Assembly (NCBI GenBank): GCA_023150805.1
Contig: JAKLKF010000030.1
Span: 1 to 63,493 of the forward strand
From: Myxococcota bacterium
GTDB taxonomy: Bacteria > Myxococcota_A > UBA796 > UBA2385
Length of the DNA: 63,493 bases
Direction: 5' to 3'
A program made the position numbers and the translations under genes. The notes beneath the pieces were generated by a model, which saw only the letters and a program-made list of their open reading frames with translations, did not search any database and was not told where the DNA came from. The first letter of the stretch is position 1. The number at the start of each line of letters is the position of its first letter. Positions 1-63,493 of the stretch are shown in pieces.

Positions 1-399
1 GACCTGGTCGCCGAGCTCTACGCGACGCCGATGAACGACGGACCGATGGCAGACGAGCTGAACCGGCGCGGTGTTCCCTCCGGCACCGGGCGACCCTGGG
101 AGTCCGAGGGCGTCGAGAAGCTCCGGGACGAGCTCGGACTCCCCGGGCTGCACCTGCCGCCGCCCGCCTCGCCCCCGCCCGAGCGGCGCGAGGACGGGCT
201 CTACTCGGTCCGTGGGGTTGCGAAGGCGACGGGTGCCAACCAGGAGACCATCCGTCGCTGGGTCAGGGCCGGTCTCCTCGTCCCGAAGGAGGGCGGGGGG
301 CACGGCTGCACGATGTGGTTCGACATCCCTGATGAACAGCTCACCGCGCTGACCAAGCGTCGCAACAGCGCGGCACACGGGCGCAAGCGACGCGTGTAG
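1..399 (+). CDS. C-terminal part of a recombinase-like protein with a MerR-type helix-turn-helix (5' end outside window)
   Basis: The reading frame is open from the first base, so the N-terminus lies outside the window; the first internal ATG is at 31. The visible part begins with a segment of the kind found after the catalytic domain of large serine recombinases (MADELNRRGVPSGTGRPW, the 'domain that chooses small inverted-repeat targets' pattern). A proline-rich linker follows, then a MerR/excisionase-like winged helix (VAKATGANQETIRRWVRAGL). The basic tail ends in RKRRV. Together with the complete serine recombinase at 1237 this points to an integrated element. The catalytic part cannot be seen, so recombinase activity is an inference; a stand-alone DNA-binding regulator is the alternative. 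Confidence 0.55.
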   Translation, partial: DLVAELYATPMNDGPMADELNRRGVPSGTGRPWESEGVEKLRDELGLPGLHLPPPASPPPERREDGLYSVRGVAKATGANQETIRRWVRAGLLVPKEGGGHGCTMWFDIPDEQLTALTKRRNSAAHGRKRRV

Positions 400-499
400 C
401 AACCCCTTTCACCCAGGCGGGCATCATGCGCAGGTCATCGCCAAGAAGACCTACGAGCGGCAGCGCGCCTGGCGCTTCAAGAAGGGCTACGCGAAGTGG

Positions 500-1177
500 G
501 TGCCCTACCTGCTCGCCTGGGATGGCACCCTGCGCTTGGTCGTCTCCGAGGCCCGCATCCGCCGCGCCTTCCGCCCCGGCTTCGTGCTCGACGACGGCGT
601 GGTCGGCGAGGCCATCGAGCGCCCCGGCCCGCGCCGCTTCATCTTCATCCACCCCGACCGCTTCGCCCAGGTCGTGAAGGCCCACCGCGAGCGGCCCCTC
701 GCCATCGCCGCCTTCCTCCACGGGATCGCCGTCCACGAGCTGACGCACCTGGACGGCCGCATGGGGTTGGGACACGACGAGTCCTTCGTCGCGGCCCGGG
801 AGGACCTGGGGGCTGCGACGGCGCACCTCCTGCCCGCCATCGCCGTGCTGGTGAGCAAGCTCCTGCGCTTGCCCGAGGCGGCCAGCGAGGACGCCCGCCG
901 GGCGGCGAAGCTGGAGCGCCAGCTCGACCAGGCCCGGCGGTCCGTGAAGGAGCAGCGGTCGAAGATCGCCGCCCTGGAGCGCGAGCGGGAGCGGCTGCGC
1001 GGGGCGGCGGCCCCGGCGGCGCGGGGCGGGCTCGACGCCGAGCGGTTACTCGACGCCGCGGCGGCGGCGCTGCGGGCGAACCCGCCGGCCGGCGTGGACG
1101 CCGAGTACGTCGACGCCTTCCTGGCGCGGCGGCGGGGGGAGCTGGTGGGCGTGGTGCGGGGGGCCTTCGCTCGCTGA
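500..1177 (+). CDS. HExxH metalloprotease-like protein with coiled coil, apparently missing its 5' end
   Basis: The core carries HELTH followed eight residues later by a third His (about residues 78-91 from the GTG used here), a gluzincin/SprT-like zinc-site pattern. An Ala-rich helical region and a charged coiled coil (about residues 120-170) follow. Protein-like sequence (KKTYERQRAWRFKKGYAKW) continues in the same frame upstream of GTG 500 to about base 430, yet no ATG, GTG or TTG lies in that frame until the upstream stop at 350-352. The annotated start is therefore a fallback, and the true N-terminus was probably lost at a junction right behind the recombinase-like gene. No function is assigned beyond the putative zinc site. 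Confidence 0.5.
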   Translation: MPYLLAWDGTLRLVVSEARIRRAFRPGFVLDDGVVGEAIERPGPRRFIFIHPDRFAQVVKAHRERPLAIAAFLHGIAVHELTHLDGRMGLGHDESFVAAREDLGAATAHLLPAIAVLVSKLLRLPEAASEDARRAAKLERQLDQARRSVKEQRSKIAALERERERLRGAAAPAARGGLDAERLLDAAAAALRANPPAGVDAEYVDAFLARRRGELVGVVRGAFAR

Positions 1178-1236
1178 AACGCAGGCGGTAAGCGAATCCC
1201 CGGGCCCGTGGACCCCCCTTGTGGTACTCGCTCACC

Positions 1237-1887
1237 ATGACGACCTCGAAGCCCTCCCGGCCCCGCGCCGCCCTCTACGCCCGGGTGTCCACCACCGGCC
1301 ACGGCCAGGACGTGGGCCTCCAACTCGACGAGCTGCGCCAGGTCGCCGCCCAGCGGGGCTGGGACGTGGTGGGGACCTACGAGGACGCCGGCGTGAGCGG
1401 CACCAAGACCTCGCGCCCCGGACTCGACCGGATGCTCGCGGACGCCCAGGCCGGCAAGCTCGACCTCGTGGCCGTCTGGAAGCTCGACCGCCTCGGGCGC
1501 AGCCTCCAGCACGTCCTGGCGACCTTGGACCAGCTCAACACCCAGGGCGTCGCCTTCGTCTCGCTCCGCGACCAGGGTCTCGACTCCACCACCCCGGCCG
1601 GCCGGCTGTTCACCGCCATGATCGCCGCCTTCGCCGCCTTCGAGCGCGACCTCATCCAGGAGCGCGTCGTCGCCGGCATCCGCCGCGCCCAGGCCGCCGG
1701 CAAGCACTGCGGCCGGCCGCGCAAGGAGATCGACCTGCGCCCCGCCGTCGCCCTGCTCCGCGAGGGGCGCGGGCTCAAGGACGTGGCCCGGATCCTCAAG
1801 GTGCCGCGCGCCACGCTGCGCCGCCGGCTGGAGGAGGCGGGGCAGTGGCCGGTGGTGCGGGAGGCGGGGCAGCGGGAGGCGGCGTAG
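1237..1887 (+). CDS. Serine recombinase (resolvase/invertase family)
   Basis: A 216-residue small serine recombinase. The N-terminal catalytic domain has the nucleophile motif YARVS (Ser18), the GVSGTK...RPGLDRML segment, the LDRLGRS motif with its active-site arginines and a long E helix (AAFAAFERDLIQERVVAGIRRAQAAGK). The C-terminal helix-turn-helix (LKDVARILKVPRATLRRRL) should bind the crossover site. Length is normal for a resolvase or invertase. The ATG at 1237 fits the family N-terminus better than the TTG at 1219; no clear Shine-Dalgarno is visible. Such enzymes resolve cointegrates or invert segments; the substrate sites were not identified. It sits in an element-like region beside another recombinase fragment. 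Confidence 0.9.
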   Translation: MTTSKPSRPRAALYARVSTTGHGQDVGLQLDELRQVAAQRGWDVVGTYEDAGVSGTKTSRPGLDRMLADAQAGKLDLVAVWKLDRLGRSLQHVLATLDQLNTQGVAFVSLRDQGLDSTTPAGRLFTAMIAAFAAFERDLIQERVVAGIRRAQAAGKHCGRPRKEIDLRPAVALLREGRGLKDVARILKVPRATLRRRLEEAGQWPVVREAGQREAA

Positions 1888-2008
1888 AACCTGATTGGTA
1901 TGGCGGCCAGCGCTGGTCAGGGCGCTGGTTGTTGAGGTCACGCCGCGCTACCATTGTCGAGGCGGCGTCAGCGCGTCGCCGATCGTCCCCCTCGACATGG
2001 GAGCCATC

Positions 2009-2194
2009 ATGCCCGATGACCTCAGCAAGCGCCGTCCCCAGGATGCCTCGCGGATCAACCTCAACCAGCCCTACGAGGTAGCGTGGTGGTGTGCAGAGTT
2101 CGGATGTACCGAAGCTCAGCTCCGCGCCGCTGTTGACATCGCCGGGGTCGGGGCCGAGGCCGTGCGCGCACAGCTTGCGAAGTCGAAGCGGTAG
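2009..2194 (+). CDS. DUF3606 family small protein
   Basis: A 61-residue protein whose sequence (RINLNQPYEVAWWCAEFGCTEAQLRAAV) matches the DUF3606 pattern: the RINLNEPYEV-type motif, a W-W/F-G-C/V core and a helical end. Members are short stand-alone proteins of unknown function, common near plasmid and genomic-island genes. The start is the ATG with a GGGAG Shine-Dalgarno six bases upstream; in-frame starts further upstream would add a tail unlike the family. It lies alone between the recombinase and the unknown two-gene module. Confidence 0.75.
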   Translation: MPDDLSKRRPQDASRINLNQPYEVAWWCAEFGCTEAQLRAAVDIAGVGAEAVRAQLAKSKR

Positions 2195-2368
2195 GGGCGA
2201 ACTGCCGAGGGTCCATAAGGCCGCCCCGCCGAAGGAACTCAGGGACGGCTGTTCCGGGGTCCACAAGGCGGGGCCGAAGCGGGGGCCAGAAGGAGCTGGT
2301 TCGTGGCACCGGTCCCTCGACCCGCAACTGGGCGCCCAGTCTGAGCTGAGGCCGGGTGCGTCGGTGTT

Positions 2369-3547
2369 GTGGTAGACCTGATCAGCACGCCGCGCGACGA
2401 CCCGTTACTTGATCTCTCCTACTTCAGGATCGAACCTCGAACGATGGACCCTCGCTTCTTCCGCCTCTACTTCGACAAGGGCCGCTTCGCAGCGCCGCGC
2501 CATGGCCTGCCTTTCAGGGCCCTGCCGGCCCTCGGCCTGTTCGAGGTGGCGATCCGCCAGATCGCGCGGCAGGTCTTCTTCGGCAGCAACCCGGAAAGGA
2601 AGCGCGTGCGAGCCGGGTTCGACGACTTCGAGCTGACCCTCTTGACGCTGAAGACTGGCTGTGCCGACGCGATGGCCATTCGCACTGACCCCGACCAGCA
2701 GGACGGCGACGAGTTCGACCACGCCCGAACGAAGTTTCTGGAAGAGATCCAGAAGCTCGACGACCAGGACGACTGCGACCTCTCCCGCACCGCACTGCAC
2801 GACCTTGGGCGTGCTTTCGGGTTCCTCGACGGTGACGAGGAAATCAAGGTTTACCTGCCTGATTCGATTGAGCCAGCTCTTACTATCACCCGCCGAACTG
2901 TTGTCCGGGTGGAGACAGCCGCGAGTCGAGCGCCAGTCACCGAGACGCGACCGCTGCATATCGTAGGCAAGCCGTACACAATCAACACGACGCAGAAGAG
3001 AATCGGACTCTATCGGCGAGAGCAGCGCGACGCCGTCAGCCTCCCGATTCGCGAAGAAGACGAGGCCATTTATCTCCAAGCGCTGTCGGTCAGCGAGCCC
3101 AGGCTCCTTCGGGCCTTGGGACAGGCTACCTATGAGGACCACATCCTCCAGGAGATCGCACCGGACCTGAAGTTCTCGCTTGTTGGAGGTCCTCGATTGA
3201 CCTCGCGATGCGAGGAGTTCCGAGCACTTGAGGATGGCTGGCTTGATGGCGAAGGGGTGGCTCCCTCGTGGGCCTTTCTCCAGCGTGCCGAGCGGGCAAT
3301 CTGGCACCTGGTGGAGGTAGTCGGGATTGATCGGCCCCATGTCTACCCGACTCCCGAGGGCGGCCTGCAGGCCGAGTGGGACATCGGTGACAAGGCAGTC
3401 CAGATCACATTCAGCCCAAACGGGCGCAACATCTACATGTATGGCGTGGCCACCTGGCCGGGCTCCGAAGGCTCCGACCTAGACGAGACCGACGACCTGT
3501 CCGTAGCGGAGCAGTGGGTCCGTAGCCTGGGCGTGGCCAATGGATGA
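2369..3547 (+). CDS. Hypothetical protein, first gene of an overlapping two-gene module
   Basis: A 392-residue soluble protein with no signal peptide or membrane segment and no fold I can name. It has an acidic middle (DDQDDCDLSRTALHDLG, about 130-150), a beta-rich part (RPLHIVGKPYTINTTQKRIGLY, about 195-215) and a C-terminal domain with YPTPEGGLQAEWDIGDKAV and FSPNGRNIYMYG (about 325-365). That C-terminal pattern resembles uncharacterised proteins I associate with mobile regions, from memory only. The GTG start has no obvious Shine-Dalgarno; the in-frame ATG at 2444 is an alternative that would trim 25 residues. Third positions contain many more A/T than the rest of the window, suggesting transfer. 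It overlaps the next gene by eight bases. Confidence 0.75.
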   Translation: MVDLISTPRDDPLLDLSYFRIEPRTMDPRFFRLYFDKGRFAAPRHGLPFRALPALGLFEVAIRQIARQVFFGSNPERKRVRAGFDDFELTLLTLKTGCADAMAIRTDPDQQDGDEFDHARTKFLEEIQKLDDQDDCDLSRTALHDLGRAFGFLDGDEEIKVYLPDSIEPALTITRRTVVRVETAASRAPVTETRPLHIVGKPYTINTTQKRIGLYRREQRDAVSLPIREEDEAIYLQALSVSEPRLLRALGQATYEDHILQEIAPDLKFSLVGGPRLTSRCEEFRALEDGWLDGEGVAPSWAFLQRAERAIWHLVEVVGIDRPHVYPTPEGGLQAEWDIGDKAVQITFSPNGRNIYMYGVATWPGSEGSDLDETDDLSVAEQWVRSLGVANG

Positions 3548-4046
3548 TGTCCGTGAGCCTCGCGGCGAACAGATCGGTCAAGACGAGGTGCTGGTGCACC
3601 GGCAAGTCGCCCCCGCCTGTTGGTTGCAGGACGGCCGGCCATCCTCTCAAGTCTTCAAGCCTCGTCCTTCGGACCGGGGCCTGCTCTCGCTGACGTACGG
3701 CTGCCCCCCGTCGTCCGAAGATGGCGAGCCGTCCGAAGAGGCCCATCCCGGCTGCGAGTGTCGGTCGGCGCAGCGCGCGTGGGAGTTCGCCACATCTACA
3801 GCTCAACTCGTTTCCTTGGGGGTGCTTACGGTCACGGTTGGGGACTTCCATCAGGCCGTGTCCGGATCCTTCGTCAAGGTGTTCGCAGACCCGTGTACGA
3901 AGATCCCGGACGGGTTCGACGATCCGGCGCACGTCGTCGCTGACTACAGGGCACTTAGTCGAGGGCAGATAGACAAGGTGGCGTCAGCGCTTCGCAAGAA
4001 GGCGGGAGAACTTTCCTACTTGCCTACCCCCCCGTCGCCAGCCTGA
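3540..4046 (+). CDS. Hypothetical protein, second gene of the overlapping module
   Basis: A 168-residue protein starting at an ATG inside the end of the previous gene, so translation is probably coupled. Its N-terminal half has VLVHRQVAPACWLQDGRPSS and QVFKPRPSDRGLLSL, a pattern I associate with short unknown proteins that accompany a larger partner carrying a YPTPEG/AEW domain, like the gene before it. It contains several cysteines (CECRSAQ) and no membrane segments. Codon use is as atypical as that of its neighbour. Function unknown; toxin-antitoxin, defence or DNA-processing roles are all possible and none is shown by the sequence. Confidence 0.7.
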   Translation: MDDVREPRGEQIGQDEVLVHRQVAPACWLQDGRPSSQVFKPRPSDRGLLSLTYGCPPSSEDGEPSEEAHPGCECRSAQRAWEFATSTAQLVSLGVLTVTVGDFHQAVSGSFVKVFADPCTKIPDGFDDPAHVVADYRALSRGQIDKVASALRKKAGELSYLPTPPSPA

Positions 4047-4145
4047 CTCCTGACCCTGCGGGTTGACGGTCGGGGATCGCTGCAAGGCGAAGCCGCACCT
4101 CCTTCCCCGGCGCCAGGCAGATAGTTCGAGCTACCTCCAGCAGCG

Positions 4146-4203
4146 GGAGCCACCCTGGACTCGAACCCCAGGTTCACCTCTGAACCTGGGGTTTGGTGCC
4201 TCC
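4146..4203. repeat. Nested inverted repeat with tRNA-3'-end-like sequence
   Basis: A perfect 11-bp stem (4166-4176 with 4181-4191, loop CCTC) sits inside an outer imperfect stem (GGAGCCACC with GGTGCCTCC, eight of nine paired). The minus strand reads GGTTCGAGTCCAGGGTGGC, which resembles a tRNA T-arm and acceptor end. No complete cloverleaf can be folded: the T-stem does not pair correctly. It could be a tRNA remnant or attachment-site scar at the edge of the recombinase-bearing region, or a terminator for the two-gene module. Confidence 0.45.
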
Positions 4204-4240
4204 ACGCCCATCCTAGGGCTCCACGGCCGCCTCCCGACCC

Positions 4241-4256
4241 CTGCACACCTGTGCAG
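4241..4256. repeat. Small perfect hairpin (CTGCACA-CC-TGTGCAG)
   Basis: A 7-bp perfect inverted repeat with a two-base spacer, 55 bases upstream of a short gene and just after the larger stem-loop. It could be an operator half-site pair or part of the element boundary. Nothing more can be said from sequence. Confidence 0.4.
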
Positions 4257-4313
4257 TCCGGAAATTCTGCCAGTACCCCCCCGCCAGCCGGACCCCGGAG
4301 GCTATCCGCCAGC

Positions 4314-4457
4314 ATGCTGCGCCAGGCCCTCGACGCCGTCTGGGAGGTCCACGGCCCCGACATGGTCATAGCCCTCGCCGACTGCCCCGCGGAGAGGTGG
4401 ACCGAGTTCTTGGCCGACGACCTCCAGGACGTCGATGAGGACGACGTTCCATGCTGA
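4314..4457 (+). CDS. Small hypothetical protein
   Basis: A 47-residue acidic protein (MLRQALDAVWEVHGPDMVIA...) ending in a run of Asp and Glu (LQDVDEDDVPC). A GGAGG lies 12 bases before the ATG, somewhat far. Third-position GC is high and the amphipathic N-terminal helix is plausible, so it may be real, but no family is recognised. It stands alone between the tRNA-like hairpin and the symporter gene. Confidence 0.35.
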   Translation: MLRQALDAVWEVHGPDMVIALADCPAERWTEFLADDLQDVDEDDVPC

Positions 4458-4489
4458 GCGTGGAGGTCCAGGAGGATCGAGGGGGGCCG

Positions 4490-4675
4490 TCAGCCCGTGA
4501 CACACGCGATGAAGTGCCGTCCCTCGGGGTCTACCGACAGCCGGGCCTTCACGCGGCACCGGAGGCGGTTGTGGCCGAGCGAGGGGCCCCCGGACAGGGC
4601 CACCCGCGTCTCGCACGTGGTCAGGTCGCTGGACGAGCCCGCAGGGCGGGCTGCCGTCGAGACCCCTTCGGGGAT
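4490..4675 (-). pseudogene. Possible 3' remnant of a coding sequence
   Basis: On the minus strand a frame with strong G/C third positions encodes a two-cysteine segment (DLTTCETRVALSGG...LRCRVKARLSVDPEGRHFIACV) and ends in TGA. No start codon precedes it before it runs into the symporter gene in another frame, so it looks like the tail of a lost gene. Within the same gap a 7-bp hairpin (AGCCCGC-AGG-GCGGGCT, 4636-4652) could terminate the symporter transcript. Weak evidence; coincidental open frames are common at this GC. Confidence 0.25.
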
Positions 4676-4731
4676 CCCTCTCGCCCCCGCGTGGATACCC
4701 CGACGCCGCGGCCCCTTCCCGCTGGCCCCCC

Positions 4732-6105
4732 CTACGGGTTCTCGTCCAGCGGCGCCTGCTCGCGGGCCTGGCGGCGGGCCGCCGCCTCCTGGGCGCCGAG
4801 CAGGTCGCCTTCGCGCGCGGCGACCACGGTGGCCACCATCGCGTCGCCCGTCACATTGGTGACCGTGCGACACATGTCGAGCAGGCGGTCCACGCCGAAG
4901 ATGATGGCGATGCCGCCCTTCATCACCTCGTCGCCCATCCCGACCGACTGCAGGACGATCACCAGCATCACCAGGCCGACGCCCGGCACGCCAGCGGTGC
5001 CGATGCTGGCCAGGGTCGCGGTCAGCACGATGGTGAGCTGGTCGCCCAGGTCCAGGGGGATGCCGTAGAGCTGGGCGATGAACAGCGCAGCGACGCCCTG
5101 GTAGAGCGCGGTCCCGTCCATGTTCACGGTGGCGCCCAGGGGGACGACGAAGCTGGTCACCTCCTCGCTCACGCCCAGCCGCTCCTCGACGCACTCCATC
5201 GTCACGGGCAGGGTCGCGTTGCTGCTCGACGAGCTGAAGGCCAGGAGCTGGGCGGGCAGCATCGCCTCGAAGAAGCGGCTGGGGCCCATGCCCGCGAACA
5301 GTCGCAGCAGCAGCGGGTAGACGCCCAGCGTCACGATCAACAGCCCACCGACCACGGTCAGGCTGTAGACCGCCAGGGCGCTGAGCACCTCCACCCCCAT
5401 GGTCGCCATCACCTTGGCGATGAGGCAGAAGACGGCGAAGGGCGCGACGCGCATCACGGCGTCGACCAGCTTGAGCACCGCCTCGTTGAGCCCCTCGGCC
5501 GCGGCGATGACCGGCCGCGCCTTGTCCGCCGGCACCAGGGTCAAGGCCACCCCGAAGGCCAGCGCGGCGAAGACCACCTGGAGCATCGAGGCGTTCGCCA
5601 GCGCCTGGAAGGGGTTGGCGGGCACCACGTCGAGCAGGGTCGCCCAGGCGTCGGGGGCGGCGGCGGCCTGGACCTTGTCGGCCACGCTGGCGGCGGCCTG
5701 GCCGGCCAGTCGGTCGCGCAGCTCGGCGGACAGCCAGGTGCCGGGCCGGGTGACGTTGGCGACCAGCAGGCCGATGCTGATCGCCAGCGCCGTGGTCACC
5801 AGGTAGATGCCGACCGTCCGCGTGCCGATGCGCGACAGCTTCTGCACGTCGTTGAGGCTGCTGGCGCCGACCACCAGGCTGAACAGCACGATGGGCACGG
5901 CGATGAAGCGCAGCCCGCGCAGGAACAGGTCGCCGACGAAGGCATTCATCTTGACCACGAAGGAGAAGACGGCGGCGAGGACCTCGCTGTCGGCGGCGGC
6001 GGCGGACAGCGGCGCGTGCAGCAGGTTGAGCAGCACGCCGACGACCAGCCCGGCGAGCATGCCGAGCAGGATCTGCCAGTGCAGGGCGAGGCGAGGGCGG
6101 GCCAT
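4732..6105 (-). CDS. Dicarboxylate/amino acid:cation symporter (DAACS family)
   Basis: A 457-residue inner-membrane permease with about eight hydrophobic segments plus two re-entrant loops. Family signatures are present: the Ser-rich loop SSSSSN (about 291-296), GATVNMDGT (324-332), the GTAGVPG loop and the transmembrane-8 motif GVDRLLDMCRTVTN (404-417), whose Asp and Asn coordinate substrate and cation. It should import C4-dicarboxylates or acidic amino acids with Na+ or H+; the substrate cannot be chosen from sequence. The ATG used has GGGAG upstream and gives the usual family length; a longer in-frame start would add an Arg/Pro-rich tail. It is transcribed divergently from the operon at 6346. 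Confidence 0.93.
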   Translation of the reverse strand: MARPRLALHWQILLGMLAGLVVGVLLNLLHAPLSAAAADSEVLAAVFSFVVKMNAFVGDLFLRGLRFIAVPIVLFSLVVGASSLNDVQKLSRIGTRTVGIYLVTTALAISIGLLVANVTRPGTWLSAELRDRLAGQAAASVADKVQAAAAPDAWATLLDVVPANPFQALANASMLQVVFAALAFGVALTLVPADKARPVIAAAEGLNEAVLKLVDAVMRVAPFAVFCLIAKVMATMGVEVLSALAVYSLTVVGGLLIVTLGVYPLLLRLFAGMGPSRFFEAMLPAQLLAFSSSSSNATLPVTMECVEERLGVSEEVTSFVVPLGATVNMDGTALYQGVAALFIAQLYGIPLDLGDQLTIVLTATLASIGTAGVPGVGLVMLVIVLQSVGMGDEVMKGGIAIIFGVDRLLDMCRTVTNVTGDAMVATVVAAREGDLLGAQEAAARRQAREQAPLDENP

Positions 6106-6137
6106 GGGACTCCCGGGGTGGCGCGGCTGCCATGAGA

Positions 6138-6155
6138 GCACGGGAGGGCGCCCGC
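6138..6155. repeat. 18-base direct repeat, left copy
   Basis: GCACGGGAGGGCGCCCGC occurs identically here and at 10960-10977, on either side of the three-gene unit at 6346-10913. It contains the palindrome GGGCGCCC. At this GC an 18-base match within 63 kb may arise by chance, so the placement is the only notable point. Confidence 0.5.
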
Positions 6156-6264
6156 GGGGACGCGAAGCGAGCAGCCCGTCGGTCACAGGGGCCACGGCCA
6201 TAGCGGACGCGACGATCTCCGGATTTCACAAACGACCCGGTTCGGCCCATGGTAAGCCGAAGAC

Positions 6265-6328
6265 GGCGCCACCCCGGCGCCACCCCGGCGCCACCCCGGC
6301 GCCACCCCGGCGCCACCCCGGCGCCACC
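6265..6328 (+). repeat. Tandem 11-bp repeat in the 5' region of an operon
   Basis: Five full copies of GGCGCCACCCC and a partial sixth, ending 17 bases before the ATG at 6346. Each unit contains the palindrome GGCGCC. The period of 11 matches roughly one helical turn, so a protein could bind one face of the DNA, and copy number could change by slippage and alter promoter spacing. It lies in the leader and so cannot shift a reading frame. Confidence 0.9.
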
Positions 6329-6345
6329 TTTATTGTGAGGCGCCC

Positions 6346-6747
6346 ATGACCAAGATCCCCGTCGTCCTGTTCAACGGAGTGTTCATCAGCAACGCCGATG
6401 GCAGCGCGCTGCGCTACCTCTTCTCGGACCTGTCGACCGAGGATCGGGCGTTGCTGGGAAAGGCGACGTCGATGCGCATCGCCGTGCAGACGCGCAGCCG
6501 CACCAGCACCGCGCGGCTGGTGATCCGCTTCTACGAGACCAGCGGCCCCCGCCGGCCGACAGCGCTCGGTACGGGGTACCAGCCCTTTTTCACCGGCCCC
6601 AACATCGACACCGCCTCGCCGGTGCCGATGAACATCACCGGGCCCTTCTGCGACAACGTCGACTTCGCCCTGGATGTCTCCGACAGCGGCGCCGCGGCCT
6701 TGCAGAGCTGGGACGGCGTCATCACCGTCGTGCTGTTCTTCAACTGA
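6346..6747 (+). CDS. Hypothetical protein, first gene of a three-gene operon
   Basis: A 133-residue beta-rich protein with no signal peptide (MTKIPVVLFNGVFISNADGS...) and a C-terminal hydrophobic strand (WDGVITVVLFFN). The regular alternating pattern suggests a small beta-sandwich; no family is recognised. TGAGG lies six bases before the ATG, just behind the tandem repeat. The next gene starts 12 bases after the stop, so the two are almost certainly cotranscribed. Function unknown. Confidence 0.7.
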   Translation: MTKIPVVLFNGVFISNADGSALRYLFSDLSTEDRALLGKATSMRIAVQTRSRTSTARLVIRFYETSGPRRPTALGTGYQPFFTGPNIDTASPVPMNITGPFCDNVDFALDVSDSGAAALQSWDGVITVVLFFN

Positions 6748-6759
6748 GCAGGAGCGGTC

Positions 6760-9342
6760 ATGGCACGGCGAGACCTCTCTGCTACCACCGCCCAGCCCTC
6801 CACCCAGGCGGTGCTGCTTAGGGTGGCGCAGGAGCGCGCGGACCACCAGCGGGAGCTGCGCCACCTGTCTCGCCGCGCCCGCGCCCTCAACGCCCGCCAG
6901 GCGGGGCGGGACACCCCGCTCCGCCTGCTCCCCACCTCGCAGGAGGTGCCGGTCCCACTGGATGCGGCCCTGATTGCGGCCGTGGACCGCCGGCACCCCT
7001 TGGACCTTCCCTGGGCGCGCATCGACCGGGCGGTGGCCAGCCGGATGCTGGCCTTCCCCGGTCGGCCCGACACCGAGCCGCTGGAGGGCAGCGACCTGGT
7101 GTCGTCCGTGGGCTTCCAGAATGGTTTGGGGCTGGGCGGCCTGAAGGCCTACGCGTTGGAGGACGACCCAGCCAGCACCCGCTACGGCTCGGGTCCCGAC
7201 CAGCTCGCGGATGTCGGCGCGCTGGGGGTGGACGTGGTCCGGCAGTTCGGGGTGCGCGACCTGCTGTGGGGAATGCTGACCAACGCCCCGAAGGAGCCGG
7301 ATGAGGCTACCGGCGCGGCGGGGGGCGCCCTCCAGTTCGTGGTGCCGACGGCGGTGCCGACGGAGGATGTAGAGCTCCAGGAGCGGCTTCTGGAGGGGCG
7401 GAGGTACGACTTCGGGGACGCAGACACCAGCGGCGAGGCGACCAACGTCGAGCGGCTGGGGGAGCAGTTCGCCCAGGCATTCAAGCAGGGGCTGCGCCTG
7501 CGCTTCACCTTCCTCACCCTGGGAGGGGGCAGCGAGACGCTGCTCGACATGGCCGGAGACCACGACAACGCCGCGACGACATTTGAGCGATTCGATGGGT
7601 GGGACCACCTGTACCGGAACGTGGGGGCCTGGCCCGGCTACAACCCGCTCGGTGCCAGCGGCGACGACGAGGCGCGGGACGCCCTCGGACAGCTCCCCCG
7701 GAGCGCCCTGCGGATGTACTGGTCGCCCGACCACCTCGACCCATTGGTGCTGAGCGAGGCGCGCACCCTTCCCAGCGTCTGGGCTGCCGCCAGCTATGCC
7801 CTGGCCAGCCTGGACTTCCGCTTCTCCTTCCAGCGGGCCGGCGTGCGCGCCATCGCCTACCGCTGCGCCGGCCTGCTGGTCGAAGCCGCGGAGCATGCGC
7901 GCTCCCTGTTGGAGGAGGAGGGCCACTCCGACGCGAGCAGCTTCGGCCTGTGGGAGGTCCTGGAGGGCATCGAGCTGTTCAACGAGTGTGAGCTGCGCAC
8001 AATCATCAAGGGTGAGGTGGACGCCGTCCAGGTGGACCTTGTCGAGGACACGGCGGATATGTGGGCCCGGGGTGCCGTGATGGCGGCCCTGGGCTTCTGG
8101 TGGGGCTTCCGGGAGCGGGGGCTGCTCCCGGAGGGACGGGTCCCGCTGTTCCTGCCGGGCCTCAGCAGCTACACCGTAGGTGACGTCGCGGCGACCTCGG
8201 TCGGGCCATGGGGCGGCGCCGTATACCGCTTCCCGACAACGGGTGGGGGCAACCGGAGCTGGACCTGGAGGGCGCTCTTCCTGGACCGCCTGTGCCGACG
8301 GATCGCCGCCACCTGGGCCTTCCTGCGCGGGGAACTGTACGCGGAGCCCTATGCGCCGGAGGGCTTCGGCTGGGTCCCGAGCCTGGGCCAGGTCTTTCGG
8401 GGCATCGACCTGCACTGGTACCACTTCACGGTTGCAGGCTTGGATCTCGGCCCCCTGCACGCAGGCTGGTTGATGTCCGAGGTCGCCCAGGCATCGGGCC
8501 TGCTGGACGCGCACGGCCTGGGCAGCGAGGTGACCGTCTTCGAGTCCTGCGCCAGCGAGGGCCCAGAGGACTTCCAAGTCTTCCCCGAGGGCACCACCGC
8601 CGGAGCAGCGACCGACGCGCAGCGGGAGGCCTTCCAGGCCAGCGACGCCTGGCGCCGGCTGCTGTCGGCGAAGTCGGCGGGCGCTGGAAAGGTCTCCTGG
8701 CATCCCTGGGCCGAGAACCCCTCCGATTCCAATCAATGGGCGGACTGCGGCCTGCGGGACCCTACCATGGTAGTGTCCGGCAAGGCGGAATACACGGCCG
8801 CGCGCACGGTCTACTTCGCCTATCACCGGGCGGGGCTGCTGTTGCGTGACTCCGAGTCGGTGGGCCTGGTCCTGCCAAGCGGCCTGCCCGCCCGGGACAG
8901 CCTGTCCCTTCGCCTGGAGGTCCCCAACGAGGCGTTCAAGGACGCCCCCCTGCTGGTCTTCGAGATCCGCACCCTGGGCATCTCGCTGCTAGCGGGGCGC
9001 CCGCTTCGCGAGCTTCGGACGGCGGCCTATGTCTTTCTGGTGGACCCGGTCGCCGAGGAGACCGAGAGCTTCGAGGTAGTGATCCGCCCGACCTCCGGCT
9101 CCTTGGACGGTGCCCTCTGGATGGAGCCCTACCCCGCGGATCCCGCGGCATGGTTGATTCCGCCGAAGTCGACGGGCAACCTTCCCCGCTACGAGCTGGA
9201 CGCGTCGATCACGCTGGTGGAGAGCGGATACACCGGCGACGTCGAGCGCATCGTCACCCTGCGACGCGGCGACCCGCCCCTGGTCCTGCTCAGCCCCTGC
9301 ATCCTGGGGATCGAGCGGCGGACGACCGGAGGGGCGTCATGA
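6760..9342 (+). CDS. Large hypothetical protein, second gene of the operon
   Basis: An 860-residue protein without signal peptide or membrane helix. The N-terminal 60 residues are Arg-rich and helical (RVAQERADHQRELRHLSRRARAL). The central part is aromatic-rich (WGMLTNAPKEPDEA, RMYWSPDHLD, FWWGFRERGLLPEG). A stretch with DLHWYHFTVAGLDLGPLHAGW and EVTVFESCASEG (about 550-600) hints at a TIM-barrel hydrolase but carries no certain catalytic signature. The last 170 residues look beta-rich, like a carbohydrate-binding or jelly-roll domain. GCAGGAG is the ribosome-binding site. It overlaps the next gene by ATGA. I do not recognise the family; a secreted-by-other-means or surface-display role is conjecture. 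Confidence 0.7.
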   Translation: MARRDLSATTAQPSTQAVLLRVAQERADHQRELRHLSRRARALNARQAGRDTPLRLLPTSQEVPVPLDAALIAAVDRRHPLDLPWARIDRAVASRMLAFPGRPDTEPLEGSDLVSSVGFQNGLGLGGLKAYALEDDPASTRYGSGPDQLADVGALGVDVVRQFGVRDLLWGMLTNAPKEPDEATGAAGGALQFVVPTAVPTEDVELQERLLEGRRYDFGDADTSGEATNVERLGEQFAQAFKQGLRLRFTFLTLGGGSETLLDMAGDHDNAATTFERFDGWDHLYRNVGAWPGYNPLGASGDDEARDALGQLPRSALRMYWSPDHLDPLVLSEARTLPSVWAAASYALASLDFRFSFQRAGVRAIAYRCAGLLVEAAEHARSLLEEEGHSDASSFGLWEVLEGIELFNECELRTIIKGEVDAVQVDLVEDTADMWARGAVMAALGFWWGFRERGLLPEGRVPLFLPGLSSYTVGDVAATSVGPWGGAVYRFPTTGGGNRSWTWRALFLDRLCRRIAATWAFLRGELYAEPYAPEGFGWVPSLGQVFRGIDLHWYHFTVAGLDLGPLHAGWLMSEVAQASGLLDAHGLGSEVTVFESCASEGPEDFQVFPEGTTAGAATDAQREAFQASDAWRRLLSAKSAGAGKVSWHPWAENPSDSNQWADCGLRDPTMVVSGKAEYTAARTVYFAYHRAGLLLRDSESVGLVLPSGLPARDSLSLRLEVPNEAFKDAPLLVFEIRTLGISLLAGRPLRELRTAAYVFLVDPVAEETESFEVVIRPTSGSLDGALWMEPYPADPAAWLIPPKSTGNLPRYELDASITLVESGYTGDVERIVTLRRGDPPLVLLSPCILGIERRTTGGAS

Positions 9343-10913
9343 TCCCGTGGCTGCTTCTGGCCTGTGCGCCCTACGAGCCGTCGGGTGGGGGAGAGGGGAA
9401 CCCGAAGTCCTGCGCCCATGTCCCCGGGGCGACCTGGACTGAGATCGGTTCGAGGGTGTTCGGTGATGCCGCGATCTACCCCTGTCGCACCTTGCGCTGG
9501 GACCAACCCGTCATGGTGTCCGCTGGTGAGGCGGGCGAGCCCGGCAGGGTGCTGATCGGCTCCGAGACGACATTCAAGATCGAGGGAGACCTGGAACGCG
9601 ACGAGGAGACCTGGCCGGGCGTGATTTCGTCCAACGGCGATCCAAATACAGAAGGCGAGCCGTACGAGTTCCGTTCCATCGTGTACCGGCGCGCACTGGA
9701 GCCGGGCATGCCCCGGCTCAACCTCCTGGAGGACATGGAGGGGGAGGACATCGAGGTGCCCTTGTTTGCTGACCCGGACAGCGAACGGGACGCGTGGGTG
9801 GGCTCGCCGGGAACCTACGCCGACTTTGATGGCGATGGAATCGAGGACCTTCAACTTGTGGGCCATCCGGACTACTCCCTGTCGTGGTTTCCTGGCACTC
9901 CCGAAGGGCTGTCGACCGAGCCGGCAGCCACGACCGTTCCACTCTCCGTCCTTCCCGCGGGGGATCTGACGGGCGATGGCGTGGTCGATCTGGCTCGCCT
10001 GGTACAGGAGACGGTCGTGGAGGATGGGGAAGAGACAGAGGTCGTGCTCCTCGCCGTCCAGTCCATGCCCGTCGTGGGCCGGATCGAGGATGCCGCGTGG
10101 GATGTGCGTCTGGGCACGGACCTCTACCAGCGGGAGACCAACGGATACGGGGCCCGCGGCGGGTTCAACATCTTCGCCTACGGTGGCTTCGACCACAACG
10201 GCGACGGCATCGCCGACGTGGCCGTCGGCAACCGTTTCCCTTATGAACTGGAGTACCCCGCTCGGGGCAGCATCAACGTCTTCGACGGGCCCATCCTGGA
10301 GAGCCGCACGGGGGAGGATGTCGACGCGCTGCTCTCGCGCTGGTCCGCCAGTTGCGAGGACGCGAAGGGATCCAACAAGTGCGACGGCGTCGGCACCTAT
10401 GTGCAGTCCGCCGGGGATGTGGACGCCGATGGGTTTGAAGACCTGCTGATCGGATCACAGTCCAGCCACACCATGGGGCCCCAGATCATGAACGGCGCCC
10501 TGTACCTGGTGCCTGGACCCCTGGAAGGAAATATGGACATCGACCTGGTAGCGGTGGCCCGCCTGGACGGCGGCTACGATGGTGCCATGTTCCCCGACTT
10601 CATGCAGGCCAAGGGAGACCTGAACGGCGACGGTCGCTCCGACCTACTTGTGGCGCAGGCTGTGGATCGTCAGGAAGGTGGAATGTACCTTCACTATGGA
10701 CCTGTCGAGGGCGTCAAGCACTGGATGGAGGGCACCTACGTCTGCGACCGATGGTACGGCTACGGTGAACTCTCCTTCGACCAGGACATCGACCACGACG
10801 GCATTCACGATCTGGTCTACAACCCGGGAGACCCGTTGTACAGCCTCCAGGTCTGGTTCTCGTCCATCTCCACAGAGTTCCCCCGCGCCGACTCCGACTG
10901 CATGATGGACTGA
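9339..10913 (+). CDS. FG-GAP (integrin-like) repeat lipoprotein
   Basis: A 524-residue exported protein starting at the ATG that overlaps the previous stop. The very short signal MIPWLLLAC places the lipobox cysteine at residue 9. The body has repeated calcium-loop motifs typical of FG-GAP beta-propeller repeats: ADFDGDGIEDL, GDLTGDGVVDLA, DHNGDGIADVAV, GDVDADGFEDLL, GDLNGDGRSDLL and DIDHDGIHDL, each followed by a hydrophobic strand. It should form a seven-bladed extracytoplasmic propeller, perhaps for adhesion. It is the last gene of the three-gene operon, implying an envelope location for the system. Confidence 0.88.
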   Translation: MIPWLLLACAPYEPSGGGEGNPKSCAHVPGATWTEIGSRVFGDAAIYPCRTLRWDQPVMVSAGEAGEPGRVLIGSETTFKIEGDLERDEETWPGVISSNGDPNTEGEPYEFRSIVYRRALEPGMPRLNLLEDMEGEDIEVPLFADPDSERDAWVGSPGTYADFDGDGIEDLQLVGHPDYSLSWFPGTPEGLSTEPAATTVPLSVLPAGDLTGDGVVDLARLVQETVVEDGEETEVVLLAVQSMPVVGRIEDAAWDVRLGTDLYQRETNGYGARGGFNIFAYGGFDHNGDGIADVAVGNRFPYELEYPARGSINVFDGPILESRTGEDVDALLSRWSASCEDAKGSNKCDGVGTYVQSAGDVDADGFEDLLIGSQSSHTMGPQIMNGALYLVPGPLEGNMDIDLVAVARLDGGYDGAMFPDFMQAKGDLNGDGRSDLLVAQAVDRQEGGMYLHYGPVEGVKHWMEGTYVCDRWYGYGELSFDQDIDHDGIHDLVYNPGDPLYSLQVWFSSISTEFPRADSDCMMD

Positions 10914-10959
10914 ACGGCGGGCCGGAGGACCGGGGCTGAAGAGGTCTCCTTCGACCCGC

Positions 10960-10977
10960 GCACGGGAGGGCGCCCGC
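10960..10977. repeat. 18-base direct repeat, right copy
   Basis: Second copy of GCACGGGAGGGCGCCCGC, 47 bases after the FG-GAP gene; the first lies at 6138-6155. The self-complementary GGGCGCCC core could also contribute to a terminator hairpin here. Confidence 0.5.
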
Positions 10978-11067
10978 AGGGTCGCCGGCGCCCGGGCAGG
11001 GCTGCGCGCGCCGCTTCCTGGCGTCACGGGCCTGGTCAGCGTGACGTCGGCCTCAGGCCGCACGCAC

Positions 11068-11550
11068 CTACCAGCCCGGCACCGACTCATCCCAGCTCAG
11101 GCACTCGGGCGGGCACTCCTCGCCGTTGGGGTGGTCGATCTCCGCGACGACATCGTATTCCTGCTCGTGCACCACCTGCCCCTCGCGCTCGATGCGCAGG
11201 GTGACCGCGCCGGGAAACAGCGCCAGGGTGAGCGCGTCCACCTGCCACTCGATCTCGCCACTGGAGCCGGCGCCGGTGAGCGCGACGTGGATCTCGTCGC
11301 TGTCGCAGACGAGCCCCTCGGCCAGCGTGCCCTCGCAGCTCCGGGTCTCGCCCTCCCAGGTCGCCGCGAAGCGGTAGCGGACATCCTGCTCCCAGCCCGC
11401 GACCGGATCGTCGAAGGAGAAGACGGCGCGGCCGTCGTCCTCCCCGCACCCCAGGTCGGTGCAGTCGTCGGAGCCGCAGGTGGTCACGAAGACCAGCACC
11501 ACGGGGAGCAGCCAGGACGAGGTCGTCGCGGTTTGGTCAGGCACGCGCAT
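11068..11550 (-). CDS. Cysteine-containing lipoprotein of unknown function
   Basis: A 160-residue exported protein: a hydrophobic signal (SSWLLPVVLVFVTTC) with lipobox cysteine at residue 25, then a Cys/Asp-rich patch (GSDDCTDLGCGEDDG) and an all-beta domain (VRYRFAATWEGETRSC..., VTLRIEREGQVV) ending in a CPPEC pair. GGAGG directly precedes the ATG. The beta pattern resembles a single Ig-like or jelly-roll module and disulfides are likely. It is divergent from the esterase gene. No family recognised. Confidence 0.75.
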   Translation of the reverse strand: MRVPDQTATTSSWLLPVVLVFVTTCGSDDCTDLGCGEDDGRAVFSFDDPVAGWEQDVRYRFAATWEGETRSCEGTLAEGLVCDSDEIHVALTGAGSSGEIEWQVDALTLALFPGAVTLRIEREGQVVHEQEYDVVAEIDHPNGEECPPECLSWDESVPGW

Positions 11551-11661
11551 CCTCCGGGAGGTCGCCGCAGCCTACAGGTGGCGCCCCGGGGTTGCTTGCC
11601 CGTGACAGCGCCCCCAGCGCGTGTAAGCCTGCCCGCCCCCCTCGCGCAGGCCCTCGACCCC

Positions 11662-12393
11662 ATGGACCGCATCGTCGCCCGCTGGACCGTCCCCTGGCTG
11701 GACCGCCCCCTCGAGGCCGGCCGCTACGGCCGCTGGGGCGCGCCCGTCATCTTCTTCCCGACCGGCGGTGCGCCCTGGCAGGACTGCGAGAGCTTCGGCA
11801 TGGACGGCGCGCTCTCGCCCCTGATCGAGGCCGGTCGCATCAAGCTCTACGCCGTGGACGCCGTGAACCGCGACGCCTGGACCCGCCAGGACCTGCCCCC
11901 CTGGCACAAGGCCTGGCTGCAGGCCCGCTACGACGAGTGGCTGGTCGCCACGCTGGTCCCGGCCATCTGGCGCGACTGCAACGGGCGCCTGCCCATCGTC
12001 GTGGCCGGCGCCTCGCTGGGCGCCTACCAGGCGCTCAACGCCTTGACCAAGCACCCCGAGCTGTTCTCGGCCGGCGTCGGCATGTCCGGCACCTACGTGC
12101 TCGACCGGCGCGTCGGCGACTGGCGCGGCGACGACTACTACTTCAACCAGCCCGTGCAGTTCGTGCCCCACCTGGGCGAGGGCCCGCAGCTCCAGGCGCT
12201 GCGCCAACGCCACTTCCAGTTCGGCCTGGGCAGCGGCCCCCACGAGAGCCCCGACTACACCTGGTGGGCCGCCGACGTGCTGGGCCGCAAGGGCATCCCC
12301 AACCACGTCGAGGTCTGGGGGGCCGGCAGCGACCACGACTGGCCGACCTGGCACGCGATGCTGCCGCGCTTCCTGGACCGGCTGGTCGCATGA
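11662..12393 (+). CDS. Esterase-family alpha/beta hydrolase
   Basis: A 244-residue soluble hydrolase. The nucleophile elbow is GASLG (Ser118 in VVAGASLGAYQALN), and a late His in SDHDWPTW (about 232) fits the catalytic triad. The sequence resembles the COG4947-type esterase/S-formylglutathione hydrolase relatives (WGAPVIFFPTGGA..., MSGTYVLDR, DYYFNQPVQFVP). It probably cleaves a short ester or thioester; the substrate is unknown. The ATG at 1662 bases into the ten-thousands region begins with MDRIVARWTVPW; longer in-frame starts would add a non-family tail. The Rrf2 regulator starts 13 bases downstream, so the two are likely cotranscribed. Confidence 0.85.
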   Translation: MDRIVARWTVPWLDRPLEAGRYGRWGAPVIFFPTGGAPWQDCESFGMDGALSPLIEAGRIKLYAVDAVNRDAWTRQDLPPWHKAWLQARYDEWLVATLVPAIWRDCNGRLPIVVAGASLGAYQALNALTKHPELFSAGVGMSGTYVLDRRVGDWRGDDYYFNQPVQFVPHLGEGPQLQALRQRHFQFGLGSGPHESPDYTWWAADVLGRKGIPNHVEVWGAGSDHDWPTWHAMLPRFLDRLVA

Positions 12394-12406
12394 CCGGGGC
12401 CGCCTC

Positions 12407-12832
12407 GTGACCTCTCGCTTCGCCGTCGCCGCCGAGGTGCTGGGCCTGCTGGCCTGGGCCGAGCAGCGGGGCGAGTCCGCCATTACCAGCCAGGCCCTGG
12501 CCCGCTCGGTGCACACCCACCCCGTCGTCATCCGCCGCATCGTGGCCGACCTGCAGCGGGCCGGCCTGGTCCACAGCCGGCGCGGCACCGGCGGCGGCAC
12601 CAGCCTGGCCCGCCCCGCGGAGCAGATCACCCTGCGCGACGTCTACGAGGCCGTGGCCATCGAGGAGGCGCTGCTGCCCTGCGCCCCGGGGGGCGAGCAG
12701 AGCGCCTGCCCGGTCGGCAAGCGCCTGCACGGCTGGCTGGCCACGGTGATCGACCAGGCCGAGGAGGCGCTGCTCTGCCGGCTGGCCGAGCAGACGGTGG
12801 CCGACATGCGCGACCAGGGCTGCGGCTGCTGA
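12407..12832 (+). CDS. Rrf2-family transcriptional regulator
   Basis: A 141-residue winged-helix regulator. The N-terminal DNA-binding part (RFAVAAEVLGLLAWAEQRGESAITSQALARSV, then VIRRIVADLQRAGLV and the RRGTGGGTSLAR wing) is typical of Rrf2. It has Cys at 92, 101, 124, 139 and 141. The spacing differs from the IscR/NsrR three-cysteine cluster, so Fe-S binding is possible but unproven; it is closer to YwnA-like members. The GTG start is taken because the frame and family length fit. It follows the esterase gene and may regulate it. Confidence 0.88.
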   Translation: MTSRFAVAAEVLGLLAWAEQRGESAITSQALARSVHTHPVVIRRIVADLQRAGLVHSRRGTGGGTSLARPAEQITLRDVYEAVAIEEALLPCAPGGEQSACPVGKRLHGWLATVIDQAEEALLCRLAEQTVADMRDQGCGC

Positions 12833-12861
12833 CCGACAGGGGCGCTGGGCCAGGGCTGCGG

Positions 12862-12891
12862 CTGCTGAGCGACCGCTGTCGCGCTCAGCAG
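12862..12891. terminator. Bidirectional terminator-like hairpin between convergent genes
   Basis: A perfect 10-bp stem (CTGCTGAGCG at 12862-12871 and CGCTCAGCAG at 12882-12891, loop of 10) lies between the ends of the Rrf2 gene and the methionine adenosyltransferase gene, whose stop is inside the right arm. There is no U-tract on either strand. The left arm overlaps a 19-base copy of the Rrf2 3' end (12814-12832 repeated at 12850-12868). Confidence 0.6.
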
Positions 12892-14072
12892 ACCGGCCGG
12901 TGGCCGCCGATGAGCGCGCCCGTCAGGGCCGGGATGGCGTCCAGCGAGGCCTGGATGGCGGCGGACACGACGTTGCGCAGGGGCTCGACCGGCTGGTCCT
13001 CGCGCGTCTGCAGGGTGACCTGCACCAGCGCCGGCTCGCGGACGGGCGCGCCGATGCGGCTGACCAGGGCCACCTCGGCCGCGGCCACCTCGGGCAGGGC
13101 CTGGCAGATGGCGCGGGCGGCCTGCTCGGCGACCAGGTTGTAGAGCTTGCCCACGTGGGTGACCGGGTTCTTGCCGGCGGCGGCCTCCAGGCTCATCGCC
13201 CGCATCGGCGTGATCAGGCCGTTGATCCGGTTGCCCCGACCCACCTGCCCGTCGTCGCCCGCCTCGGCCGAAGTGCCGGTCACCGTCAGGTACAGCCGGC
13301 CCTGCTCGGGCGCGTCGGCGGCGTTGACCACCACCCGGGCGTGGGGGCCGGCGACCTGCTGGACCAGCGCCGTCGCGTCGGCGCGGGCCTGCCGCCAGGC
13401 CGCCAGGTCGGGCAGGAAGCGGTCCACCATCGCCACCGCCACCGTCAAGTCGAGCTGCTCGCCCACCCGCGTGCCCATCACCTTCACGTCCTCGCCCAGC
13501 GCCGGCAGCCGCGCCTTGGTCTCGGGGGCGTTCAGCCGCCGCTCCACCTCCCACACCACGGCCTCCAGGTGGCTGCGCGGCCAGCTCCCCACGCCGTAGG
13601 AGGTGTCGTTGCAGCGGGCCTGCGCCGGGTCGGCGAACAGCTCCGCCAGCTCCACCGAGCCCGGCCGCACCAGGACGTGCACCCGCAGGTCGGTCGCCGG
13701 GTCGACGAAGCGCAGGTGGGCGCGGACCCACTGCTCGACGACCTCGCGGGCCAGGCCCTGCACGTCGATGCGCTCGCCCCCGACCTGCACGGTCGCGCGG
13801 CCGGCCAGGTACAGCTCCATGGGCGCCAGCAGCCTGCCGCCGCCCAGGGCCGGGCGCGCCTCGCCGCCGAAGAGCAGCGCCTTGTCGACGTTGTGGTGCA
13901 GCACCCGGCCGAAGCGGTGCAGGTACTCCCGGGACAGGCGGGCGCTCAGCGCCTCGGCCAGGCAGTCGGTGATGGTGTCGGGGTGGCCCACCCCCTTGCG
14001 CTCGACGATCTCGACGCCGCGGAGCGCATCGCCCTGCGGGCCCACGGCCCGCCGCCCCAGGTGCAGCTTCAT
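12885..14072 (-). CDS. mat: Archaeal-type S-adenosylmethionine synthetase
   Basis: A 395-residue methionine adenosyltransferase of the archaeal type, unrelated in length and motif order to bacterial MetK. Diagnostic segments include [17 protein letters not shown] (about 20-36), [55 protein letters not shown] and the SRIGAPV end. It should make S-adenosylmethionine from methionine and ATP. The ATG has GGGAGAAGGC upstream. It is divergent from groEL and appears to belong to the stress island; a standard metK presumably exists elsewhere in the genome. The archaeal-type enzyme occurs in scattered bacteria, probably by transfer. Confidence 0.9.
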
Positions 14073-14211
14073 GCCTTCTCCCTCGGCTCGGTCGAGCTTC
14101 ACGCTAGGCACCGCCCGGCCGACGTGACCGCGACGCTTTGCCCCGGGGACGCCCTGGATCGCGTGCGCATCCCGAGCACGAGGGACGCAGGCTGTCCCCG
14201 CGGAGGTGCCC

Positions 14212-15822
<1,611 letters not shown>

Positions 15823-15833
15823 GGGCGGGGGCC

Positions 15834-16142
15834 GTGACTCTCTCCCCTGCCGCCGCCGCCGCCCTGCGCGCCGTCCTGGCCCACCACCCGGGGCGCGCCG
15901 TGCGCGTCCGCCGGCAGGGCTTCAGCTGAGGCTCGCCCGACCTGGGCCTGGCGCTGGACGCGCCCACCGAGCACGACGTGATCTTCGAGGAGCAGGGGGT
16001 GCGCATCGTCCTGAGCGCGCCCGAGGCCGCCGCCATCGGCGACTTCGCCATCGAGTACTGGGGCCCGCCCGGCCTGGGCTTCCTCCAGGCCCGGGCCCTG
16101 GGGATCCCCGCCTGTGGGCCGGCGCCCGCCTCAGGCGGGTGA
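15834..16142 (+). CDS. HesB/IscA-like protein with in-frame UGA, probable selenoprotein
   Basis: Read from the GTG after a G-rich ribosome-binding site, the frame gives 31 residues, a TGA (15927-15929, codon 32), then 70 more sense codons to a second TGA. Both sides are coding: upstream RAVRVRRQGFS, downstream GSPDLGLALDAPTEHDVIFEEQGVRIVL and a YWGPPGLGFL end. This is the IscA/HesB fold order, with UGA where a metal-binding Cys of the GxC/S-G loop is expected. The HesB-like selenoprotein family (TIGR01911) is known to have selenocysteine at that place. A hairpin follows the UGA at suitable spacing. It lies directly behind groEL. The alternative is a pseudogene by a Cys-to-stop mutation; SelB and tRNA-Sec must be found elsewhere to decide. 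Confidence 0.72.
15943..15966 (+). promoter_or_regulatory. Putative bacterial SECIS hairpin
   Basis: About 20 bases after the in-frame UGA, GGCGC (15950-15954) pairs with GCGCC (15960-15964) around the loop TGGAC, which has a G in its second position. The loop begins 25 bases after the UGA, inside the 16-37 base range described for bacterial SECIS elements. An alternative outer pairing GGGC/GCCC is also possible. Folded by eye only; hairpins are common at this GC. Confidence 0.45.
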
Positions 16143-16604
16143 CAGGGCCCGTCGCAGCCCCACCTGGGCCCGTGGCTCCAGCTCCTGGTCGGCCCAGCGG
16201 TAGATGCCGCGGTCCTCGGTGCGGGCGTGGGCGCGCAGCGCCTCCAGGAAGGCCAGCAGGGGCTCGGCCCGGACGGTGTGCAGCTCGACGGCCAGGTCCA
16301 GCTCCTCCAGCCAGGCCCGCAGCGCGTCGTGCTCTTCGCGCAGGGCCTGGACCGCCTCGGGGTGTGCGGCCGCCAGGCCCGGCAGCAGCCAGGTCTCCTC
16401 CAGCTCCAGGTGCGCGCGGAGCGCGTGGTCGAAGGCGCGCCAGACCTCGACCAGGTTGGCCCGCTCCAGGCCGGCGTCGACGGCGTCGACGACCTCGGCG
16501 AGGTGCTCGTCCAGGGCGCGGTGGGCGTCCTCGAGCAGGGCTTGGAGCGAAGGCTCATCGGGGCCATGAGCGCGGCGGGCGTGGGGCAGCGGCGGCAGGT
16601 GCAC
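16131..16604 (-). CDS. Hemerythrin HHE-domain protein
   Basis: A 157-residue four-helix-bundle protein with the HHE metal-ligand pattern: H in LEDAHRALDEHL, HxxxE in RAHLELEE, H in REEHDALRAW and HxxxE in HARTEDRGIY. It should bind a non-haem di-iron centre and O2, NO or peroxide, or serve in iron storage or stress sensing. The GTG start is chosen because GGAGG lies six bases upstream. Its end overlaps the end of the convergent selenoprotein candidate by 12 bases. Its place in the stress island suggests a role in oxygen or nitrosative stress, perhaps linked to Fe-S repair. Confidence 0.85.
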   Translation of the reverse strand: MHLPPLPHARRAHGPDEPSLQALLEDAHRALDEHLAEVVDAVDAGLERANLVEVWRAFDHALRAHLELEETWLLPGLAAAHPEAVQALREEHDALRAWLEELDLAVELHTVRAEPLLAFLEALRAHARTEDRGIYRWADQELEPRAQVGLRRALSPA

Positions 16605-16690
16605 GGGGCCTCCAGGGTCGCCCCCTGCTCCTATGCACGGGGCGTCGCGTGGGCAGGCGGGACCGCATAGGCGGGGGGCGAGAGGTGCCC

Positions 16691-17803
16691 ATGCAGGTGC
16701 TGGAGTCCATCCGTCGCAGCGCGAACGCGAGCTGGTACGCGGTGCGCGGCGACTACGAAGGACAGGTCGAACGCTACGTCGTGAGCACGCCCGGCAGCCG
16801 CGACATCTGCAACCGCCCCGAGCTGCTGGGCGTGGCCTTCAACCTGGCGCTGGAAGGCTGCGTCACGTCGTCGCTGGTCACGGCCCCCTTCCGCCCGCTG
16901 CTGGAGCAGCACCCCGAGGAGCGGGTCTGCGCGGTCAGCTTCCTGCGGGGCGGGCTGAACTTCGAGCTGCGGCGGGCCTTGCACAGCGCCTACGGCTTCA
17001 ACCGCCACTCCTCGGCCTTCATGAGCAGCCAGCGCTACCGCGAGGACGGTCGCTGGCACGTGAAGGAGGACATGTACCGCAAGCTCGACATCCCGCGGGA
17101 CGCCATCCTGGTGATGGGCGACGTGGTCGCCACCGGGGTGACCCTGGAGAACGGCCTGCGGGTGGTCATCGACCACATCATCTCGATCGGCAGCTCGGTG
17201 CGGGCGCTGGTCTTCTACACGATCGGCTGCCACAAGGCCGAGAAGGCGCTCTCCGCCATCGACCAGCGCATGCGGCAGGCCTTCCCCGGCTACGAGCGCA
17301 CCATCCTGGTCTACCTGGAGGGCAAGTTCCGCCTGGTCGACAGCAAGTCCGAGCTGCGCATCGGCATCCCCGGCACCGACCTCATCCGCCGCGGCGCCCT
17401 GGTCGCGCCCGAGCTGGAGGCCAGCCAGTACGACCGCCCGCAGTACCTGCTGGAGCGCTGCGCCATCTACGACGCCGGCTCGCGGGCCTTCGACATCCCC
17501 CACTACGCCCGCGACGTCATCGACTACTGGGAGCAGGTGCTGGCCCTGGCCCAGGGGGGCTGGACCCTGGGCGAGGCGCTGCTGGAGCGCTGGCCCGAGG
17601 GGGGGAGCCTGGACCGCGAGGCCTTCATGGCCGCCCGCGCCGGCGCCTGGGAGGGCGTGGACCAGGCCTTCCTCGACGACCTCTACCACCGGCAGCGCGC
17701 CTTCTTCCGCGGCGAGCTGGCCGCCAGCGAGCGCGCCCTCGCCGCCGTCGCCCGGGAGCGCATCGCCCTGCTCTCCCAGGTCGGCGGGCTGGGGGCCGCA
17801 TGA
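16691..17803 (+). CDS. Phosphoribosyltransferase-like protein
   Basis: A 370-residue soluble protein with a type I phosphoribosyltransferase PRPP loop, ILVMGDVVATGVTLENGL (about 140-157), preceded by a hood-like segment VCAVSFLRGGLNFELRRAL. The C-terminal 120 residues (LLERCAIYDAGSR..., HRQRAFFRGELAASERAL) form a helical extension not found in simple PRTases. GAGAGGTG is the ribosome-binding site. The stop overlaps an 11-codon mini-ORF that leads into the nucleoside phosphorylase. Substrate unknown; the pairing suggests it acts on a base or nucleotide released in stress. A regulatory, non-enzymatic PRTase is also possible. Confidence 0.7.
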   Translation: MQVLESIRRSANASWYAVRGDYEGQVERYVVSTPGSRDICNRPELLGVAFNLALEGCVTSSLVTAPFRPLLEQHPEERVCAVSFLRGGLNFELRRALHSAYGFNRHSSAFMSSQRYREDGRWHVKEDMYRKLDIPRDAILVMGDVVATGVTLENGLRVVIDHIISIGSSVRALVFYTIGCHKAEKALSAIDQRMRQAFPGYERTILVYLEGKFRLVDSKSELRIGIPGTDLIRRGALVAPELEASQYDRPQYLLERCAIYDAGSRAFDIPHYARDVIDYWEQVLALAQGGWTLGEALLERWPEGGSLDREAFMAARAGAWEGVDQAFLDDLYHRQRAFFRGELAASERALAAVARERIALLSQVGGLGAA

Positions 17804-17831
17804 GCGGCCGTCGCCGGAAGGGGGTGGCCGC

Positions 17832-18665
17832 ATGAGCGCCCCCGTGCTGGCCCACCACCTGGCCGTCGGGCCCGAGGTCATCGCGGGCAACGGCGGGCTG
17901 GGACGCGTCTTCCTGCTGCCGGGCTCGCCCGGCCGCGCCGAGCGCATCGCCGGGCACTTCGTCGACCACGTCCGCCACGACAACCCCCGGCGCCACGACG
18001 TGCACGTCGGCGCCGTCCAGGTCGGGGGCGCCCGGGTCGACGTCGGCACCGTCGCGACGGGCATGGGCTGCCCCAGCCTGGGCATCATCGTCAGCGAGCT
18101 GTTGGCGCTGGGCGCCCGCTGCCTGCTGCGCGTGGGCACGGCCGGCACCCTGCAGCCCGACCAGGTCCCCGTCGGCGCCCTGGTGATCGCGACCGGCGCG
18201 GTCCGGGACGAAGGCACCAGCGACGCCCTCTGCCCGCGGGACGTGCCCGCCGTCGCCCACCCCGACGCCGTCGCCGCCCTCTCCCGCGCCGCGACCGCGC
18301 TCGGCCTGGCGGAGACGACCTACCGCGGCCTGGTCCACGCCAAGGACACCTTCTACGGCCGCGAGGTCGCCAGCGGCCCCCTGGCCGCCCAGAGCGCCGC
18401 CTACATGGCCATGCTGGAGGCGGCTGGCGTGCTCGCCACCGAGATGGAGAGCAGCCACCTGTTCATGCTGGGCCAGGTCCACGGCGCCGACCGCCGGCCC
18501 CTGTCCGCCCGGGGCCCCGACCCGCAGGTGGTCATCGCCGGCACCGTCCTGGCCGTGATCGGCTCGACCCGGGAGTGGGGCGACGCGGCGCTGGCCGCCC
18601 GGACCGAGGCACAGGCCATCGAGGTGGCCCTGCGCGCCGCCGTGGAGCTGGTCCACCCCGGGTAG
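17832..18665 (+). CDS. Nucleoside phosphorylase (PNP/UDP family 1, uridine phosphorylase-like)
   Basis: A 277-residue PNP/UDP-family phosphorylase. Matching parts are FLLPGSPGRAERIAGHF (phosphate loop, about 27-43), VATGMGCPSLGIIVSELLALGAR, RVGTAGTLQPDQV, the base-binding VHAKDTFYGRE and the ribose-binding ATEMESSHLF. It should cleave nucleosides with phosphate to base and ribose-1-phosphate; the pattern is closest to uridine phosphorylase. It starts at an ATG overlapping the stop of a mini-ORF that itself overlaps the PRTase-like gene, so the two enzymes are translationally linked and may act in sequence in salvage. Confidence 0.88.
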   Translation: MSAPVLAHHLAVGPEVIAGNGGLGRVFLLPGSPGRAERIAGHFVDHVRHDNPRRHDVHVGAVQVGGARVDVGTVATGMGCPSLGIIVSELLALGARCLLRVGTAGTLQPDQVPVGALVIATGAVRDEGTSDALCPRDVPAVAHPDAVAALSRAATALGLAETTYRGLVHAKDTFYGREVASGPLAAQSAAYMAMLEAAGVLATEMESSHLFMLGQVHGADRRPLSARGPDPQVVIAGTVLAVIGSTREWGDAALAARTEAQAIEVALRAAVELVHPG

Positions 18666-18677
18666 GTGCGCTGCGCC

Positions 18678-21125
18678 TCAGCCCTTCCGGGCCGCCCAGG
18701 CGCGGGCCAGCTCGGCCAGGTCCACCAGCCGCGCCTCGATCCGGGCGTTGGCGCTGCCCTCGGGCCAGTCGCCGCCCGCGTCGCGCTCGCCGGCCGGCAT
18801 CCCGCTGACCAGCGCCAGCGCCTCGTCCACCGTCTGCACGGCCCAGACGTGGAAGCGCCCCTCGGTCGCCGCCGCCACCACCTCCTCGTCCAGGACGAGC
18901 TGGGAGACGTTGGCCTGGGGGATCACCACGCCCTGCTGCCCGTGCAGGCCGCGGGCCGCGCACAGCTCGAAGAAGCCCTCGATCTTCTCGTTCACGCCGC
19001 CGACCGCCTCGACGTTGCCGTGCTGGTCGACGGCCCCGGTCACGGCCACGTCCTGGCGCAGCGGCAGCTCGCCCAGGGCGCTGAGCAGGGCCAGGGTCTC
19101 GGCCAACGAGGCGCTGTCGCCTTCGACCCCGCCGTAGCTCTGCTCGAAGACCACCGTCGCCGTGAAGGCCAGCGGCACCTGCCGGGCGTAGCGGGCGCCG
19201 ATGTAGCCCCCCAGGATCATCACCCCCTTGGCGTGGATGGGCCCCGACAGCTCCACCTCGCGCTCGATGTCGATGACCCCCTTGCTGCCCGGCTGCACCC
19301 GCGCCGTGATGCGGCTGGGTCGACCGAAGGGCGCCCGCCCGACCCGGGCCACCGCCAGGCCGTTGACCTGGCCGACCACGGCGCCCTCCGTCCGCACCAG
19401 GACCTGGCCGCGCAGCTCGGCCTCCAGCAGGCGCTGCCGCAGCCGCCCGCGCCGCAGGCGGTCCTGGCGCACGGCGGCCTGGACGTCCGCGGCGTCGACC
19501 ACCTCCCGCTCCGCCGCCGCCGCGTAGTGGTCGGCCTCGCGCAGCAGGTCGACCAGGTCGCGGATGTGGGTCGCCAGCTTCTCCTGGTCGTCCGCCAGCC
19601 GGCTGGCCCGCTCCAGCAGCGCCTGCACCGCGGCCCGGCCGAAGGGTCGCAGCCCCTCCTCGCGCGCCAGCGAGGCCACCAGGCGGCAGAAGCCCGCGAC
19701 CTGGGCCGGGCCCCGCGGCAGCTCCTCCTCCAGGTCGGCGGGCACCTTGAACCAACTGCCGAACTCGGGGTCCAGCGCCGACAGCAGCCCGTACAGCTCG
19801 CGCTCGCCGACCATCACCACCTTCACCGCCAGCGGCACGGGCTGCGGCTGCAGGCTGGTCGTGCTGGTGAGCGCCCAGGTCTGGGCCAGCGACTCGATGC
19901 GGATCTCCCGCGCCCGCAGCGCCCGCTTGAGCTGCTCCCACGACGCCGGCTGGCTCAGCACCTTGCGGGCCTCCAGCACCAGGTAGCCGCCATTGGCGCG
20001 GTGCAGGGCGCCCGGCCGGATCAGGCTGAAGTCGGTGACCAGGGTGCCCAGGCGCGCGTGGTACTCCACGCGCCCCACCAGGTTGGGCAGCGTGGGGTTG
20101 TCCTCGTGCACCACCGGCGCCCCCTCCCTGCCGGCGTGGTCCACCAGCAGGTTGGCGCGGTAGCGACGCCGCCAGTCCTCGGAGGGGTCCTCGCCCGCCA
20201 GCCCGGCGATGCCCGCCGGCAGCTCGGACCGGGCCAGCAGGCGCTCGTGCTGCTCGAGCACGTCCTGTCGCAGGCGGGCGAGGTGCTCCTGGACCGCCGG
20301 CTGGTCGGCCATGTGGGCGAGCGGCTCCTCCAGCAGGTGGTCCACCACCGCGGCGGCCGTCTCCCGGTCCAGCTCCCGCACCCGCTCCTGCTGCTCCCGG
20401 GCCCAGCGCGGCAACAGGCGCAGCATGCTGGCCACCTGCTCGCGGGTCTGGTCCATCGCGGCCTGCAGGCGCTCCTGCTCCTCGGGGGGCAGGTGCTCCA
20501 GGTCGTCGGGGGGGATGGGGGCGCCGTCGCGCAGCGGGACCAGCGCGATGCCGGTCGGCGTGGACAGCACGCCCACGCCGCGCTTCTCCGCCTCGGCGCG
20601 CAGCTCCTCGATGCGCGCGCTCCGGCGCTCCTCGAAGCTCTCGTCCAGGGCCCGTCGCCGGGCCAGGTGCTCCTCGGCGTCGAAGGCCGCCGCCAGCGCC
20701 GGACGCAGCTCGTCCACCAGGCGGTCCAGGTCCGCGCGGAGCACCGCACCGCGCCCCGCCGGCAGCCGCAGCGCCCGCGGCTCGATGGGCCGCGCGAAGT
20801 CCATGACGTAGACCACGTCCGGAGGGACCGCCTCGCCCGCGGCCTGCCGGCGCAGCAGGCGCATCGCCAGGTGGCGGCGCCCCGAGCCCTCGGTGCCCAT
20901 CACGTAGACGTTGTAGCCGTCGTGCCGCAGGCCCAGCGCGAAGCGCAGCGCCTCGACCGCCCGCTCCTGGCCCAGCGGGTCCTCCAGGTCGGGCAGGTCG
21001 GCGGTGGTCTGGAAGTCCAGCCCGTCCAGGTCGAAGCGGGGCCGCAGCGACGCGACGGGCAGCGGAGCGAGGGGAGGCGGAGCGAGGGGAGGCGGCGCGG
21101 AGGGGGAGGGGCTGGTCGGGGACAT
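18678..21125 (-). CDS. Lon-family ATP-dependent protease, COG1067 type
   Basis: An 815-residue protein. An N-terminal region with a Walker A variant VMGTEGSGRRHL (Lys replaced by Arg, as I recall for this branch) precedes a long coiled-coil insertion (RARIEELRAEAEKRGV... to LARLRQDVLEQHERLLA). The Walker B/sensor part has GALHRANGGYLVLEARKVL. The C-terminal S16 protease domain has the Ser in EGDSASLAETLALLSALG and the Lys in GGVNEKIEGFFE, the Lon Ser-Lys dyad. It should degrade unfolded or regulatory proteins in the cytoplasm. GAGGTG before the ATG at 21125 decides the start. It converges with the phosphorylase and diverges from the HPF gene in the stress island. Confidence 0.93.
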   Translation of the reverse strand: MSPTSPSPSAPPPLAPPPLAPLPVASLRPRFDLDGLDFQTTADLPDLEDPLGQERAVEALRFALGLRHDGYNVYVMGTEGSGRRHLAMRLLRRQAAGEAVPPDVVYVMDFARPIEPRALRLPAGRGAVLRADLDRLVDELRPALAAAFDAEEHLARRRALDESFEERRSARIEELRAEAEKRGVGVLSTPTGIALVPLRDGAPIPPDDLEHLPPEEQERLQAAMDQTREQVASMLRLLPRWAREQQERVRELDRETAAAVVDHLLEEPLAHMADQPAVQEHLARLRQDVLEQHERLLARSELPAGIAGLAGEDPSEDWRRRYRANLLVDHAGREGAPVVHEDNPTLPNLVGRVEYHARLGTLVTDFSLIRPGALHRANGGYLVLEARKVLSQPASWEQLKRALRAREIRIESLAQTWALTSTTSLQPQPVPLAVKVVMVGERELYGLLSALDPEFGSWFKVPADLEEELPRGPAQVAGFCRLVASLAREEGLRPFGRAAVQALLERASRLADDQEKLATHIRDLVDLLREADHYAAAAEREVVDAADVQAAVRQDRLRRGRLRQRLLEAELRGQVLVRTEGAVVGQVNGLAVARVGRAPFGRPSRITARVQPGSKGVIDIEREVELSGPIHAKGVMILGGYIGARYARQVPLAFTATVVFEQSYGGVEGDSASLAETLALLSALGELPLRQDVAVTGAVDQHGNVEAVGGVNEKIEGFFELCAARGLHGQQGVVIPQANVSQLVLDEEVVAAATEGRFHVWAVQTVDEALALVSGMPAGERDAGGDWPEGSANARIEARLVDLAELARAWAARKG

Positions 21126-21349
21126 GACGCACCTCGGCATCATCTTGGCCGCCGCGGGCCCGCTTGCCCAGGGGCGTCCGGGTCGCACCGCGGTCGTCCC
21201 CCCGGGACCGCGTGCTTTGCCCCACCTGCCCGGGGCAGGAGGCCCAGGTGCGCCCGGCGGAGAGGCTCGCCGTCGCACGGATCGCGGGCACACGACTTGC
21301 AGCACCCCCTCGCGCGGGCCAGCCGGCCCAGGTCCCTCCGGAGGGTCCC

Positions 21350-21898
21350 ATGCAGCGTCCTCCCACCATCACCTGGCGCAACGTCGACCACGACCCCGAG
21401 ACCGAGGCCGACGTGCGCCGCCACATCGCCCAGCTCGACCGGGTCCACCCCCGCCTGACCGGCGTGGACGTCATGGTCGAGCGTCCCCACCACAGCCAGG
21501 GACAGGGCAACCTGTTCCGGGTGCGGATCGACGTGCATGTGCCCGGCGACGAGCTGGTCGTCAACCGCGACCCGCGCGAGCACCACGCACGGGAGGACCT
21601 GCACGTCGCGATCCGCGACGCCTTCAAGGCCGTGCGCCGCCAGCTCCGCGAGCGGGGCCGCGTGATGCGAGGCGAGGTGAAGGACCACGAGGAGATGGCG
21701 GTGGGCACCGTCCGTACGCTGTCCGACGAGGGCGGCGGCTACGGCTTCCTGGTCACTCCCGAGGGGCGCGAGGTGTATTTCCACCACAACGCCGTCAAGA
21801 ACGCCACCTGGGAGGACGTCGAGGTCGGCGCCGTCGTGCGCTTCCAGGAGGAGCTGGGCCAGCAGGGCGCCCAGGCCGCCGTCGTCCTGATCGACTGA
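21350..21898 (+). CDS. Ribosome hibernation factor (HPF/RaiA) fused to a cold-shock domain
   Basis: A 182-residue fusion. Residues 1 to about 105 match the HPF/RaiA beta-alpha fold (ADVRRHIAQLDRVHPRLTGVDVMVERP..., FRVRIDVHVPGDELVVNRD..., HEDLHVAIRDAFKAVRRQL-like helix). Residues about 118-182 are a cold-shock domain (MAVGTVRTLSDEGGGYGFL, EVYFHHNAV, VEVGAVVRFQEE) with the RNP-like aromatic motifs. It should bind the 30S subunit and RNA and protect or inactivate ribosomes under stress. GGAGG lies six bases before the ATG. The usual long-HPF dimerisation tail is replaced by the cold-shock domain. Confidence 0.92.
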   Translation: MQRPPTITWRNVDHDPETEADVRRHIAQLDRVHPRLTGVDVMVERPHHSQGQGNLFRVRIDVHVPGDELVVNRDPREHHAREDLHVAIRDAFKAVRRQLRERGRVMRGEVKDHEEMAVGTVRTLSDEGGGYGFLVTPEGREVYFHHNAVKNATWEDVEVGAVVRFQEELGQQGAQAAVVLID

Positions 21899-21907
21899 TC
21901 CGCGTCT

Positions 21908-22294
21908 TCAGTGGCCCTGCGCGGGCCGGTGCTGGTCGATCAGGATGCTGTTGCCGTCGGGGTCCACCAGGGTGATGTGCGCCACGCCCGTTCCGGCGGG
22001 GTCCGTCCGGGTCGTGAGCGGGATGCCGGCCGCGTCCAGCCGGGCCTGGATCTCGCGGACGTCGACGAAGGGGTCGACCTCCTTCGCCTCGCTGTCCCAG
22101 CCGGGGTTGAAGGTCAGCAGGTTGCCCTGGAACATGCCCTGGAAGAGGCCGATGATCGCCGGCCCGTTCTTGAGGATGAGCCAGCCCTGGGCGGCGTCAC
22201 CGCCCATGGTGGTGAAGCCCAGCGCCTCGTAGAAGGCGCGGCTGCGGGAGATGTCCTGGACGGACAGGGAGACCGAGAAGGCGCCGAGCTGCAT
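21908..22294 (-). CDS. VOC-superfamily (glyoxalase-fold) protein
   Basis: A 128-residue protein with two beta-alpha-beta-beta-beta modules: LGAFSVSLSVQDISRSRAFYEALGF at the N-terminus and GVAHITLVDPDGNSILIDQ at the end. Length and the DPDGN motif fit single-subunit VOC proteins (glyoxalase, bleomycin-resistance and related). Metal ligands are not obvious, so catalysis is uncertain. GAGG lies seven bases before the ATG. It is convergent with the HPF gene. Confidence 0.88.
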   Translation of the reverse strand: MQLGAFSVSLSVQDISRSRAFYEALGFTTMGGDAAQGWLILKNGPAIIGLFQGMFQGNLLTFNPGWDSEAKEVDPFVDVREIQARLDAAGIPLTTRTDPAGTGVAHITLVDPDGNSILIDQHRPAQGH

Positions 22295-22328
22295 GGGGGA
22301 CCTCGCAGGGGCAACCTGCCACGTTCGG

Positions 22329-23297
22329 TCAGCGGGGGGAAGCCCGGGGCGGGCGGGGCCGGGCCGCCACGATCTCCCCCAGCGCGACCAGGGCCGCCTG
22401 GATCTCGGGCTGGTCCAGGTACTCGGCGCCGATGGTGCCGTCCGGCCAGCGCTCGACCCGATCGTACTCCCAGGACAGGAACATCGTGCACTCGGGCACC
22501 GCCGCCAGCACGGCACCGTACTCGGTGATCTCCTCGGCCGACATGGGCCAGAAGCCCGCGCCTCGCCAGCCCGGGCGCCCGGCGCGCCCGTCGCCGCCGT
22601 CGGCGACGTTCAGCCCGTTGATGATGGACAGACCCAGGCCGAGCGCCCGTCGCCGCTCGGTCTCGGCGTAGCTGCGCACCTCGCCGTCGCGGGCCTGGTA
22701 CTGGTTCACGCAGGCGTCCAGGTGCTGGTAGCGACCCGACGCGGGGGTCGGCAGGTGCGTCGCCTGGGCGCGCACGAAGGTCATCAGGCCGGGCAGCCGC
22801 TCCTGGCTGTAGCGGGCCAGCTCGTCCAGCTCCGCCGCCGTCGGGTCCTGCCCCGGGAAGGTCAGGATGTCGTCCAGCAGCATGTGGCCGACCAGGGTCC
22901 CGTCGTCGACGAAGGCCTGGATCCCGCTGTCCGTCCACGGCTCCATGCGCGCCTTCCAGGCCCGCAGGTCGAAGTCCCCCTGGGCGTCGGTGTAGCCCGG
23001 GTGGTCTCCCGCCAGCCGCAGGGTCACCTTCACCCCCGCCTCCCGCGCCGCCGGCAGCAGCCGGCCCACCGCCCAGGCCGGGTCCTCGCTGGCCACCTGG
23101 AAGACCGTCATGCCCAGGCGGGCCTTCACCTCGGCCAGCCCCTCCACCGAGTGGTGGCCGTTCAGCCCCCAGAAGCCGTAGAGCATGCCCTGCCCCGGGG
23201 CCGCGGGCGGCTCGGGCGGAGGGGCGGGCAGCGGTGGCGGAGTGGGGGCCGGCGTCGCGCAGGCGAGCAGGAGGGCGACCGCGGAGAGGAGGGGCAT
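22329..23297 (-). CDS. Lipoprotein with a glycoside-hydrolase-like barrel
   Basis: A 322-residue exported protein: signal MPLLSAVALLLAC with lipobox cysteine at 13, a Pro-rich spacer, then a probable TIM barrel (GMLYGFWGLNGHHSVEGLAEVKARLGMTVFQV, AGVKVTLRLAGDH, VGHMLLDDIL, LGLGLSIINGLNVADGG, CTMFLSWEYDR). The strand order and the acidic residues at strand ends (LLDDI, SWEYD) suggest a sugar-active enzyme, but no named GH family is recognised. No good Shine-Dalgarno precedes the ATG. The gene is divergent from the RTX-like locus and shares its palindrome-rich control region. Confidence 0.7.
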   Translation of the reverse strand: MPLLSAVALLLACATPAPTPPPLPAPPPEPPAAPGQGMLYGFWGLNGHHSVEGLAEVKARLGMTVFQVASEDPAWAVGRLLPAAREAGVKVTLRLAGDHPGYTDAQGDFDLRAWKARMEPWTDSGIQAFVDDGTLVGHMLLDDILTFPGQDPTAAELDELARYSQERLPGLMTFVRAQATHLPTPASGRYQHLDACVNQYQARDGEVRSYAETERRRALGLGLSIINGLNVADGGDGRAGRPGWRGAGFWPMSAEEITEYGAVLAAVPECTMFLSWEYDRVERWPDGTIGAEYLDQPEIQAALVALGEIVAARPRPPRASPR

Positions 23298-23351
23298 CGG
23301 GAGTGGAGGGTAGCGCGGAGGATCGGGGGGCTGGGGGGGCGCTTGTGTGTT

Positions 23352-23404
23352 CCACCATTGGAACGAGCTGTTCCTACGGTGGTATTGATCAATCTTGGCG
23401 ATTG
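23352..23404. promoter_or_regulatory. Two inverted repeats in a divergent control region
   Basis: A symmetric 31-bp imperfect palindrome (23352-23382) has arms CCACC/GGTGG and GGAAC/GTTCC around GAGCT; a second, CAATC-TTGGC-GATTG, covers 23390-23404. Both lie in an AT-richer gap between the lipoprotein gene (minus) and the RTX-like gene (plus), 60-110 bases before the latter's ATG. Good operator candidates; the regulator is unknown. Confidence 0.55.
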
Positions 23405-23463
23405 TGAAATTGTCTTTCTACGCACTCAAGCGCGAACCGGGGCACGCCCCGGGGGAGTTGCAT

Positions 23464-24422
23464 ATGAGTCCCTCGTCCCTCGTCCCTCGTCCCTCGTCCC
23501 TCGTCCCTCGTCCCTCATTCCGCTGACCGTCGTGGGGATCCTCACGGGCAGTGGCGCGCTGGCGCGGCCCTATGGGTATTCCACTGCGGTCTGCAACCCC
23601 GACGGGGTGGACGTCTGCACCTACAACACCAGCACGGACCGTTGGACCTGCGACACGACGAAGATCGCAGTGGGCTCCGATCCGGTGACGGCCTGGATGG
23701 TGACCCAGGGCACAGCCTGCTACAACGTCTGTGAGGACAACCCCTACTGCGCGTTCGGAACCAAGGGAGACGAGCAGTTCTACTGCGAGCTGGCAGAGGG
23801 TGACGACCAGGGCAGTGACATGGTCGAGGGCTGGCTGCTCGGAACGCCGGGAGACGACCAGCTCTCCTTCTGGTACCAGGAGGGCTCGGGCGGGGGCGCC
23901 TTCAACTGCTACATGGGCAACGCCGGCCTCGACGTGACCAAGGTGGTAGGCAAGATCTTCGCCGACGATGGCGAGGACCTGGTCCTCGGATCTTGGGAGA
24001 CCAACACGGCCACCTACCAGGACGACCTGTACGGCGATGGGGACAACGACACCATGATGGCCTACCCGGGAGCCGACATCGGCCACGGAGGGGAGGGCAA
24101 CGACGACATTCACATGGGTGATGGAGACGATGTCGTCTTCGGGGACACGGAGGCTGACAACATCACCCTGGGCTACGGAGATGACGAAGGCTGGGGCGGC
24201 CCGGGCGTCGACCAGATGTGCGCCGAGGACGACGACTACGATGAGCTGCATGGCGGCAACGACCAGGACAACCTGTGGGGGGACGACGAGACCGACCACG
24301 CCTGGGGCGATGGAAACGCTTACGACGGGTGTAGGGCGGATGTTGAGGACGGCACTTGCGAGGGTACTCTCGTCGCGGAACCTGAGTCCTGTCCAAGTGA
24401 GATCACCGCCTACCCGCTGTGA
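23464..24422 (+). CDS. Secreted RTX-like calcium-repeat protein, out of frame with its start (candidate phase-variable)
   Basis: The only well-placed start is ATG 23464, with GGGGGAG six bases upstream. It reads into a heptanucleotide repeat and stops after 20 codons (TGA 23524-23526). The downstream frame, open with no start through the repeat, encodes a signal-like segment (IPLTVVGILTGSGALA), a Cys-rich region and RTX-type nonapeptide repeats (GEGNDDIHMGDGDDVVFGD, LHGGNDQDNLWGDDE) that bind calcium after export. Adding one repeat unit (+7) or losing two (-14) would fuse the ATG to this frame. The given sequence is therefore the OFF state, unless the repeat was miscounted in assembly. The stop overlaps the next gene's GTG. 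Confidence 0.7.
23469..23517 (+). repeat. Heptanucleotide tandem repeat, about 6.9 x TCCCTCG
   Basis: Six exact TCCCTCG units (23469-23510) and a partial seventh lie right after the ATG at 23464. Because 7 is not a multiple of 3, each unit gained or lost changes the frame of the RTX-like gene. In the ON frame the tract would encode repeats of SLVPRPS before a hydrophobic export signal. Confidence 0.95.
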
Positions 24423-26062
24423 CCGCCGGCTGCGTCATGATGGCCGCGCTCTGGTTCGCCTGTACCGTCGACAAGGGCGGTTTGGGTGGGAGTGACACGG
24501 GGGTCTGGGTACCTTCCGACGACACGGGGACCCCTGCGTTAACCGACGAAGATGGTGACGGGTATTCGACGTCGGCAGACTGTGACGACGGTGACGTCGA
24601 GGTACATCCGGGTGCCGACGATGTCTGCGGCGATGGTGTGGACCAGGACTGCGACGGCAATGAGCTGGGCTGCTCCGGCGACCTGTTGGCATGGGATGGC
24701 GCCGGCACGTTGACGGGATTGGACGAGGAGGTTCAGGGTGTGGGGGCTGCGATGGTGCATGTGTACGGCTGGTCTGCGTCGCAATCGCCGGGCATTCTGG
24801 TTGCCGCTCCGTGGTCAGGAGAGGCGGACAAGCAGCCGGTTGGGAGCTTGTATCTGGTGGACGCCTCGGCTTTCAGTGACGGTCTTCTCTTGGCCGACGT
24901 TTCAAGTTCCGTCCTCTCACAGACTGTGGCCTACAAGAACTTCGGGTTCGCCCTCGATGTCTTCGACATCGATGGGGACGGCACAGACGACCTCCTCGTA
25001 GGAGAGCCCTCGGCCGACTTCGAGAATCGGGATGACGGCGCCGCTTGGATCATCCCAGGCCCCATTGAGGGCGAAGTGTCCGTCCACAACACGGACGGTG
25101 TCTACCTCCTGGGCCCCGATGACAGAGACCGCCGAGCGGGCGCGGGCGTCGCCTTCCTCGTCGGAACCACCGGCGAAGATGGTTTGGGCATCGCCATGGG
25201 CTGGGGCGGCGGCTGCCTGGAGGACTACGAGGGCGGCATATACCTGGTCGACGACTCTCGCTGGCAGTCGCGCACCCTGGACGACTTCGATGTCGAGCTG
25301 CTGGGAGAAGGCCCTTGCATGAAGAACCAGGGCCAGGTCAGCGCGGCCGACCTGAACGGCGATGGCATCGACGACATCCTGACGGGTGCCTACGACGCCG
25401 GCGGCGCCTGGCTCGACCGGGACGCGCTGAGCTACCAGACCGGCCCGGGCATCGCCTACGTGGTGTACGGACCGGTCACCACCTCCATGGGGCTCCAGGA
25501 CGCCGATGGTCGCCTGCTGGGCGTGCACGACGACTCGGAGTTCGGCGCCTACTTCACCACCACCTCCGACCTGGACCGAGACGGCCTGCCCGAGATCCTG
25601 GTCGGCGCCCCCGATCAGACCACTTCCGACCTCGACGGCGGCGCCGCCTACGTCGTGCCCGGTCCATCCACCGCCCACCACGGCCTGGTCTCCGACGTGG
25701 CGACGGTGATCTTCGAGGGGGACGAGGATGGCCTGCAACTGGGGTGGTCGATGTCGGCAGATGGCGATCTGGATGGAGACGGCTACCTCGACCCACTGGT
25801 CGGCGGCGCGGAGGGCGGTGGCCAGGTCTTCGCCTTCCGTGGGCCGGTCGAGGGCACCCTGACGCCGGCGGACGCGGCCTTCAGCGTGCGGGGCGCCCAC
25901 GACGGGGACAACTTCGGGAACTTCTACGGCTGGCGGAGCGCCATCCTGACCGGAGAGGACCTGGACGGAGACGGCTGCGACGACTGGCTGGCCCACGCCG
26001 ACCTGGTGGAAGAGGGCTACATCGGCGCGGTCTACCTGTTCTACGGCGGCGTCTGGGACTGA
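24419..26062 (+). CDS. FG-GAP repeat lipoprotein with MopE-like metal-binding motif
   Basis: A 547-residue exported protein. The GTG overlaps the preceding stop (GTGA); an in-frame ATG at 24437 is an alternative. The short signal ends in ALWFAC, the lipobox. Residues about 45-85 (DEDGDGYSTSADCDDGDVEV..., CGDGVDQDCDGNE) form the Asp/Cys-rich MopE-type motif frequent in myxobacterial surface proteins. Then come FG-GAP propeller repeats (DIDGDGTDDLLVG, ADLNGDGIDDILTGA, DLDRDGLPEILVGAP, DLDGDGYLDPLVGGA, DLDGDGCDDWLAH). A surface or adhesive role is likely. It would be translationally coupled to the phase-variable gene, so slippage there could change both. Confidence 0.88.
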   Translation: MTAGCVMMAALWFACTVDKGGLGGSDTGVWVPSDDTGTPALTDEDGDGYSTSADCDDGDVEVHPGADDVCGDGVDQDCDGNELGCSGDLLAWDGAGTLTGLDEEVQGVGAAMVHVYGWSASQSPGILVAAPWSGEADKQPVGSLYLVDASAFSDGLLLADVSSSVLSQTVAYKNFGFALDVFDIDGDGTDDLLVGEPSADFENRDDGAAWIIPGPIEGEVSVHNTDGVYLLGPDDRDRRAGAGVAFLVGTTGEDGLGIAMGWGGGCLEDYEGGIYLVDDSRWQSRTLDDFDVELLGEGPCMKNQGQVSAADLNGDGIDDILTGAYDAGGAWLDRDALSYQTGPGIAYVVYGPVTTSMGLQDADGRLLGVHDDSEFGAYFTTTSDLDRDGLPEILVGAPDQTTSDLDGGAAYVVPGPSTAHHGLVSDVATVIFEGDEDGLQLGWSMSADGDLDGDGYLDPLVGGAEGGGQVFAFRGPVEGTLTPADAAFSVRGAHDGDNFGNFYGWRSAILTGEDLDGDGCDDWLAHADLVEEGYIGAVYLFYGGVWD

Positions 26063-26074
26063 ACCTTCACCAGC

Positions 26075-26467
26075 TCACCCCCCGACCAGGTGCAGTACCT
26101 TGCCCTGGTGCTCGACCTCCTCGCGCCGCAGCCGCTGCTCCCAGCTGCGGCCGCGGCCGCTGGCGTATTCCCGCGTCACCTGGCCGTCTCCGTTCACGAC
26201 CCGCTGCAGGAAGCCCATGAAGGCGAGGTGCGCTCCAGCCTCTCTCCAGCCGGCGTCGGCCGCGTCGATGAGCAGGACGCCATGACGGCGCCACCAGGCG
26301 ACCAATGCGTCGATGAGCGCCGGCAGGTCCAGGCGGCCGTCCTCGGTCCGCCACGGCCACCACGGGACCGGCAGGACATCCTACCGGACCTGGGCCAGGT
26401 CGTCGAGGTGGGTCGTGCGCGAGAGGACCAGCGCGTCCTTCGCGCGGTCGATGTCCTCGGCGGTCAT
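26075..26467 (-). pseudogene. Broken gene with in-frame amber codon
   Basis: From the ATG at 26467 the frame reads MTAEDIDRAKDALVLSRTTH..., meets TAG at codon 29 (26381-26383) and continues open for another 102 codons with good coding character (LPVPWWPWRTEDGRLDLPALIDALVAWWRRHG..., REYASGRGRSWEQRLRREE) to a TGA. The stop looks like a recent nonsense mutation. Restart is possible at a weak internal codon near 26305. The ATG overlaps the stop of the upstream remnant (ATGA), so the two once formed an operon. Family not recognised; the Trp-rich end resembles unknown immunity or regulatory proteins only loosely. Confidence 0.6.
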
Positions 26468-27257
26468 CGGCGTGGGGATGGGGATCGGCTCTCCAGGACG
26501 ACGCTGGAGGGGAGGGCCCGAGGACGCCTCGGGAAGCCGCCTCGGAGCTGAGCCAGGAAGCTGACCAGCGCCTCGCCCTCGGTGGTGTCGACCTCGTCCG
26601 GCACCCGGACCAGGGGGCGTGGGTGCAAGGCCAGCGCCCAGTGTCCGAGCGGCGCCGCGAGGCGGGTCCCCGTCCCGTCGGCCTCCGGTTCACCGGGCGG
26701 TCGATCCGCCGAGGGAAGCGTCCAGCGTGCCTCATCGACGATCGGCCGCAGCCCCCCGGGCTCTGCCTCGGCGGCGGCCGGCGTCTTGAAGAAGCGGCGG
26801 TAGGAGGGCGGGGTCACTTTGGGGATCCAACGCGGGTCCGCTGGCCGCCGTAGCGGTAGAGCAGCGGGACCCGGGCGCAGCCCCGGCCTCGTCATCACGC
26901 GGGCGGGCTGCGCGTTCCAGGCCTCGTGCCCCAGCGAGAGCCGGTGCGCACCCCAGGCCACCACCCAGCCCGTCGCCGTCCCCTCGCCAGACATTCCCGG
27001 AGGCGACCACCACGTGGGGCCCCCCCGGGCGTGGCCCCGGTCGGTTCTTCGGACGATCCGGTCGCGGGGGGGGGGGGGGCCACCTCGGGGGTCAGCGCGG
27101 ACGGGCGACCCTCATCGATGTCGCCTCGGGCAGACAGCAAGGGGAGCAGGGACCTCCAGAGGCGGCGCGTGGGGTCTCTCGTGCGAGGAGGGCGGGTGCA
27201 TGTTGGGCGTGGGAACTCTGGAAATACCGGTCGTAGGGGTGCGGGGGGGGGCCCCGA
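26464..27257 (-). pseudogene. Decayed gene, cut by an insertion sequence and frameshifted at a G14 tract
   Basis: The minus strand shows coding-like sequence from the insertion-sequence end (PLRPVFPEFPRP..., RRLWRSLLPLLSARGDIDEG) to a tract of 14 C (minus strand). After it the good frame is shifted by one (PTWWSPPGMSGEG..., WVVAWGAHRLSLGHEAWNAQP, RFFKTPAAAEAEPGG). One more C would join the two parts. An intact start for the second part exists at ATG 26994 (176 residues). The 5' end is missing at the insertion sequence. No domain is recognised. Homopolymer length errors in sequencing could also explain the shift. Confidence 0.5.
27066..27079. repeat. Homopolymer of 14 G
   Basis: Fourteen consecutive G on the plus strand lie within the decayed minus-strand gene; a nine-G run follows at 27243-27251. 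Such runs are slippage-prone and hard to sequence. Changing the length to 15 restores one frame across the tract. Confidence 0.9.
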
Positions 27258-29203
27258 GGCTAAGCCGAAGTTCCGAGCCTCTCACCACCGAGGCGAGCTA
27301 CAGGATGGCGACGGGGGCGAGGTAGACGGCTGTGGCGGCTGTCGAGAGGCGTAGGCATGTATGTAGCGTCATAAGTAGTTGTAGAGTGGTTTATCTTTGG
27401 TCATATGGGAAGTCATGTGCGTCACCATCGTCCCCAACCGGAACTCTCCCCCCGCCATCCTCCTTCGCGAGAGCTACCGCGAAGGAGGGAAGGTCAAGAA
27501 CCGTACCCTGGCCAACCTGACCAAGTGGCCGCCCCAGGTCGTGGAGGCGATGCGGGTGGCGCTGAAGGGTGGTCGGGTGGTGGCGGCCGACGACATCGAG
27601 ATCATCGCCTCACGCGACCATGGCGCCGCCGCGCTCGTGGTGGGCATCATGAGCGACCTGGGCTTGGCCAAGCTCATCGCTCCGCGTGCCAGCCGGAGAC
27701 GAAGCCTCGTGCTCGGGATGATCGCGGCGCGGATCCTGCGCCCCAGCACCAAGCTGGCCCTGACACGTTGGTGGACGACCACCACGCTGCCGGAGCTGTT
27801 GGGGGTCGAGGACGCCAATGAGGACGACCTCTACGAGGCGATGGACTGGGTCGCTGAGCAACAGGCCGGCATCGAGCAGCGCCTCGCCTCGCGACATCTG
27901 AAGGGCGGAAGCCTGGTGCTCTACGACATCTCCTCCAGCTTCGTCATCGGTCGGCACTGCCCGCTGGCGGCCCATGGCTACAGCCGGGACCACCGCGGGG
28001 ATCGCCCCCAGATCGTCTACGGCGTGCTGACCGACGCGGACGGGTGCCCCGTCGCCGTCGAGGTCTTCAAAGGGAACACCGCCGACAGCAGCACCGTCCT
28101 GGCGCAGATCGAGAAGGTCAAGGAGCGATTCGGCTTGTCGCACCTGGTCTTCGTGGGCGACCGGGGCATGCTCAAGCGAACCCAGGTCGAGGCCCTTCGA
28201 ACCATGGGGGGTGTGGACTGGGTCTCGGCCATCACCTCCAAGCAACTCCAGGGGATCCGCGATCAGGGGGCGATCCAGCTCGAGATCTTCGACCAGCGCA
28301 ACCTGGTGGAGATCGAATCCCCCGACTTCCCCGGGGAGCGCCTGGTGGTCTGTCGCAACCCCGCGCTCGCCGCAGAGCGCAGCCGCAAGCGCCAGGCACT
28401 CCTGCAGGCCACCGAGGAGGACCTTCGTACGCTCCAAGCCCGCGTCCAAGCCGGACGCATCAAAGACGCGGACAAGATCGCCCTGCGTGCGGGGCGCCTC
28501 GTGAACCGCAAGAAGAAGGCCAAGCACTTCATTCTGGACATCGGCCCTGGCCACTTCATCTTTCACCGAGACGAGGAGCGCATCCACCAGGAAGCCGAAC
28601 TGGATGGCTTCTATGCCATCCGCAGCTCGTTGAGCCACGAGCAGGAGCCCGAAGCCGTCAACCTCGTGCGGATCTACAAGCGACTGGCCCAGGTCGAGCA
28701 GGTGTTCCGCTCGATGAAGACCGTCGACCTGCTGGTCCGGCCCATCCACCACCGCACGGAGACTCGGGTCCGCGCTCACATCTTCCTCTGCATGCTCTCG
28801 GCGCACGTCCTCTGGCACCTGAACCGACGCTTGGAGGCATACCTCTTCGCCGACCCCGAGCTCCGGGCGCTTCATGAGACGGAGGACCCGGTTGCTCCCG
28901 TACAGCGCTCCGAAGAAGGTCGGCGCAAGGACTCCGAGCTGACCAGCCAGGACGACCACCCGCTCCACAGCCTCAGGACGCTGCTCAAGGAGCTGGCCAC
29001 CATCACCCGCGTCTCCATGCGGATCCGCGGGCAACAGCACCCACCGTGGACGCAGGACGCCACTCCCAGCGCCTACCAGCGAGCCGTGTTTGCCGCGGCA
29101 GGGGTAGCGGTGTGGTCAGCCCGTGCAAACCCTCATGGGCGCGACTGTGCCGATGGCTACGGCCTACTTGCGTGCGCCCTTGGCTGGAACTTCGGGCTAA
29201 GCC
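27258..29203 (+). mobile_element. IS1634-type insertion sequence
   Basis: Imperfect terminal inverted repeats bound the transposase gene: 27258-27279 (GGCTAAGCCGAAGTTCCGAGCC) by its parts GGCTAAGCC and GAAGTTCC on the left, and GGCTGGAACTTC...GGCTAAGCC (29182-29203) on the right, sharing GGCT-AGCC-GAAGTTCC-AGCC. The element is about 1.95 kb. No clear target duplication is seen. It cuts the end of a decayed gene on the left and ends 22 bases before msrA on the right. Confidence 0.75.
27379..27406 (+). promoter_or_regulatory. Possible sigma-70-like promoter of the transposase
   Basis: TTGTAG, 16 bases, then TCATAT, in an AT-rich stretch that stands out from its surroundings, just before the transposase start. 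Motif match by eye only. Confidence 0.25.
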
Positions 29204-29997
29204 CTCCCCAATCCGAGGAGCCCCCGTGCTGCACCGCCTCTTCGCCCCGCGCATGGTCTCGCCCGACCAGGCCCTGCCCGGCCGCGCCTCGCCGGCCTTC
29301 GCCGTGCCCGAGACCCACGCCGTGCTCGGCACCCGCATCCAGCCCCCCTTCCCCGAGGGCCTGGCCCGCGTGGTCTTCGGCATGGGCTGCTTCTGGGGCG
29401 CCGAGCGCAAGCTCTGGCAGGTACCCGGCGTGGTCAGCACGGCGGTCGGCTACGCCGGTGGCTTCACGCCGAACCCCACCTACGAGGAGACCTGCACCGG
29501 CCAGACCGGCCACACCGAGGTCGTCCTGGTCGTGTACGATCCGGCGCCGGGGGTGGTCGATCGGCTGCTGGCCACCTTCTGGGAGGGGCACGATCCCACC
29601 CAGGGCTTCCGGCAGGGAAACGACGTGGGCACCCAGTACCGCAGCGCGCTCTACTGGTCCGACGACGCCCAGCGGCAGGCCGCCCTGCGCAGCCGCGACC
29701 ACTTCCAGGCGCGGCTGCGCGCCGCCGGCTTCGGCGAGATCACGACCGAGCTGGGCCCGGCCGGCCCCTTCTGGTACGCCGAGGGCTACCACCAGCAGTA
29801 CCTGCACAAGAACCCGGGGGGCTACTGCGGGCTGGGCGGGACGGGGGTGTCCTGCCCGGTGGGGGCGCTGGAGCGGTAGGGCGGGGGCGCGGTCGGCGGT
29901 GAAGCCCGCGGACTCGAGTACGCCGCGCAGTGCACGAAGACCCGGCGGCCCGGTGGGCCGCAAGACGGATAGGATGTTGTCTCGATGCTGCGATTGA
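27415..29997 (+). CDS. IS1634-family (DDE) transposase, reading through its normal end
   Basis: The start [20 protein letters not shown] is the typical beginning of IS1634 transposases. DDE-type segments include [11 protein letters not shown] with the first Asp, FVGDRGM with the second, and [12 protein letters not shown] and [16 protein letters not shown] (Y-(2)-R-(3)-E-like signature) with the Glu. Family members normally end near 560-590 residues, about where [12 protein letters not shown] occurs (about 29110). Here no stop is present, so the frame leaves the right inverted repeat and runs antisense-free through msrA in another frame to 29997, giving 860 codons. The native stop was probably mutated (GTG-TGG where a TGA could have stood). 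Activity is uncertain. Confidence 0.82.
29226..29879 (+). CDS. msrA: Peptide-methionine (S)-S-oxide reductase MsrA
   Basis: A 217-residue enzyme that reduces methionine-S-sulfoxide in proteins. The catalytic motif is [16 protein letters not shown] (Cys55), followed by [24 protein letters not shown] and the [14 protein letters not shown] segment. C-terminal Cys ([16 protein letters not shown]) are the likely resolving residues. The N-terminal extension ([24 protein letters not shown]) matches the long MsrA type. The GTG start has GAGGAG six bases upstream. The insertion sequence ends 22 bases before it, so the original promoter is separated and transcription may now come from the insertion sequence. 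Confidence 0.95.
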
Positions 29998-30039
29998 CTC
30001 CTTGAGAGGCGATCTATATCGTCCTGCCCAGGAGGTCCC

Positions 30040-31059
30040 ATGAGTCTCGCGCGCAAGCTGGGCGTCGGCCTGGCCGGGCTGGTCGTCGTCGGTGGTGTGG
30101 GCCTGGGCGGCTACCTGGCCTTCGCCGTGGCCACGGCGGAGTCCCGCCTGTCCTTCCCCGACGTCCCCATGCCCCAGGTGGCCGCCAGCACCGACCCCGC
30201 GGTGATCGCCCGCGGACGCTACCTGGTCTACGGCCCCGCCCACTGCCAGCAGTGCCACGGCGTGGACGACCGCAACGCCTTCGCCGAGCTGGCGCAGGAG
30301 GGGCCGCTGAGCGGCGGCCTGGAGTTCGCGATGGGGCCCATCGGGACGACCTGGGCGGCGAACCTGACGCCCGATCCCGAGACGGGGATCGGCGCCCTGA
30401 CGGACGGGGCGCTCGCCCGCGCCATCCGCTCCGGCGTGATGCACGACGGCTCCCTGTCGATGATGATGACCTTCAGCTCGGCGCGCCTGTCGGACGAGGA
30501 CCTGGTGGCCGTGATCTCCTTCCTTCGCAGCCAGCCGCCGGTGCGTCGGGAGGTGCCCCGGGGCGAGGTGGGCCTGCTGATGAAGGCGCTGTTGCCGGTC
30601 ACGCCGCTGTCGCCGCGCACCCAGGCGCCACGGCACGTGCCGGAGTCGGACACGCCCAGCGTGGAGCGCGGCGAGTACCTGGTCGAACACGCCGCGATGT
30701 GCGCGGACTGCCACTCCCCCTTCGACATGGCGACCTTCCAGCCCATGGAGCCCCACCTGGGCGGGAGCCAGCCCGACCCCAGCCACGGCGACGACACCGA
30801 CTACGAGTACGTGGCGCCCAACCTGACCTCCTCGGCGGCTGGCCTGACCGGGCGGCTCTCCGAGGAGCAGTTCGTGGACCGCATCCGCCAGGGGCGCGTG
30901 CACACCTCGTCGATCATGCCCTGGGAGAACCTGCAGCGGGCCACGGACGCGGATCTGCGCAGCATCTACCGCTACCTCCGGACGGTGCCCGCGTCGGACA
31001 ACGACCCGGGGCCCAGCCGGCGGAAGAAGGGCTGGAAGCCGGGTGACCCGGTGGAGTAG
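30040..31059 (+). CDS. Di-haem cytochrome c, membrane-anchored
   Basis: A 339-residue protein with an N-terminal hydrophobic anchor (about 8-32) and two CxxCH haem sites, CQQCH (69-73) and CADCH (221-225), each starting a class I cytochrome c domain with a distal Met candidate (MMMTF and IMPWENL). It should carry electrons at the periplasmic face of the inner membrane. GGAGG lies six bases before the ATG. No oxidase or dehydrogenase partner is adjacent, so the donor and acceptor are unknown; gluconate-dehydrogenase-type cytochrome subunits are similar in layout but have three haems. Confidence 0.9.
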   Translation: MSLARKLGVGLAGLVVVGGVGLGGYLAFAVATAESRLSFPDVPMPQVAASTDPAVIARGRYLVYGPAHCQQCHGVDDRNAFAELAQEGPLSGGLEFAMGPIGTTWAANLTPDPETGIGALTDGALARAIRSGVMHDGSLSMMMTFSSARLSDEDLVAVISFLRSQPPVRREVPRGEVGLLMKALLPVTPLSPRTQAPRHVPESDTPSVERGEYLVEHAAMCADCHSPFDMATFQPMEPHLGGSQPDPSHGDDTDYEYVAPNLTSSAAGLTGRLSEEQFVDRIRQGRVHTSSIMPWENLQRATDADLRSIYRYLRTVPASDNDPGPSRRKKGWKPGDPVE

Positions 31060-31119
31060 GCGGCGACCGAGGCGGCGGACCCGCTCAGGGCGTAGGATCC
31101 CCTCCCCCGGAGGTGCTCC

Positions 31120-31845
31120 TTGCTCGGCCTGTCCCTCGCCCCGTTGCTCGTCCTGCCCGCCCTCGCCGGTCCGGCGCCCGCCACAGACCCGGCCCTGCCC
31201 GATGCCACCACGCACCTGGGCTTGGGGGCCAGCCTGTCGGGCTCCTCGGGCGCGGTGTTCTTCAGCACGGGAGACTCCTGGACCACCGTGAACTACGGCG
31301 GCGGTGGGAGCGTGCGCCTGCGGCTGCCGCGGGGCCTGACCATCGCGCCGACCCTGGCCATGGCCAGCACCTCCAAGCACACCTGGCAGGAGGAGGGGAA
31401 CGCCGATCGATACGTCGGCACCGAGGTGGACGCCGGTCTGACGCTGCGCCCGGTGCTGGCGCGGCGGGGACGGGTCGAGCTGAGCGCCATCGCGGGGCTG
31501 GGCTACCAGGCCTGGCGCGTCACCGTCGAAGAGGACCTGGAAGAACAGGACTCCGTGCCCACGGACCAGACGACGGGCTCCGGTGGCACGAGTCACGTCG
31601 ACGTCCCGGCGGAGCAGACCCCCGACCAGCGCTCCCGTTACCACGGCGGCAAGCTCAAGCTCGGGATGGGGCTCACGCGCTGGTTCGATCCGACCCTGTC
31701 GCTCTCGGCGGACCTGACCCTGGGCGGCGGGGTGGGCGCCTTGGAGTCCGACGAGCTCGAGGCCAGCCCAGCCGCCGCCCACGGGCTGGGCCTGGCCGTC
31801 GAGCTGGATCCGGCGGTGAGCCTGTCGCTGCACCTGTGGCTGTGA
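31120..31845 (+). CDS. Outer-membrane beta-barrel-like protein
   Basis: A 241-residue exported protein with signal LGLSLAPLLVLPALAG and alternating beta strands ending in SLSLHLWL, an outer-membrane-type aromatic C-terminus. Gly/aromatic strand pairs (LGLGASLSGSSGAVFF, GLTIAPTLAMAST, KLKLGMGLTRWF, LSLSADLTLGGGVG) fit an eight-stranded barrel. The TTG start is supported by GGAGGTG seven bases upstream; no other start suits. Its stop overlaps the GTG of the next gene. Probably a structural or porin-like outer-membrane protein of unknown role. Confidence 0.75.
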   Translation: MLGLSLAPLLVLPALAGPAPATDPALPDATTHLGLGASLSGSSGAVFFSTGDSWTTVNYGGGGSVRLRLPRGLTIAPTLAMASTSKHTWQEEGNADRYVGTEVDAGLTLRPVLARRGRVELSAIAGLGYQAWRVTVEEDLEEQDSVPTDQTTGSGGTSHVDVPAEQTPDQRSRYHGGKLKLGMGLTRWFDPTLSLSADLTLGGGVGALESDELEASPAAAHGLGLAVELDPAVSLSLHLWL

Positions 31846-34010
31846 CGCTCCGCCCGGGCCTCCTTTGGGGGCCGGTCCTCGCGGTGCTCCTCGCCCTGCT
31901 GGCGCTGCTGGCCCTGGCCCCCGCGCCGGCGCAGGCCTGCTCCTGCGTGACGCCGCCGCTGACCCGGCAGGAGCTGCCCGCGGAGGGGTCACAGGGCTTC
32001 CCGACCGATGGCTGGCTGCGCGTCCACCTGGAGGGGCCCTGGCCCGTGGCGCTGCGGGAGGAGCTGGGGCGGGAGTACCGGCTGCGCGGGCCGGACGGCG
32101 AGCTGCTGGCCCTGCACGCGCGGCTGGCCGGGACCGTGGTGGAGCTGAAGCCGGCGCAGCCCTTGCGCCCGGGCGCGGACTTCACGCTGGAGCGGGCCTT
32201 CCCCTACCTGGACGGTCGGCTGCTCACCGACGAGCAGCGCTGGCAGCGGGTGAGCGGCCGGCACCGGGTCGACGGCGTCTTCCAGCCGCCGACCGCCGAG
32301 GGGATCACGCTGCGCTGGCACCCGGTGCGTCACTTCACGACCGGGCCGGGCCCCGAGGCGCGCGCGCCCTCGCCGCCGCGGATCACGGGGGCGCGGGCCG
32401 GCGTGCGCCGAGGAGGGGGCGACTGCGGCCCCGGGGAGGCGGTGACCGTCGAGCTGGAGCTGCCCGCGGACCTGGTGGAGACCGACCTGGTGGCGCTGGA
32501 GCTGCGAGGGCAGGGCATCGTCGGCCACCAGCCGGCGCGGCCGCCGCCCAGCCCCGGGGCCCCGGCGGGCCCGGGCCGGCTGCAGGTCGGGGACCTGCTC
32601 TGCACCTCCGACAAGGTCCACGTGGAGCTGCGGCGGGGCACCGCCCAGGTCCGCGCCGTGCTGATGACGGCCGCGGGCCGGGTGGTGGCGGAGGGCGGCT
32701 GGACCCCGGCCCGCGTGCCTGCGGAGGCCGAGGAGCGCGAGCCGAAGCCACACCCGGCCGATCCCGAGCCGGGGGAGGCCACGCGGGCGGCCGTCGCGCG
32801 GTGGCGGGCGCCGCCGGTGGACGAGGAGCCGCGGGCGGCGGCGGCCGGGCCTGCGTCCTGTCCGCACGGCCTGGAGCTGGTCGACCGCGCGCTGCTGGCC
32901 GAGGCGGAGTGGCCCCAGTCGAAGCGGGCCCTGCTGGGGCCGGGCGGCGCCTGGCTGCTGGTCGAGGAGGAGGGCCGGGCGCTGTCCGCGCGGGCCTTGT
33001 CGGGGGAGGCGCCCATCCTGCCGCCGCTGGACCCCCACAGCCGGCTGGTCGCCGCCGACCCGGACCTGCTGCTGCTGGACCGCCCGGCCTTGGGGGACGG
33101 GGATCCGGGGCTGTTCCTGTCCTTGCTCGACGCCGCCGGGCAGCCGCGGTGGCGGCAGGAGCTGGTCGCGCCGGGCGACGAAGGCGCGCCGGACTTCTGG
33201 GCGGCAGGCCCCGACCGGGTGCTGGTGGGCTGGACCTGGTGGGAGCCGGGCCTGGTGCGCCACCAGGCCTGGTCGCTGCGGGACCGGCGGGGCGGCTCCC
33301 CGGTGGCCGGCGGAGCGATGGCGGACTTCGCGCCGGAGGGCCGGCACGTGGACGCCGTCGCCTGGAGCGAGGGGCGCTTCGTGCTGGCCTGGAGCTGGGC
33401 GCGGCCGAACCTGCCGCGCGAGCCCGAGGTGGGCCCCGCCGACCTGCCCGAGGGCCGCTACCTGACCTGGCTGCACCCGAACGGGGGCCTCGGCCCCACC
33501 GTGCCCCAGCCCGAGGCGCTGGGCCGGGTGGTGGCGCTGCTGCCCACCGCGCGGGGGCTGGTCGCGCTGGGCTCCCGCGACGGGGACCTGGCCCTGGGCT
33601 GGCTCTCGGCACAGGGGGCCCTGGCCCGGGGCCCCGTCCGGGTCAACCCGGGGGCGCCCTCGGGCGGCAGCCCCAGCCTGGCCGAGTGGCGGGGCCTGGT
33701 GGCCGTGCTGTGGAACGCCAGCCCCGACGGCGCCTGGGTCACCGTCGTGGACGCCGACGCGGGCCTGGCCGCCCGGCCGCTGCGGCTGGGCCAGCCCCGC
33801 GCGCTGGCCGCCGCGCTGCGGGCCGACGCGGACCGGCTGACCGTGGGCTTCGGGGAGGCCCACCACCGCCCGGGCCGGTGGAGCCCGGTGGTGGGCGCGC
33901 TGCGCTGCCGGCTGTCGCCGATGCCGGGCCCACCCCCCCTGCTGGCCCCGCCGACCCCCGCGCCGCCCGACCCCGCCGGTCAGGCCCTCCCCGGCAGCCG
34001 GATCCCGTAG
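31842..34010 (+). CDS. Large secreted protein, coupled to the beta-barrel gene
   Basis: A 722-residue protein starting at a GTG overlapping the previous stop. A strong signal peptide (VLAVLLALLALLALAPAPAQA) precedes CSCVTPPL. The N-terminal half is Ig-like and beta-rich with Pro-rich loops. From about 330 a second part has repeating strand units (GGAWLLVEEEGR, GLFLSLLDAAGQPRWRQEL, RVLVGWTWWEPGL, GRFVLAWSWARPN, LVALGSRDGDLALGWL) suggesting a beta-propeller. No enzymatic motif is recognised. The coupling implies that it works with the barrel protein at the outer membrane. Its end overlaps the convergent SPFH gene by 31 bases. Confidence 0.7.
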   Translation: MTLRPGLLWGPVLAVLLALLALLALAPAPAQACSCVTPPLTRQELPAEGSQGFPTDGWLRVHLEGPWPVALREELGREYRLRGPDGELLALHARLAGTVVELKPAQPLRPGADFTLERAFPYLDGRLLTDEQRWQRVSGRHRVDGVFQPPTAEGITLRWHPVRHFTTGPGPEARAPSPPRITGARAGVRRGGGDCGPGEAVTVELELPADLVETDLVALELRGQGIVGHQPARPPPSPGAPAGPGRLQVGDLLCTSDKVHVELRRGTAQVRAVLMTAAGRVVAEGGWTPARVPAEAEEREPKPHPADPEPGEATRAAVARWRAPPVDEEPRAAAAGPASCPHGLELVDRALLAEAEWPQSKRALLGPGGAWLLVEEEGRALSARALSGEAPILPPLDPHSRLVAADPDLLLLDRPALGDGDPGLFLSLLDAAGQPRWRQELVAPGDEGAPDFWAAGPDRVLVGWTWWEPGLVRHQAWSLRDRRGGSPVAGGAMADFAPEGRHVDAVAWSEGRFVLAWSWARPNLPREPEVGPADLPEGRYLTWLHPNGGLGPTVPQPEALGRVVALLPTARGLVALGSRDGDLALGWLSAQGALARGPVRVNPGAPSGGSPSLAEWRGLVAVLWNASPDGAWVTVVDADAGLAARPLRLGQPRALAAALRADADRLTVGFGEAHHRPGRWSPVVGALRCRLSPMPGPPPLLAPPTPAPPDPAGQALPGSRIP

Positions 34011-35056
34011 GCCTCGGCGGTGGCCAGCACCTGGGACAGGCCGCTGCCGAGCACCGACAGGTCGCTGGCCCCGGTCACCGTGATGCGGTCGAAGCTGTCG
34101 GCGAAGGCCGCGGCCACCTGGGGCAGGGTCTGGGTCAGCATCAGCTCGCGCAGGCGCGCCTCGCTGACCTCGGCCTCGGCGGCGCGGCGCTGGCGGATGG
34201 CCTCCGCCTCGGCCTCGGCGCGCAGCCGGGTGGCCTGCCCCTCCAGCTCGGCGCGGCGGACCTCGCTCTCGGCGCGGGCGACGTCGCGCTCCAGCTCGGC
34301 CTGGGCCTGGCGGCGGGCCAGCAGGGCGGCGTGGGCGGCGTCCTCCTCGCGGCGCTGGCGCTCGGCGGCGATGCGCGCCTCCTCCTGGCGCAGCAGCTCC
34401 AGGCGCCGGGCCTCGGCGGCCTTGGCCCGCTCCTGGGCCAGGCGCGCCTCCTCGACCAGCACGGCCGTGCGCGCGGCCAGGGCGGAGAGCGCCAGCTCCT
34501 CGCGGTAGGGAGCCTGCAGGCGGCCGAAGACCTCCTCGGAGAGCACGCGCACGTCCTGGATCTCGATGGTGTCCAGGGCCACGCCCCAGCCGCGGTCGGT
34601 GCCGTCCCCGGTCCGCCCGCGGCCGGCGACCACGGGGCCCACCTCGGCCATCAGCTCGTCGGCCAGCGCGTCCTTGCGGCGGGTCAGGCAGTCCTCCAGG
34701 CCCAGGTTGGCGACCAGGCGGCGGGTGGCGCCGACGAACATCTCGCGCAGGATGTCGGCCAGGGGTGAGCCGGCGCCCTCGGTCGACAGGTCGAGCATCC
34801 GCCAGGCGACCTGGGGGGCGACGACCCGGTAGACGGCCAGGCCGGTGACGGCGACGCCGACCTTCTCGCGGGTGACCTGGTCGGCGGTGAACTGCAGCCG
34901 GTGCACGCTGGTGTCGACCAGGGCGACCACGTCGCCGGGCCAGCGGAAGCAGCTCCCGCCTTGCGTGCTCTGCAGGACGCGGCCGCGGCGGATGTGGACC
35001 AGGTGCTGGTGGGCGTCGGCGGTGACGACGCCCCAGGCGGGCAGGGGACGAGCCAT
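33980..35056 (-). CDS. SPFH/Band 7 domain protein
   Basis: A 358-residue protein. The SPFH domain (about 15-190) has QHLVHIRRGRV, VVALVDTSVHRLQF, TREKVGVAVTGLAVYRV and LDTIEIQDVRVLSEEVFG. A long Ala/Glu/Arg coiled coil (about 195-305) follows, then a C-terminal part (LPQVAAAFADSFDRITVTGA) as in flotillins and slipins. No N-terminal membrane helix is visible, so it may associate peripherally with the membrane or form cytosolic rings. GGAGG lies five bases before the ATG. It stands alone; the usual NfeD partner is absent. Confidence 0.88.
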   Translation of the reverse strand: MARPLPAWGVVTADAHQHLVHIRRGRVLQSTQGGSCFRWPGDVVALVDTSVHRLQFTADQVTREKVGVAVTGLAVYRVVAPQVAWRMLDLSTEGAGSPLADILREMFVGATRRLVANLGLEDCLTRRKDALADELMAEVGPVVAGRGRTGDGTDRGWGVALDTIEIQDVRVLSEEVFGRLQAPYREELALSALAARTAVLVEEARLAQERAKAAEARRLELLRQEEARIAAERQRREEDAAHAALLARRQAQAELERDVARAESEVRRAELEGQATRLRAEAEAEAIRQRRAAEAEVSEARLRELMLTQTLPQVAAAFADSFDRITVTGASDLSVLGSGLSQVLATAEAYGIRLPGRA

Positions 35057-35271
35057 GGGACCTCCGGGCTGCGCTCTGGGGATTCAAGGCCCGTGCCCGC
35101 CGCAAGTGGTGGAGATCCCGTGCGGTGGAGGGGCCCCCGATCCACCCTGGCGCAGCCGGCTGGTCCGAGCTGGACCAGGGGCCGCTTGTCGCGGGATGTC
35201 GCGCGGCGCCCCCCCTCGCAAATGGCGGCGGCGCGGGCCGCGTCGGCAGGGCAGCCACCCAGGAGAAGCCC

Positions 35272-35925
35272 ATGCTGACCCTCCTCTCCCTGCTGCTGTC
35301 CGCCTCCCCCGCCATGGCCGAGGCCGTGACCTTCCGCTCGCTGGACAAGGCCTGGATGAACGTCTACGTCGACGGCCGCCAGGTCGGCGAGCTGGACAGC
35401 TTCGACCTGCAGGTGCGGGTGCACCTGGAGCCCGGCGTGCACCGGGTCGAGGTGCGCGACTTCATGGACCGGCGCGTCATCGACAGCGGCTGGCTCACGG
35501 TGAAGCGCGGCCAGGACCTGGCGCTGGGCGTCGGCGAGCACCGCGGCCTGCTGGTCTACACCGACCCGCGCGCCCTGTCGGACCAGGCGCCCTCCAGCGG
35601 CGGGAGCTGCCGCGCGCACGAGAGCCACCACGTCCGCCCGGGTGACCCCGGCAGCGAGCCGGTGCGGGTCGAGCTGCACAACATCGACGGGACCTGGGCC
35701 AACGTGCGCATCGACGGTCGGCTGGTCGCCGAGCTGCGCGGCCCCTCCGACGAGCAGGCCCTGCGCCTGGCCCCCGGCGTCTACACGGTCCAGATCTCCG
35801 ACTTCATGGACCAGCGCGTGTGGAGCACGGGCCAGCTCCGGGTCGGCTGCACCGACGAGCTGCGCATCGGCATCGACGAGCGCCGCGACCCGGTGGTCTA
35901 CAACGACCCGCGGGCGTGGATCTGA
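35272..35925 (+). CDS. Exported protein with two tandem PEGA-like domains
   Basis: A 217-residue exported protein with signal MLTLLSLLLSASPAMA. It contains two copies of one module: MNVYVDGRQVGELDSFDLQV...EPGVHRVEVRDFMDRRVIDSG and ANVRIDGRLVAELRGPSDEQ...APGVYTVQISDFMDQRVWSTG, joined by a linker with one Cys (about 106). Each ends in a similar VYxDPRA stretch. The fold matches PEGA-type beta sandwiches common in myxobacterial surface proteins. AGGAG lies seven bases before the ATG. The duplication is internal; function unknown. Confidence 0.75.
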   Translation: MLTLLSLLLSASPAMAEAVTFRSLDKAWMNVYVDGRQVGELDSFDLQVRVHLEPGVHRVEVRDFMDRRVIDSGWLTVKRGQDLALGVGEHRGLLVYTDPRALSDQAPSSGGSCRAHESHHVRPGDPGSEPVRVELHNIDGTWANVRIDGRLVAELRGPSDEQALRLAPGVYTVQISDFMDQRVWSTGQLRVGCTDELRIGIDERRDPVVYNDPRAWI

Positions 35926-35978
35926 GCCCTCCGGGGGGGGGCGGGCGCGGCACCCGCTCGCCGGCATAGAGCGGGCGG

Positions 35979-36410
35979 ATGCTGCCAGCGCCCTTCCCCG
36001 GCCTCGACGTCACCGTCCGCTCCAGCCACGTCGATCTCTTCGGCCACGTCAGCCACATGGCGTGGCTGGAGTTCATGGAGTGGGCCCGCTTCGCCTGGGC
36101 CGAGCACGTCGGCGCGCCGATCCCGGTGATGATCGCGCGCGACCGGCTGGGGCCGGCGCTGGTGAAGCTGGAGGTGCGCTACCGGCAGGAGGGCCGGCTG
36201 GGCGACCAGCTCCGGGTGACGGTGGAGCCGGTGTCCGCCGACCGCCGGCTGGGGCGGCTGCGGCAGGAGGCGCGGCGGCAGCCGGGCGGCGAGCTGTGCT
36301 GCGAGGCCGAGATGACCTTCGTGATGATCGACCTGGACACGCGGCGGCCGCGCCCGCTGCCGGCGGGCTGGCTGGGCTCGCCCTCGCAGCGGCATGGGAG
36401 GGGGGGGTGA
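35979..36410 (+). CDS. Acyl-CoA thioesterase (4HBT hot-dog fold)
   Basis: A 143-residue hot-dog protein of the YbgC type. The active-site motif is VDLFGHVSHMAWLEFMEWARFAW, with the catalytic Asp of the usual DxxGHVNN replaced in register by D-L-F-G-H-V-S-H. The beta sheet (LVKLEVRYRQEGRLGDQLRVTVEP) follows. It should hydrolyse an acyl-CoA or acyl-ACP thioester. No good Shine-Dalgarno precedes the ATG, which sits behind a nine-G run. Its stop overlaps the GTG of the permease gene. Confidence 0.85.
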   Translation: MLPAPFPGLDVTVRSSHVDLFGHVSHMAWLEFMEWARFAWAEHVGAPIPVMIARDRLGPALVKLEVRYRQEGRLGDQLRVTVEPVSADRRLGRLRQEARRQPGGELCCEAEMTFVMIDLDTRRPRPLPAGWLGSPSQRHGRGG

Positions 36411-37345
36411 CGGGGCTGCCCGCGGGGTCCGTCCCCGCGGTCGTGCTGGAGAAGATCGTCGTCGTCCTGCTGGTGGCGGCGGCGGGCTACCTGGCGCGGC
36501 GCCGGGGCCTGCTGGACGCCAGGGCGACCGCGGCCACCAGCCGGGTGGTCGTCGACGTGGCCTTCCCGGCGCTGGTGCTCTCGCAGCTCCCGCGCACAGT
36601 GGACGCGGCGAGCCTGGCGACCGCGTGGCCGGCGCCCGTGGCGGGCCTGGTGCTGGTCGGCGGCGGCTGCCTGGTCGGCCGGCTGCTGACGCGCAGCCCG
36701 ACCGGGGCCTTCCTGGTCGGCCTCCCCAACTGGATCTTCCTGCCGCTGCTCATCGCCGAGGCCCTCTACGGTCCGGCGGGCGTGCGCACGGTGCTGCTGG
36801 TGGACGCCGGCGCCCAGGTGGCGCTGTGGACGGTGGGCGTGGCGACCCTGTCCGGCGGCGTGATGCTGCGCGGGCTGGCCAACCCCGGGCTCGCCTCGAC
36901 GGCGCTGGGCCTGGCGCTGGCGCTGGCGCTGCCGGCCTCGTCCTGGCCGCTGCCGCTGGCCCTGCTGGGGCAGGCCCTGGGGCTGCTCGGCCAGCTCGCC
37001 GTGCCGCTGTCGCTCTTCGCGATGGGGGCCCAGCTCTTCGAGGCGGGAGGCGCGGCGCCGGGCGCGGGCGAGCCGGCGGCGTGGGGGGAGCTGGTGCGGG
37101 TGCTTGTCGGACGGCTGCTGGTCGTGCCCGCCCTGGCGGTCGGCGCGCTCGGGCTGTGGGGGGGCGCGCTGGCCCCCGAGGTCCGGACCGTGCTGGTGGT
37201 GACGGCGGCGATGCCGGTGGCGATCTCGGGCAGCATGTTCGCCCAGCGCTTCGGCGGGCAGGTGGGACTGGCGGCGCGCGCGGTGGCGCTCAGCACCGTG
37301 CTGGCGGCGCTGACGGTCCCGGCCCTGCTGCGGCTGGTCGGCTGA
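36407..37345 (+). CDS. AEC-family (auxin efflux carrier-like) permease
   Basis: A 312-residue inner-membrane protein with about ten hydrophobic helices in two five-helix halves. It begins with VVLEKIVVVLLVAAAGYLARRRGLLD, the AEC N-terminus, and has FPALVLSQLP in the first half and AMPVAISGSMFAQRFGG in the second, the Pro-containing crossover helices of this fold. It probably exports or imports small organic acids such as malate; the substrate is not predictable. GTGA overlap with the thioesterase gene indicates coupling. Confidence 0.88.
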   Translation: MTGLPAGSVPAVVLEKIVVVLLVAAAGYLARRRGLLDARATAATSRVVVDVAFPALVLSQLPRTVDAASLATAWPAPVAGLVLVGGGCLVGRLLTRSPTGAFLVGLPNWIFLPLLIAEALYGPAGVRTVLLVDAGAQVALWTVGVATLSGGVMLRGLANPGLASTALGLALALALPASSWPLPLALLGQALGLLGQLAVPLSLFAMGAQLFEAGGAAPGAGEPAAWGELVRVLVGRLLVVPALAVGALGLWGGALAPEVRTVLVVTAAMPVAISGSMFAQRFGGQVGLAARAVALSTVLAALTVPALLRLVG

Positions 37346-37429
37346 GCGCAGCGCCGGGGGCGCGCGGATTTCACGCGGCGCACCGGCGCGCGGCTGGTAG
37401 CGTGCGGTTGGCACCCACCTGAGAGGCCC

Positions 37430-38434
37430 ATGCCCGACTTCCGCCGCCAGCCCAACCGCGTCCCCGTCCCCCGCCCCCGCCCGGCCGACCTGGGCCAACG
37501 CCCCGGCCAGGGGCGCCCCGGCGCCGGACAGGGCCGCGGCAACGACGCGACGCTGCAGCAGATGCAGACCCAGACCCAGACCCAGACCCAGGGGCGGGTG
37601 GAGGGGCAGGCCGCGACCCCGGGCGAGGGCACCGCCGGCGTGGTCGTCGACGAGCTGCTGCTCGACGCCGCCGTCACCGCGCTGCTGGCCGTGGTCCCCC
37701 AGGACCTGCGCACCTACGCCGAGGGGCACCTGCCCGGCATCGTGCAGCAGTGCGCCTGGGACCACGTCACCAACGCCAACCAGGTGGCCTACATCCTGGC
37801 CACCGCCGAGCACGAGTCCAAGTTCGGCCGCCCGGCCTTCTCCTGGAGCCAACCGCTGGTCGAGGATCACAACCAGTACGGGCAGCAGCGGAACGGCAAG
37901 TGGCGCGCCTCCAACCACGTCTCCGGCGGGACCTCGCGCGGCGACACCGAGGCCGCGCTCGACCAGGACTACTGGGACGACGCCTACGGCGGCCGCCTGG
38001 GCAACCAGAGCGGCACCTCCGACGCCGCCAACTACCGGGGCCGCGGCTACGTCCAGATCACGGGCCGCGAGAACTACCAGCGGATGAGCACCCTCCTGCA
38101 GGAGGAGGGCTTCACCTACACGCTGGATGACGTGCGCTACGGCACGGCCGAGAACCCGATCGACCTGATCGCCCACCCCGACCACGTCAACCGCAGCTCT
38201 GCCCTGGCGGCGAAGCTGCTGGTCTACGGCAGCACCGAGGGGACCTACACCGGCAAGGCGCTCTCCGACTACGTCAACGACGAGGAGACCGACTTCACCA
38301 ACGCCCGCCGGGTGATCAACGGTGACGTGGAGGAGAACGGAGCCTCCATCGCCTCCATCGCGCAGCGCTACGCGGCGGTGCTGACCACCCTGTGGCCCCA
38401 GGTCTTCACCACCCGACAGGCCGGCCCCCGCTGA
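37430..38434 (+). CDS. GH19-type lysozyme/chitinase-like enzyme with repeat-rich N-terminus
   Basis: A 334-residue protein lacking a signal peptide. The first 75 residues are Pro/Gln/Arg-rich with a QTQTQTQTQ run. Residues about 90-320 match the GH19 endochitinase/muramidase fold: YILATAEHESKFGRPAFSW with the catalytic Glu, YRGRGYVQITGRENYQRMS and RRVINGDV. It should cut peptidoglycan or chitin. A disordered N-terminus without a secretion signal resembles loading regions of contractile-injection-system cargo or phage enzymes, an inference only. GAGAGG is the ribosome-binding site. The gene is apparently monocistronic. Confidence 0.85.
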   Translation: MPDFRRQPNRVPVPRPRPADLGQRPGQGRPGAGQGRGNDATLQQMQTQTQTQTQGRVEGQAATPGEGTAGVVVDELLLDAAVTALLAVVPQDLRTYAEGHLPGIVQQCAWDHVTNANQVAYILATAEHESKFGRPAFSWSQPLVEDHNQYGQQRNGKWRASNHVSGGTSRGDTEAALDQDYWDDAYGGRLGNQSGTSDAANYRGRGYVQITGRENYQRMSTLLQEEGFTYTLDDVRYGTAENPIDLIAHPDHVNRSSALAAKLLVYGSTEGTYTGKALSDYVNDEETDFTNARRVINGDVEENGASIASIAQRYAAVLTTLWPQVFTTRQAGPR

Positions 38435-38530
38435 GGGCCGCCGCCTCCACCGGCCGGCCGCCCGTGGCCGCCCCCCCCGCCCCGCCATAGGACGCTGGCC
38501 CCCCGGCCTCGCCGTCCGCAGGAGCAGCGC

Positions 38531-39562
38531 ATGCCCAACGCCTACATCTCCGGTACGGGCGGCTACGTGCCGCCGCGCGTCGTCACCAACGACGACCTGA
38601 TCCAGCAGTATGGCGTCGACACCACCCACGAGTGGATCCACCGCCGCACGGGCATCAACGAGCGGCGCTTCGCCGACGCGGGTGTGGGCAGCGCCGAGCT
38701 GGGCGAGAAGGCGGCCCGCCGGGCGCTGGAGGCCGCGGGGCTCGAGCCGCACGAGCTGGACATGATCCTCTTCGCCAGCCTGTCGCCGGACTACTGCTTC
38801 CCCGGCAGCGGCGTCATCATGCAGGAGCGCCTGGGCCTGTGCGAGGGGCCCAAGGCCCGCTTCGTGCCGGCGATGGACATCCGCAACCAGTGCTCGGGCT
38901 TCCTCTACGGCCTGGGCACGGCGACCTCGATGGTGCAGAGCGGCGCCTGCAAGCACGTCCTGCTGGTGGGTGGCGAGACGCACTCGGCGGCGCTGGACCT
39001 GAGCACCCGCGGACGCCAGGTGGCCAGCCTGTTCGGCGACGGCGCCGGCGCGGTCGTGGTCAGCGCCACGGACGAGGACCGCGGCATCCGCGGGTGGTGG
39101 CTGGGCGCGGACGGCCGCCACGTCGAGGTGCTGTGCCAGAAGGTCTGGGACATCAAGCAGCGGCCCTTCATCCCCCTGGACGAGCACGGCGTGGGCCAGG
39201 TCCAGCCCGAGGCGATGTGGGCCTACATGGAGGGCAAGAAGGTCTTCCGCCACGCCGTCGAGCGCATGTGCGAGGCGGTGCTGACGGCCTGCACGGCCCA
39301 GGGCATCACCGGCGCCGACATCGACCTGTGGTGCTTCCACCAGGCCAACATGCGCATCAACCAGTACGTGGCCGAGACGCTGGGCATCCCCGAGGACAAG
39401 CTCGTCCACAACATCGACCGCTACGGCAACACGACCGCGGCCACCATCCCGCTGCTGCTCGACGAGGCGGCCCGCGACGGCCGCCTGCAGCGCGGCATGA
39501 AGGTGGCGATGGTGGCCTTCGGCTCCGGCTTCACCTGGGGCTCGGCCATCTGCGACTGGTAG
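38531..39562 (+). CDS. 3-Oxoacyl-ACP synthase III-like (KAS III) enzyme
   Basis: A 343-residue thiolase-fold condensing enzyme with the complete KAS III triad: Cys121 in RNQCSGFLYG, His270 in CFHQANMRIN and Asn300 in DRYGNTTAATIP. The N-terminus (YISGTGGYVPPRVVTNDDL, HRRTGINERRF) is FabH-like. It should condense an acyl-CoA with malonyl-ACP, or a related unit in a dedicated pathway; the lone position and the adjacent aminotransferase argue against housekeeping FabH. GGAGCAG precedes the ATG. The aminotransferase starts 34 bases after the stop. Confidence 0.92.
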   Translation: MPNAYISGTGGYVPPRVVTNDDLIQQYGVDTTHEWIHRRTGINERRFADAGVGSAELGEKAARRALEAAGLEPHELDMILFASLSPDYCFPGSGVIMQERLGLCEGPKARFVPAMDIRNQCSGFLYGLGTATSMVQSGACKHVLLVGGETHSAALDLSTRGRQVASLFGDGAGAVVVSATDEDRGIRGWWLGADGRHVEVLCQKVWDIKQRPFIPLDEHGVGQVQPEAMWAYMEGKKVFRHAVERMCEAVLTACTAQGITGADIDLWCFHQANMRINQYVAETLGIPEDKLVHNIDRYGNTTAATIPLLLDEAARDGRLQRGMKVAMVAFGSGFTWGSAICDW

Positions 39563-39596
39563 CCGTCCCCCGCTCGCCCTCCGCCCGGATCTCCCC

Positions 39597-40895
39597 GTGA
39601 CCATCGACGTCAGCGCCTTCCTCCCCCGGGACGGGGCGGCCGCCATGCGGCAGGCCATCGCCCCCCCCATGTCCGAGATGCAGGGCTCCACCATCCTGGC
39701 CATCGCCGGCGAGGTCCGGCGGATGAAGGCCCAGGGGCGCGAGATCTGCGACCTGACCGTGGGCGACTTCTCGCCCCAGCACTTCCGCATCCCGGCCGCG
39801 CTCGAGGCCCGGATCCAGGAGCTGGTCGGCCAGGGGCAGACCAACTACCCCCCGGCCGACGGCGTGCCGGAGCTGAAGTCCGCCATCGCGCGGCTGTACG
39901 AGCGGGACCTGGGCCTGCGCTACGAACCGGACGCGATCTGCGTCGGCAGCGGGGCGCGGCCGCCGATCTACGCCTCCTGGCGGCTGTTCACCCGGCCCGG
40001 CGACAAGACCGTCAGCTTCTTGCCGATGTGGAACTCCGGCTACTACGCCCAGTTCTGCGAGACGGACCACCGCTTCGTCCCCACCTCGGCCCAGGAGAAC
40101 TTCTTCCCCACCGTGGAGCAGGTGAAGGCCGAGCTGCCCGGCACCCGCATGATGGTGATCAACTCGCCCCTGAACCCGACGGGCACGGTCATCGACAGCG
40201 AGGTGCTGGCCGGCATCGCGACGGCCCTGGTCGACGAGAACCGGCGCCGGGACAGCCGGGGCGAGCGCCCCTGCATGCTGGTCTTCGACCAGGTCTACTG
40301 GATGCTGACCAGCGCCGGGCTGCGCCACCACAGCCCCGTCCAGCTCGTGCCCGAGTGCGCCCCCTACGTGGTGCACGTCGACGCCATCAGCAAGTGCTTC
40401 GCCGCCACCGGCCTGCGGGTGGGCTGGGCGGTGCTGCCGCCCTACCTCCAGGCCCAGATGAAGGGGCTGATCGGGCACATCGGCGCCTGGGCCCCCAAGC
40501 CCGAGCAGCTCGCCACCGCCTGGCTGCTCGACCAGCCCCTGGTGATGGCGGAGTACCTCGACGGCCTGCGTGCGCAGATCGACACCCGGCTGCACCGCAT
40601 CTACGCGGCGGTGCAGCAGATGCACGCCGCGGGCCTGCCGGTCCAGGCGATCAGCCCGCAGGGGGCGATCTACCTGTCCTTCCGGGTGGACCTGGTCGGT
40701 CGGGGCTTCGCCAGCAACGAGGAGATCCGCAAGTGGCTGCTGGCCGAGGCGGGGCTGGCGGTGGTGCCCTTCCAGGCCTTCGACATGCCCGACGAGTCGG
40801 GCTGGTTCCGCATGAGCGTGGGCGCCTGCGGGGTCGAGGAGCTGGACGCCGCCCTGGAGCGGCTGCGCAAGGCCCTGGTCGCGCGACCCGCCTGA
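39597..40895 (+). CDS. PLP-dependent aminotransferase, class I/II
   Basis: A 432-residue fold-type I aminotransferase. Signatures are TNYPPADGVPELKSAIARLY, the NSPLNPTG loop with Asn193, FDQVYW with Asp231 for the PLP nitrogen and AISKCFAATGLRVGW with the Schiff-base Lys266. The C-terminal small domain ends with FRMSVGACG, where the Arg should bind the substrate carboxylate. Amino-acid specificity is not predictable. The GTG start gives a normal length. It lies just behind the KAS III-like gene, so it may supply or modify a nitrogen-bearing substrate for the same pathway. Confidence 0.92.
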   Translation: MTIDVSAFLPRDGAAAMRQAIAPPMSEMQGSTILAIAGEVRRMKAQGREICDLTVGDFSPQHFRIPAALEARIQELVGQGQTNYPPADGVPELKSAIARLYERDLGLRYEPDAICVGSGARPPIYASWRLFTRPGDKTVSFLPMWNSGYYAQFCETDHRFVPTSAQENFFPTVEQVKAELPGTRMMVINSPLNPTGTVIDSEVLAGIATALVDENRRRDSRGERPCMLVFDQVYWMLTSAGLRHHSPVQLVPECAPYVVHVDAISKCFAATGLRVGWAVLPPYLQAQMKGLIGHIGAWAPKPEQLATAWLLDQPLVMAEYLDGLRAQIDTRLHRIYAAVQQMHAAGLPVQAISPQGAIYLSFRVDLVGRGFASNEEIRKWLLAEAGLAVVPFQAFDMPDESGWFRMSVGACGVEELDAALERLRKALVARPA

Positions 40896-40964
40896 GGGTT
40901 CGGGCCGGTCGGGCTTGGCCCCCCCGCGGCGTCCGGGTAGAGCCGGCGCAACCCAGGAGCCCCC

Positions 40965-41303
40965 ATGCCCCGCGGTGACTTCGCCACCGACACCGACTTC
41001 CGCCACGCCGTCGAGCCCCTGCTGGCGCGCCTGCTCGACCAGCTCGACCAGCTCCCGACCGACGAGCTGGACCCGGCGCTGACGACCGGCAACCTGACCC
41101 TGCGCTTCGAGTCCGGCGCGACCTTCATCCTCAGCCAGCAGACCCCGACGCACGAGCTGTGGCTCTCGGCCAACCTGCGCGCCTGGCACTTCGTGCGCGA
41201 GGGGGGGACCTGGGTGGAGCGCGACAGCGGCGAGGACATGCTCGCGCTGCTCGGCCGCCTGGTGGGCGAGAAGCTGGGGATGACCGTGGTGTTCCCGGCC
41301 TGA
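40965..41303 (+). CDS. cyaY: Frataxin-like iron donor CyaY
   Basis: A 112-residue frataxin homologue. The acidic N-terminal helix (LLARLLDQLDQLPTDELDPAL) precedes the beta sheet with NLTLRFESGATFILSQQTP, ELWLSANLRAWHF and WVERDSGEDMLALLGRL, the conserved Trp strand and C-terminal helix. It should bind iron and regulate cysteine desulfurase in Fe-S assembly. AGGAGC lies six bases before the ATG. It is not beside isc or suf genes; in this window only the HesB-like selenoprotein candidate has a related theme. Confidence 0.88.
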   Translation: MPRGDFATDTDFRHAVEPLLARLLDQLDQLPTDELDPALTTGNLTLRFESGATFILSQQTPTHELWLSANLRAWHFVREGGTWVERDSGEDMLALLGRLVGEKLGMTVVFPA

Positions 41304-41362
41304 CACCCGGCGGGGCCCGCCGCGCCACCCGGCAGGGGCTCTCCGCCGGGTAGGCTGGGCCG

Positions 41363-44300
41363 GTGAAGAACCTCGCCCCGCTGCCCGAGCTCCCCGAGCG
41401 CTACCGCGCCCTCGCCCTGCTGGGGGAGGGCGCGACCGGCTCGGTCTACCGCGCGGACGACCGGGTGATCGGCGTGGACGTGGCGCTCAAGGTCGTGCGG
41501 CCCAACCTGGCCGTGCACGCACGCTTCCGGGCCCGCTTCGCCCGCGAGGTGGCCCTGTCGGCCCAGGTGCAGCACCCCCGGCTGGTCCCGGTGCACGACA
41601 CCGGGCGGCTGCCCGACGGCCGGCCCTTCGTCGCGCTGGCCTACGCCGACGCCGGCAGCCTGACGGCGCTGATGAAGCGCGAGACCGGGCTCGCCGACGG
41701 CCTGCGCATCATCGACCAGGTGCTGGACGCGCTGGCGGCGCTGCACGCCCGGGGGATCCTCCACCAGGATCTCAAGCCCGCCAACGTGCTGCTGCACACC
41801 TCGGGCCCCGGGCAGATCGACGCCTGGGTGGCCGACCTGGGCGTGGCCGCGGCCCTGTCCGAGCTGGCGATGAACAAGCGCTCCATCTCGGGCACCCCGA
41901 CCTGGATGGCGCCCGAGCAGCTCACGGGCACCCACCACGAGCTGGGACCCTGGACCGACCTGTACGCGGTGGGCCTGATCCTGCACGCCCTTCTGGCCGG
42001 TCCGCCCGGAAACGACCCGGCCGAGCGCAAGGCGGCCCTGGACCGCCGGCTGGAGCGCGCGCCCGAGCTTCCCGAGGACGCGCCCGCCCCGCTGGCCGAG
42101 GTGGTGCGCAACCTGCTCGATCCCGACCCGCGCCAGCGCTACGACCGGGCCGCCGACGTGCGCCGCGCCCTTCGCCAGGCCAGCCGCGAGCTGGCGGATC
42201 GGCCGCTGCAGGGGGACCTGGAGAGCACCGGGGACACCAGCGACACGGTCGGCCCCGGCAGCACCAGCTTCGACCACAGCATCCTGCCCGATGCCCAGGA
42301 GGCGATGGTCGTGCCCCGGCGCGCGACGCCGGTCGGCAGCGGCGCGCCACGCTGGAACCAGGTGGCCCCCGACCGCATGCCGCTGCGCCCGCCAGCGCCC
42401 CGGGGCCTGGGTGCCTCCTCCCGCACCAGCCTGGGCCTGTTCGCGCTGCGCGACCCCCCCATGGTCGCCCGCGAGCCGCTGCGGCGCCTGCTCTGGCAGA
42501 AGGCGCGGGAGACGATCCAGTCGGGCCGGCCCCAGGTCGTCCTGGTGATCGGCGCCGCCGGCTCGGGCAAGAGCCGGGTGGTGGAGAGCGTCGTCGACGG
42601 CCTGGAGGAGGGGGGCTTCCTGGAGGCGATCAGCCTGCGCTACCACAGCCCGCCGGGCGTCGACGACGGCTACCGCGGCGCGGTGCGGGAGATCCTGGCC
42701 CCCTGGAACGACACCCGCCCGCGCATGGAGGCGCGGCTGCAGCGGTGGCTGGCCCGCGACCAGCAGGCGGCCCCCTCCGTCGTCGCCAACGAGGCCCGGG
42801 TGCTGGCCCGCTGGTGCGGCTACCTGCAGCCCGGCGAGGAGCCGGTCAACGCCGCGGTCGGCCTGGCCTTCCTGTACCGCCACCTCGACGCCCGGTCCTG
42901 GCGCGGCGGCGCCTGCCTGGTGCTGGAGGACGCCCACAACTCCCAGGCCGAGGGCGACGGCCTGTCCATCTGCGACGCCATCCTCTCCGAGAGCGTCGGG
43001 CGCCGGCCCGTGGTCGTCTTCGCCAGCGTCAGCAGCGAGGCGATCGAGCGCGACCCCGCCCTGGCCAACCGGGTCAAGTCGCTCATCGCCCGCGGCGCCC
43101 TGCAGGTCACCTGCTCCCGCCTGACGACCTCGCAGATGGAGCAGCTCCTGATCATGTCGCTGAACCTGGCCCCGTCCCTGGCGGCCGAGGTGGCGCCGGC
43201 CTGCGACGGCAGCCCCTCCTTCGCGATGCTCCTGCTGCGCGACTGGGCGGGCCGCGGCCTGCTGACCCGCAACAGCGACATGCACTTCACCCTGCGCGAC
43301 GACCTGCGCGCCGAGCACGTGCTCGCGCCCGACCTGGCCACGCTGTGCGAGCGGCGCATGGCCGGCGCCCTGGCCCGCTGCGAGGATCCCGACGGCGCCG
43401 CCGCCGCCCTGGCCGCGACGGCCCTGGCCGGCCAGGTCCCGCCGGTCAGCCTGATCCAGGCGGTGGCGCCCGAGGGGCTGGACGCGCTCCTGGCCACCGG
43501 GCTGCTGGGGCAGCGCGGCTGGCGCCTGGTCTTCGAGCACCCCACCCTGCGAGAGCTGGCGTTGGAGGTCGCGCAGCGCCGGGCGGACGTGCAGGTGCTC
43601 CAGCGCAAGCTGGCCGACGCCTGGGAGGCGCTGGGCACCCGCACCGGGGTCGAGGTCAACCTGCCCCTGGGCGAGCACCGGCTGGCGGCGGCGATGCCCT
43701 CGGCGGCGACGGGGCCGCTGGTGCAGGCGGCGCGCGGCAGCCTGATCGAGGGGCGCTTCACCCTGGCCCTGGAGAGCGCCCGCCTGGCCGTCCAGGCGGC
43801 CGACCAGGTCGGCGCCCTGCCCGGGCGGGTGCTCGCGCGGCGGCAGGTGGCCGAGGCCCTGCTGGAGCTGGATCGCGCCGCCGAGGCGGGCCGCATCCTG
43901 GCAGAGACCTGGAAGCTCGGCCACATCGACCGCAACACCACCGCCCACCTGCGGGTGCTCGAGGCGCGGGTCGCCATCGAGGCGGGCGAGCTGGTCAAGG
44001 CGCGGCGCCTGCTGGACAACGCGATGATGACCTTCGAGGCCACGCGCGACCGGGTGGGCCAGGTCGAGGGCGCGCACTGCCTGGGCGTGCTGGCGCGGCT
44101 GGAGGGGCGCCCCGACGAGGCCGCCGACCAGTACGCCCGCATGCTCCGCACCAACCGAAGCGACCAGCGGCGCGAGGCCATCGCGCTCTTCGGCCTGGTC
44201 GAGAGCAGCATCGCCGCCGGGCGCACCCGCGGCGTGGACCGCACCGTCGAGCGCCTGCGCCAGGTGGCGCGCGAGAGCGGCGACACGCGCAACATCGCCC

Positions 44301-45427
44301 AGGCCACCTTTGCCGGCGGCCTGCTGCACCTGCGGCGCCGCAACCTGCACGAGGCCGAGCGGCACTTCCTGACCGCCCGCGCCCTGGCGGCGACCCTGGG
44401 CGCGGACAACCTGCTGCTGGCCTGCCTGAGCAACCTGGCGGAGATCCACCGCTACCGCGGAGACGACGCCGCTGCCGAGGCTGTGCTGCGCACCGCCGCC
44501 CGCCTGGCCACTGAGCACGGCTGGCACCTGCACGCCGCCTCCAGCCGGGTGCAGCTCGGCCTGCTGGCGCTGATCCGGGGCGCCGATCGCCTGGCCCACA
44601 TCGAGATCGCCCGCGCGGAGCGCCAGCTCGAGGCGCACCCCCGCCACCAGGGCTGGCTGCCGATCTCGGTGGTGCGCGCCCTGTGGTCGGCCGAGGACGA
44701 CGACCGCGAGGCCTGCCAGCGCTGGTGGGAGCAGGCGCGTCGCCTGGGCCTGGGGCGCCAGCCGGCGCCCGACCTGTGGATCCCGCTGGAGCGCCTGGCC
44801 GCGGTGGCGGCGCGCCGGGGCTGGTCGGACCTGGCCCAGGCCGTCCTCGCCGTCACCCGGGGGCGCGGCGCCCAGGTGGAGGCCGAGCTGGATCCCGACG
44901 TCGAGGTCGAGGTGGAGGACGTGGACGAGGAGGAGTCGGCTTCGGGCGAGCTGCCTCCGGTGGCTCCTCCTGCGGGACCACCCCCGGGGCGGCCGGCGGT
45001 CGCGCGCCCGCGCGCTGCGCACCGGGAGCGCCTGGTCGGGCCCGACCTGCCCCTGGTGCACGACGAGGAGCCCAGCCTGATCGAGGCCATGGAGGCCGGC
45101 CCGGAGCTGGAGGAGCGCGTCCTGCCCGAGCTGGGCGCCGACGCCATCGAGGTGCTGGACGAGGACGAGTCGGGTCCCATCGAGGCGGCCGAGGCGGACA
45201 GCGAGGCCCTTCGCACGGTCGCGCCCGCCCCGGACGAGGGGCCGGACGAGGAGGAGGAGCCACTGGCCGACGAGGAGACCCCGGACGCCGCGGAGGTGAC
45301 CGTGCTGGCGCTGACGCCGGTCGGCCAGGGCGAGCCCGCGCGCCGGCGGCCCATCTCCGAGGTGCCAGCCGAGGAGCTGCCCACCGTCATGCGCCGCCAG
45401 CCGCCGACCCCTCCCCGTCGGCGCTGA
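41363..45427 (+). CDS. Giant Ser/Thr protein kinase with NTPase and TPR regions
   Basis: A 1354-residue cytoplasmic signalling protein. The N-terminal Hanks-type kinase (about 10-275) has the Gly loop GEGATGSVY, Lys43, catalytic HQDLKPAN (Asp136) and DLG in place of DFG (Asp158), so it should be active. An AAA/STAND-type NTPase follows, with Walker A GAAGSGKS (397-404). A long helical TPR-like array covers about 780-1180. A low-complexity acidic Pro/Glu tail ends the protein. The layout resembles myxobacterial kinase/ATPase/TPR proteins related to PknK. The GTG start lies 60 bases after cyaY with a weak ribosome-binding site. The signal and targets are unknown. Confidence 0.92.
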   Translation: MKNLAPLPELPERYRALALLGEGATGSVYRADDRVIGVDVALKVVRPNLAVHARFRARFAREVALSAQVQHPRLVPVHDTGRLPDGRPFVALAYADAGSLTALMKRETGLADGLRIIDQVLDALAALHARGILHQDLKPANVLLHTSGPGQIDAWVADLGVAAALSELAMNKRSISGTPTWMAPEQLTGTHHELGPWTDLYAVGLILHALLAGPPGNDPAERKAALDRRLERAPELPEDAPAPLAEVVRNLLDPDPRQRYDRAADVRRALRQASRELADRPLQGDLESTGDTSDTVGPGSTSFDHSILPDAQEAMVVPRRATPVGSGAPRWNQVAPDRMPLRPPAPRGLGASSRTSLGLFALRDPPMVAREPLRRLLWQKARETIQSGRPQVVLVIGAAGSGKSRVVESVVDGLEEGGFLEAISLRYHSPPGVDDGYRGAVREILAPWNDTRPRMEARLQRWLARDQQAAPSVVANEARVLARWCGYLQPGEEPVNAAVGLAFLYRHLDARSWRGGACLVLEDAHNSQAEGDGLSICDAILSESVGRRPVVVFASVSSEAIERDPALANRVKSLIARGALQVTCSRLTTSQMEQLLIMSLNLAPSLAAEVAPACDGSPSFAMLLLRDWAGRGLLTRNSDMHFTLRDDLRAEHVLAPDLATLCERRMAGALARCEDPDGAAAALAATALAGQVPPVSLIQAVAPEGLDALLATGLLGQRGWRLVFEHPTLRELALEVAQRRADVQVLQRKLADAWEALGTRTGVEVNLPLGEHRLAAAMPSAATGPLVQAARGSLIEGRFTLALESARLAVQAADQVGALPGRVLARRQVAEALLELDRAAEAGRILAETWKLGHIDRNTTAHLRVLEARVAIEAGELVKARRLLDNAMMTFEATRDRVGQVEGAHCLGVLARLEGRPDEAADQYARMLRTNRSDQRREAIALFGLVESSIAAGRTRGVDRTVERLRQVARESGDTRNIAQATFAGGLLHLRRRNLHEAERHFLTARALAATLGADNLLLACLSNLAEIHRYRGDDAAAEAVLRTAARLATEHGWHLHAASSRVQLGLLALIRGADRLAHIEIARAERQLEAHPRHQGWLPISVVRALWSAEDDDREACQRWWEQARRLGLGRQPAPDLWIPLERLAAVAARRGWSDLAQAVLAVTRGRGAQVEAELDPDVEVEVEDVDEEESASGELPPVAPPAGPPPGRPAVARPRAAHRERLVGPDLPLVHDEEPSLIEAMEAGPELEERVLPELGADAIEVLDEDESGPIEAAEADSEALRTVAPAPDEGPDEEEEPLADEETPDAAEVTVLALTPVGQGEPARRRPISEVPAEELPTVMRRQPPTPPRRR

Positions 45428-45442
45428 CGGACGGGCAGCGGA

Positions 45443-45943
45443 TCAGGCCGGGATCACGCCGCTGGCGATCGCCTTGGCCGCCGCCGCCGCCCGCGTGCGC
45501 ACGCCCAGCTTGGCCAGGATGTGCTCCATGTGCGTGCGCACCGTCGAGGCCGACAGGTCCAGGGCGCGCGCGATCTGTGGGTTGGTGCGGCCGCGGGCGA
45601 CCAGCGCGAGCACCTCGCGCTCGCGCGGGGTGAGCGCCTCGTCCAGGCGCGTGTCGGTCGACAAGGGCACCAGCGTGATGACCCGCATCTCGCCCGCGGC
45701 GCTGCAGACCAGCCGGTAGCTCTGGCCCTTGACCTGCACGGCGCCGTGGTCGCGCTGGCCGACGTCCTTGAGCGCGTGCGCGCAGGTGGTGGTGCAGATC
45801 CGCGCCCCGTCCCCGGTCGCCGCCTCCACGACGCGTCGACAGCGCACCCCCGCCTTGGCGCCGAGCTCGCGCAGGGCGGCGTCGGTGGCGTTGATGATCT
45901 CGCCGTTCTCGTCGGTGATGAGGTGCAGGATCTCGGCGCTCAC
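45443..45943 (-). CDS. PAS-LuxR type transcriptional regulator
   Basis: A 166-residue regulator. Residues 1 to about 95 form a small PAS-like domain with the cysteines GVRCRR (35), ICTTTC (50 and 54) and LVC (80), a C-x14-C-x3-C arrangement that could bind metal or sense redox. Residues about 104-166 are a LuxR helix-turn-helix (LTPREREVLALVARGRTNPQIARAL...VRTHMEHILAKLGV). The GTG at 45943 is chosen because GGAGG lies eight bases upstream; the TTG six bases earlier would be too close. It follows the radical SAM gene by 76 bases on the same strand and may control that operon. Confidence 0.9.
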   Translation of the reverse strand: MSAEILHLITDENGEIINATDAALRELGAKAGVRCRRVVEAATGDGARICTTTCAHALKDVGQRDHGAVQVKGQSYRLVCSAAGEMRVITLVPLSTDTRLDEALTPREREVLALVARGRTNPQIARALDLSASTVRTHMEHILAKLGVRTRAAAAAKAIASGVIPA

Positions 45944-46019
45944 AGGCAAGACCTCCTGACCGCCGACGTTAGCGCACGTCGGCGTCGGTTGATGGTCCGA
46001 CTGCGGCGTCCTGCCGCGC

Positions 46020-47312
46020 TCAGAACTGGATCGTCCGCTCCACCTCGCTCATCTGCCAGACATCGGGACGGGCCTGGTAGAACTCCTTCCACAGCCGCAG
46101 GTAGCCCTCGTGCAGCTCCTCCACGCTCATCCGGGCCGGGCGGAAGACGACGTTGGCGTCGTTGTAGCGCTCCCAGCGTCGCGTCAGGATGCGGTCCTCG
46201 GCCATCAGGCGGTGCCAGGAGGGGGTGTTCGGGTAGGGCGTGAAGATGGCGAACTCGGCCTTGCGCAGGGCGGCCCTGTCCGAGAACTCCAGCATCCGGT
46301 CCACCGTGCCCGCGTCGTCGTCGTCGTTGCCCAACATGAAGCTGGTGTAGGGCTCGATGCCGTGGTCCTGGGCCTTCCGGACGGCCTCGAAGGCGCGGCC
46401 CAGGGCCTTGTCGTCCTGGCCGGTGAAGGCCCGGGTGGTGATCGGGTCGAAGCCACCCACCAGGTAGAACATGTCCACGCCCGCCGCCTTGGCCCGCGAC
46501 AGCCAGCGGTCGCCAGCGGCCAGGATCATCGGCATCGAGATGCCGACGTAGCTGATGGTCATGGTGCGGCCGCGCTCGGCGATCTGGTCGAAGAGCTGGC
46601 CCATCCTGCGCCCGGCCGCGGTGGTCGTGAACCAGCCGGTGTCCTCGGTCAGGTTGGCCCGCTTGCCGTGGGCCTCCATCAGGTCGAGCTGGGCCTGGAT
46701 GTGCTGCATCGGGAAGGCGCGCAGCTTGTTGCCCATGGTGCCCGGCAGGGCGCAGGCCACGCAGGTCATGGGGCAGCCGCGGCTGACCTGCAGGGGGTAG
46801 TCGTCGGGGTGGAAGTCGGGCCCCTCGGCCGAGAAGTACAGGTCGGTCCGCGGCGGAGGCAGGCTGTCCAGGTCGCAGATCACCGGCCCGTAGACCGGCT
46901 GCAGGCGCTTGTGGACCGCGTCGTCGAGCACCTGGGCCCACACGGCCTCGCCCTCGCCCAGGACCACGGCGTCCACGTGCGGCACGACCTCGGCCGGCAT
47001 CATGGTCGGGAAGATGCCGCCGGCCACCACCGGCTTGCCCTGGGCGCGGAACCAGTCGGCCAGCTCCAGCGCCCGCGTGGCGGCGGGCGTGAAGAAGGAC
47101 AGGGCGACCACGTCGGCGTCGGTGGGCCGGGCGGCGTCCAGGACGCGGTCGTCGCGGAACTCGATCTCCCAGCCGGGCGGGGTCATCGCGGCGACCGACG
47201 CGATGCCCAGGCTGGGCGAGCCCAGGTACTCCTTCATCGGCACGAAGGCGCGCAGCTCGGGGTTGCTGTCGGCGTGGCGCTGGAAGCGCGGGTAGACGAA
47301 CAGGACCTTCAT
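46020..47312 (-). CDS. B12-binding-domain radical SAM enzyme
   Basis: A 430-residue radical SAM protein. Residues 1 to about 140 form a cobalamin-binding-type Rossmann domain (MKVLFVYPRF, VVALSFFTPAATRALELADWFR, KPVVAGGIFPTMMPAEV, VVLGEGEAVW). The radical SAM core has SRGCPMTCVACALPG (Cys180, 184, 187, CxxxCxxC) for the [4Fe-4S] cluster, followed by MFYLVGGFDPITTRAF and FMLGNDDDDAGTVDRM. It could methylate or rearrange an unactivated carbon of a lipid or natural product. Its ATG overlaps the stop of the acyl-CoA dehydrogenase gene. The Cys spacing in this type of enzyme is normal. Confidence 0.92.
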   Translation of the reverse strand: MKVLFVYPRFQRHADSNPELRAFVPMKEYLGSPSLGIASVAAMTPPGWEIEFRDDRVLDAARPTDADVVALSFFTPAATRALELADWFRAQGKPVVAGGIFPTMMPAEVVPHVDAVVLGEGEAVWAQVLDDAVHKRLQPVYGPVICDLDSLPPPRTDLYFSAEGPDFHPDDYPLQVSRGCPMTCVACALPGTMGNKLRAFPMQHIQAQLDLMEAHGKRANLTEDTGWFTTTAAGRRMGQLFDQIAERGRTMTISYVGISMPMILAAGDRWLSRAKAAGVDMFYLVGGFDPITTRAFTGQDDKALGRAFEAVRKAQDHGIEPYTSFMLGNDDDDAGTVDRMLEFSDRAALRKAEFAIFTPYPNTPSWHRLMAEDRILTRRWERYNDANVVFRPARMSVEELHEGYLRLWKEFYQARPDVWQMSEVERTIQF

Positions 47313-48916
47313 CCGATCACCTCGGCCGCCGCGCGGGCGGCGGGGGGAGTGGGGCGCCGCACCTGGCGGCGCAGGCCGTCCGCCAGCGCCTGGTGCAGGG
47401 AGAGGGAGCGCAGGCGGGACATGGACAGCCAGCGCGCGGCCAGGGCCTCGGCGGCGCCGGTGCCGGCGTGGGCCGCCCGCAGCACGGCGGCGTCGTTGGC
47501 GTGCCGCAGCACGCCCAGGCTGCCCAGCCCGTGCAGCAGCAGGTGGGCACCGCCCAGGCGGGCGCCCAGCGTGGTGCGCAGGTCCAGCGCCGCGCGCTCC
47601 ACCAGGGCGGAGAAGTCGTCGGCGTCCCGGGCCAGCTCGCCCAGGCTGCCCTGCTCGTATAGCACCGCTAGTCTCTCGCGCGGGGAGTCCGCCTCTAGCG
47701 GCGCTAGCTGCTCGACGAGGGGCTGTCGCGGCGCCCCTCCGCCGGCCAGCAGCAGGCCCAGGTGGATGCGCAGCACGTCGTTGGCGCCCTCGAAGATGCG
47801 GGTGATCCGCGCGTCGCGCAGCAGCAGCGCGACCCCCGTCTCCTCGACGAAGCCGGCCCCTCCGTGGAGCTGCACCGCCAGGTCGGCCAGCTCCCAGGAG
47901 CCCTCGCTGGCGTGGATCTTCGCGGCCAGCGAGCGGGCCTCCAGCGCCTCCTCCTCGCAGCCGGCGTGCCGGACCAGCGCCTCCATCGCGAAGAGCAGCG
48001 CGTGGGCCTGCTCGAGCTGGTCGGCCACGACCGGCAGGGCCTGCAGCGGGCGCCCGAACTGGGTGCGCACCGCGCAGTGGCGCAGGGCCGCGTCGACGGC
48101 GGCGTGCCCGGTGCCGCAGCAGCCGGCGGCCATCGCCGTGCGGCCCCAGGCCAGGATGTGGGCCAGGTGCTCCCGGCCCTGGCCGGGCTGGCCGATGATG
48201 CGCTCGGGGCCGACCCGCACCTCGTCCAGGTTGACCGTCGTCGTCGACGAGCCGCGCAGGCCGAGCTTCTCCTCCTCGGCGCCCACCTGCACGCCCGGGT
48301 CGTCCTTGCGCAGCAGGAACAGGGTCTGCCCCCGCCGCGCGCCGCCCAGGCCCGGGCTGCTGGCGACGATGGTGAACAGGTCGGCCAGGCCGCCGTTGGT
48401 GACGTAGACCTTGGAGCCGTCCAGGCGCAGCTTCCCGTCGGGCTCCAGCGTGGCCTTGGTGCGGATCCCGCCCAGGTCGCTGCCGGCGTCGGGCTCGGTC
48501 GCCGCGAAGGCCGCCAGCGTCTCGCCGGTCGCCATCTGCGGCAGGGTGTCGGCCTGCAGGGCCGGGTCGGCGAAGCGCACCAGCCCGCGGCTGCCCAGGC
48601 CCAGGTGCAGGCCGACCGTGGTCGCCACGGAGCGGTCGTAGCGGGCCAGCCGGGCGACGGCGCTGCCGGTCGCCCACAGGCCGAAGCCGTAGCCGCCGTG
48701 CTCGACGGGCAGGGACAGGCCCATCATGCCCAGCTCGGCCAGCTCCCCGAGCGTCGCGAGCGGGACGCGGTGCTCGCGGTCGATGGCCCGGGCGTCCAGG
48801 CCGTGGCCCAGGCGGTCCAGGCTGTCGCACAGCGCGCCGACGACGTCGGCCTGGTCCGAGTCGGGGGCCAGGGCGTCCAGGGGCGGCAGCGGCGGCCGCA
48901 GGGCGGCGTCAGACAT
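47309..48916 (-). CDS. Acyl-CoA (acyl-ACP) dehydrogenase
   Basis: A 535-residue FAD flavoprotein. The N-terminal helical domain has GMMGLSLPVEHGGYGFG; the FAD/substrate part has FAATEPDAGSDLGGIRTKATL and GSKVYVTNGGLADLFTIVA; the C-terminal helices have RTQFGRPLQALPVVADQL, VQLHGGAGFVEETGV and RITRIFEGANDVLRI. About 130 extra C-terminal residues exceed the basic family. It lies directly behind an acyl carrier protein gene (eight-base overlap), so it probably desaturates an ACP-bound chain. The start codon overlaps the ACP stop region. Confidence 0.93.
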   Translation of the reverse strand: MSDAALRPPLPPLDALAPDSDQADVVGALCDSLDRLGHGLDARAIDREHRVPLATLGELAELGMMGLSLPVEHGGYGFGLWATGSAVARLARYDRSVATTVGLHLGLGSRGLVRFADPALQADTLPQMATGETLAAFAATEPDAGSDLGGIRTKATLEPDGKLRLDGSKVYVTNGGLADLFTIVASSPGLGGARRGQTLFLLRKDDPGVQVGAEEEKLGLRGSSTTTVNLDEVRVGPERIIGQPGQGREHLAHILAWGRTAMAAGCCGTGHAAVDAALRHCAVRTQFGRPLQALPVVADQLEQAHALLFAMEALVRHAGCEEEALEARSLAAKIHASEGSWELADLAVQLHGGAGFVEETGVALLLRDARITRIFEGANDVLRIHLGLLLAGGGAPRQPLVEQLAPLEADSPRERLAVLYEQGSLGELARDADDFSALVERAALDLRTTLGARLGGAHLLLHGLGSLGVLRHANDAAVLRAAHAGTGAAEALAARWLSMSRLRSLSLHQALADGLRRQVRRPTPPAARAAAEVIG

Positions 48917-49157
48917 CGGAGAGCCTCGCCTCGGCCAGCGTGAAGATGCCGACGACGTCCTCGATGGCGATGGCCTCCTCGAGCTCGATGTCCATGTCGA
49001 ACTCCTCGGCCAGCATGCTGACCAGCTCCATGCGGGTCACCGAGTCCATGCCCAGGTCCTCGCGCAGGCGGTCGGCGGGCTTGATGTCCTGGCGGGGGAT
49101 GGCGGTCAGCTCGGTGAGGATCCTGTAGATGCGGTCCTCGTGGGCGGCGGCGAGCAT
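48909..49157 (-). CDS. Acyl carrier protein
   Basis: An 82-residue stand-alone ACP with the phosphopantetheine site LREDLGMDSVTRMELVS (Ser39). The four-helix pattern and acidic helix II/III (EEFDMDIELEEAIAIEDV) are normal. It should carry the acyl chain loaded by the acyl-AMP ligase of the same operon to the dehydrogenase and reductase. A reading frame for the upstream reductase covers its first 52 bases, an unusually long overlap. Confidence 0.93.
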   Translation of the reverse strand: MLAAAHEDRIYRILTELTAIPRQDIKPADRLREDLGMDSVTRMELVSMLAEEFDMDIELEEAIAIEDVVGIFTLAEARLSDV

Positions 49158-50173
49158 GGGGCGGTCTCCGGGTGGGGCGGCACGATGCCCAGGCGGCGTG
49201 CCCAGGCGTCGAAGTCGTCGAGGGTGGTGGACAGGGGCGTCCAGGACAGGCCTAGCCGGGACTCGGCCAGGGCGCAGCAGAGGGGGAGGCCGTGGACGAC
49301 GAGGTCCACGATCTCGCGGGACAGGGAGGGGCGCTGTGCCGTGCCCTCGACGGCGGCCTCGGCGGCGTCGGCGAGCTGGATCGCGGTGGCGGCGTCGACG
49401 GGCGGGGCGGGGGGGGGCACGCGGTAGCGGGCGGCGGCCAGCGTCAGCAGGTCCTGCAGGCGGTGGTTGCCGCCGGCCAGCAGGACCCGGCGCGGCGGCG
49501 CGGACATGGTCGCCAGGGTGGCGACCGCGCGGCCCACGTCGCGGGCGTCCACGACCGGCACCCAGCCGTCGGGGTGGGGAGGGTCCATGCCGCGGGAGGT
49601 GGCGACCAGCAGGGCCGAGGTCCCGACCCGCAGGTCGCCGGGGCCCAGGCAGGCGGCGGGGCAGGCGACGGTGACCTCCAGGCGGTCCTCGTCGAGGAAG
49701 GCGCGCTCCATGTGCCACTTGAGCGCGTGGTAGGCGCCGAACGCCGGCGGCTCCGGCCAGGTGTGGCGCTCGTCGGAGGGGCCGCCACCGGGGGCGGGCG
49801 CGACCGTCGAGGTGGTCGAGACGTAGACCAGGCGCCGCACGCCGGCGGCCGCGGCGGCGTCGAGGACCGCCCGGCTCTGGCGCAGGCCCAGCGCCAGGGC
49901 GGCCTGGGGATCGCGGCTGGTCTTGGGGTAGTGCCCGGCGGCGTGGACGACCACCGAGCAGCCGGACATCGCCTCGACCAGCCCGCCGGGCTCGTCCAGG
50001 TCGGCGGGCACCAGCCGCGCCTTGCGGCTGCGCAGGCCGAGCACGTTGCTGCGCCGGCGCCGGCCGCACCGCGGGTCGATCCCCCGGTCGCGCAGGGCGT
50101 CCAGCGTGTGCAGGCCCAGGAAGCCGCCCGCGCCCAGCAGCAGCACCTCGACGGCTGGGGCTTCACCCGCCAT
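49106..50173 (-). CDS. NAD-dependent epimerase/reductase (extended SDR)
   Basis: A 355-residue extended short-chain dehydrogenase: Rossmann GAGGFLG (14-20), SVVVHAAGHYP, YVSTTSTVAP and the catalytic AYHALKWHME (Tyr-x3-Lys). It resembles dihydroflavonol-reductase and 3-beta-hydroxysteroid-dehydrogenase types. It should reduce or oxidise an acyl or isoprenoid-derived intermediate. Its last 17 codons (HPETAPCSPPPTRTASTGSSPS) overlap the ACP gene and look like accidental extension past a lost stop. The start overlaps the ligase gene end by 11 bases. Confidence 0.88.
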   Translation of the reverse strand: MAGEAPAVEVLLLGAGGFLGLHTLDALRDRGIDPRCGRRRRSNVLGLRSRKARLVPADLDEPGGLVEAMSGCSVVVHAAGHYPKTSRDPQAALALGLRQSRAVLDAAAAAGVRRLVYVSTTSTVAPAPGGGPSDERHTWPEPPAFGAYHALKWHMERAFLDEDRLEVTVACPAACLGPGDLRVGTSALLVATSRGMDPPHPDGWVPVVDARDVGRAVATLATMSAPPRRVLLAGGNHRLQDLLTLAAARYRVPPPAPPVDAATAIQLADAAEAAVEGTAQRPSLSREIVDLVVHGLPLCCALAESRLGLSWTPLSTTLDDFDAWARRLGIVPPHPETAPCSPPPTRTASTGSSPS

Positions 50174-51722
50174 CGGGGGCTCCGAACATCGCGGCGGCGG
50201 CGGGGCGGCGGACCTTGCCGCTGGTCGTGCGCGGCAGGGCGCCGGGCGCCACGGTCCGCACCTCGTCCACGCGCACGCCCAGGGCCTCGACCAGGGCGCC
50301 CCGGACCCGGCGCTCCACGCCCTCCTGCCGGCGCGCGGGCACCTCGACGACCACGACCAGGCGCTCGCCGTCCTCGTGATCGCGAGCGAAGGCGGCCGCG
50401 CCGTTGGGCGTGGCCTCGGCCGCGTCGGCGGCGATCCGCTCGATGTCGTAGGGGTGGAACTTCACGCCGTTCTGGATGACCAGGTCCTTGATGCGGCCGG
50501 TGACGTGGAGCTGGCCGCCCGCGAGCACCCCCAGGTCGCCGGTGTGCAGCCAGCCCTGGCGCAGGGCGGCGGCCGTCGCCTCGGGGTCGCGGAAGTAGCC
50601 CTGCATCAGCGAGCCGCTGCGGACCAGGATCTCGCCCTGCTGCCCCGGGGGTGCGTCGATCCGCACCGAGACGCCCGGCAGCGGGCCGCCGCAGGAGGGC
50701 ACGGCGCGCCCGTCCAGCAGCAGGTCGGGGCCCGGGGCGCGGGTGTCCAGGATGCAGACGCCCAGCGTGTTCTCGGCCAGGCCGTAGCTGGGGCGCAGCG
50801 CGGAGGGGGAGAAGCCGTGGGGGCCCATGGCGGCCTGCACGTCGTCGATGGTGCTGCGGTGCACCGGCTCGGCGCCGTCCAGCGCCACGCGCCAGGCCGA
50901 CAGGTCGCCGGGGCTGCCCCGCAGGCGCCGGGCCGCCAGCCGCCAGCCGAAGTCCGGCGCCGCCGCCACGGTCGCGCGGACCGCCGCCGCCCGCTCCAGC
51001 CAGCGACCGGGGTGCAGCAGGAACTCGCCCGGCCGCATCAGGTGCAGGGGGAAGCCGAAGACCAGCGGGCAGAGCATGGCGCCGACCAGGCCCATGTCGT
51101 GGTACAGCGGCAGCCAGCTCAGGCCCACGTCGGCGGGCGACAGGCCCATGGCCGCGCCCATGCTGACGGTGCAGGTCATCGCCGCGCGGTGGCTGATCGC
51201 GGCGCCCTTCGGCCGGCCCATGCTGCCCGAGGTGAACTGGAGGAAGGCCAGGTCGTCGCCCTGGGGCTCGACGTCCCCCTGGTCAGGGTCCTCGGCCGGG
51301 GCGGTGACGACGGGCACCGGCCAGCCGGCCGCCAGCTCGGGCGTGGTCAGCACGACGGAGGGGTCCGCGGCGGTGACCAGGGGCGCCAGGCGGGCGACGG
51401 CCTCGGTCGGGTTGGACAGCGTGGCCGGGAAGGCCAGCGGGACCGCCGTCGCCCCGGCCAGCAGCGCGCCCGCGAAGGCGGCGACGAAGCGCTCGTCGTT
51501 GGGCATCAGCACGATGGCGCGGTCCCCCGCCTGCAGGCCGGCGGCGCGAGCGGCGGCGCGCCAGCGGCGGGCCAGGACCAGCAGCTCGGCGCCGGAGAAG
51601 ACCCGGTCCGCCTTGCCCTGGACCACGGTCAGCCAGGGGCCCGGACGGTGCTCCAGGGCGTGCAGGGCTGCCACCAGGGTGGGAAACGGCAGGGCGGGCA
51701 GGGGGGGGCCGTGCAGTTCCAC
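50163..51722 (-). CDS. Fatty-acyl-AMP ligase (FAAL)-type adenylating enzyme
   Basis: A 519-residue ANL-superfamily enzyme. Signatures are DLAFLQFTSGSMGRPKGAAI (P-loop), LSWLPLYHDMGLVGAMLC (FAAL hallmark), LRPSYGLAENTLGV, GWLHTGDLGVLAGGQLHVTGR and PRTTSGKVRR with the C-terminal Lys. FAALs activate a fatty acid as acyl-AMP and load it on an ACP. The GTG (MELHGPPL) is chosen from GAGGTG seven bases upstream; the longer frame adds an improbable tail. It is the first gene of the minus-strand operon, so the pathway begins with fatty-acid activation. Confidence 0.93.
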   Translation of the reverse strand: MELHGPPLPALPFPTLVAALHALEHRPGPWLTVVQGKADRVFSGAELLVLARRWRAAARAAGLQAGDRAIVLMPNDERFVAAFAGALLAGATAVPLAFPATLSNPTEAVARLAPLVTAADPSVVLTTPELAAGWPVPVVTAPAEDPDQGDVEPQGDDLAFLQFTSGSMGRPKGAAISHRAAMTCTVSMGAAMGLSPADVGLSWLPLYHDMGLVGAMLCPLVFGFPLHLMRPGEFLLHPGRWLERAAAVRATVAAAPDFGWRLAARRLRGSPGDLSAWRVALDGAEPVHRSTIDDVQAAMGPHGFSPSALRPSYGLAENTLGVCILDTRAPGPDLLLDGRAVPSCGGPLPGVSVRIDAPPGQQGEILVRSGSLMQGYFRDPEATAAALRQGWLHTGDLGVLAGGQLHVTGRIKDLVIQNGVKFHPYDIERIAADAAEATPNGAAAFARDHEDGERLVVVVEVPARRQEGVERRVRGALVEALGVRVDEVRTVAPGALPRTTSGKVRRPAAAAMFGAPDGG

Positions 51723-51855
51723 CGGGGGCACCTCGGGAGGGCCGCCGGGGATAGCGTGCCTCCCGGGCCCCGGACATCGGCCGAACGACCGATGGCCCCT
51801 CGTTCCCCGCCCCAGCGACCGTGCGGCCCGGGCGGCGCATGTGTACGATGCGCGG

Positions 51856-53163
51856 GTGTCCGGCATCGTCCTGTCGCTGCTCCTGTCTGCCTGCGGGGTC
51901 GAGCCCGGCCCGGCGCTGCAGCGCTGGCAGGAGCCGCCGGACAGCGGTCACGCGGGCGACGGCGGAGGACCCGGCGGCGACGGCGGGGGCACCGGCGGCG
52001 ACGGCGGAGGACCCGGCGGCGACGGCGGGGGCGAGGAGATCCCGGCGGAGCCGACCGCGGGCCTGCGTGGCCTGCTGGTCGTCACCTCCTGGGACCGCGA
52101 GGAGGCCGCCCTCGCGACGGGCGCCGGGGCCGGGCAGTACCGGTTCATCGTCCTGCCGCTGTCGCTGTACACCCACCTCGACGAGATCCGCGCCGCCAAC
52201 CCAGACGCCCGCCTGTTGGCCTACCAGAAGGTGGGCGGGATGCGCGACGACGGGGGCGACTACGCGTCGACCGGGGTCCTGATCTCGGAGGCCGAGGAGG
52301 CCGCCGGCGAGGGCTGGTTCCTGCACGACGCGGACGGCGCGCGCCTGGAGTACTGCGACTACGCGGGGGTCGCCGTCGCCGACGTCGGTGACCCCGCCTA
52401 CCAGGAGCGGTGGTTGGACAACGTCTCTGCGCGCCTGGCCCGCGACGGCTGGGACGGCGTGTTCATGGACGACGTCAACGTCTTCCCGGGCCACTGCCTG
52501 GGCTCGCTGGGCACGCCCATCGCCGAGTACGCCACCGACCAGGCCTATGGCGATGCCGTCATCTCCTTCATGCAGGCCGTCGGCCCCGCGCTGGCCGCAG
52601 ACGGCTTCCTGGTCGCCCCCAACGTCGCCATGAACCCGTGGGAGGACTGGATGCTCGCCGCCGCGCTGGACGTGGCGGCCTCGTCCACCCACGTCCTGCG
52701 CGAGTACTGGATGCGCTGGGACGACTCCGAGGTCTTCACCGGCGACATGTGGCTGTCCACCCTGCTCTTCTCCGAGCAGGTCGAGGCCCTGGGCAGGAGC
52801 TTCCTGGCCTTGACCTACGGGCCGGGGGACGAGGGCGCAGCCTGGGGGCAGGCCTACGGCCGCGCCAGCTTCCTGCTGGCCTGGGATGGCGAGCAGGACT
52901 CGGCCTGGGGCTACCTCGACGACGAGGTCGATCCCTGGAGCGAGCTGTGGGCGGGCGACCTGGGGCTGCCGGTCGAGGCACGCACGGCGGTCGGCGTCGG
53001 CTGGCGCCGGACCTACAGCGGCGGGGTGGTGCTGGTGAACCCGGATCCGGCCGAGGACCAGGTCTTCCCCCTGGACGCGCCGTACCTGACCGCCGCCGGC
53101 GAGCGGGTCCAAGAGGTGCGCCTGGCGCCGGGCGAGGGCGTGTGGCTGCGCGCGTCCCCGTGA
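51856..53163 (+). CDS. Lipoprotein, putative glycoside hydrolase (GHL15-like)
   Basis: A 435-residue exported lipoprotein: signal MSGIVLSLLLSAC with cysteine 13, then a Gly/Asp-rich repeat linker (GDGGGPGGDGGGTGGDGG). The main part looks like a (beta/alpha)8 barrel: YRFIVLPLSLYTHLDEIRAAN, ARLLAYQKVGG, WFLHDADGARLEY, RDGWDGVFMDDVNVF and SSTHVLREYWMRWDD. The pattern agrees with the putative glycosyl-hydrolase group GHL15; DDVNVF may hold the acid. A small C-terminal beta domain ends the protein. Likely an outer-surface polysaccharide enzyme. It is divergent from the FAAL operon. Confidence 0.75.
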   Translation: MSGIVLSLLLSACGVEPGPALQRWQEPPDSGHAGDGGGPGGDGGGTGGDGGGPGGDGGGEEIPAEPTAGLRGLLVVTSWDREEAALATGAGAGQYRFIVLPLSLYTHLDEIRAANPDARLLAYQKVGGMRDDGGDYASTGVLISEAEEAAGEGWFLHDADGARLEYCDYAGVAVADVGDPAYQERWLDNVSARLARDGWDGVFMDDVNVFPGHCLGSLGTPIAEYATDQAYGDAVISFMQAVGPALAADGFLVAPNVAMNPWEDWMLAAALDVAASSTHVLREYWMRWDDSEVFTGDMWLSTLLFSEQVEALGRSFLALTYGPGDEGAAWGQAYGRASFLLAWDGEQDSAWGYLDDEVDPWSELWAGDLGLPVEARTAVGVGWRRTYSGGVVLVNPDPAEDQVFPLDAPYLTAAGERVQEVRLAPGEGVWLRASP

Positions 53164-53213
53164 ACGGCCCGCGGGCCTTGTGAGGGAGGGAGGATGGGCG
53201 GTAGTCTGGGTAC

Positions 53214-54965
53214 ATGGATCCGGAATCGCAGCGTTGTGTAGACTTTCGCCGCATCTTCAACGGTGTGCGCTCGCCCGTGTTGGTCTTGGACCCCGACCTG
53301 CGCCTGGTCGCCGTCACCGACGCCTACCTGGCCGCCACGATGACCGACCGTGCGGCCATCCTCGGGCACCACCTCTTCGAGGTCTTCCCCGACAACCCCG
53401 ACGATCCCCACGCCAACGGTGTGGCGAACCTGGCCGCCTCGCTCCGACGTGTGATCGCCAGTCGGCGCCCCGACGCCATGGCGGTGCAGAAGTACGACAT
53501 CCGCCGCCCCGCTGCCCAGGGTGGCGGCTTCGAGGTCCGCTACTGGAGCCCGGTCAACACGCCCGTCCTGGACGACGAGGGGCGGCTGCTCTACATCCTG
53601 CACGAGGTCACCGACGTCACCGACTTCGTGCTGCTCCAGGCGGCCGAGGCCGAGGCGCACCGCCAGGCGGAGAAGCTCCTTGCCCGGAACGCGGGGATGG
53701 AGGCGGAGATCATCGCGCGTGGCATCGACCTGATGCGCGTGAACGCCGAGCTTCGGCAGGCCCACGCCGACCTGGAGCGCCGTGTCGAGGAGCGTACCGC
53801 CGCCTTGCACAAGACCGAGGAGCAGCTCCGGCACGCGCAGCGCCTGGAGTCGATCGGCCGCCTGGCCGGCGGTGTCGCTCACGACTTCAACAACCTGCTC
53901 ACCGTCATCCTCAGCATGACCGAGCTGGTCCGGGCCGAGCTGCACGCCCAGGACCCGCGCGCGGAGGACCTGGGCCAGGTGCTGGCGGCCGGGAAGCGCG
54001 CCGCCGCGCTCACCTCCCAGCTCCTCGCCTTCAGCCGGCAGCAGCTCGTCGAGACCCGTGTCTTCGAGCTGGACCCGGTGGTGGTGCAGATGGGCCGGAT
54101 GCTGCGCCCGCTGCTGGGAGAGGACATCGAGCTGACGATCCTCGTCCAGGCTGCCGGTGCCTGTGTGCGTGCGGACCTCGGCCAGGTCGAGCAGGTCATC
54201 GCCAACCTGGTGGTCAACGCCCGGGACGCGATGCCCGGAGGGGGGAGGCTGACGCTGGAGACCGGCTGCGTGGAGCTGGGCGAGGACTACGCGCGCGAGC
54301 ACGTCGGCGCGCAGGTGGGTCCCCACCTGATGCTGGCCTGCTCGGACTCGGGCCACGGGATGAGCCGCGATGTGCAGGCGCGGATCTTCGAGCCCTTCTT
54401 CACGACCAAGCCGCAGGGGAAGGGCACGGGGCTGGGTCTGTCCACGGTGTTCGGCATCGTCAAGCAGGCTGGCGGATCCGTCTGGGTCTACAGCGAACCC
54501 GACCAGGGCACGACCTTCAAGGTCTACCTGCCCCAGGTCGCACAGGCTCCCGACCGGCCGGTCGCGCGCGGCGCGCCGCCGCCCCTGCGGCCGGGCTCGG
54601 AGGCGGTCCTGCTGGTCGAAGACGACGACATGGTGCGAGGCGTGGCGACCGCCATCCTGCGCGGCCACGGCTACCGGGTGCGGAGCTTCGCGGCGCCAGT
54701 CGAGGCCCTGTCGGCGCTGGAGGCCGACCCGAGGTCGGTGGACCTGCTCATCACCGACCTGGTGATGCCCGGGATGAACGGACGGGAGCTGGCCGAGCGG
54801 GCCGCCCTGCTCCGGCCTGACCTGAAGGTGCTCTACCTCTCGGGCTACACCGACGACGCGGTGGTCCGCAGCGGGGTCCTGACGGCCGACCTTCGCTTCC
54901 TGCAGAAGCCCTTCACGCCGGACACGATGGCCCGGCGGGTCCGGGAGGTGCTCGACGGGGGCTGA
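53214..54965 (+). CDS. Hybrid sensor histidine kinase
   Basis: A 583-residue cytoplasmic kinase without transmembrane helices. A PAS domain (about 10-140, [17 protein letters not shown]) precedes a coiled coil (about 140-205). The HisKA box is [13 protein letters not shown] (His223). The HATPase has [14 protein letters not shown] (N box), DSGHGMS and [15 protein letters not shown]-terminal receiver has [12 protein letters not shown] (Asp515) and Lys in FLQKPF. It should sense an internal signal and phosphorylate its own receiver or a separate phosphotransfer protein; no partner is adjacent. The ATG has only a weak ribosome-binding site. Confidence 0.94.
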
Positions 54966-55003
54966 ACGCTGGCACGGCTCCCCCTGCGGGCTATCCCCCG
55001 CCC

Positions 55004-55438
55004 ATGCCCTCCTCCTCCGCTCCCGACCTCGCCACCGGTCTCGACCTTCCGGACTTCGACGTCCAGGTCTTCTTCGACGGCGCCTGCCCGCTCTGCGCGC
55101 GCGAGATCGCGATGCTGCGCGCGCTGGACCGGCGTGGCCGCGTCCGCTTCACCGACATCGCGGGCGCGGGCTTCGATCCGCTGCCCCTGGGGCGCTCGAT
55201 GGACGAGCTGATGGCGGAGATCCAGGCGCGCCTGCCCGACGGCACCTGGGTGTCCGGGGTGGAGGTGTTCCGCCGCCTCTACAGCGCCGTGGGGCTGTCC
55301 TGGGCGGTGGCGCCGACCCGCCTGCCGGGGATCTCCCAGGCCCTGGACGCTGGCTACCGCCTGTTCGCGAAGAACCGCCTGCGGCTGACGGGGCGCTGCG
55401 AGGACGGCGTCTGCGCGGTGGAGCCGGGCGCGGCCTGA
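55004..55438 (+). CDS. DCC-family thiol-disulfide oxidoreductase (DUF393)
   Basis: A 144-residue protein with the family mark [17 protein letters not shown] (CPLC, Cys28/Cys31) and a thioredoxin-like continuation ([14 protein letters not shown]-like [23 protein letters not shown]). It probably acts in cytoplasmic thiol-disulfide exchange. There is a second pair, GRCEDGVC, near the C-terminus that could also be redox-active. No partner gene is indicated. Confidence 0.9.
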
Positions 55439-55558
55439 GGCGCGCCGCCCCGGCCTGGGCGGACCTGCGCGGCGTGGAGGTGGCCGGTTGCTTGAGGCGG
55501 TGCGCACCCGGAGGATAGGTCCCGCCGCCCGACCTCTCTCCCCCGCACGGGATCCGCC

Positions 55559-55903
55559 ATGCGACCCTCTCCCCGCCTCCTGCCCCTGCTCGCCCTGCCC
55601 CTGCTGGCCTGCCCCGCCTACGAGGGCCCCATCGACGTGATCCTGGTCGACATGGACGACAGCGCCGACCTGGGCTGGGCCGAGGCGGGCAGCTCGACCT
55701 TCGAGCCCTGCACGAACGGCACGACCAACCCCGAGGCCATGGCCGGCTGTGGACCCTACGGCGTCGGCAGGCCCGGCGACTACATCGTCCGGGTGACCTG
55801 GCAGGGCGTGACGGTGGACAAGGCGGTCACGCTGGAGAAGGACAACAGCTACCTGGCCAACACCGAGGTCGAGTTCACGGCGGCCGAGTTCGTGGAGGGA
55901 TGA
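55559..55903 (+). CDS. Small lipoprotein of unknown function
   Basis: A 114-residue exported lipoprotein: MRPSPRLLPLLALPLLAC, with cysteine 18, then a short acidic beta domain (VDMDDSADLGW, YIVRVTWQGVTVDKAVTLEKDN) with a Cys pair (EPCTNGTTN..., AGCGPYG). The stop overlaps the ATG of the glycoside-hydrolase-like lipoprotein gene (ATGA), so they form a small operon. No family recognised; the pairing suggests a partner or chaperone for that enzyme. Confidence 0.75.
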   Translation: MRPSPRLLPLLALPLLACPAYEGPIDVILVDMDDSADLGWAEAGSSTFEPCTNGTTNPEAMAGCGPYGVGRPGDYIVRVTWQGVTVDKAVTLEKDNSYLANTEVEFTAAEFVEG

Positions 55904-57627
55904 CGCGGGTGTCGCCGCTCCTGCCGCTGCTGCTGGCCTGCTCCCAGCCCTGGTCGGGCCCCGCTGGCGGCGCCCCGGGGGACGGCGGCGGGGATGGGGC
56001 TGGCGCCGACGGCGGGGAGGGCGACGGCGGCGAGGTGGACGGTGGAGGGCCCGGCGACGCGGGCGGCGAGGAGACCGGCGGCGAGGACGGCGGCGGGTCG
56101 GGCGGCGACGGTGGGACCGGCCTGGAGCCGCTGCCCTACCCGGCGCGGGAGCCCTGGGCGATCAAGGGCATCCAGCCAGACTTCTGGCCCAGCTACGACG
56201 AGCTGGCCGGCAACCGGGCAGGCGGCGTCGCGATGAACCTGGTGTGGGCGAGCTGGCAGCCCGCGCTGCGCGCGGCCCCCTGCGAGCCCGGGGAGCAGGA
56301 GCACGACGGCCAGTGCTTCACGGTCGACGCCAGCGTGGACGCGGCCATCGCCGAGTGGACCGCGCGGGGGCTGGTCGTGACCGCTATCGTCTACGGTGTG
56401 CCGGCGTGGGCCCGGACCGGCAACACCGGCTGTTCACCGGTGGCCGACGGCTACGACATCTTCTGCGCCGGGGACGATCCGGCCGACTACGCGCGCTTCG
56501 CCGGGATGCTGGCCGCTCGCTACGACGGCCTGCACGGTCACGGCCGGATCGCCGACTTCGTGCTGCACAACGAGGTCAACGCCAACTCCTGGTACGACGT
56601 GGGCTGCGGCCAGGGGGTGCCCTGTGACACCGACGCCTGGATCCGCCGCTACGCCGCGGACTTCACCGCCGCGTACGACGCCATCGTCGCCGCCCAGCCC
56701 CACGCCCGCGTCCTTGTGCCCTTCGACCACCACTTCGGCGCGGAGCTGGACGATCCCGGCGCCGAGCAGCCCCTGCTGTCGGCCCAGACCTTCCTGTCGG
56801 CGCTCGCACCCCTGCTGGGAGAGCGCCAGTGGCGCGTGGCCTGGCACCCCTACCCGCCGGACCTGTTCTCGCCCGCCTTCGGTCCCTTCGACGCGCCGCG
56901 GGTCACCTACGGCAACATCGGCCTGCTCCTGCAGTGGCTGCGCGCCACCTTCCCCGACCGTCCCCACGCCTGGACCGTCCACCTGACCGAGAGCGGCGTC
57001 AGCTCGGCCTCGCCCTCCTCCAGCGAGGAGGCCCAGGCCCAGGCCGTGTGCGACTCCCTGGCCAACGTGCTCGGGACCCCCGGCATCGACAGCTACATCT
57101 ACCACCGGATGAGGGATCACTCCGGCGAGGGCGGGCTGCTGCTGGGCCTGGCGCGCGAGGACGGCAGCCTGAAGCCCGCGTGGAGCACCTGGGCCCTGGC
57201 CAACCGCGACGACCTGGAGCCGCCCCAGGTCTCCTGCGGCTTCCAGAACCTGCCCTGGACGCGGCTGGCGCGGGGCTACGACGGCGCGGGCAACCACTGG
57301 GTCAGCAGCCGCCTGCTGCCCGACGGCTTCGCCGAGGAGTCGGTGACCGGCTGGCGCCTGCTGCGGGAGGAGGAGGCCGGGACGTCGATGCTGTACGAGT
57401 GCGCCGTGGGCACCGACCACGGCTTCGTCAGCGCCGACGTGGGCTGCGAGGGGCAGACCATGATGGGCCCGCTGGGCTACGCCTGGACGGCTCCGGTCGA
57501 GGGCGGGGTGGCTCTGTACCGCTGCCGGGTGGGCGAGGGGTCCTCGCACTTCGTCAGCACCGATCCCGCTTGCGAGGGGCAGGTCACCGAGGGGCTGCTG
57601 GGCTACGCGCTCCCGCCGGCGGGGTGA
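55900..57627 (+). CDS. Lipoprotein, glycoside-hydrolase-like (DUF5722-type) with C-terminal repeats
   Basis: A 575-residue lipoprotein: signal MTRVSPLLPLLLAC with cysteine 14, then about 60 residues of Gly/Asp/Glu linker. The barrel has ARTGNTGCSP..., FVLHNEVNANSWYDVGC with an acid-base Glu candidate and TVHLTESGVSSASPSSSEEAQA with a nucleophile Glu candidate, as in DUF5722 proteins. The C-terminus has two copies of a 35-residue repeat (LYECAVGTDHGFVSADVGCEGQ and LYRCRVGEGSSHFVSTDPACEGQ) of the DUF5648-like kind. An outer-surface polysaccharide-degrading enzyme is likely; no substrate is indicated. Confidence 0.78.
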   Translation: MTRVSPLLPLLLACSQPWSGPAGGAPGDGGGDGAGADGGEGDGGEVDGGGPGDAGGEETGGEDGGGSGGDGGTGLEPLPYPAREPWAIKGIQPDFWPSYDELAGNRAGGVAMNLVWASWQPALRAAPCEPGEQEHDGQCFTVDASVDAAIAEWTARGLVVTAIVYGVPAWARTGNTGCSPVADGYDIFCAGDDPADYARFAGMLAARYDGLHGHGRIADFVLHNEVNANSWYDVGCGQGVPCDTDAWIRRYAADFTAAYDAIVAAQPHARVLVPFDHHFGAELDDPGAEQPLLSAQTFLSALAPLLGERQWRVAWHPYPPDLFSPAFGPFDAPRVTYGNIGLLLQWLRATFPDRPHAWTVHLTESGVSSASPSSSEEAQAQAVCDSLANVLGTPGIDSYIYHRMRDHSGEGGLLLGLAREDGSLKPAWSTWALANRDDLEPPQVSCGFQNLPWTRLARGYDGAGNHWVSSRLLPDGFAEESVTGWRLLREEEAGTSMLYECAVGTDHGFVSADVGCEGQTMMGPLGYAWTAPVEGGVALYRCRVGEGSSHFVSTDPACEGQVTEGLLGYALPPAG

Positions 57628-57651
57628 GGCGGGCGCCGCGCGCGCGGCCTC

Positions 57652-58827
57652 TCAGGCGAACCGCACCGAGTAGATGGGTGGGAAGTTGTTGCCCACCGTG
57701 ATCCAGCTCTCGCCGCGGTCCTCGCTCAGGTAGAGGTTGCCGGTCGTGCTCCCGAAGGCGATGACGCCGTCCTGGTTGGCCAGGGCGTGGCGGTAGACGA
57801 CGTCCCAGGCGTTGCCCTGGGGCAGGCCCTGGCGGAGCTGCCGCCAGGTCTTGCCGCCGTCCTCGGTGCGGGCGACGAAGAGCCCGCCGTCGATGGCCAT
57901 GCGCTGGTTGTCCCCCCGCGCGGGGACCAGCCAGGCCACCCTGCCGTCGTGGGCGTCCACGGTGACCGGGAAGCCGAAGTAGACGCCCTGGTCCGGATCG
58001 TCCACGCGGGTCCAGCTCTGTGCATCGTCGTCACTGTAGAAGACGCCGGCGTGGTTCTGCTGCCAGATGTGCTGGGGCTGATGCTGGCACTGCTCGATGT
58101 AGTGGGCGTCGTGGCCCCACTCGGCCTCGGCCTCGGGCATGTGATCCATCGCCATGCCCTGGTTGCGGCTGCGCCAGGTCTGTCCGCCGTCGGTCGTCTC
58201 GATCACACCGGCGGTGGAGACGGCGACCAGCACCCGGTCGGGATCGCGGGGGTCGACCACCACCGAGTGGATGCCCGGCGCGAAGTCGCCGCCCTCGGAG
58301 GCGGGCGTGCCGAACCACTTGGTCTCGCCCGTGCCGTCCCCGGTGAACAGATCACCACCGCGCGAGGGGTGGTTCCACAGCCCGCGGTTCAGGGAGAAGG
58401 TGGCGCCGCCGTCCCGGCTCTCGAACAGCCCGCCGGGGATGGTGCCGACGTACACGCGGCCGCCGGGGCCGAAGCCCACCACCCACAGCTTCTGCAGGGT
58501 GGCCGCCTTGGTCGAGACCTTCCAGCCCACGCCGTAGTCGGCACTCTCGTCTTCGTACATGTCCTGGGCGATGTAGCGCGCGCCCTCGGGGTACTTGATC
58601 TGCTGGGGCGCGTCCTGCCAGGTGGCGCCTTCGTCGTCGGAGATCGACAGCTTCGCACCCCAGTGCCCGTGACCCAGCAGGGCCCACAAGCGGCCGGTGT
58701 AGGGGTCGCGGGCCACGAAGTTCACGCCGACGCCGGCGTGCCCGGCCAGGCGGGCCTGCCACACGCCGTCGTGCTTCTGGACGAAGAAGGTCCCCTTGCG
58801 GGTGCCTACCAGGAGGGTCTTCTGCAT
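57652..58827 (-). CDS. BNR/sialidase-type beta-propeller protein
   Basis: A 391-residue cytoplasmic protein with repeated Asp-box (BNR) motifs: SDDEGATWQDAP, SRDGGATFSLN, TTDGGQTWRSR, SDDDAQSWTRVD, TEDGGKTWRQL and SEDRGESWITVG. The arrangement is a six-bladed exo-alpha-sialidase-like propeller. No signal peptide and no sialidase catalytic Arg triad are visible, so it is not an obvious sialidase. GGAGG lies eight bases before the ATG, which starts two bases after the stop of the MoaD-like gene. That pairing is known from other genomes but has no assigned function. Confidence 0.88.
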   Translation of the reverse strand: MQKTLLVGTRKGTFFVQKHDGVWQARLAGHAGVGVNFVARDPYTGRLWALLGHGHWGAKLSISDDEGATWQDAPQQIKYPEGARYIAQDMYEDESADYGVGWKVSTKAATLQKLWVVGFGPGGRVYVGTIPGGLFESRDGGATFSLNRGLWNHPSRGGDLFTGDGTGETKWFGTPASEGGDFAPGIHSVVVDPRDPDRVLVAVSTAGVIETTDGGQTWRSRNQGMAMDHMPEAEAEWGHDAHYIEQCQHQPQHIWQQNHAGVFYSDDDAQSWTRVDDPDQGVYFGFPVTVDAHDGRVAWLVPARGDNQRMAIDGGLFVARTEDGGKTWRQLRQGLPQGNAWDVVYRHALANQDGVIAFGSTTGNLYLSEDRGESWITVGNNFPPIYSVRFA

Positions 58828-58829
58828 GT

Positions 58830-59108
58830 TCAGCCTCCGCTCAGGGCTTGAAGGATCCACACCGTGTCGCCGGGCTGCAGGGGGTCGGTCTGGCCGCGGC
58901 GGTCCCGGATCCGCTCGTTGCCGATGAAGATCTGGACGTGGTGCCGGACCCGGCCCCGCTCGTCCCGCAGGTAGAAGTCGATCCCGGGTGCGAGGGCTTC
59001 GAGCGCGGCCAGCGCCTGGGCCACCGTGGTGGCCTGGACCTGCACCTGCCCCTCAGCCAGGTGGGGGAAGAAGGCGAACAGGTGGCGCGTGAACTGGAGC
59101 GTGACCAA
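58830..59108 (-). CDS. MoaD/ThiS-like ubiquitin-fold protein
   Basis: A 92-residue beta-grasp protein ending in the Gly-Gly that is thiocarboxylated in MoaD/ThiS proteins (WILQALSGG). The fold is shown by VTLQFTRHLFAFFPHL, TTVAQALAALEALAPG and FIGNERIRDRRGQTDPL. It is longer than typical MoaD and could carry sulfur or act as a protein tag. The TTG at 59108 is my start; the TTG at 59138 would give 102 residues. It is cotranscribed with the BNR protein, two bases apart. No MoeB or E1-like partner is adjacent. Confidence 0.8.
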   Translation of the reverse strand: MVTLQFTRHLFAFFPHLAEGQVQVQATTVAQALAALEALAPGIDFYLRDERGRVRHHVQIFIGNERIRDRRGQTDPLQPGDTVWILQALSGG

Positions 59109-59232
59109 GGGGGAGCCTTGTCCGGGGCGCGGGACCAACGCGGATGTGGGCGTCTATCGCAAGGATGTCCGAGGTCAACGGACCACATCGTCCCATCGGG
59201 AGGGCTTGCGGGGCCGGGCGGCGGAGAGGGGA

Positions 59233-61446
59233 TCAGCCCTCCGGCGGCAGCTCCACCCGGCCGAGCTGGGCCTCGGCGGCCTCGAGCTGGCGGCGCACGG
59301 CGACGATCATCGGGGCCAGTCCCTGGCGCTCGGCCTCGGACATGCGTTGGGCCAGGTCCTTGAGCGTGCGGCGGTTCCAGGCCAGGCCGCGGGGGCTGCC
59401 CTTGCCGTGGTTCAGGCGCACGCTGTCGACGAGCAGGCGCAGGGCCTCGGCGTGCTCGTGGCGGTCGGAGAGCAGGCCGGCCATGGCCTGGGTGGTCTGG
59501 GCCAGGCCGATGGCGTCGCCGTGGGTGAGCTGGGCGCGGGCGGCGCGGTTGAGCAGCTCGCGGGCGGCGCCCTGGTCGCCGGCGCGGCGGGCGAGCTGGC
59601 CGTGGGTCTGCCAGACGCGGGCCAGCTCGCGGGCGGCCCCCAGCGACTGGTAGATCTCCTCGGCCTCGGCGGCGTGGGCCATGGCGCGCTCCAGCGCGGG
59701 CAGCTCCATGCCGGGCTTCGCCCCGACGTGCAGGGGCAGGCGGGCCATCAGGTGGCGAGTCTCGGCGACCTCGCGGCGGTCGAGCGCCTCGTCGGCGGTC
59801 AGCATCCGGCCCTCGCGGCGGGACTCCCGGGCGGCGCGGGCGGCCAGCGTCTCGAAGGTCTGCAGCGACTCCTCGAGCAGGTGGGCGGCTCGCACGGGGT
59901 CGCCCAGGGCGACCAGGACGGCGGCCTGGTCGTTGAGCAGCCGGGCGGCGGCGCGAGGCTCCCCGGCGCGGGACAGCTCGCGGGTGGCCTCGGCCAGCTC
60001 GTCCAGGGCCTGCTCCATGTGCTCCTTGTCGCCCTGGTCGTAGGCGACGGCGGCGCGCAGGCGTCGGATCTCGGCGCGCAGGGCCACGTCGTCGCCCTCG
60101 GCGACCAGCTTGAGCGCGTCGGTGAGCGCCTGGTGGGCGGCGGCCAGGGTGAACTCGGAGCCACCGCCGCCGGCCTCCCAGCGCAGGCGGCCGCTGGTGG
60201 CCAGGGCCAGGGCGGCCAGGCGCCGGCGCTCGGGGGTGCGGGGCAGGCGCTCGAGCAGGGCCAGGGCGTCGTGGGCATAGGCGAGGGCCTGGTCGACGGC
60301 GCCCTGGTCGGCCAGCTCGCGCGCGGCGGCGAGGTAGCGCTGCACGGCGAGGTCGACGTCGCCGGCCTCGGCGGAGTGGCGGGCGGCGCGGCCGCGGGCG
60401 GCGGGGTCCCCCTGGGGCTCGGCGGCGCTCTCGGCGGGAGGAGCGGGCGGAGCGACGGCCGGGGCGGCCTCGACCGCCGGTCGAGGGGGATCGACCCACA
60501 CGCGCGCGGGCTCGGGGGTGGTCGCCGCGGGGGCGGGCGCGGTCTCCTCGCCGGCCAGGTGGCGGGCCAGGCGACGGTGCCAGGCGCTGGCCAGGCTGGG
60601 CAGCAGCTCGCCGCGCAGGCGCTGCACCAGCGGCGCGTGCAGGTGGAAGTGCCCCTCGCCCAGGTCGTCCAGCGGCAGGCCCAGGTCGTGGGCGGTCTGC
60701 AGGTGCAGCAGGACCTCCATCGGCTCCAGGCCCAGCAGGCGGCCGACCAGGGCGACCTCGAAGCCCTCGCCGACGACCGCGGCGGCGCGGAGGACCTGGC
60801 GGGTCGCGGGGGGCAGCGCGGCCAGCGGGTCGGGGGCCGCGGCGGGTGCGGCGGCCGCGGGCGCGGCGGGGGGCTCGATGATCACGGCCCCGGCGCGCCG
60901 CGCGGCGGCGACCAGGTCGGCCACCGGGCCCGAGAAGGCCTGGGTGCCCGGGGCGGGCGTCGCTCGCAGGCAGAGGACCAGGGCGGGGCGCAGCCAGCCG
61001 GGCCGGGCGACGGCGCGGGCGAGGAAGGCCAGGGTGGCGGCGTCGGCGGCCTCGACGGCCTCGAACACCAGGGCCGAGGGGCCGTCGACGGTGTCGGCCA
61101 GGCGGTTGAGCGCCGCCACCAGGTCGCCGTCGCCGGGCCAGGAGGGCTCGCCCTCTTCGCCCAGCAGCCGTCGGCGCAGGCCGCTCTTCACGCGGTCGGC
61201 GGCCAGCTCGACCATCGGCGTGCGGCCGCCGACCAGCCGGTCGACCTGGCGCTGGGCCTCGAGCACGGGTCCGAGCAGGCGCGGGGGGCCGTCGCAGCGC
61301 ACCCGCACACACCACCAGCCCTCGGGCGTCGGAGGGGCCCCGCCGGGCACGCCCAGCAGCACGCGGGCCTGGCCGGGCTGGGCGCCGCGCCACAGGCGGT
61401 CGGTGGCATCGTTCCGGTCGGGGCTCTCTGGCTGCGTGGTGGTCAT
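59233..61446 (-). CDS. TPR-rich protein with a degenerate ATPase-like N-terminus
   Basis: A 737-residue protein without export signals. The first 300 residues resemble the non-P-loop half of STAND/AAA-type proteins (ARVLLGVPGGAPPTPEG, LVLCLRATPAPG, ALPPATRQVLRAAAVVGEGFEV and LHLQTAHDLGLPL), but there is no clear Walker A. Residues about 380-720 form repeated TPR-like helix pairs (AEAGDVDLAVQRYLAAARELADQGAV, EEIYQSLGAARELARVWQTHGQLA, DRHEHAEALRLLVDSVRL). This is similar in plan to the C-terminal parts of the giant kinase at 41363. It may bind partners as a scaffold. GGAG lies six bases before the ATG. Confidence 0.8.
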   Translation of the reverse strand: MTTTQPESPDRNDATDRLWRGAQPGQARVLLGVPGGAPPTPEGWWCVRVRCDGPPRLLGPVLEAQRQVDRLVGGRTPMVELAADRVKSGLRRRLLGEEGEPSWPGDGDLVAALNRLADTVDGPSALVFEAVEAADAATLAFLARAVARPGWLRPALVLCLRATPAPGTQAFSGPVADLVAAARRAGAVIIEPPAAPAAAAPAAAPDPLAALPPATRQVLRAAAVVGEGFEVALVGRLLGLEPMEVLLHLQTAHDLGLPLDDLGEGHFHLHAPLVQRLRGELLPSLASAWHRRLARHLAGEETAPAPAATTPEPARVWVDPPRPAVEAAPAVAPPAPPAESAAEPQGDPAARGRAARHSAEAGDVDLAVQRYLAAARELADQGAVDQALAYAHDALALLERLPRTPERRRLAALALATSGRLRWEAGGGGSEFTLAAAHQALTDALKLVAEGDDVALRAEIRRLRAAVAYDQGDKEHMEQALDELAEATRELSRAGEPRAAARLLNDQAAVLVALGDPVRAAHLLEESLQTFETLAARAARESRREGRMLTADEALDRREVAETRHLMARLPLHVGAKPGMELPALERAMAHAAEAEEIYQSLGAARELARVWQTHGQLARRAGDQGAARELLNRAARAQLTHGDAIGLAQTTQAMAGLLSDRHEHAEALRLLVDSVRLNHGKGSPRGLAWNRRTLKDLAQRMSEAERQGLAPMIVAVRRQLEAAEAQLGRVELPPEG

Positions 61447-61465
61447 GGGCGCTCCGTGGCCCATC

Positions 61466-63493
61466 CTACTCACCGTCGCCGCCCCCGGCGCCGCCTCCCT
61501 CGGCCGCGGCCTTCTCCTCGGCCTCGCGGGCCTTGCGCTTCCACAGGCCCTCGTAGCCGCGGTGCCCGCCCTCCTCCTCCTCGCCCTCGACCGGCTCGCT
61601 GCGCACGTGGACCTGGCCGCAGGCCTTCTTGGGCTCGGTGCCCGGCAGGAAGGGGGTGCCGATGATGGGGCAGGAGCCGTTGGACAGGCCGCCGGTCACC
61701 AGGCAGACGCCGCGCGACGTGGTCTTGACCTTGCCTTCGAACTCGGCCTCGGGCAGGCCCTGGTGCAGGGCGCGCATCCACCAGCCCCACAGCGGGCTGG
61801 CCAGGTCGCTGGCGCTGGCGCCGATGCGGGCGGGCTGGTCGTAGCCCAGCCACAGCGCCGCGGTGTAGTCCGGGCTGCCGCCCACGAACCACAGGTCCTT
61901 CTCGCTGTCGGTGGTGCCGGTCTTGCCGATGGCGGGTCCCATGAAGCCCGCGAAGCCGCCGCCGCCGCGGCTGGCCCCGCCGGTGCCCTGCTCGATGACC
62001 CCGCGCATCAGGTCGCGGGTGAGCGCGGCGGGCTCGGGCTCCAGCACCTGGACGCCGAAGCCCTCGGTCCGCAGGCGCACGGCGCCGCGCGCGTCGGTCG
62101 CCAGGACGACGGGCCAGGCGGCGGCGAGCTTGCCCTCCCCGATGATCGTGGCGACGAAGCGGGCCATCTCCAGGGGCGTCGCCTCGCCCTGGCCCAGGGC
62201 CAGCCCCATCTCGCTGGGCCACCCGCGCGTGTCGAAGCCCAGCTTGCGGGCCAGCTCGATCAGCGCGTCGGGGCCGCCGGACTCCTGGAGGAAGCTGGCC
62301 GTCGCGATGTTCTGCGACCAGGCCAGGCCGTAGGACATCGTCGCCGTCGAGGTGTACTCGCCGCCGACGTTGCGGGGGTTCCAGCCGTTGGTGCCGGGGA
62401 AGGGCGCGCGGCTGTTGCGCAGGGCGCTGGCGGGCGTGTACTTCCAGGTGCCGTCGGGGTTCTTCTGGGACAGGGCCAGCGCGTAGACCAGCGGCTTGAG
62501 CGAGGAGCCGGGCTGGCGGCGGGCCTGGGTGGCGCGGTTGAAGTCGGTGGCGAGCTGCTGGCTGCCGCCGTGCACGGCGACCAGGTAGCCGGTGCGGCTG
62601 TCGACGACGGCGCCGGCGACCTCCAGCGGCTCCAGGCCGCGGCGCCCGACGGCGCCCTCCAGGTAGCGGATGCGCTGGGGCAGCAGGCTGTCGCTCTGGT
62701 CCTGGGCGACCAGGTCGAGCGCGGTCCACACGTCGAGGCCGGCGCCGTAGACCACCTGCGGGTCCATCGTCGCCTCCAGCCAGGAGCGCGTGGCCTGCAG
62801 GTAGCTGGGCCAGCCGTCCGCCGGGCGAGGGTGGGGGCTGGCGACGATGGGCTCGGCCAGCGCCTCGGTCACGTCCCAGCCAGCCTTGGCCATGCGGGCG
62901 AGGACCAGGTCGCGCCGCTCCTTTGCCCGGTCGGGGAAGCGGTCCGGCGCGTAGCGGGCGGGGGCAGGCAGGATGCCGGCCAGCGTGGCGGCCTGGGACA
63001 GGGTCAGGCCGTCGACGTCGACGCCGTAGTAGTGCCAGGCGGCGGCGCGGAAGCCGCAGATGCTGAAGCTGCCGTCCTGCCCCAGGTAGGGGGCGTCCAG
63101 GTAGATCTGGAGCACCCCCTCCTTGCCCAGGTGCCGATCGAGGGCGACGGCCGCGGCGGCCTCGCGCAGCTTGCGGTCGAGCGTCTTCTCCTTGTCCTGG
63201 CTCAGGTTGCGCACGACCTGCATCGACAGGGTGCTCGCACCCTGCTTGAAGCCGCCGCCCTGGCTGTTGATCCAGGCCGCGCGCAGCAGCCCGCGGACGT
63301 CGATGCCCGGGTGCTCCCAGAACTCCTCGTCCTCGGCGGCGACGATGGCGGCGACCAGCAGCTCGGGCGCCTCGGACAGCGGCAGGTGGACCCGGATCTC
63401 GGCGTCGGGGCCGAGCAGCCAGGCGCGGAGGTCCTCGCCGCGGAGCTGCCGGGCGACCTCCACGGCGTGCTCGACGGTGAGCGAGCCGGCCCG
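61466..63493 (-). CDS. Class A penicillin-binding protein, 5' end outside window
   Basis: The frame stays open to the last base, so the N-terminus is missing; the first visible start is a GTG at 63463. The glycosyltransferase (GT51) domain has AAEDEEFWEHPGIDVRGLL with its catalytic Glu, and QGASTLSMQVVRNL. The transpeptidase has the SSLK active-site Ser (PGSSLKPLVYALAL), the SxN-like WSQN and KTGTT. The last 100 residues contain several Cys (GVCLVTG, GSCPIIG) and end in a charged Gly-rich tail. It should polymerise and crosslink peptidoglycan. In a full gene a membrane anchor should precede the first residues seen here. Confidence 0.93.
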   Translation of the reverse strand, partial: RAGSLTVEHAVEVARQLRGEDLRAWLLGPDAEIRVHLPLSEAPELLVAAIVAAEDEEFWEHPGIDVRGLLRAAWINSQGGGFKQGASTLSMQVVRNLSQDKEKTLDRKLREAAAAVALDRHLGKEGVLQIYLDAPYLGQDGSFSICGFRAAAWHYYGVDVDGLTLSQAATLAGILPAPARYAPDRFPDRAKERRDLVLARMAKAGWDVTEALAEPIVASPHPRPADGWPSYLQATRSWLEATMDPQVVYGAGLDVWTALDLVAQDQSDSLLPQRIRYLEGAVGRRGLEPLEVAGAVVDSRTGYLVAVHGGSQQLATDFNRATQARRQPGSSLKPLVYALALSQKNPDGTWKYTPASALRNSRAPFPGTNGWNPRNVGGEYTSTATMSYGLAWSQNIATASFLQESGGPDALIELARKLGFDTRGWPSEMGLALGQGEATPLEMARFVATIIGEGKLAAAWPVVLATDARGAVRLRTEGFGVQVLEPEPAALTRDLMRGVIEQGTGGASRGGGGFAGFMGPAIGKTGTTDSEKDLWFVGGSPDYTAALWLGYDQPARIGASASDLASPLWGWWMRALHQGLPEAEFEGKVKTTSRGVCLVTGGLSNGSCPIIGTPFLPGTEPKKACGQVHVRSEPVEGEEEEGGHRGYEGLWKRKAREAEEKAAAEGGGAGGGDGE

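Follow-up and report, generated by a model that had tools for sequence, protein, structure and literature searches.

The window, that is, the whole 63,493-nucleotide stretch of Myxococcota DNA analysed here, contains a gene that is very likely a working, though divergent, selenoprotein of the HesB/IscA type. Its in-frame UGA is shared with relatives and is most likely read as selenocysteine (Sec). With modest confidence, the product is proposed to be a 102-residue selenoprotein of HesB/IscA fold in which Sec32, inserted by way of SelB and a downstream hairpin, would be paired with Cys94 as a selenol-thiol redox pair. The features on which the argument turns are as follows.

14206..15822, + strand: groEL (TIGR02348 707.6 bits, cut-off 582.1), with its stop codon 11 nt upstream of the Sec gene.
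15834..16142, + strand: the very likely Sec-containing HesB/IscA-like gene, 102 codons, GTG start, stop codon TGA at 16140-16142.
15927..15929, + strand: in-frame TGA (codon 32), predicted to encode selenocysteine where IscA has its first metal-binding Cys.
15950..15964, + strand: bacterial SECIS-like hairpin GGCGC-UGGAC-GCGCC with a G in the loop, identified by covariation and by a covariance model.
16113..16115, + strand: Cys94 codon, the predicted partner of Sec32, in a column that is Cys in at least 90% of a 54-row alignment.
16131..16604, - strand: hemerythrin HHE-domain gene (PF01814 48.9 bits, cut-off 25.3; TIGR02481 below its own cut-off).

The initial annotation had described an open frame interrupted at a single codon, and this is what the window contains: from 15834 to 16142 the frame runs for 102 codons with the TGA at codon 32 as its sole break, and that codon aligns with the first metal-binding Cys of IscA, in line with the claim that it lies at a metal-binding Cys site. 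The codon-usage score of the frame is +14.1 before the UGA and +62.4 after it, against 5.2 and -3.6 for the best other frame. The GTG start is aligned with the ATG of three relatives (L026, L027 and L028), and the motif at Sec reads U-G-S-P.

By its gene content, the organism is predicted to be able to read UGA as Sec. A check of the genome for selA, selB, selC and selD had been proposed, and in the draft assembly (7.77 Mb, 398 contigs, 90.7% complete, 4.6% contamination) all are present: SelA (480.6 bits), SelB with its winged-helix domains (295.7 bits), a tRNA-Sec (69.6 bits; called by ARAGORN as tRNA-SeC, anticodon tca) and two selD genes, L019:1501-2427 (G000:C177, - strand) and L018 (G000:C344). 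One of the two selD genes has an in-frame TGA in LARTCGU and is a predicted Sec-containing selenophosphate synthetase. The tRNA-Sec, selA, selB and selD genes each lie on a different contig. Since selA is matched in 250 of the 377 genomes of the phylum, its presence is unremarkable for the group. It is matched in all 19 phylum genomes that have the TGA gene, in two of them weakly (G314, E 2.4e-18; G244, E 1.3e-13); the chance of 19/19, 3e-4, applies under an independence of genomes that does not hold. The G008 gene (L040, GNGCSGPRLGFALESP) is a Cys form of a similar motif, and that genome has no selA match.

Conservation of the UGA in relatives, which had also been put forward as a check, was examined in the phylum and across GTDB. 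A protein search of the 377 phylum genomes gave matches in 28 genomes and 29 stretches, 19 of which, the window gene included, have one TGA, its position being the same codon throughout; a profile search of these genomes, in which at most 13 candidates per genome were scored, added one gene (G229). Within the order, the TGA form occurs in 11 of 63 genomes, and it was not found in two genomes of the same genus (87% and 78% complete). A scan of GTDB contigs with the single window protein found no relative. A scan with an alignment of the region downstream of the UGA yielded 106 confirmed loci, the best 80 of which come from Deltaproteobacteria, Spirochaetes, Firmicutes and others and include 5 duplicates. 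The resulting family set of 100 rows minus the 5 duplicates holds 95 distinct genes, the window gene included, and in this set (GTDB part, the best 80 of 106) the site of codon 32 is TGA in 86 genes and a Cys codon in nine (L119, L129, L174, L177, L181, L186, L187, L188 and L194). One genome, G100, has a second Sec HesB-like gene, L195 (G100:C87:4300-5200, match 4589-4888, - strand), which lies outside the counts; it has U-G-W-P, a tail with RACGAPV (a C-terminal Cys) and a stem GGCCC/GGGCC paired at 5/5, so one genome can hold two such genes.

The hairpin had been reported from the window alone as a stem-loop with a G in its loop 25 bases downstream; it begins 20 nt after the UGA and its loop lies about 25 nt downstream, in agreement with that description. 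A hairpin that closely follows the UGA and carries a G in its small apical loop is what the available part of PMC1088965 gives for the bacterial SECIS, and the window gene has these features. RNA folding had been suggested as a test of the element: the hairpin stood, but its stability did not distinguish it, the single-sequence folding energy being typical of DNA this rich in GC (z -1.0 to +0.6, four stretches). Energy alone therefore does not reveal the hairpin; covariation does. In a 19-sequence alignment, pairing holds in 95/95 cells of the five pairs, double changes occur in two pairs and 13 cells, and neither the pairing nor the number of double-change cells is reached by any of 500 shuffles; the covariation score (0.463 vs 0.195) is likewise reached by 0/500. 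Versions of the hairpin slid along the alignment are 30-47% paired. Two of the five covariation measures fall within the shuffles, namely pairs with change on both sides (386/500) and further pair types (484/500). A covariance model built from 23 relatives with the window left out, which scores sequence as well as pairing, places 15927-15983 at the top of the window (57.2 bits, E 1.6e-13; next 11.8) and also at the top of the genome (next 25.6 bits, with 150 of 18794 candidates scored). That second match in the genome (C116) lies at a TGA that seems to be a normal terminal stop, followed by nothing that resembles the family, and was taken as chance. Rfam gave nothing over the window at gathering scores.

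The same hairpin is close to universal among the Sec forms. With the best 80 of 106 GTDB loci in the set, all five pairs are present in 83 of the 86 Sec forms and four in the other 3, and the hairpin starts at +20 nt after the UGA in 84 and at +23 nt in 2; of the nine Cys forms in that set, none has five pairs, one has four and five have three. Most Cys forms retain two to four pairs. They also retain LGLALD in 8/9 and differ mostly just after it, under the 3' arm of the hairpin. Because the Cys forms are few and mutually related, and because the residues after LGLALD differ, the contrast between Sec and Cys forms is not purely one of RNA; it supports an RNA constraint while falling short of proof alone. 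Conversions of Sec to Cys in the HesB-like family, one with a remnant SECIS-like structure, are described in the available part of PMC1794560.

These results bear on two explanations in which no Sec is made. It is very improbable that the gene is a pseudogene or encodes a short peptide ending at the UGA: low scores with the curated family models and the two genomes of the same genus in which the TGA form was not found would fit such a gene, but the sequence past the UGA is conserved, has the coding bias of the frame and holds a covarying hairpin, two close-relative fragments are 66-71% identical downstream of the UGA, and the genes of the Sec machinery are present. Still more improbable is that the UGA is read as another amino acid through a changed code or plain readthrough, for which the open frame speaks and nothing beyond it; the window gene and many relatives themselves end in TGA, a tRNA-Sec with anticodon tca is present, and the hairpin is whole in 0/9 Cys forms. 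Absence of selB or of tRNA-Sec, or decay in relatives, had been named as grounds for abandoning the selenoprotein reading; all three were looked for and none was found.

Assignment of the protein to TIGR01911, as had been suggested, did not survive: the window protein reaches 15.5 bits where the curated cut-off is 66.35, and it belongs instead to a divergent related group. It scores 30.3 bits with NF038090 (IscA_HesB_Se; cut-off 85) and 15.4 bits with PF01521 (cut-off 26.3), and a TIGR01911 search of its own genome gave nothing at E 0.001. Its identity to 51 canonical HesB-like selenoproteins is 19-38%. A HesB/IscA fold is nevertheless predicted. The AlphaFold2 model, made with 54 sequences, has a mean pLDDT of 86.5, with 76 in the block around Sec and about 44-54 in residues 91-102; the best Foldseek matches of the model are IscA, SufA and DsrR (E 3.4e-5 to 1.6e-4), and by sequence the family profile matches AQ_1857, HI1723, IscA (yfhF) and SufA. 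In a tree of 37 rows with trait columns unmasked, the window protein is one of eight members of a clade, all from its order (99/95 support; root not established).

A-type Fe-S carriers have three cysteine ligands, with a C-terminal CxC. The window protein would resemble IscA, SufA and ErpA (PF01521) in its predicted fold and in the position of Sec; unlike them, it lacks the C-terminal CxC, has one Cys besides Sec and falls below the PF01521 cut-off. With the HesB-like selenoproteins (TIGR01911/NF038090) it shares Sec in the place of the first IscA Cys, a following LGLALDxP motif, a hairpin at +20 and, as in many members, a single C-terminal Cys. It differs from them in lying below both curated cut-offs, in belonging to a separate clade (99/95), in a partner Cys whose position varies within that clade, and in its U-G-S-P, where the available part of PMC13188914 gives the HesB-like motif as UxGP. 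The own genome also encodes an ordinary IscA-like protein with CGCG (L023). Redox selenoproteins with UxxC and UxC motifs have folds that differ from HesB/IscA. Such proteins, thioredoxin-like and others, as the available text of PMC9312934 presents them, are like L026, L027, L028 and L031 in having a thiol at U+2 or U+3; the window protein's own Cys is distant and C-terminal.

The position of this second thiol follows an either-or rule in the members examined. Among 84 complete Sec proteins (L173 and L183, cut by contig ends, were left out; GTDB part, the best 80 of 106), a Cys stands in one of two places in every case: 80 have it at the C terminus, where it is the very last residue in 53, and four have it at U+2 or U+3, while none has both and none has neither. 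The four near-Cys proteins, two of them from one genus, are L026 and L027 (U-H-G-C), L028 (U-G-C) and L031 (U-A-C), and they have no Cys from U+46 onward. The zones compared, U+1..U+4 and U+46 onward, were picked after the alignment had been viewed, and the table is unchanged when the near zone is set anywhere from 3 to 6 residues. The peptide pattern of the GTDB scan prescribed G at U+1, G or C at U+2 and P at U+3, so that U-A-C-P and U-x-x-C forms were undetectable there; taken by themselves, the 20 genes from the phylum searches, which are the less biased part of the set, divide into 16 C-terminal and 4 near-Cys. A scan of viral contigs contained no U-x-C-P form.

Within the window clade the partner Cys lies in the tail in the window protein, L029, L030 and L032, at U-x-C in L028 and L031, and at U-x-x-C in L026 and L027. 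On the best tree, with trait columns masked, the switch takes three changes, but the AU test does not reject a near-Cys form that arose once (p 0.128). A GGGSC shortly before the end of the close fragments P0004/P0005 contradicts the idea of a window clade without any C-terminal Cys. The region past the terminal stops of the near-Cys genes was also inspected: no Cys follows that of L028 in the stretch read, the Cys codons past those of L027 and L031 lie in sequence unlike the family and were not taken as protein, and the terminal stop of L026 is TAG. Counted from U+46 onward (best 80 of 106 GTDB loci), 38/84 complete Sec proteins, the window protein included, have one Cys and 42/84 have two to four; the nine Cys forms of that set have three to six. 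Sec may stand in for a fuller Cys site.

In the mechanism proposed here, the UGA of codon 32 would be translated as selenocysteine by SelB and the downstream hairpin, and the three-cysteine cluster site of the A-type fold would have been cut down to one Sec and one Cys, the latter on a tail of predicted flexibility (residues 91-102, pLDDT about 44-54). Sec32 would react with an oxidant, with sulfur or metalloid species, or with a target disulfide; C94 would resolve it as a selenenylsulfide, to be reduced in turn by a cellular thiol system. In relatives with a Cys at U+2 or U+3, that neighbouring Cys would take the role of C94. As far as sequences can tell, the either-or placement of the partner Cys is more easily reconciled with a selenol-thiol redox pair than with an Fe-S carrier of three Cys. 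A bolder proposal, advanced tentatively and judged to fall somewhat short of probable, is that in one Myxococcota order the A-type carrier fold has become that of a small Sec-thiol oxidoreductase, whose resolving Cys moved from the tail to beside the selenium and, among the members examined, is never present in both places or in neither.

The initial annotation had regarded the product as a Sec-containing Fe-S or metal-binding protein. Of this the Sec holds, but the metal site does not follow, as Sec32 and C94 are all that is left of the three A-type Cys. A serious competitor, if a slightly doubtful one, is that the protein is a slimmed-down A-type carrier with Sec32 and C94 as ligands, probably from both subunits of a dimer, of an Fe-S cluster or a different metal. 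Fold and sequence match IscA and SufA structures, including IscA with a [2Fe-2S] cluster (1x0g), two subunits could supply two Sec and two Cys to a cluster, and both the 42/84 Sec proteins in which two to four Cys stand at or beyond U+46 and the Cys forms with three to six would suit a metal site. The single Cys from U+46 in 38/84, the window protein among them, the four proteins with only a Cys at U+2 or U+3, and the CGCG protein L023 in the same genome argue against such ligands and leave the selenol-thiol pair as the preferred reading.

The surroundings of the gene give a hint of stress, in one genome only: besides groEL and the HHE hemerythrin gene, which is convergent with the Sec gene and overlaps its last 12 bases, the window holds a LonB-like protease and an S30AE/cold-shock fusion. 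In the fusion, at 21164-21898 (+), an S30AE domain of the ribosome hibernation type and a cold-shock domain are joined in one protein. The place behind groEL that had been remarked on is real in the window, with a gap of 11 nt, but there is no sign of its conservation in the relatives examined. Around seven clade relatives and L033, where open reading frames were judged by eye and several contigs are short, neither groEL nor any common neighbour was recognised beside the Sec gene; in a DNA search of 10 family genomes the groEL matches stop near the end of groEL, and in G127 and G287, which belong to the same family and have the gene, the Sec gene and groEL are on separate contigs. A stress role based on an operon is accordingly unsupported, as the neighbours were not found beside the gene in the relatives examined. 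The window groEL is one of three copies: two more groEL-like stretches in the genome (G000:C385:8971-9527 and G000:C341:15341-15897) are 69% and 68% identical, respectively, to the end part of the window groEL.

Other genes of the window may be recorded here. A methionine adenosyltransferase of the PF01941 / PRK04439 type, a mostly archaeal type, has its domain span at 12903-14018 (-; 451.5 bits), and an FG-GAP repeat protein lies at 9150-10913 (+). An open reading frame of 554 aa at 16139-17803 (+) has no Pfam or NCBIfam match at E 1e-5, and part of it resembles a phosphoribosyltransferase by eye; it is adjoined by a gene of the phosphorylase superfamily (17832-18665), whose closest match, below the cut-off, is uridine phosphorylase.

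HesB-like selenoproteins have been in selenoproteome surveys since at least 2005-2006, as the available parts of PMC1088965 and PMC1794560 attest, and PMC9312934, in its available part, lists HesB-like under TIGR01911 among experimentally verified selenoprotein families and gives no motif there. For Methanococcus maripaludis, the available part of PMC11097638 reports a HesB-like selenoprotein found by mutagenesis and 75Se labelling, calls its function unclear and cites an unpublished observation that nitrogen fixation is unimpaired in a Methanococcus disruption mutant. No description of a near-U Cys in HesB-like selenoproteins or in the window clade was found in titles and abstract openings, mostly outside subscription journals. 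The gene is thus of a known kind, a bacterial selenoprotein of known fold, in a divergent variant, and the either-or regularity of its partner Cys was not found in print. As the curated models miss this divergent group, annotation loses such genes. That the sole partner thiol has been relocated in nature points directly to a need for one selenium and one sulfur to meet; the relocation bears on the function of HesB-like selenoproteins and makes the redox and metal-ligand ideas testable.
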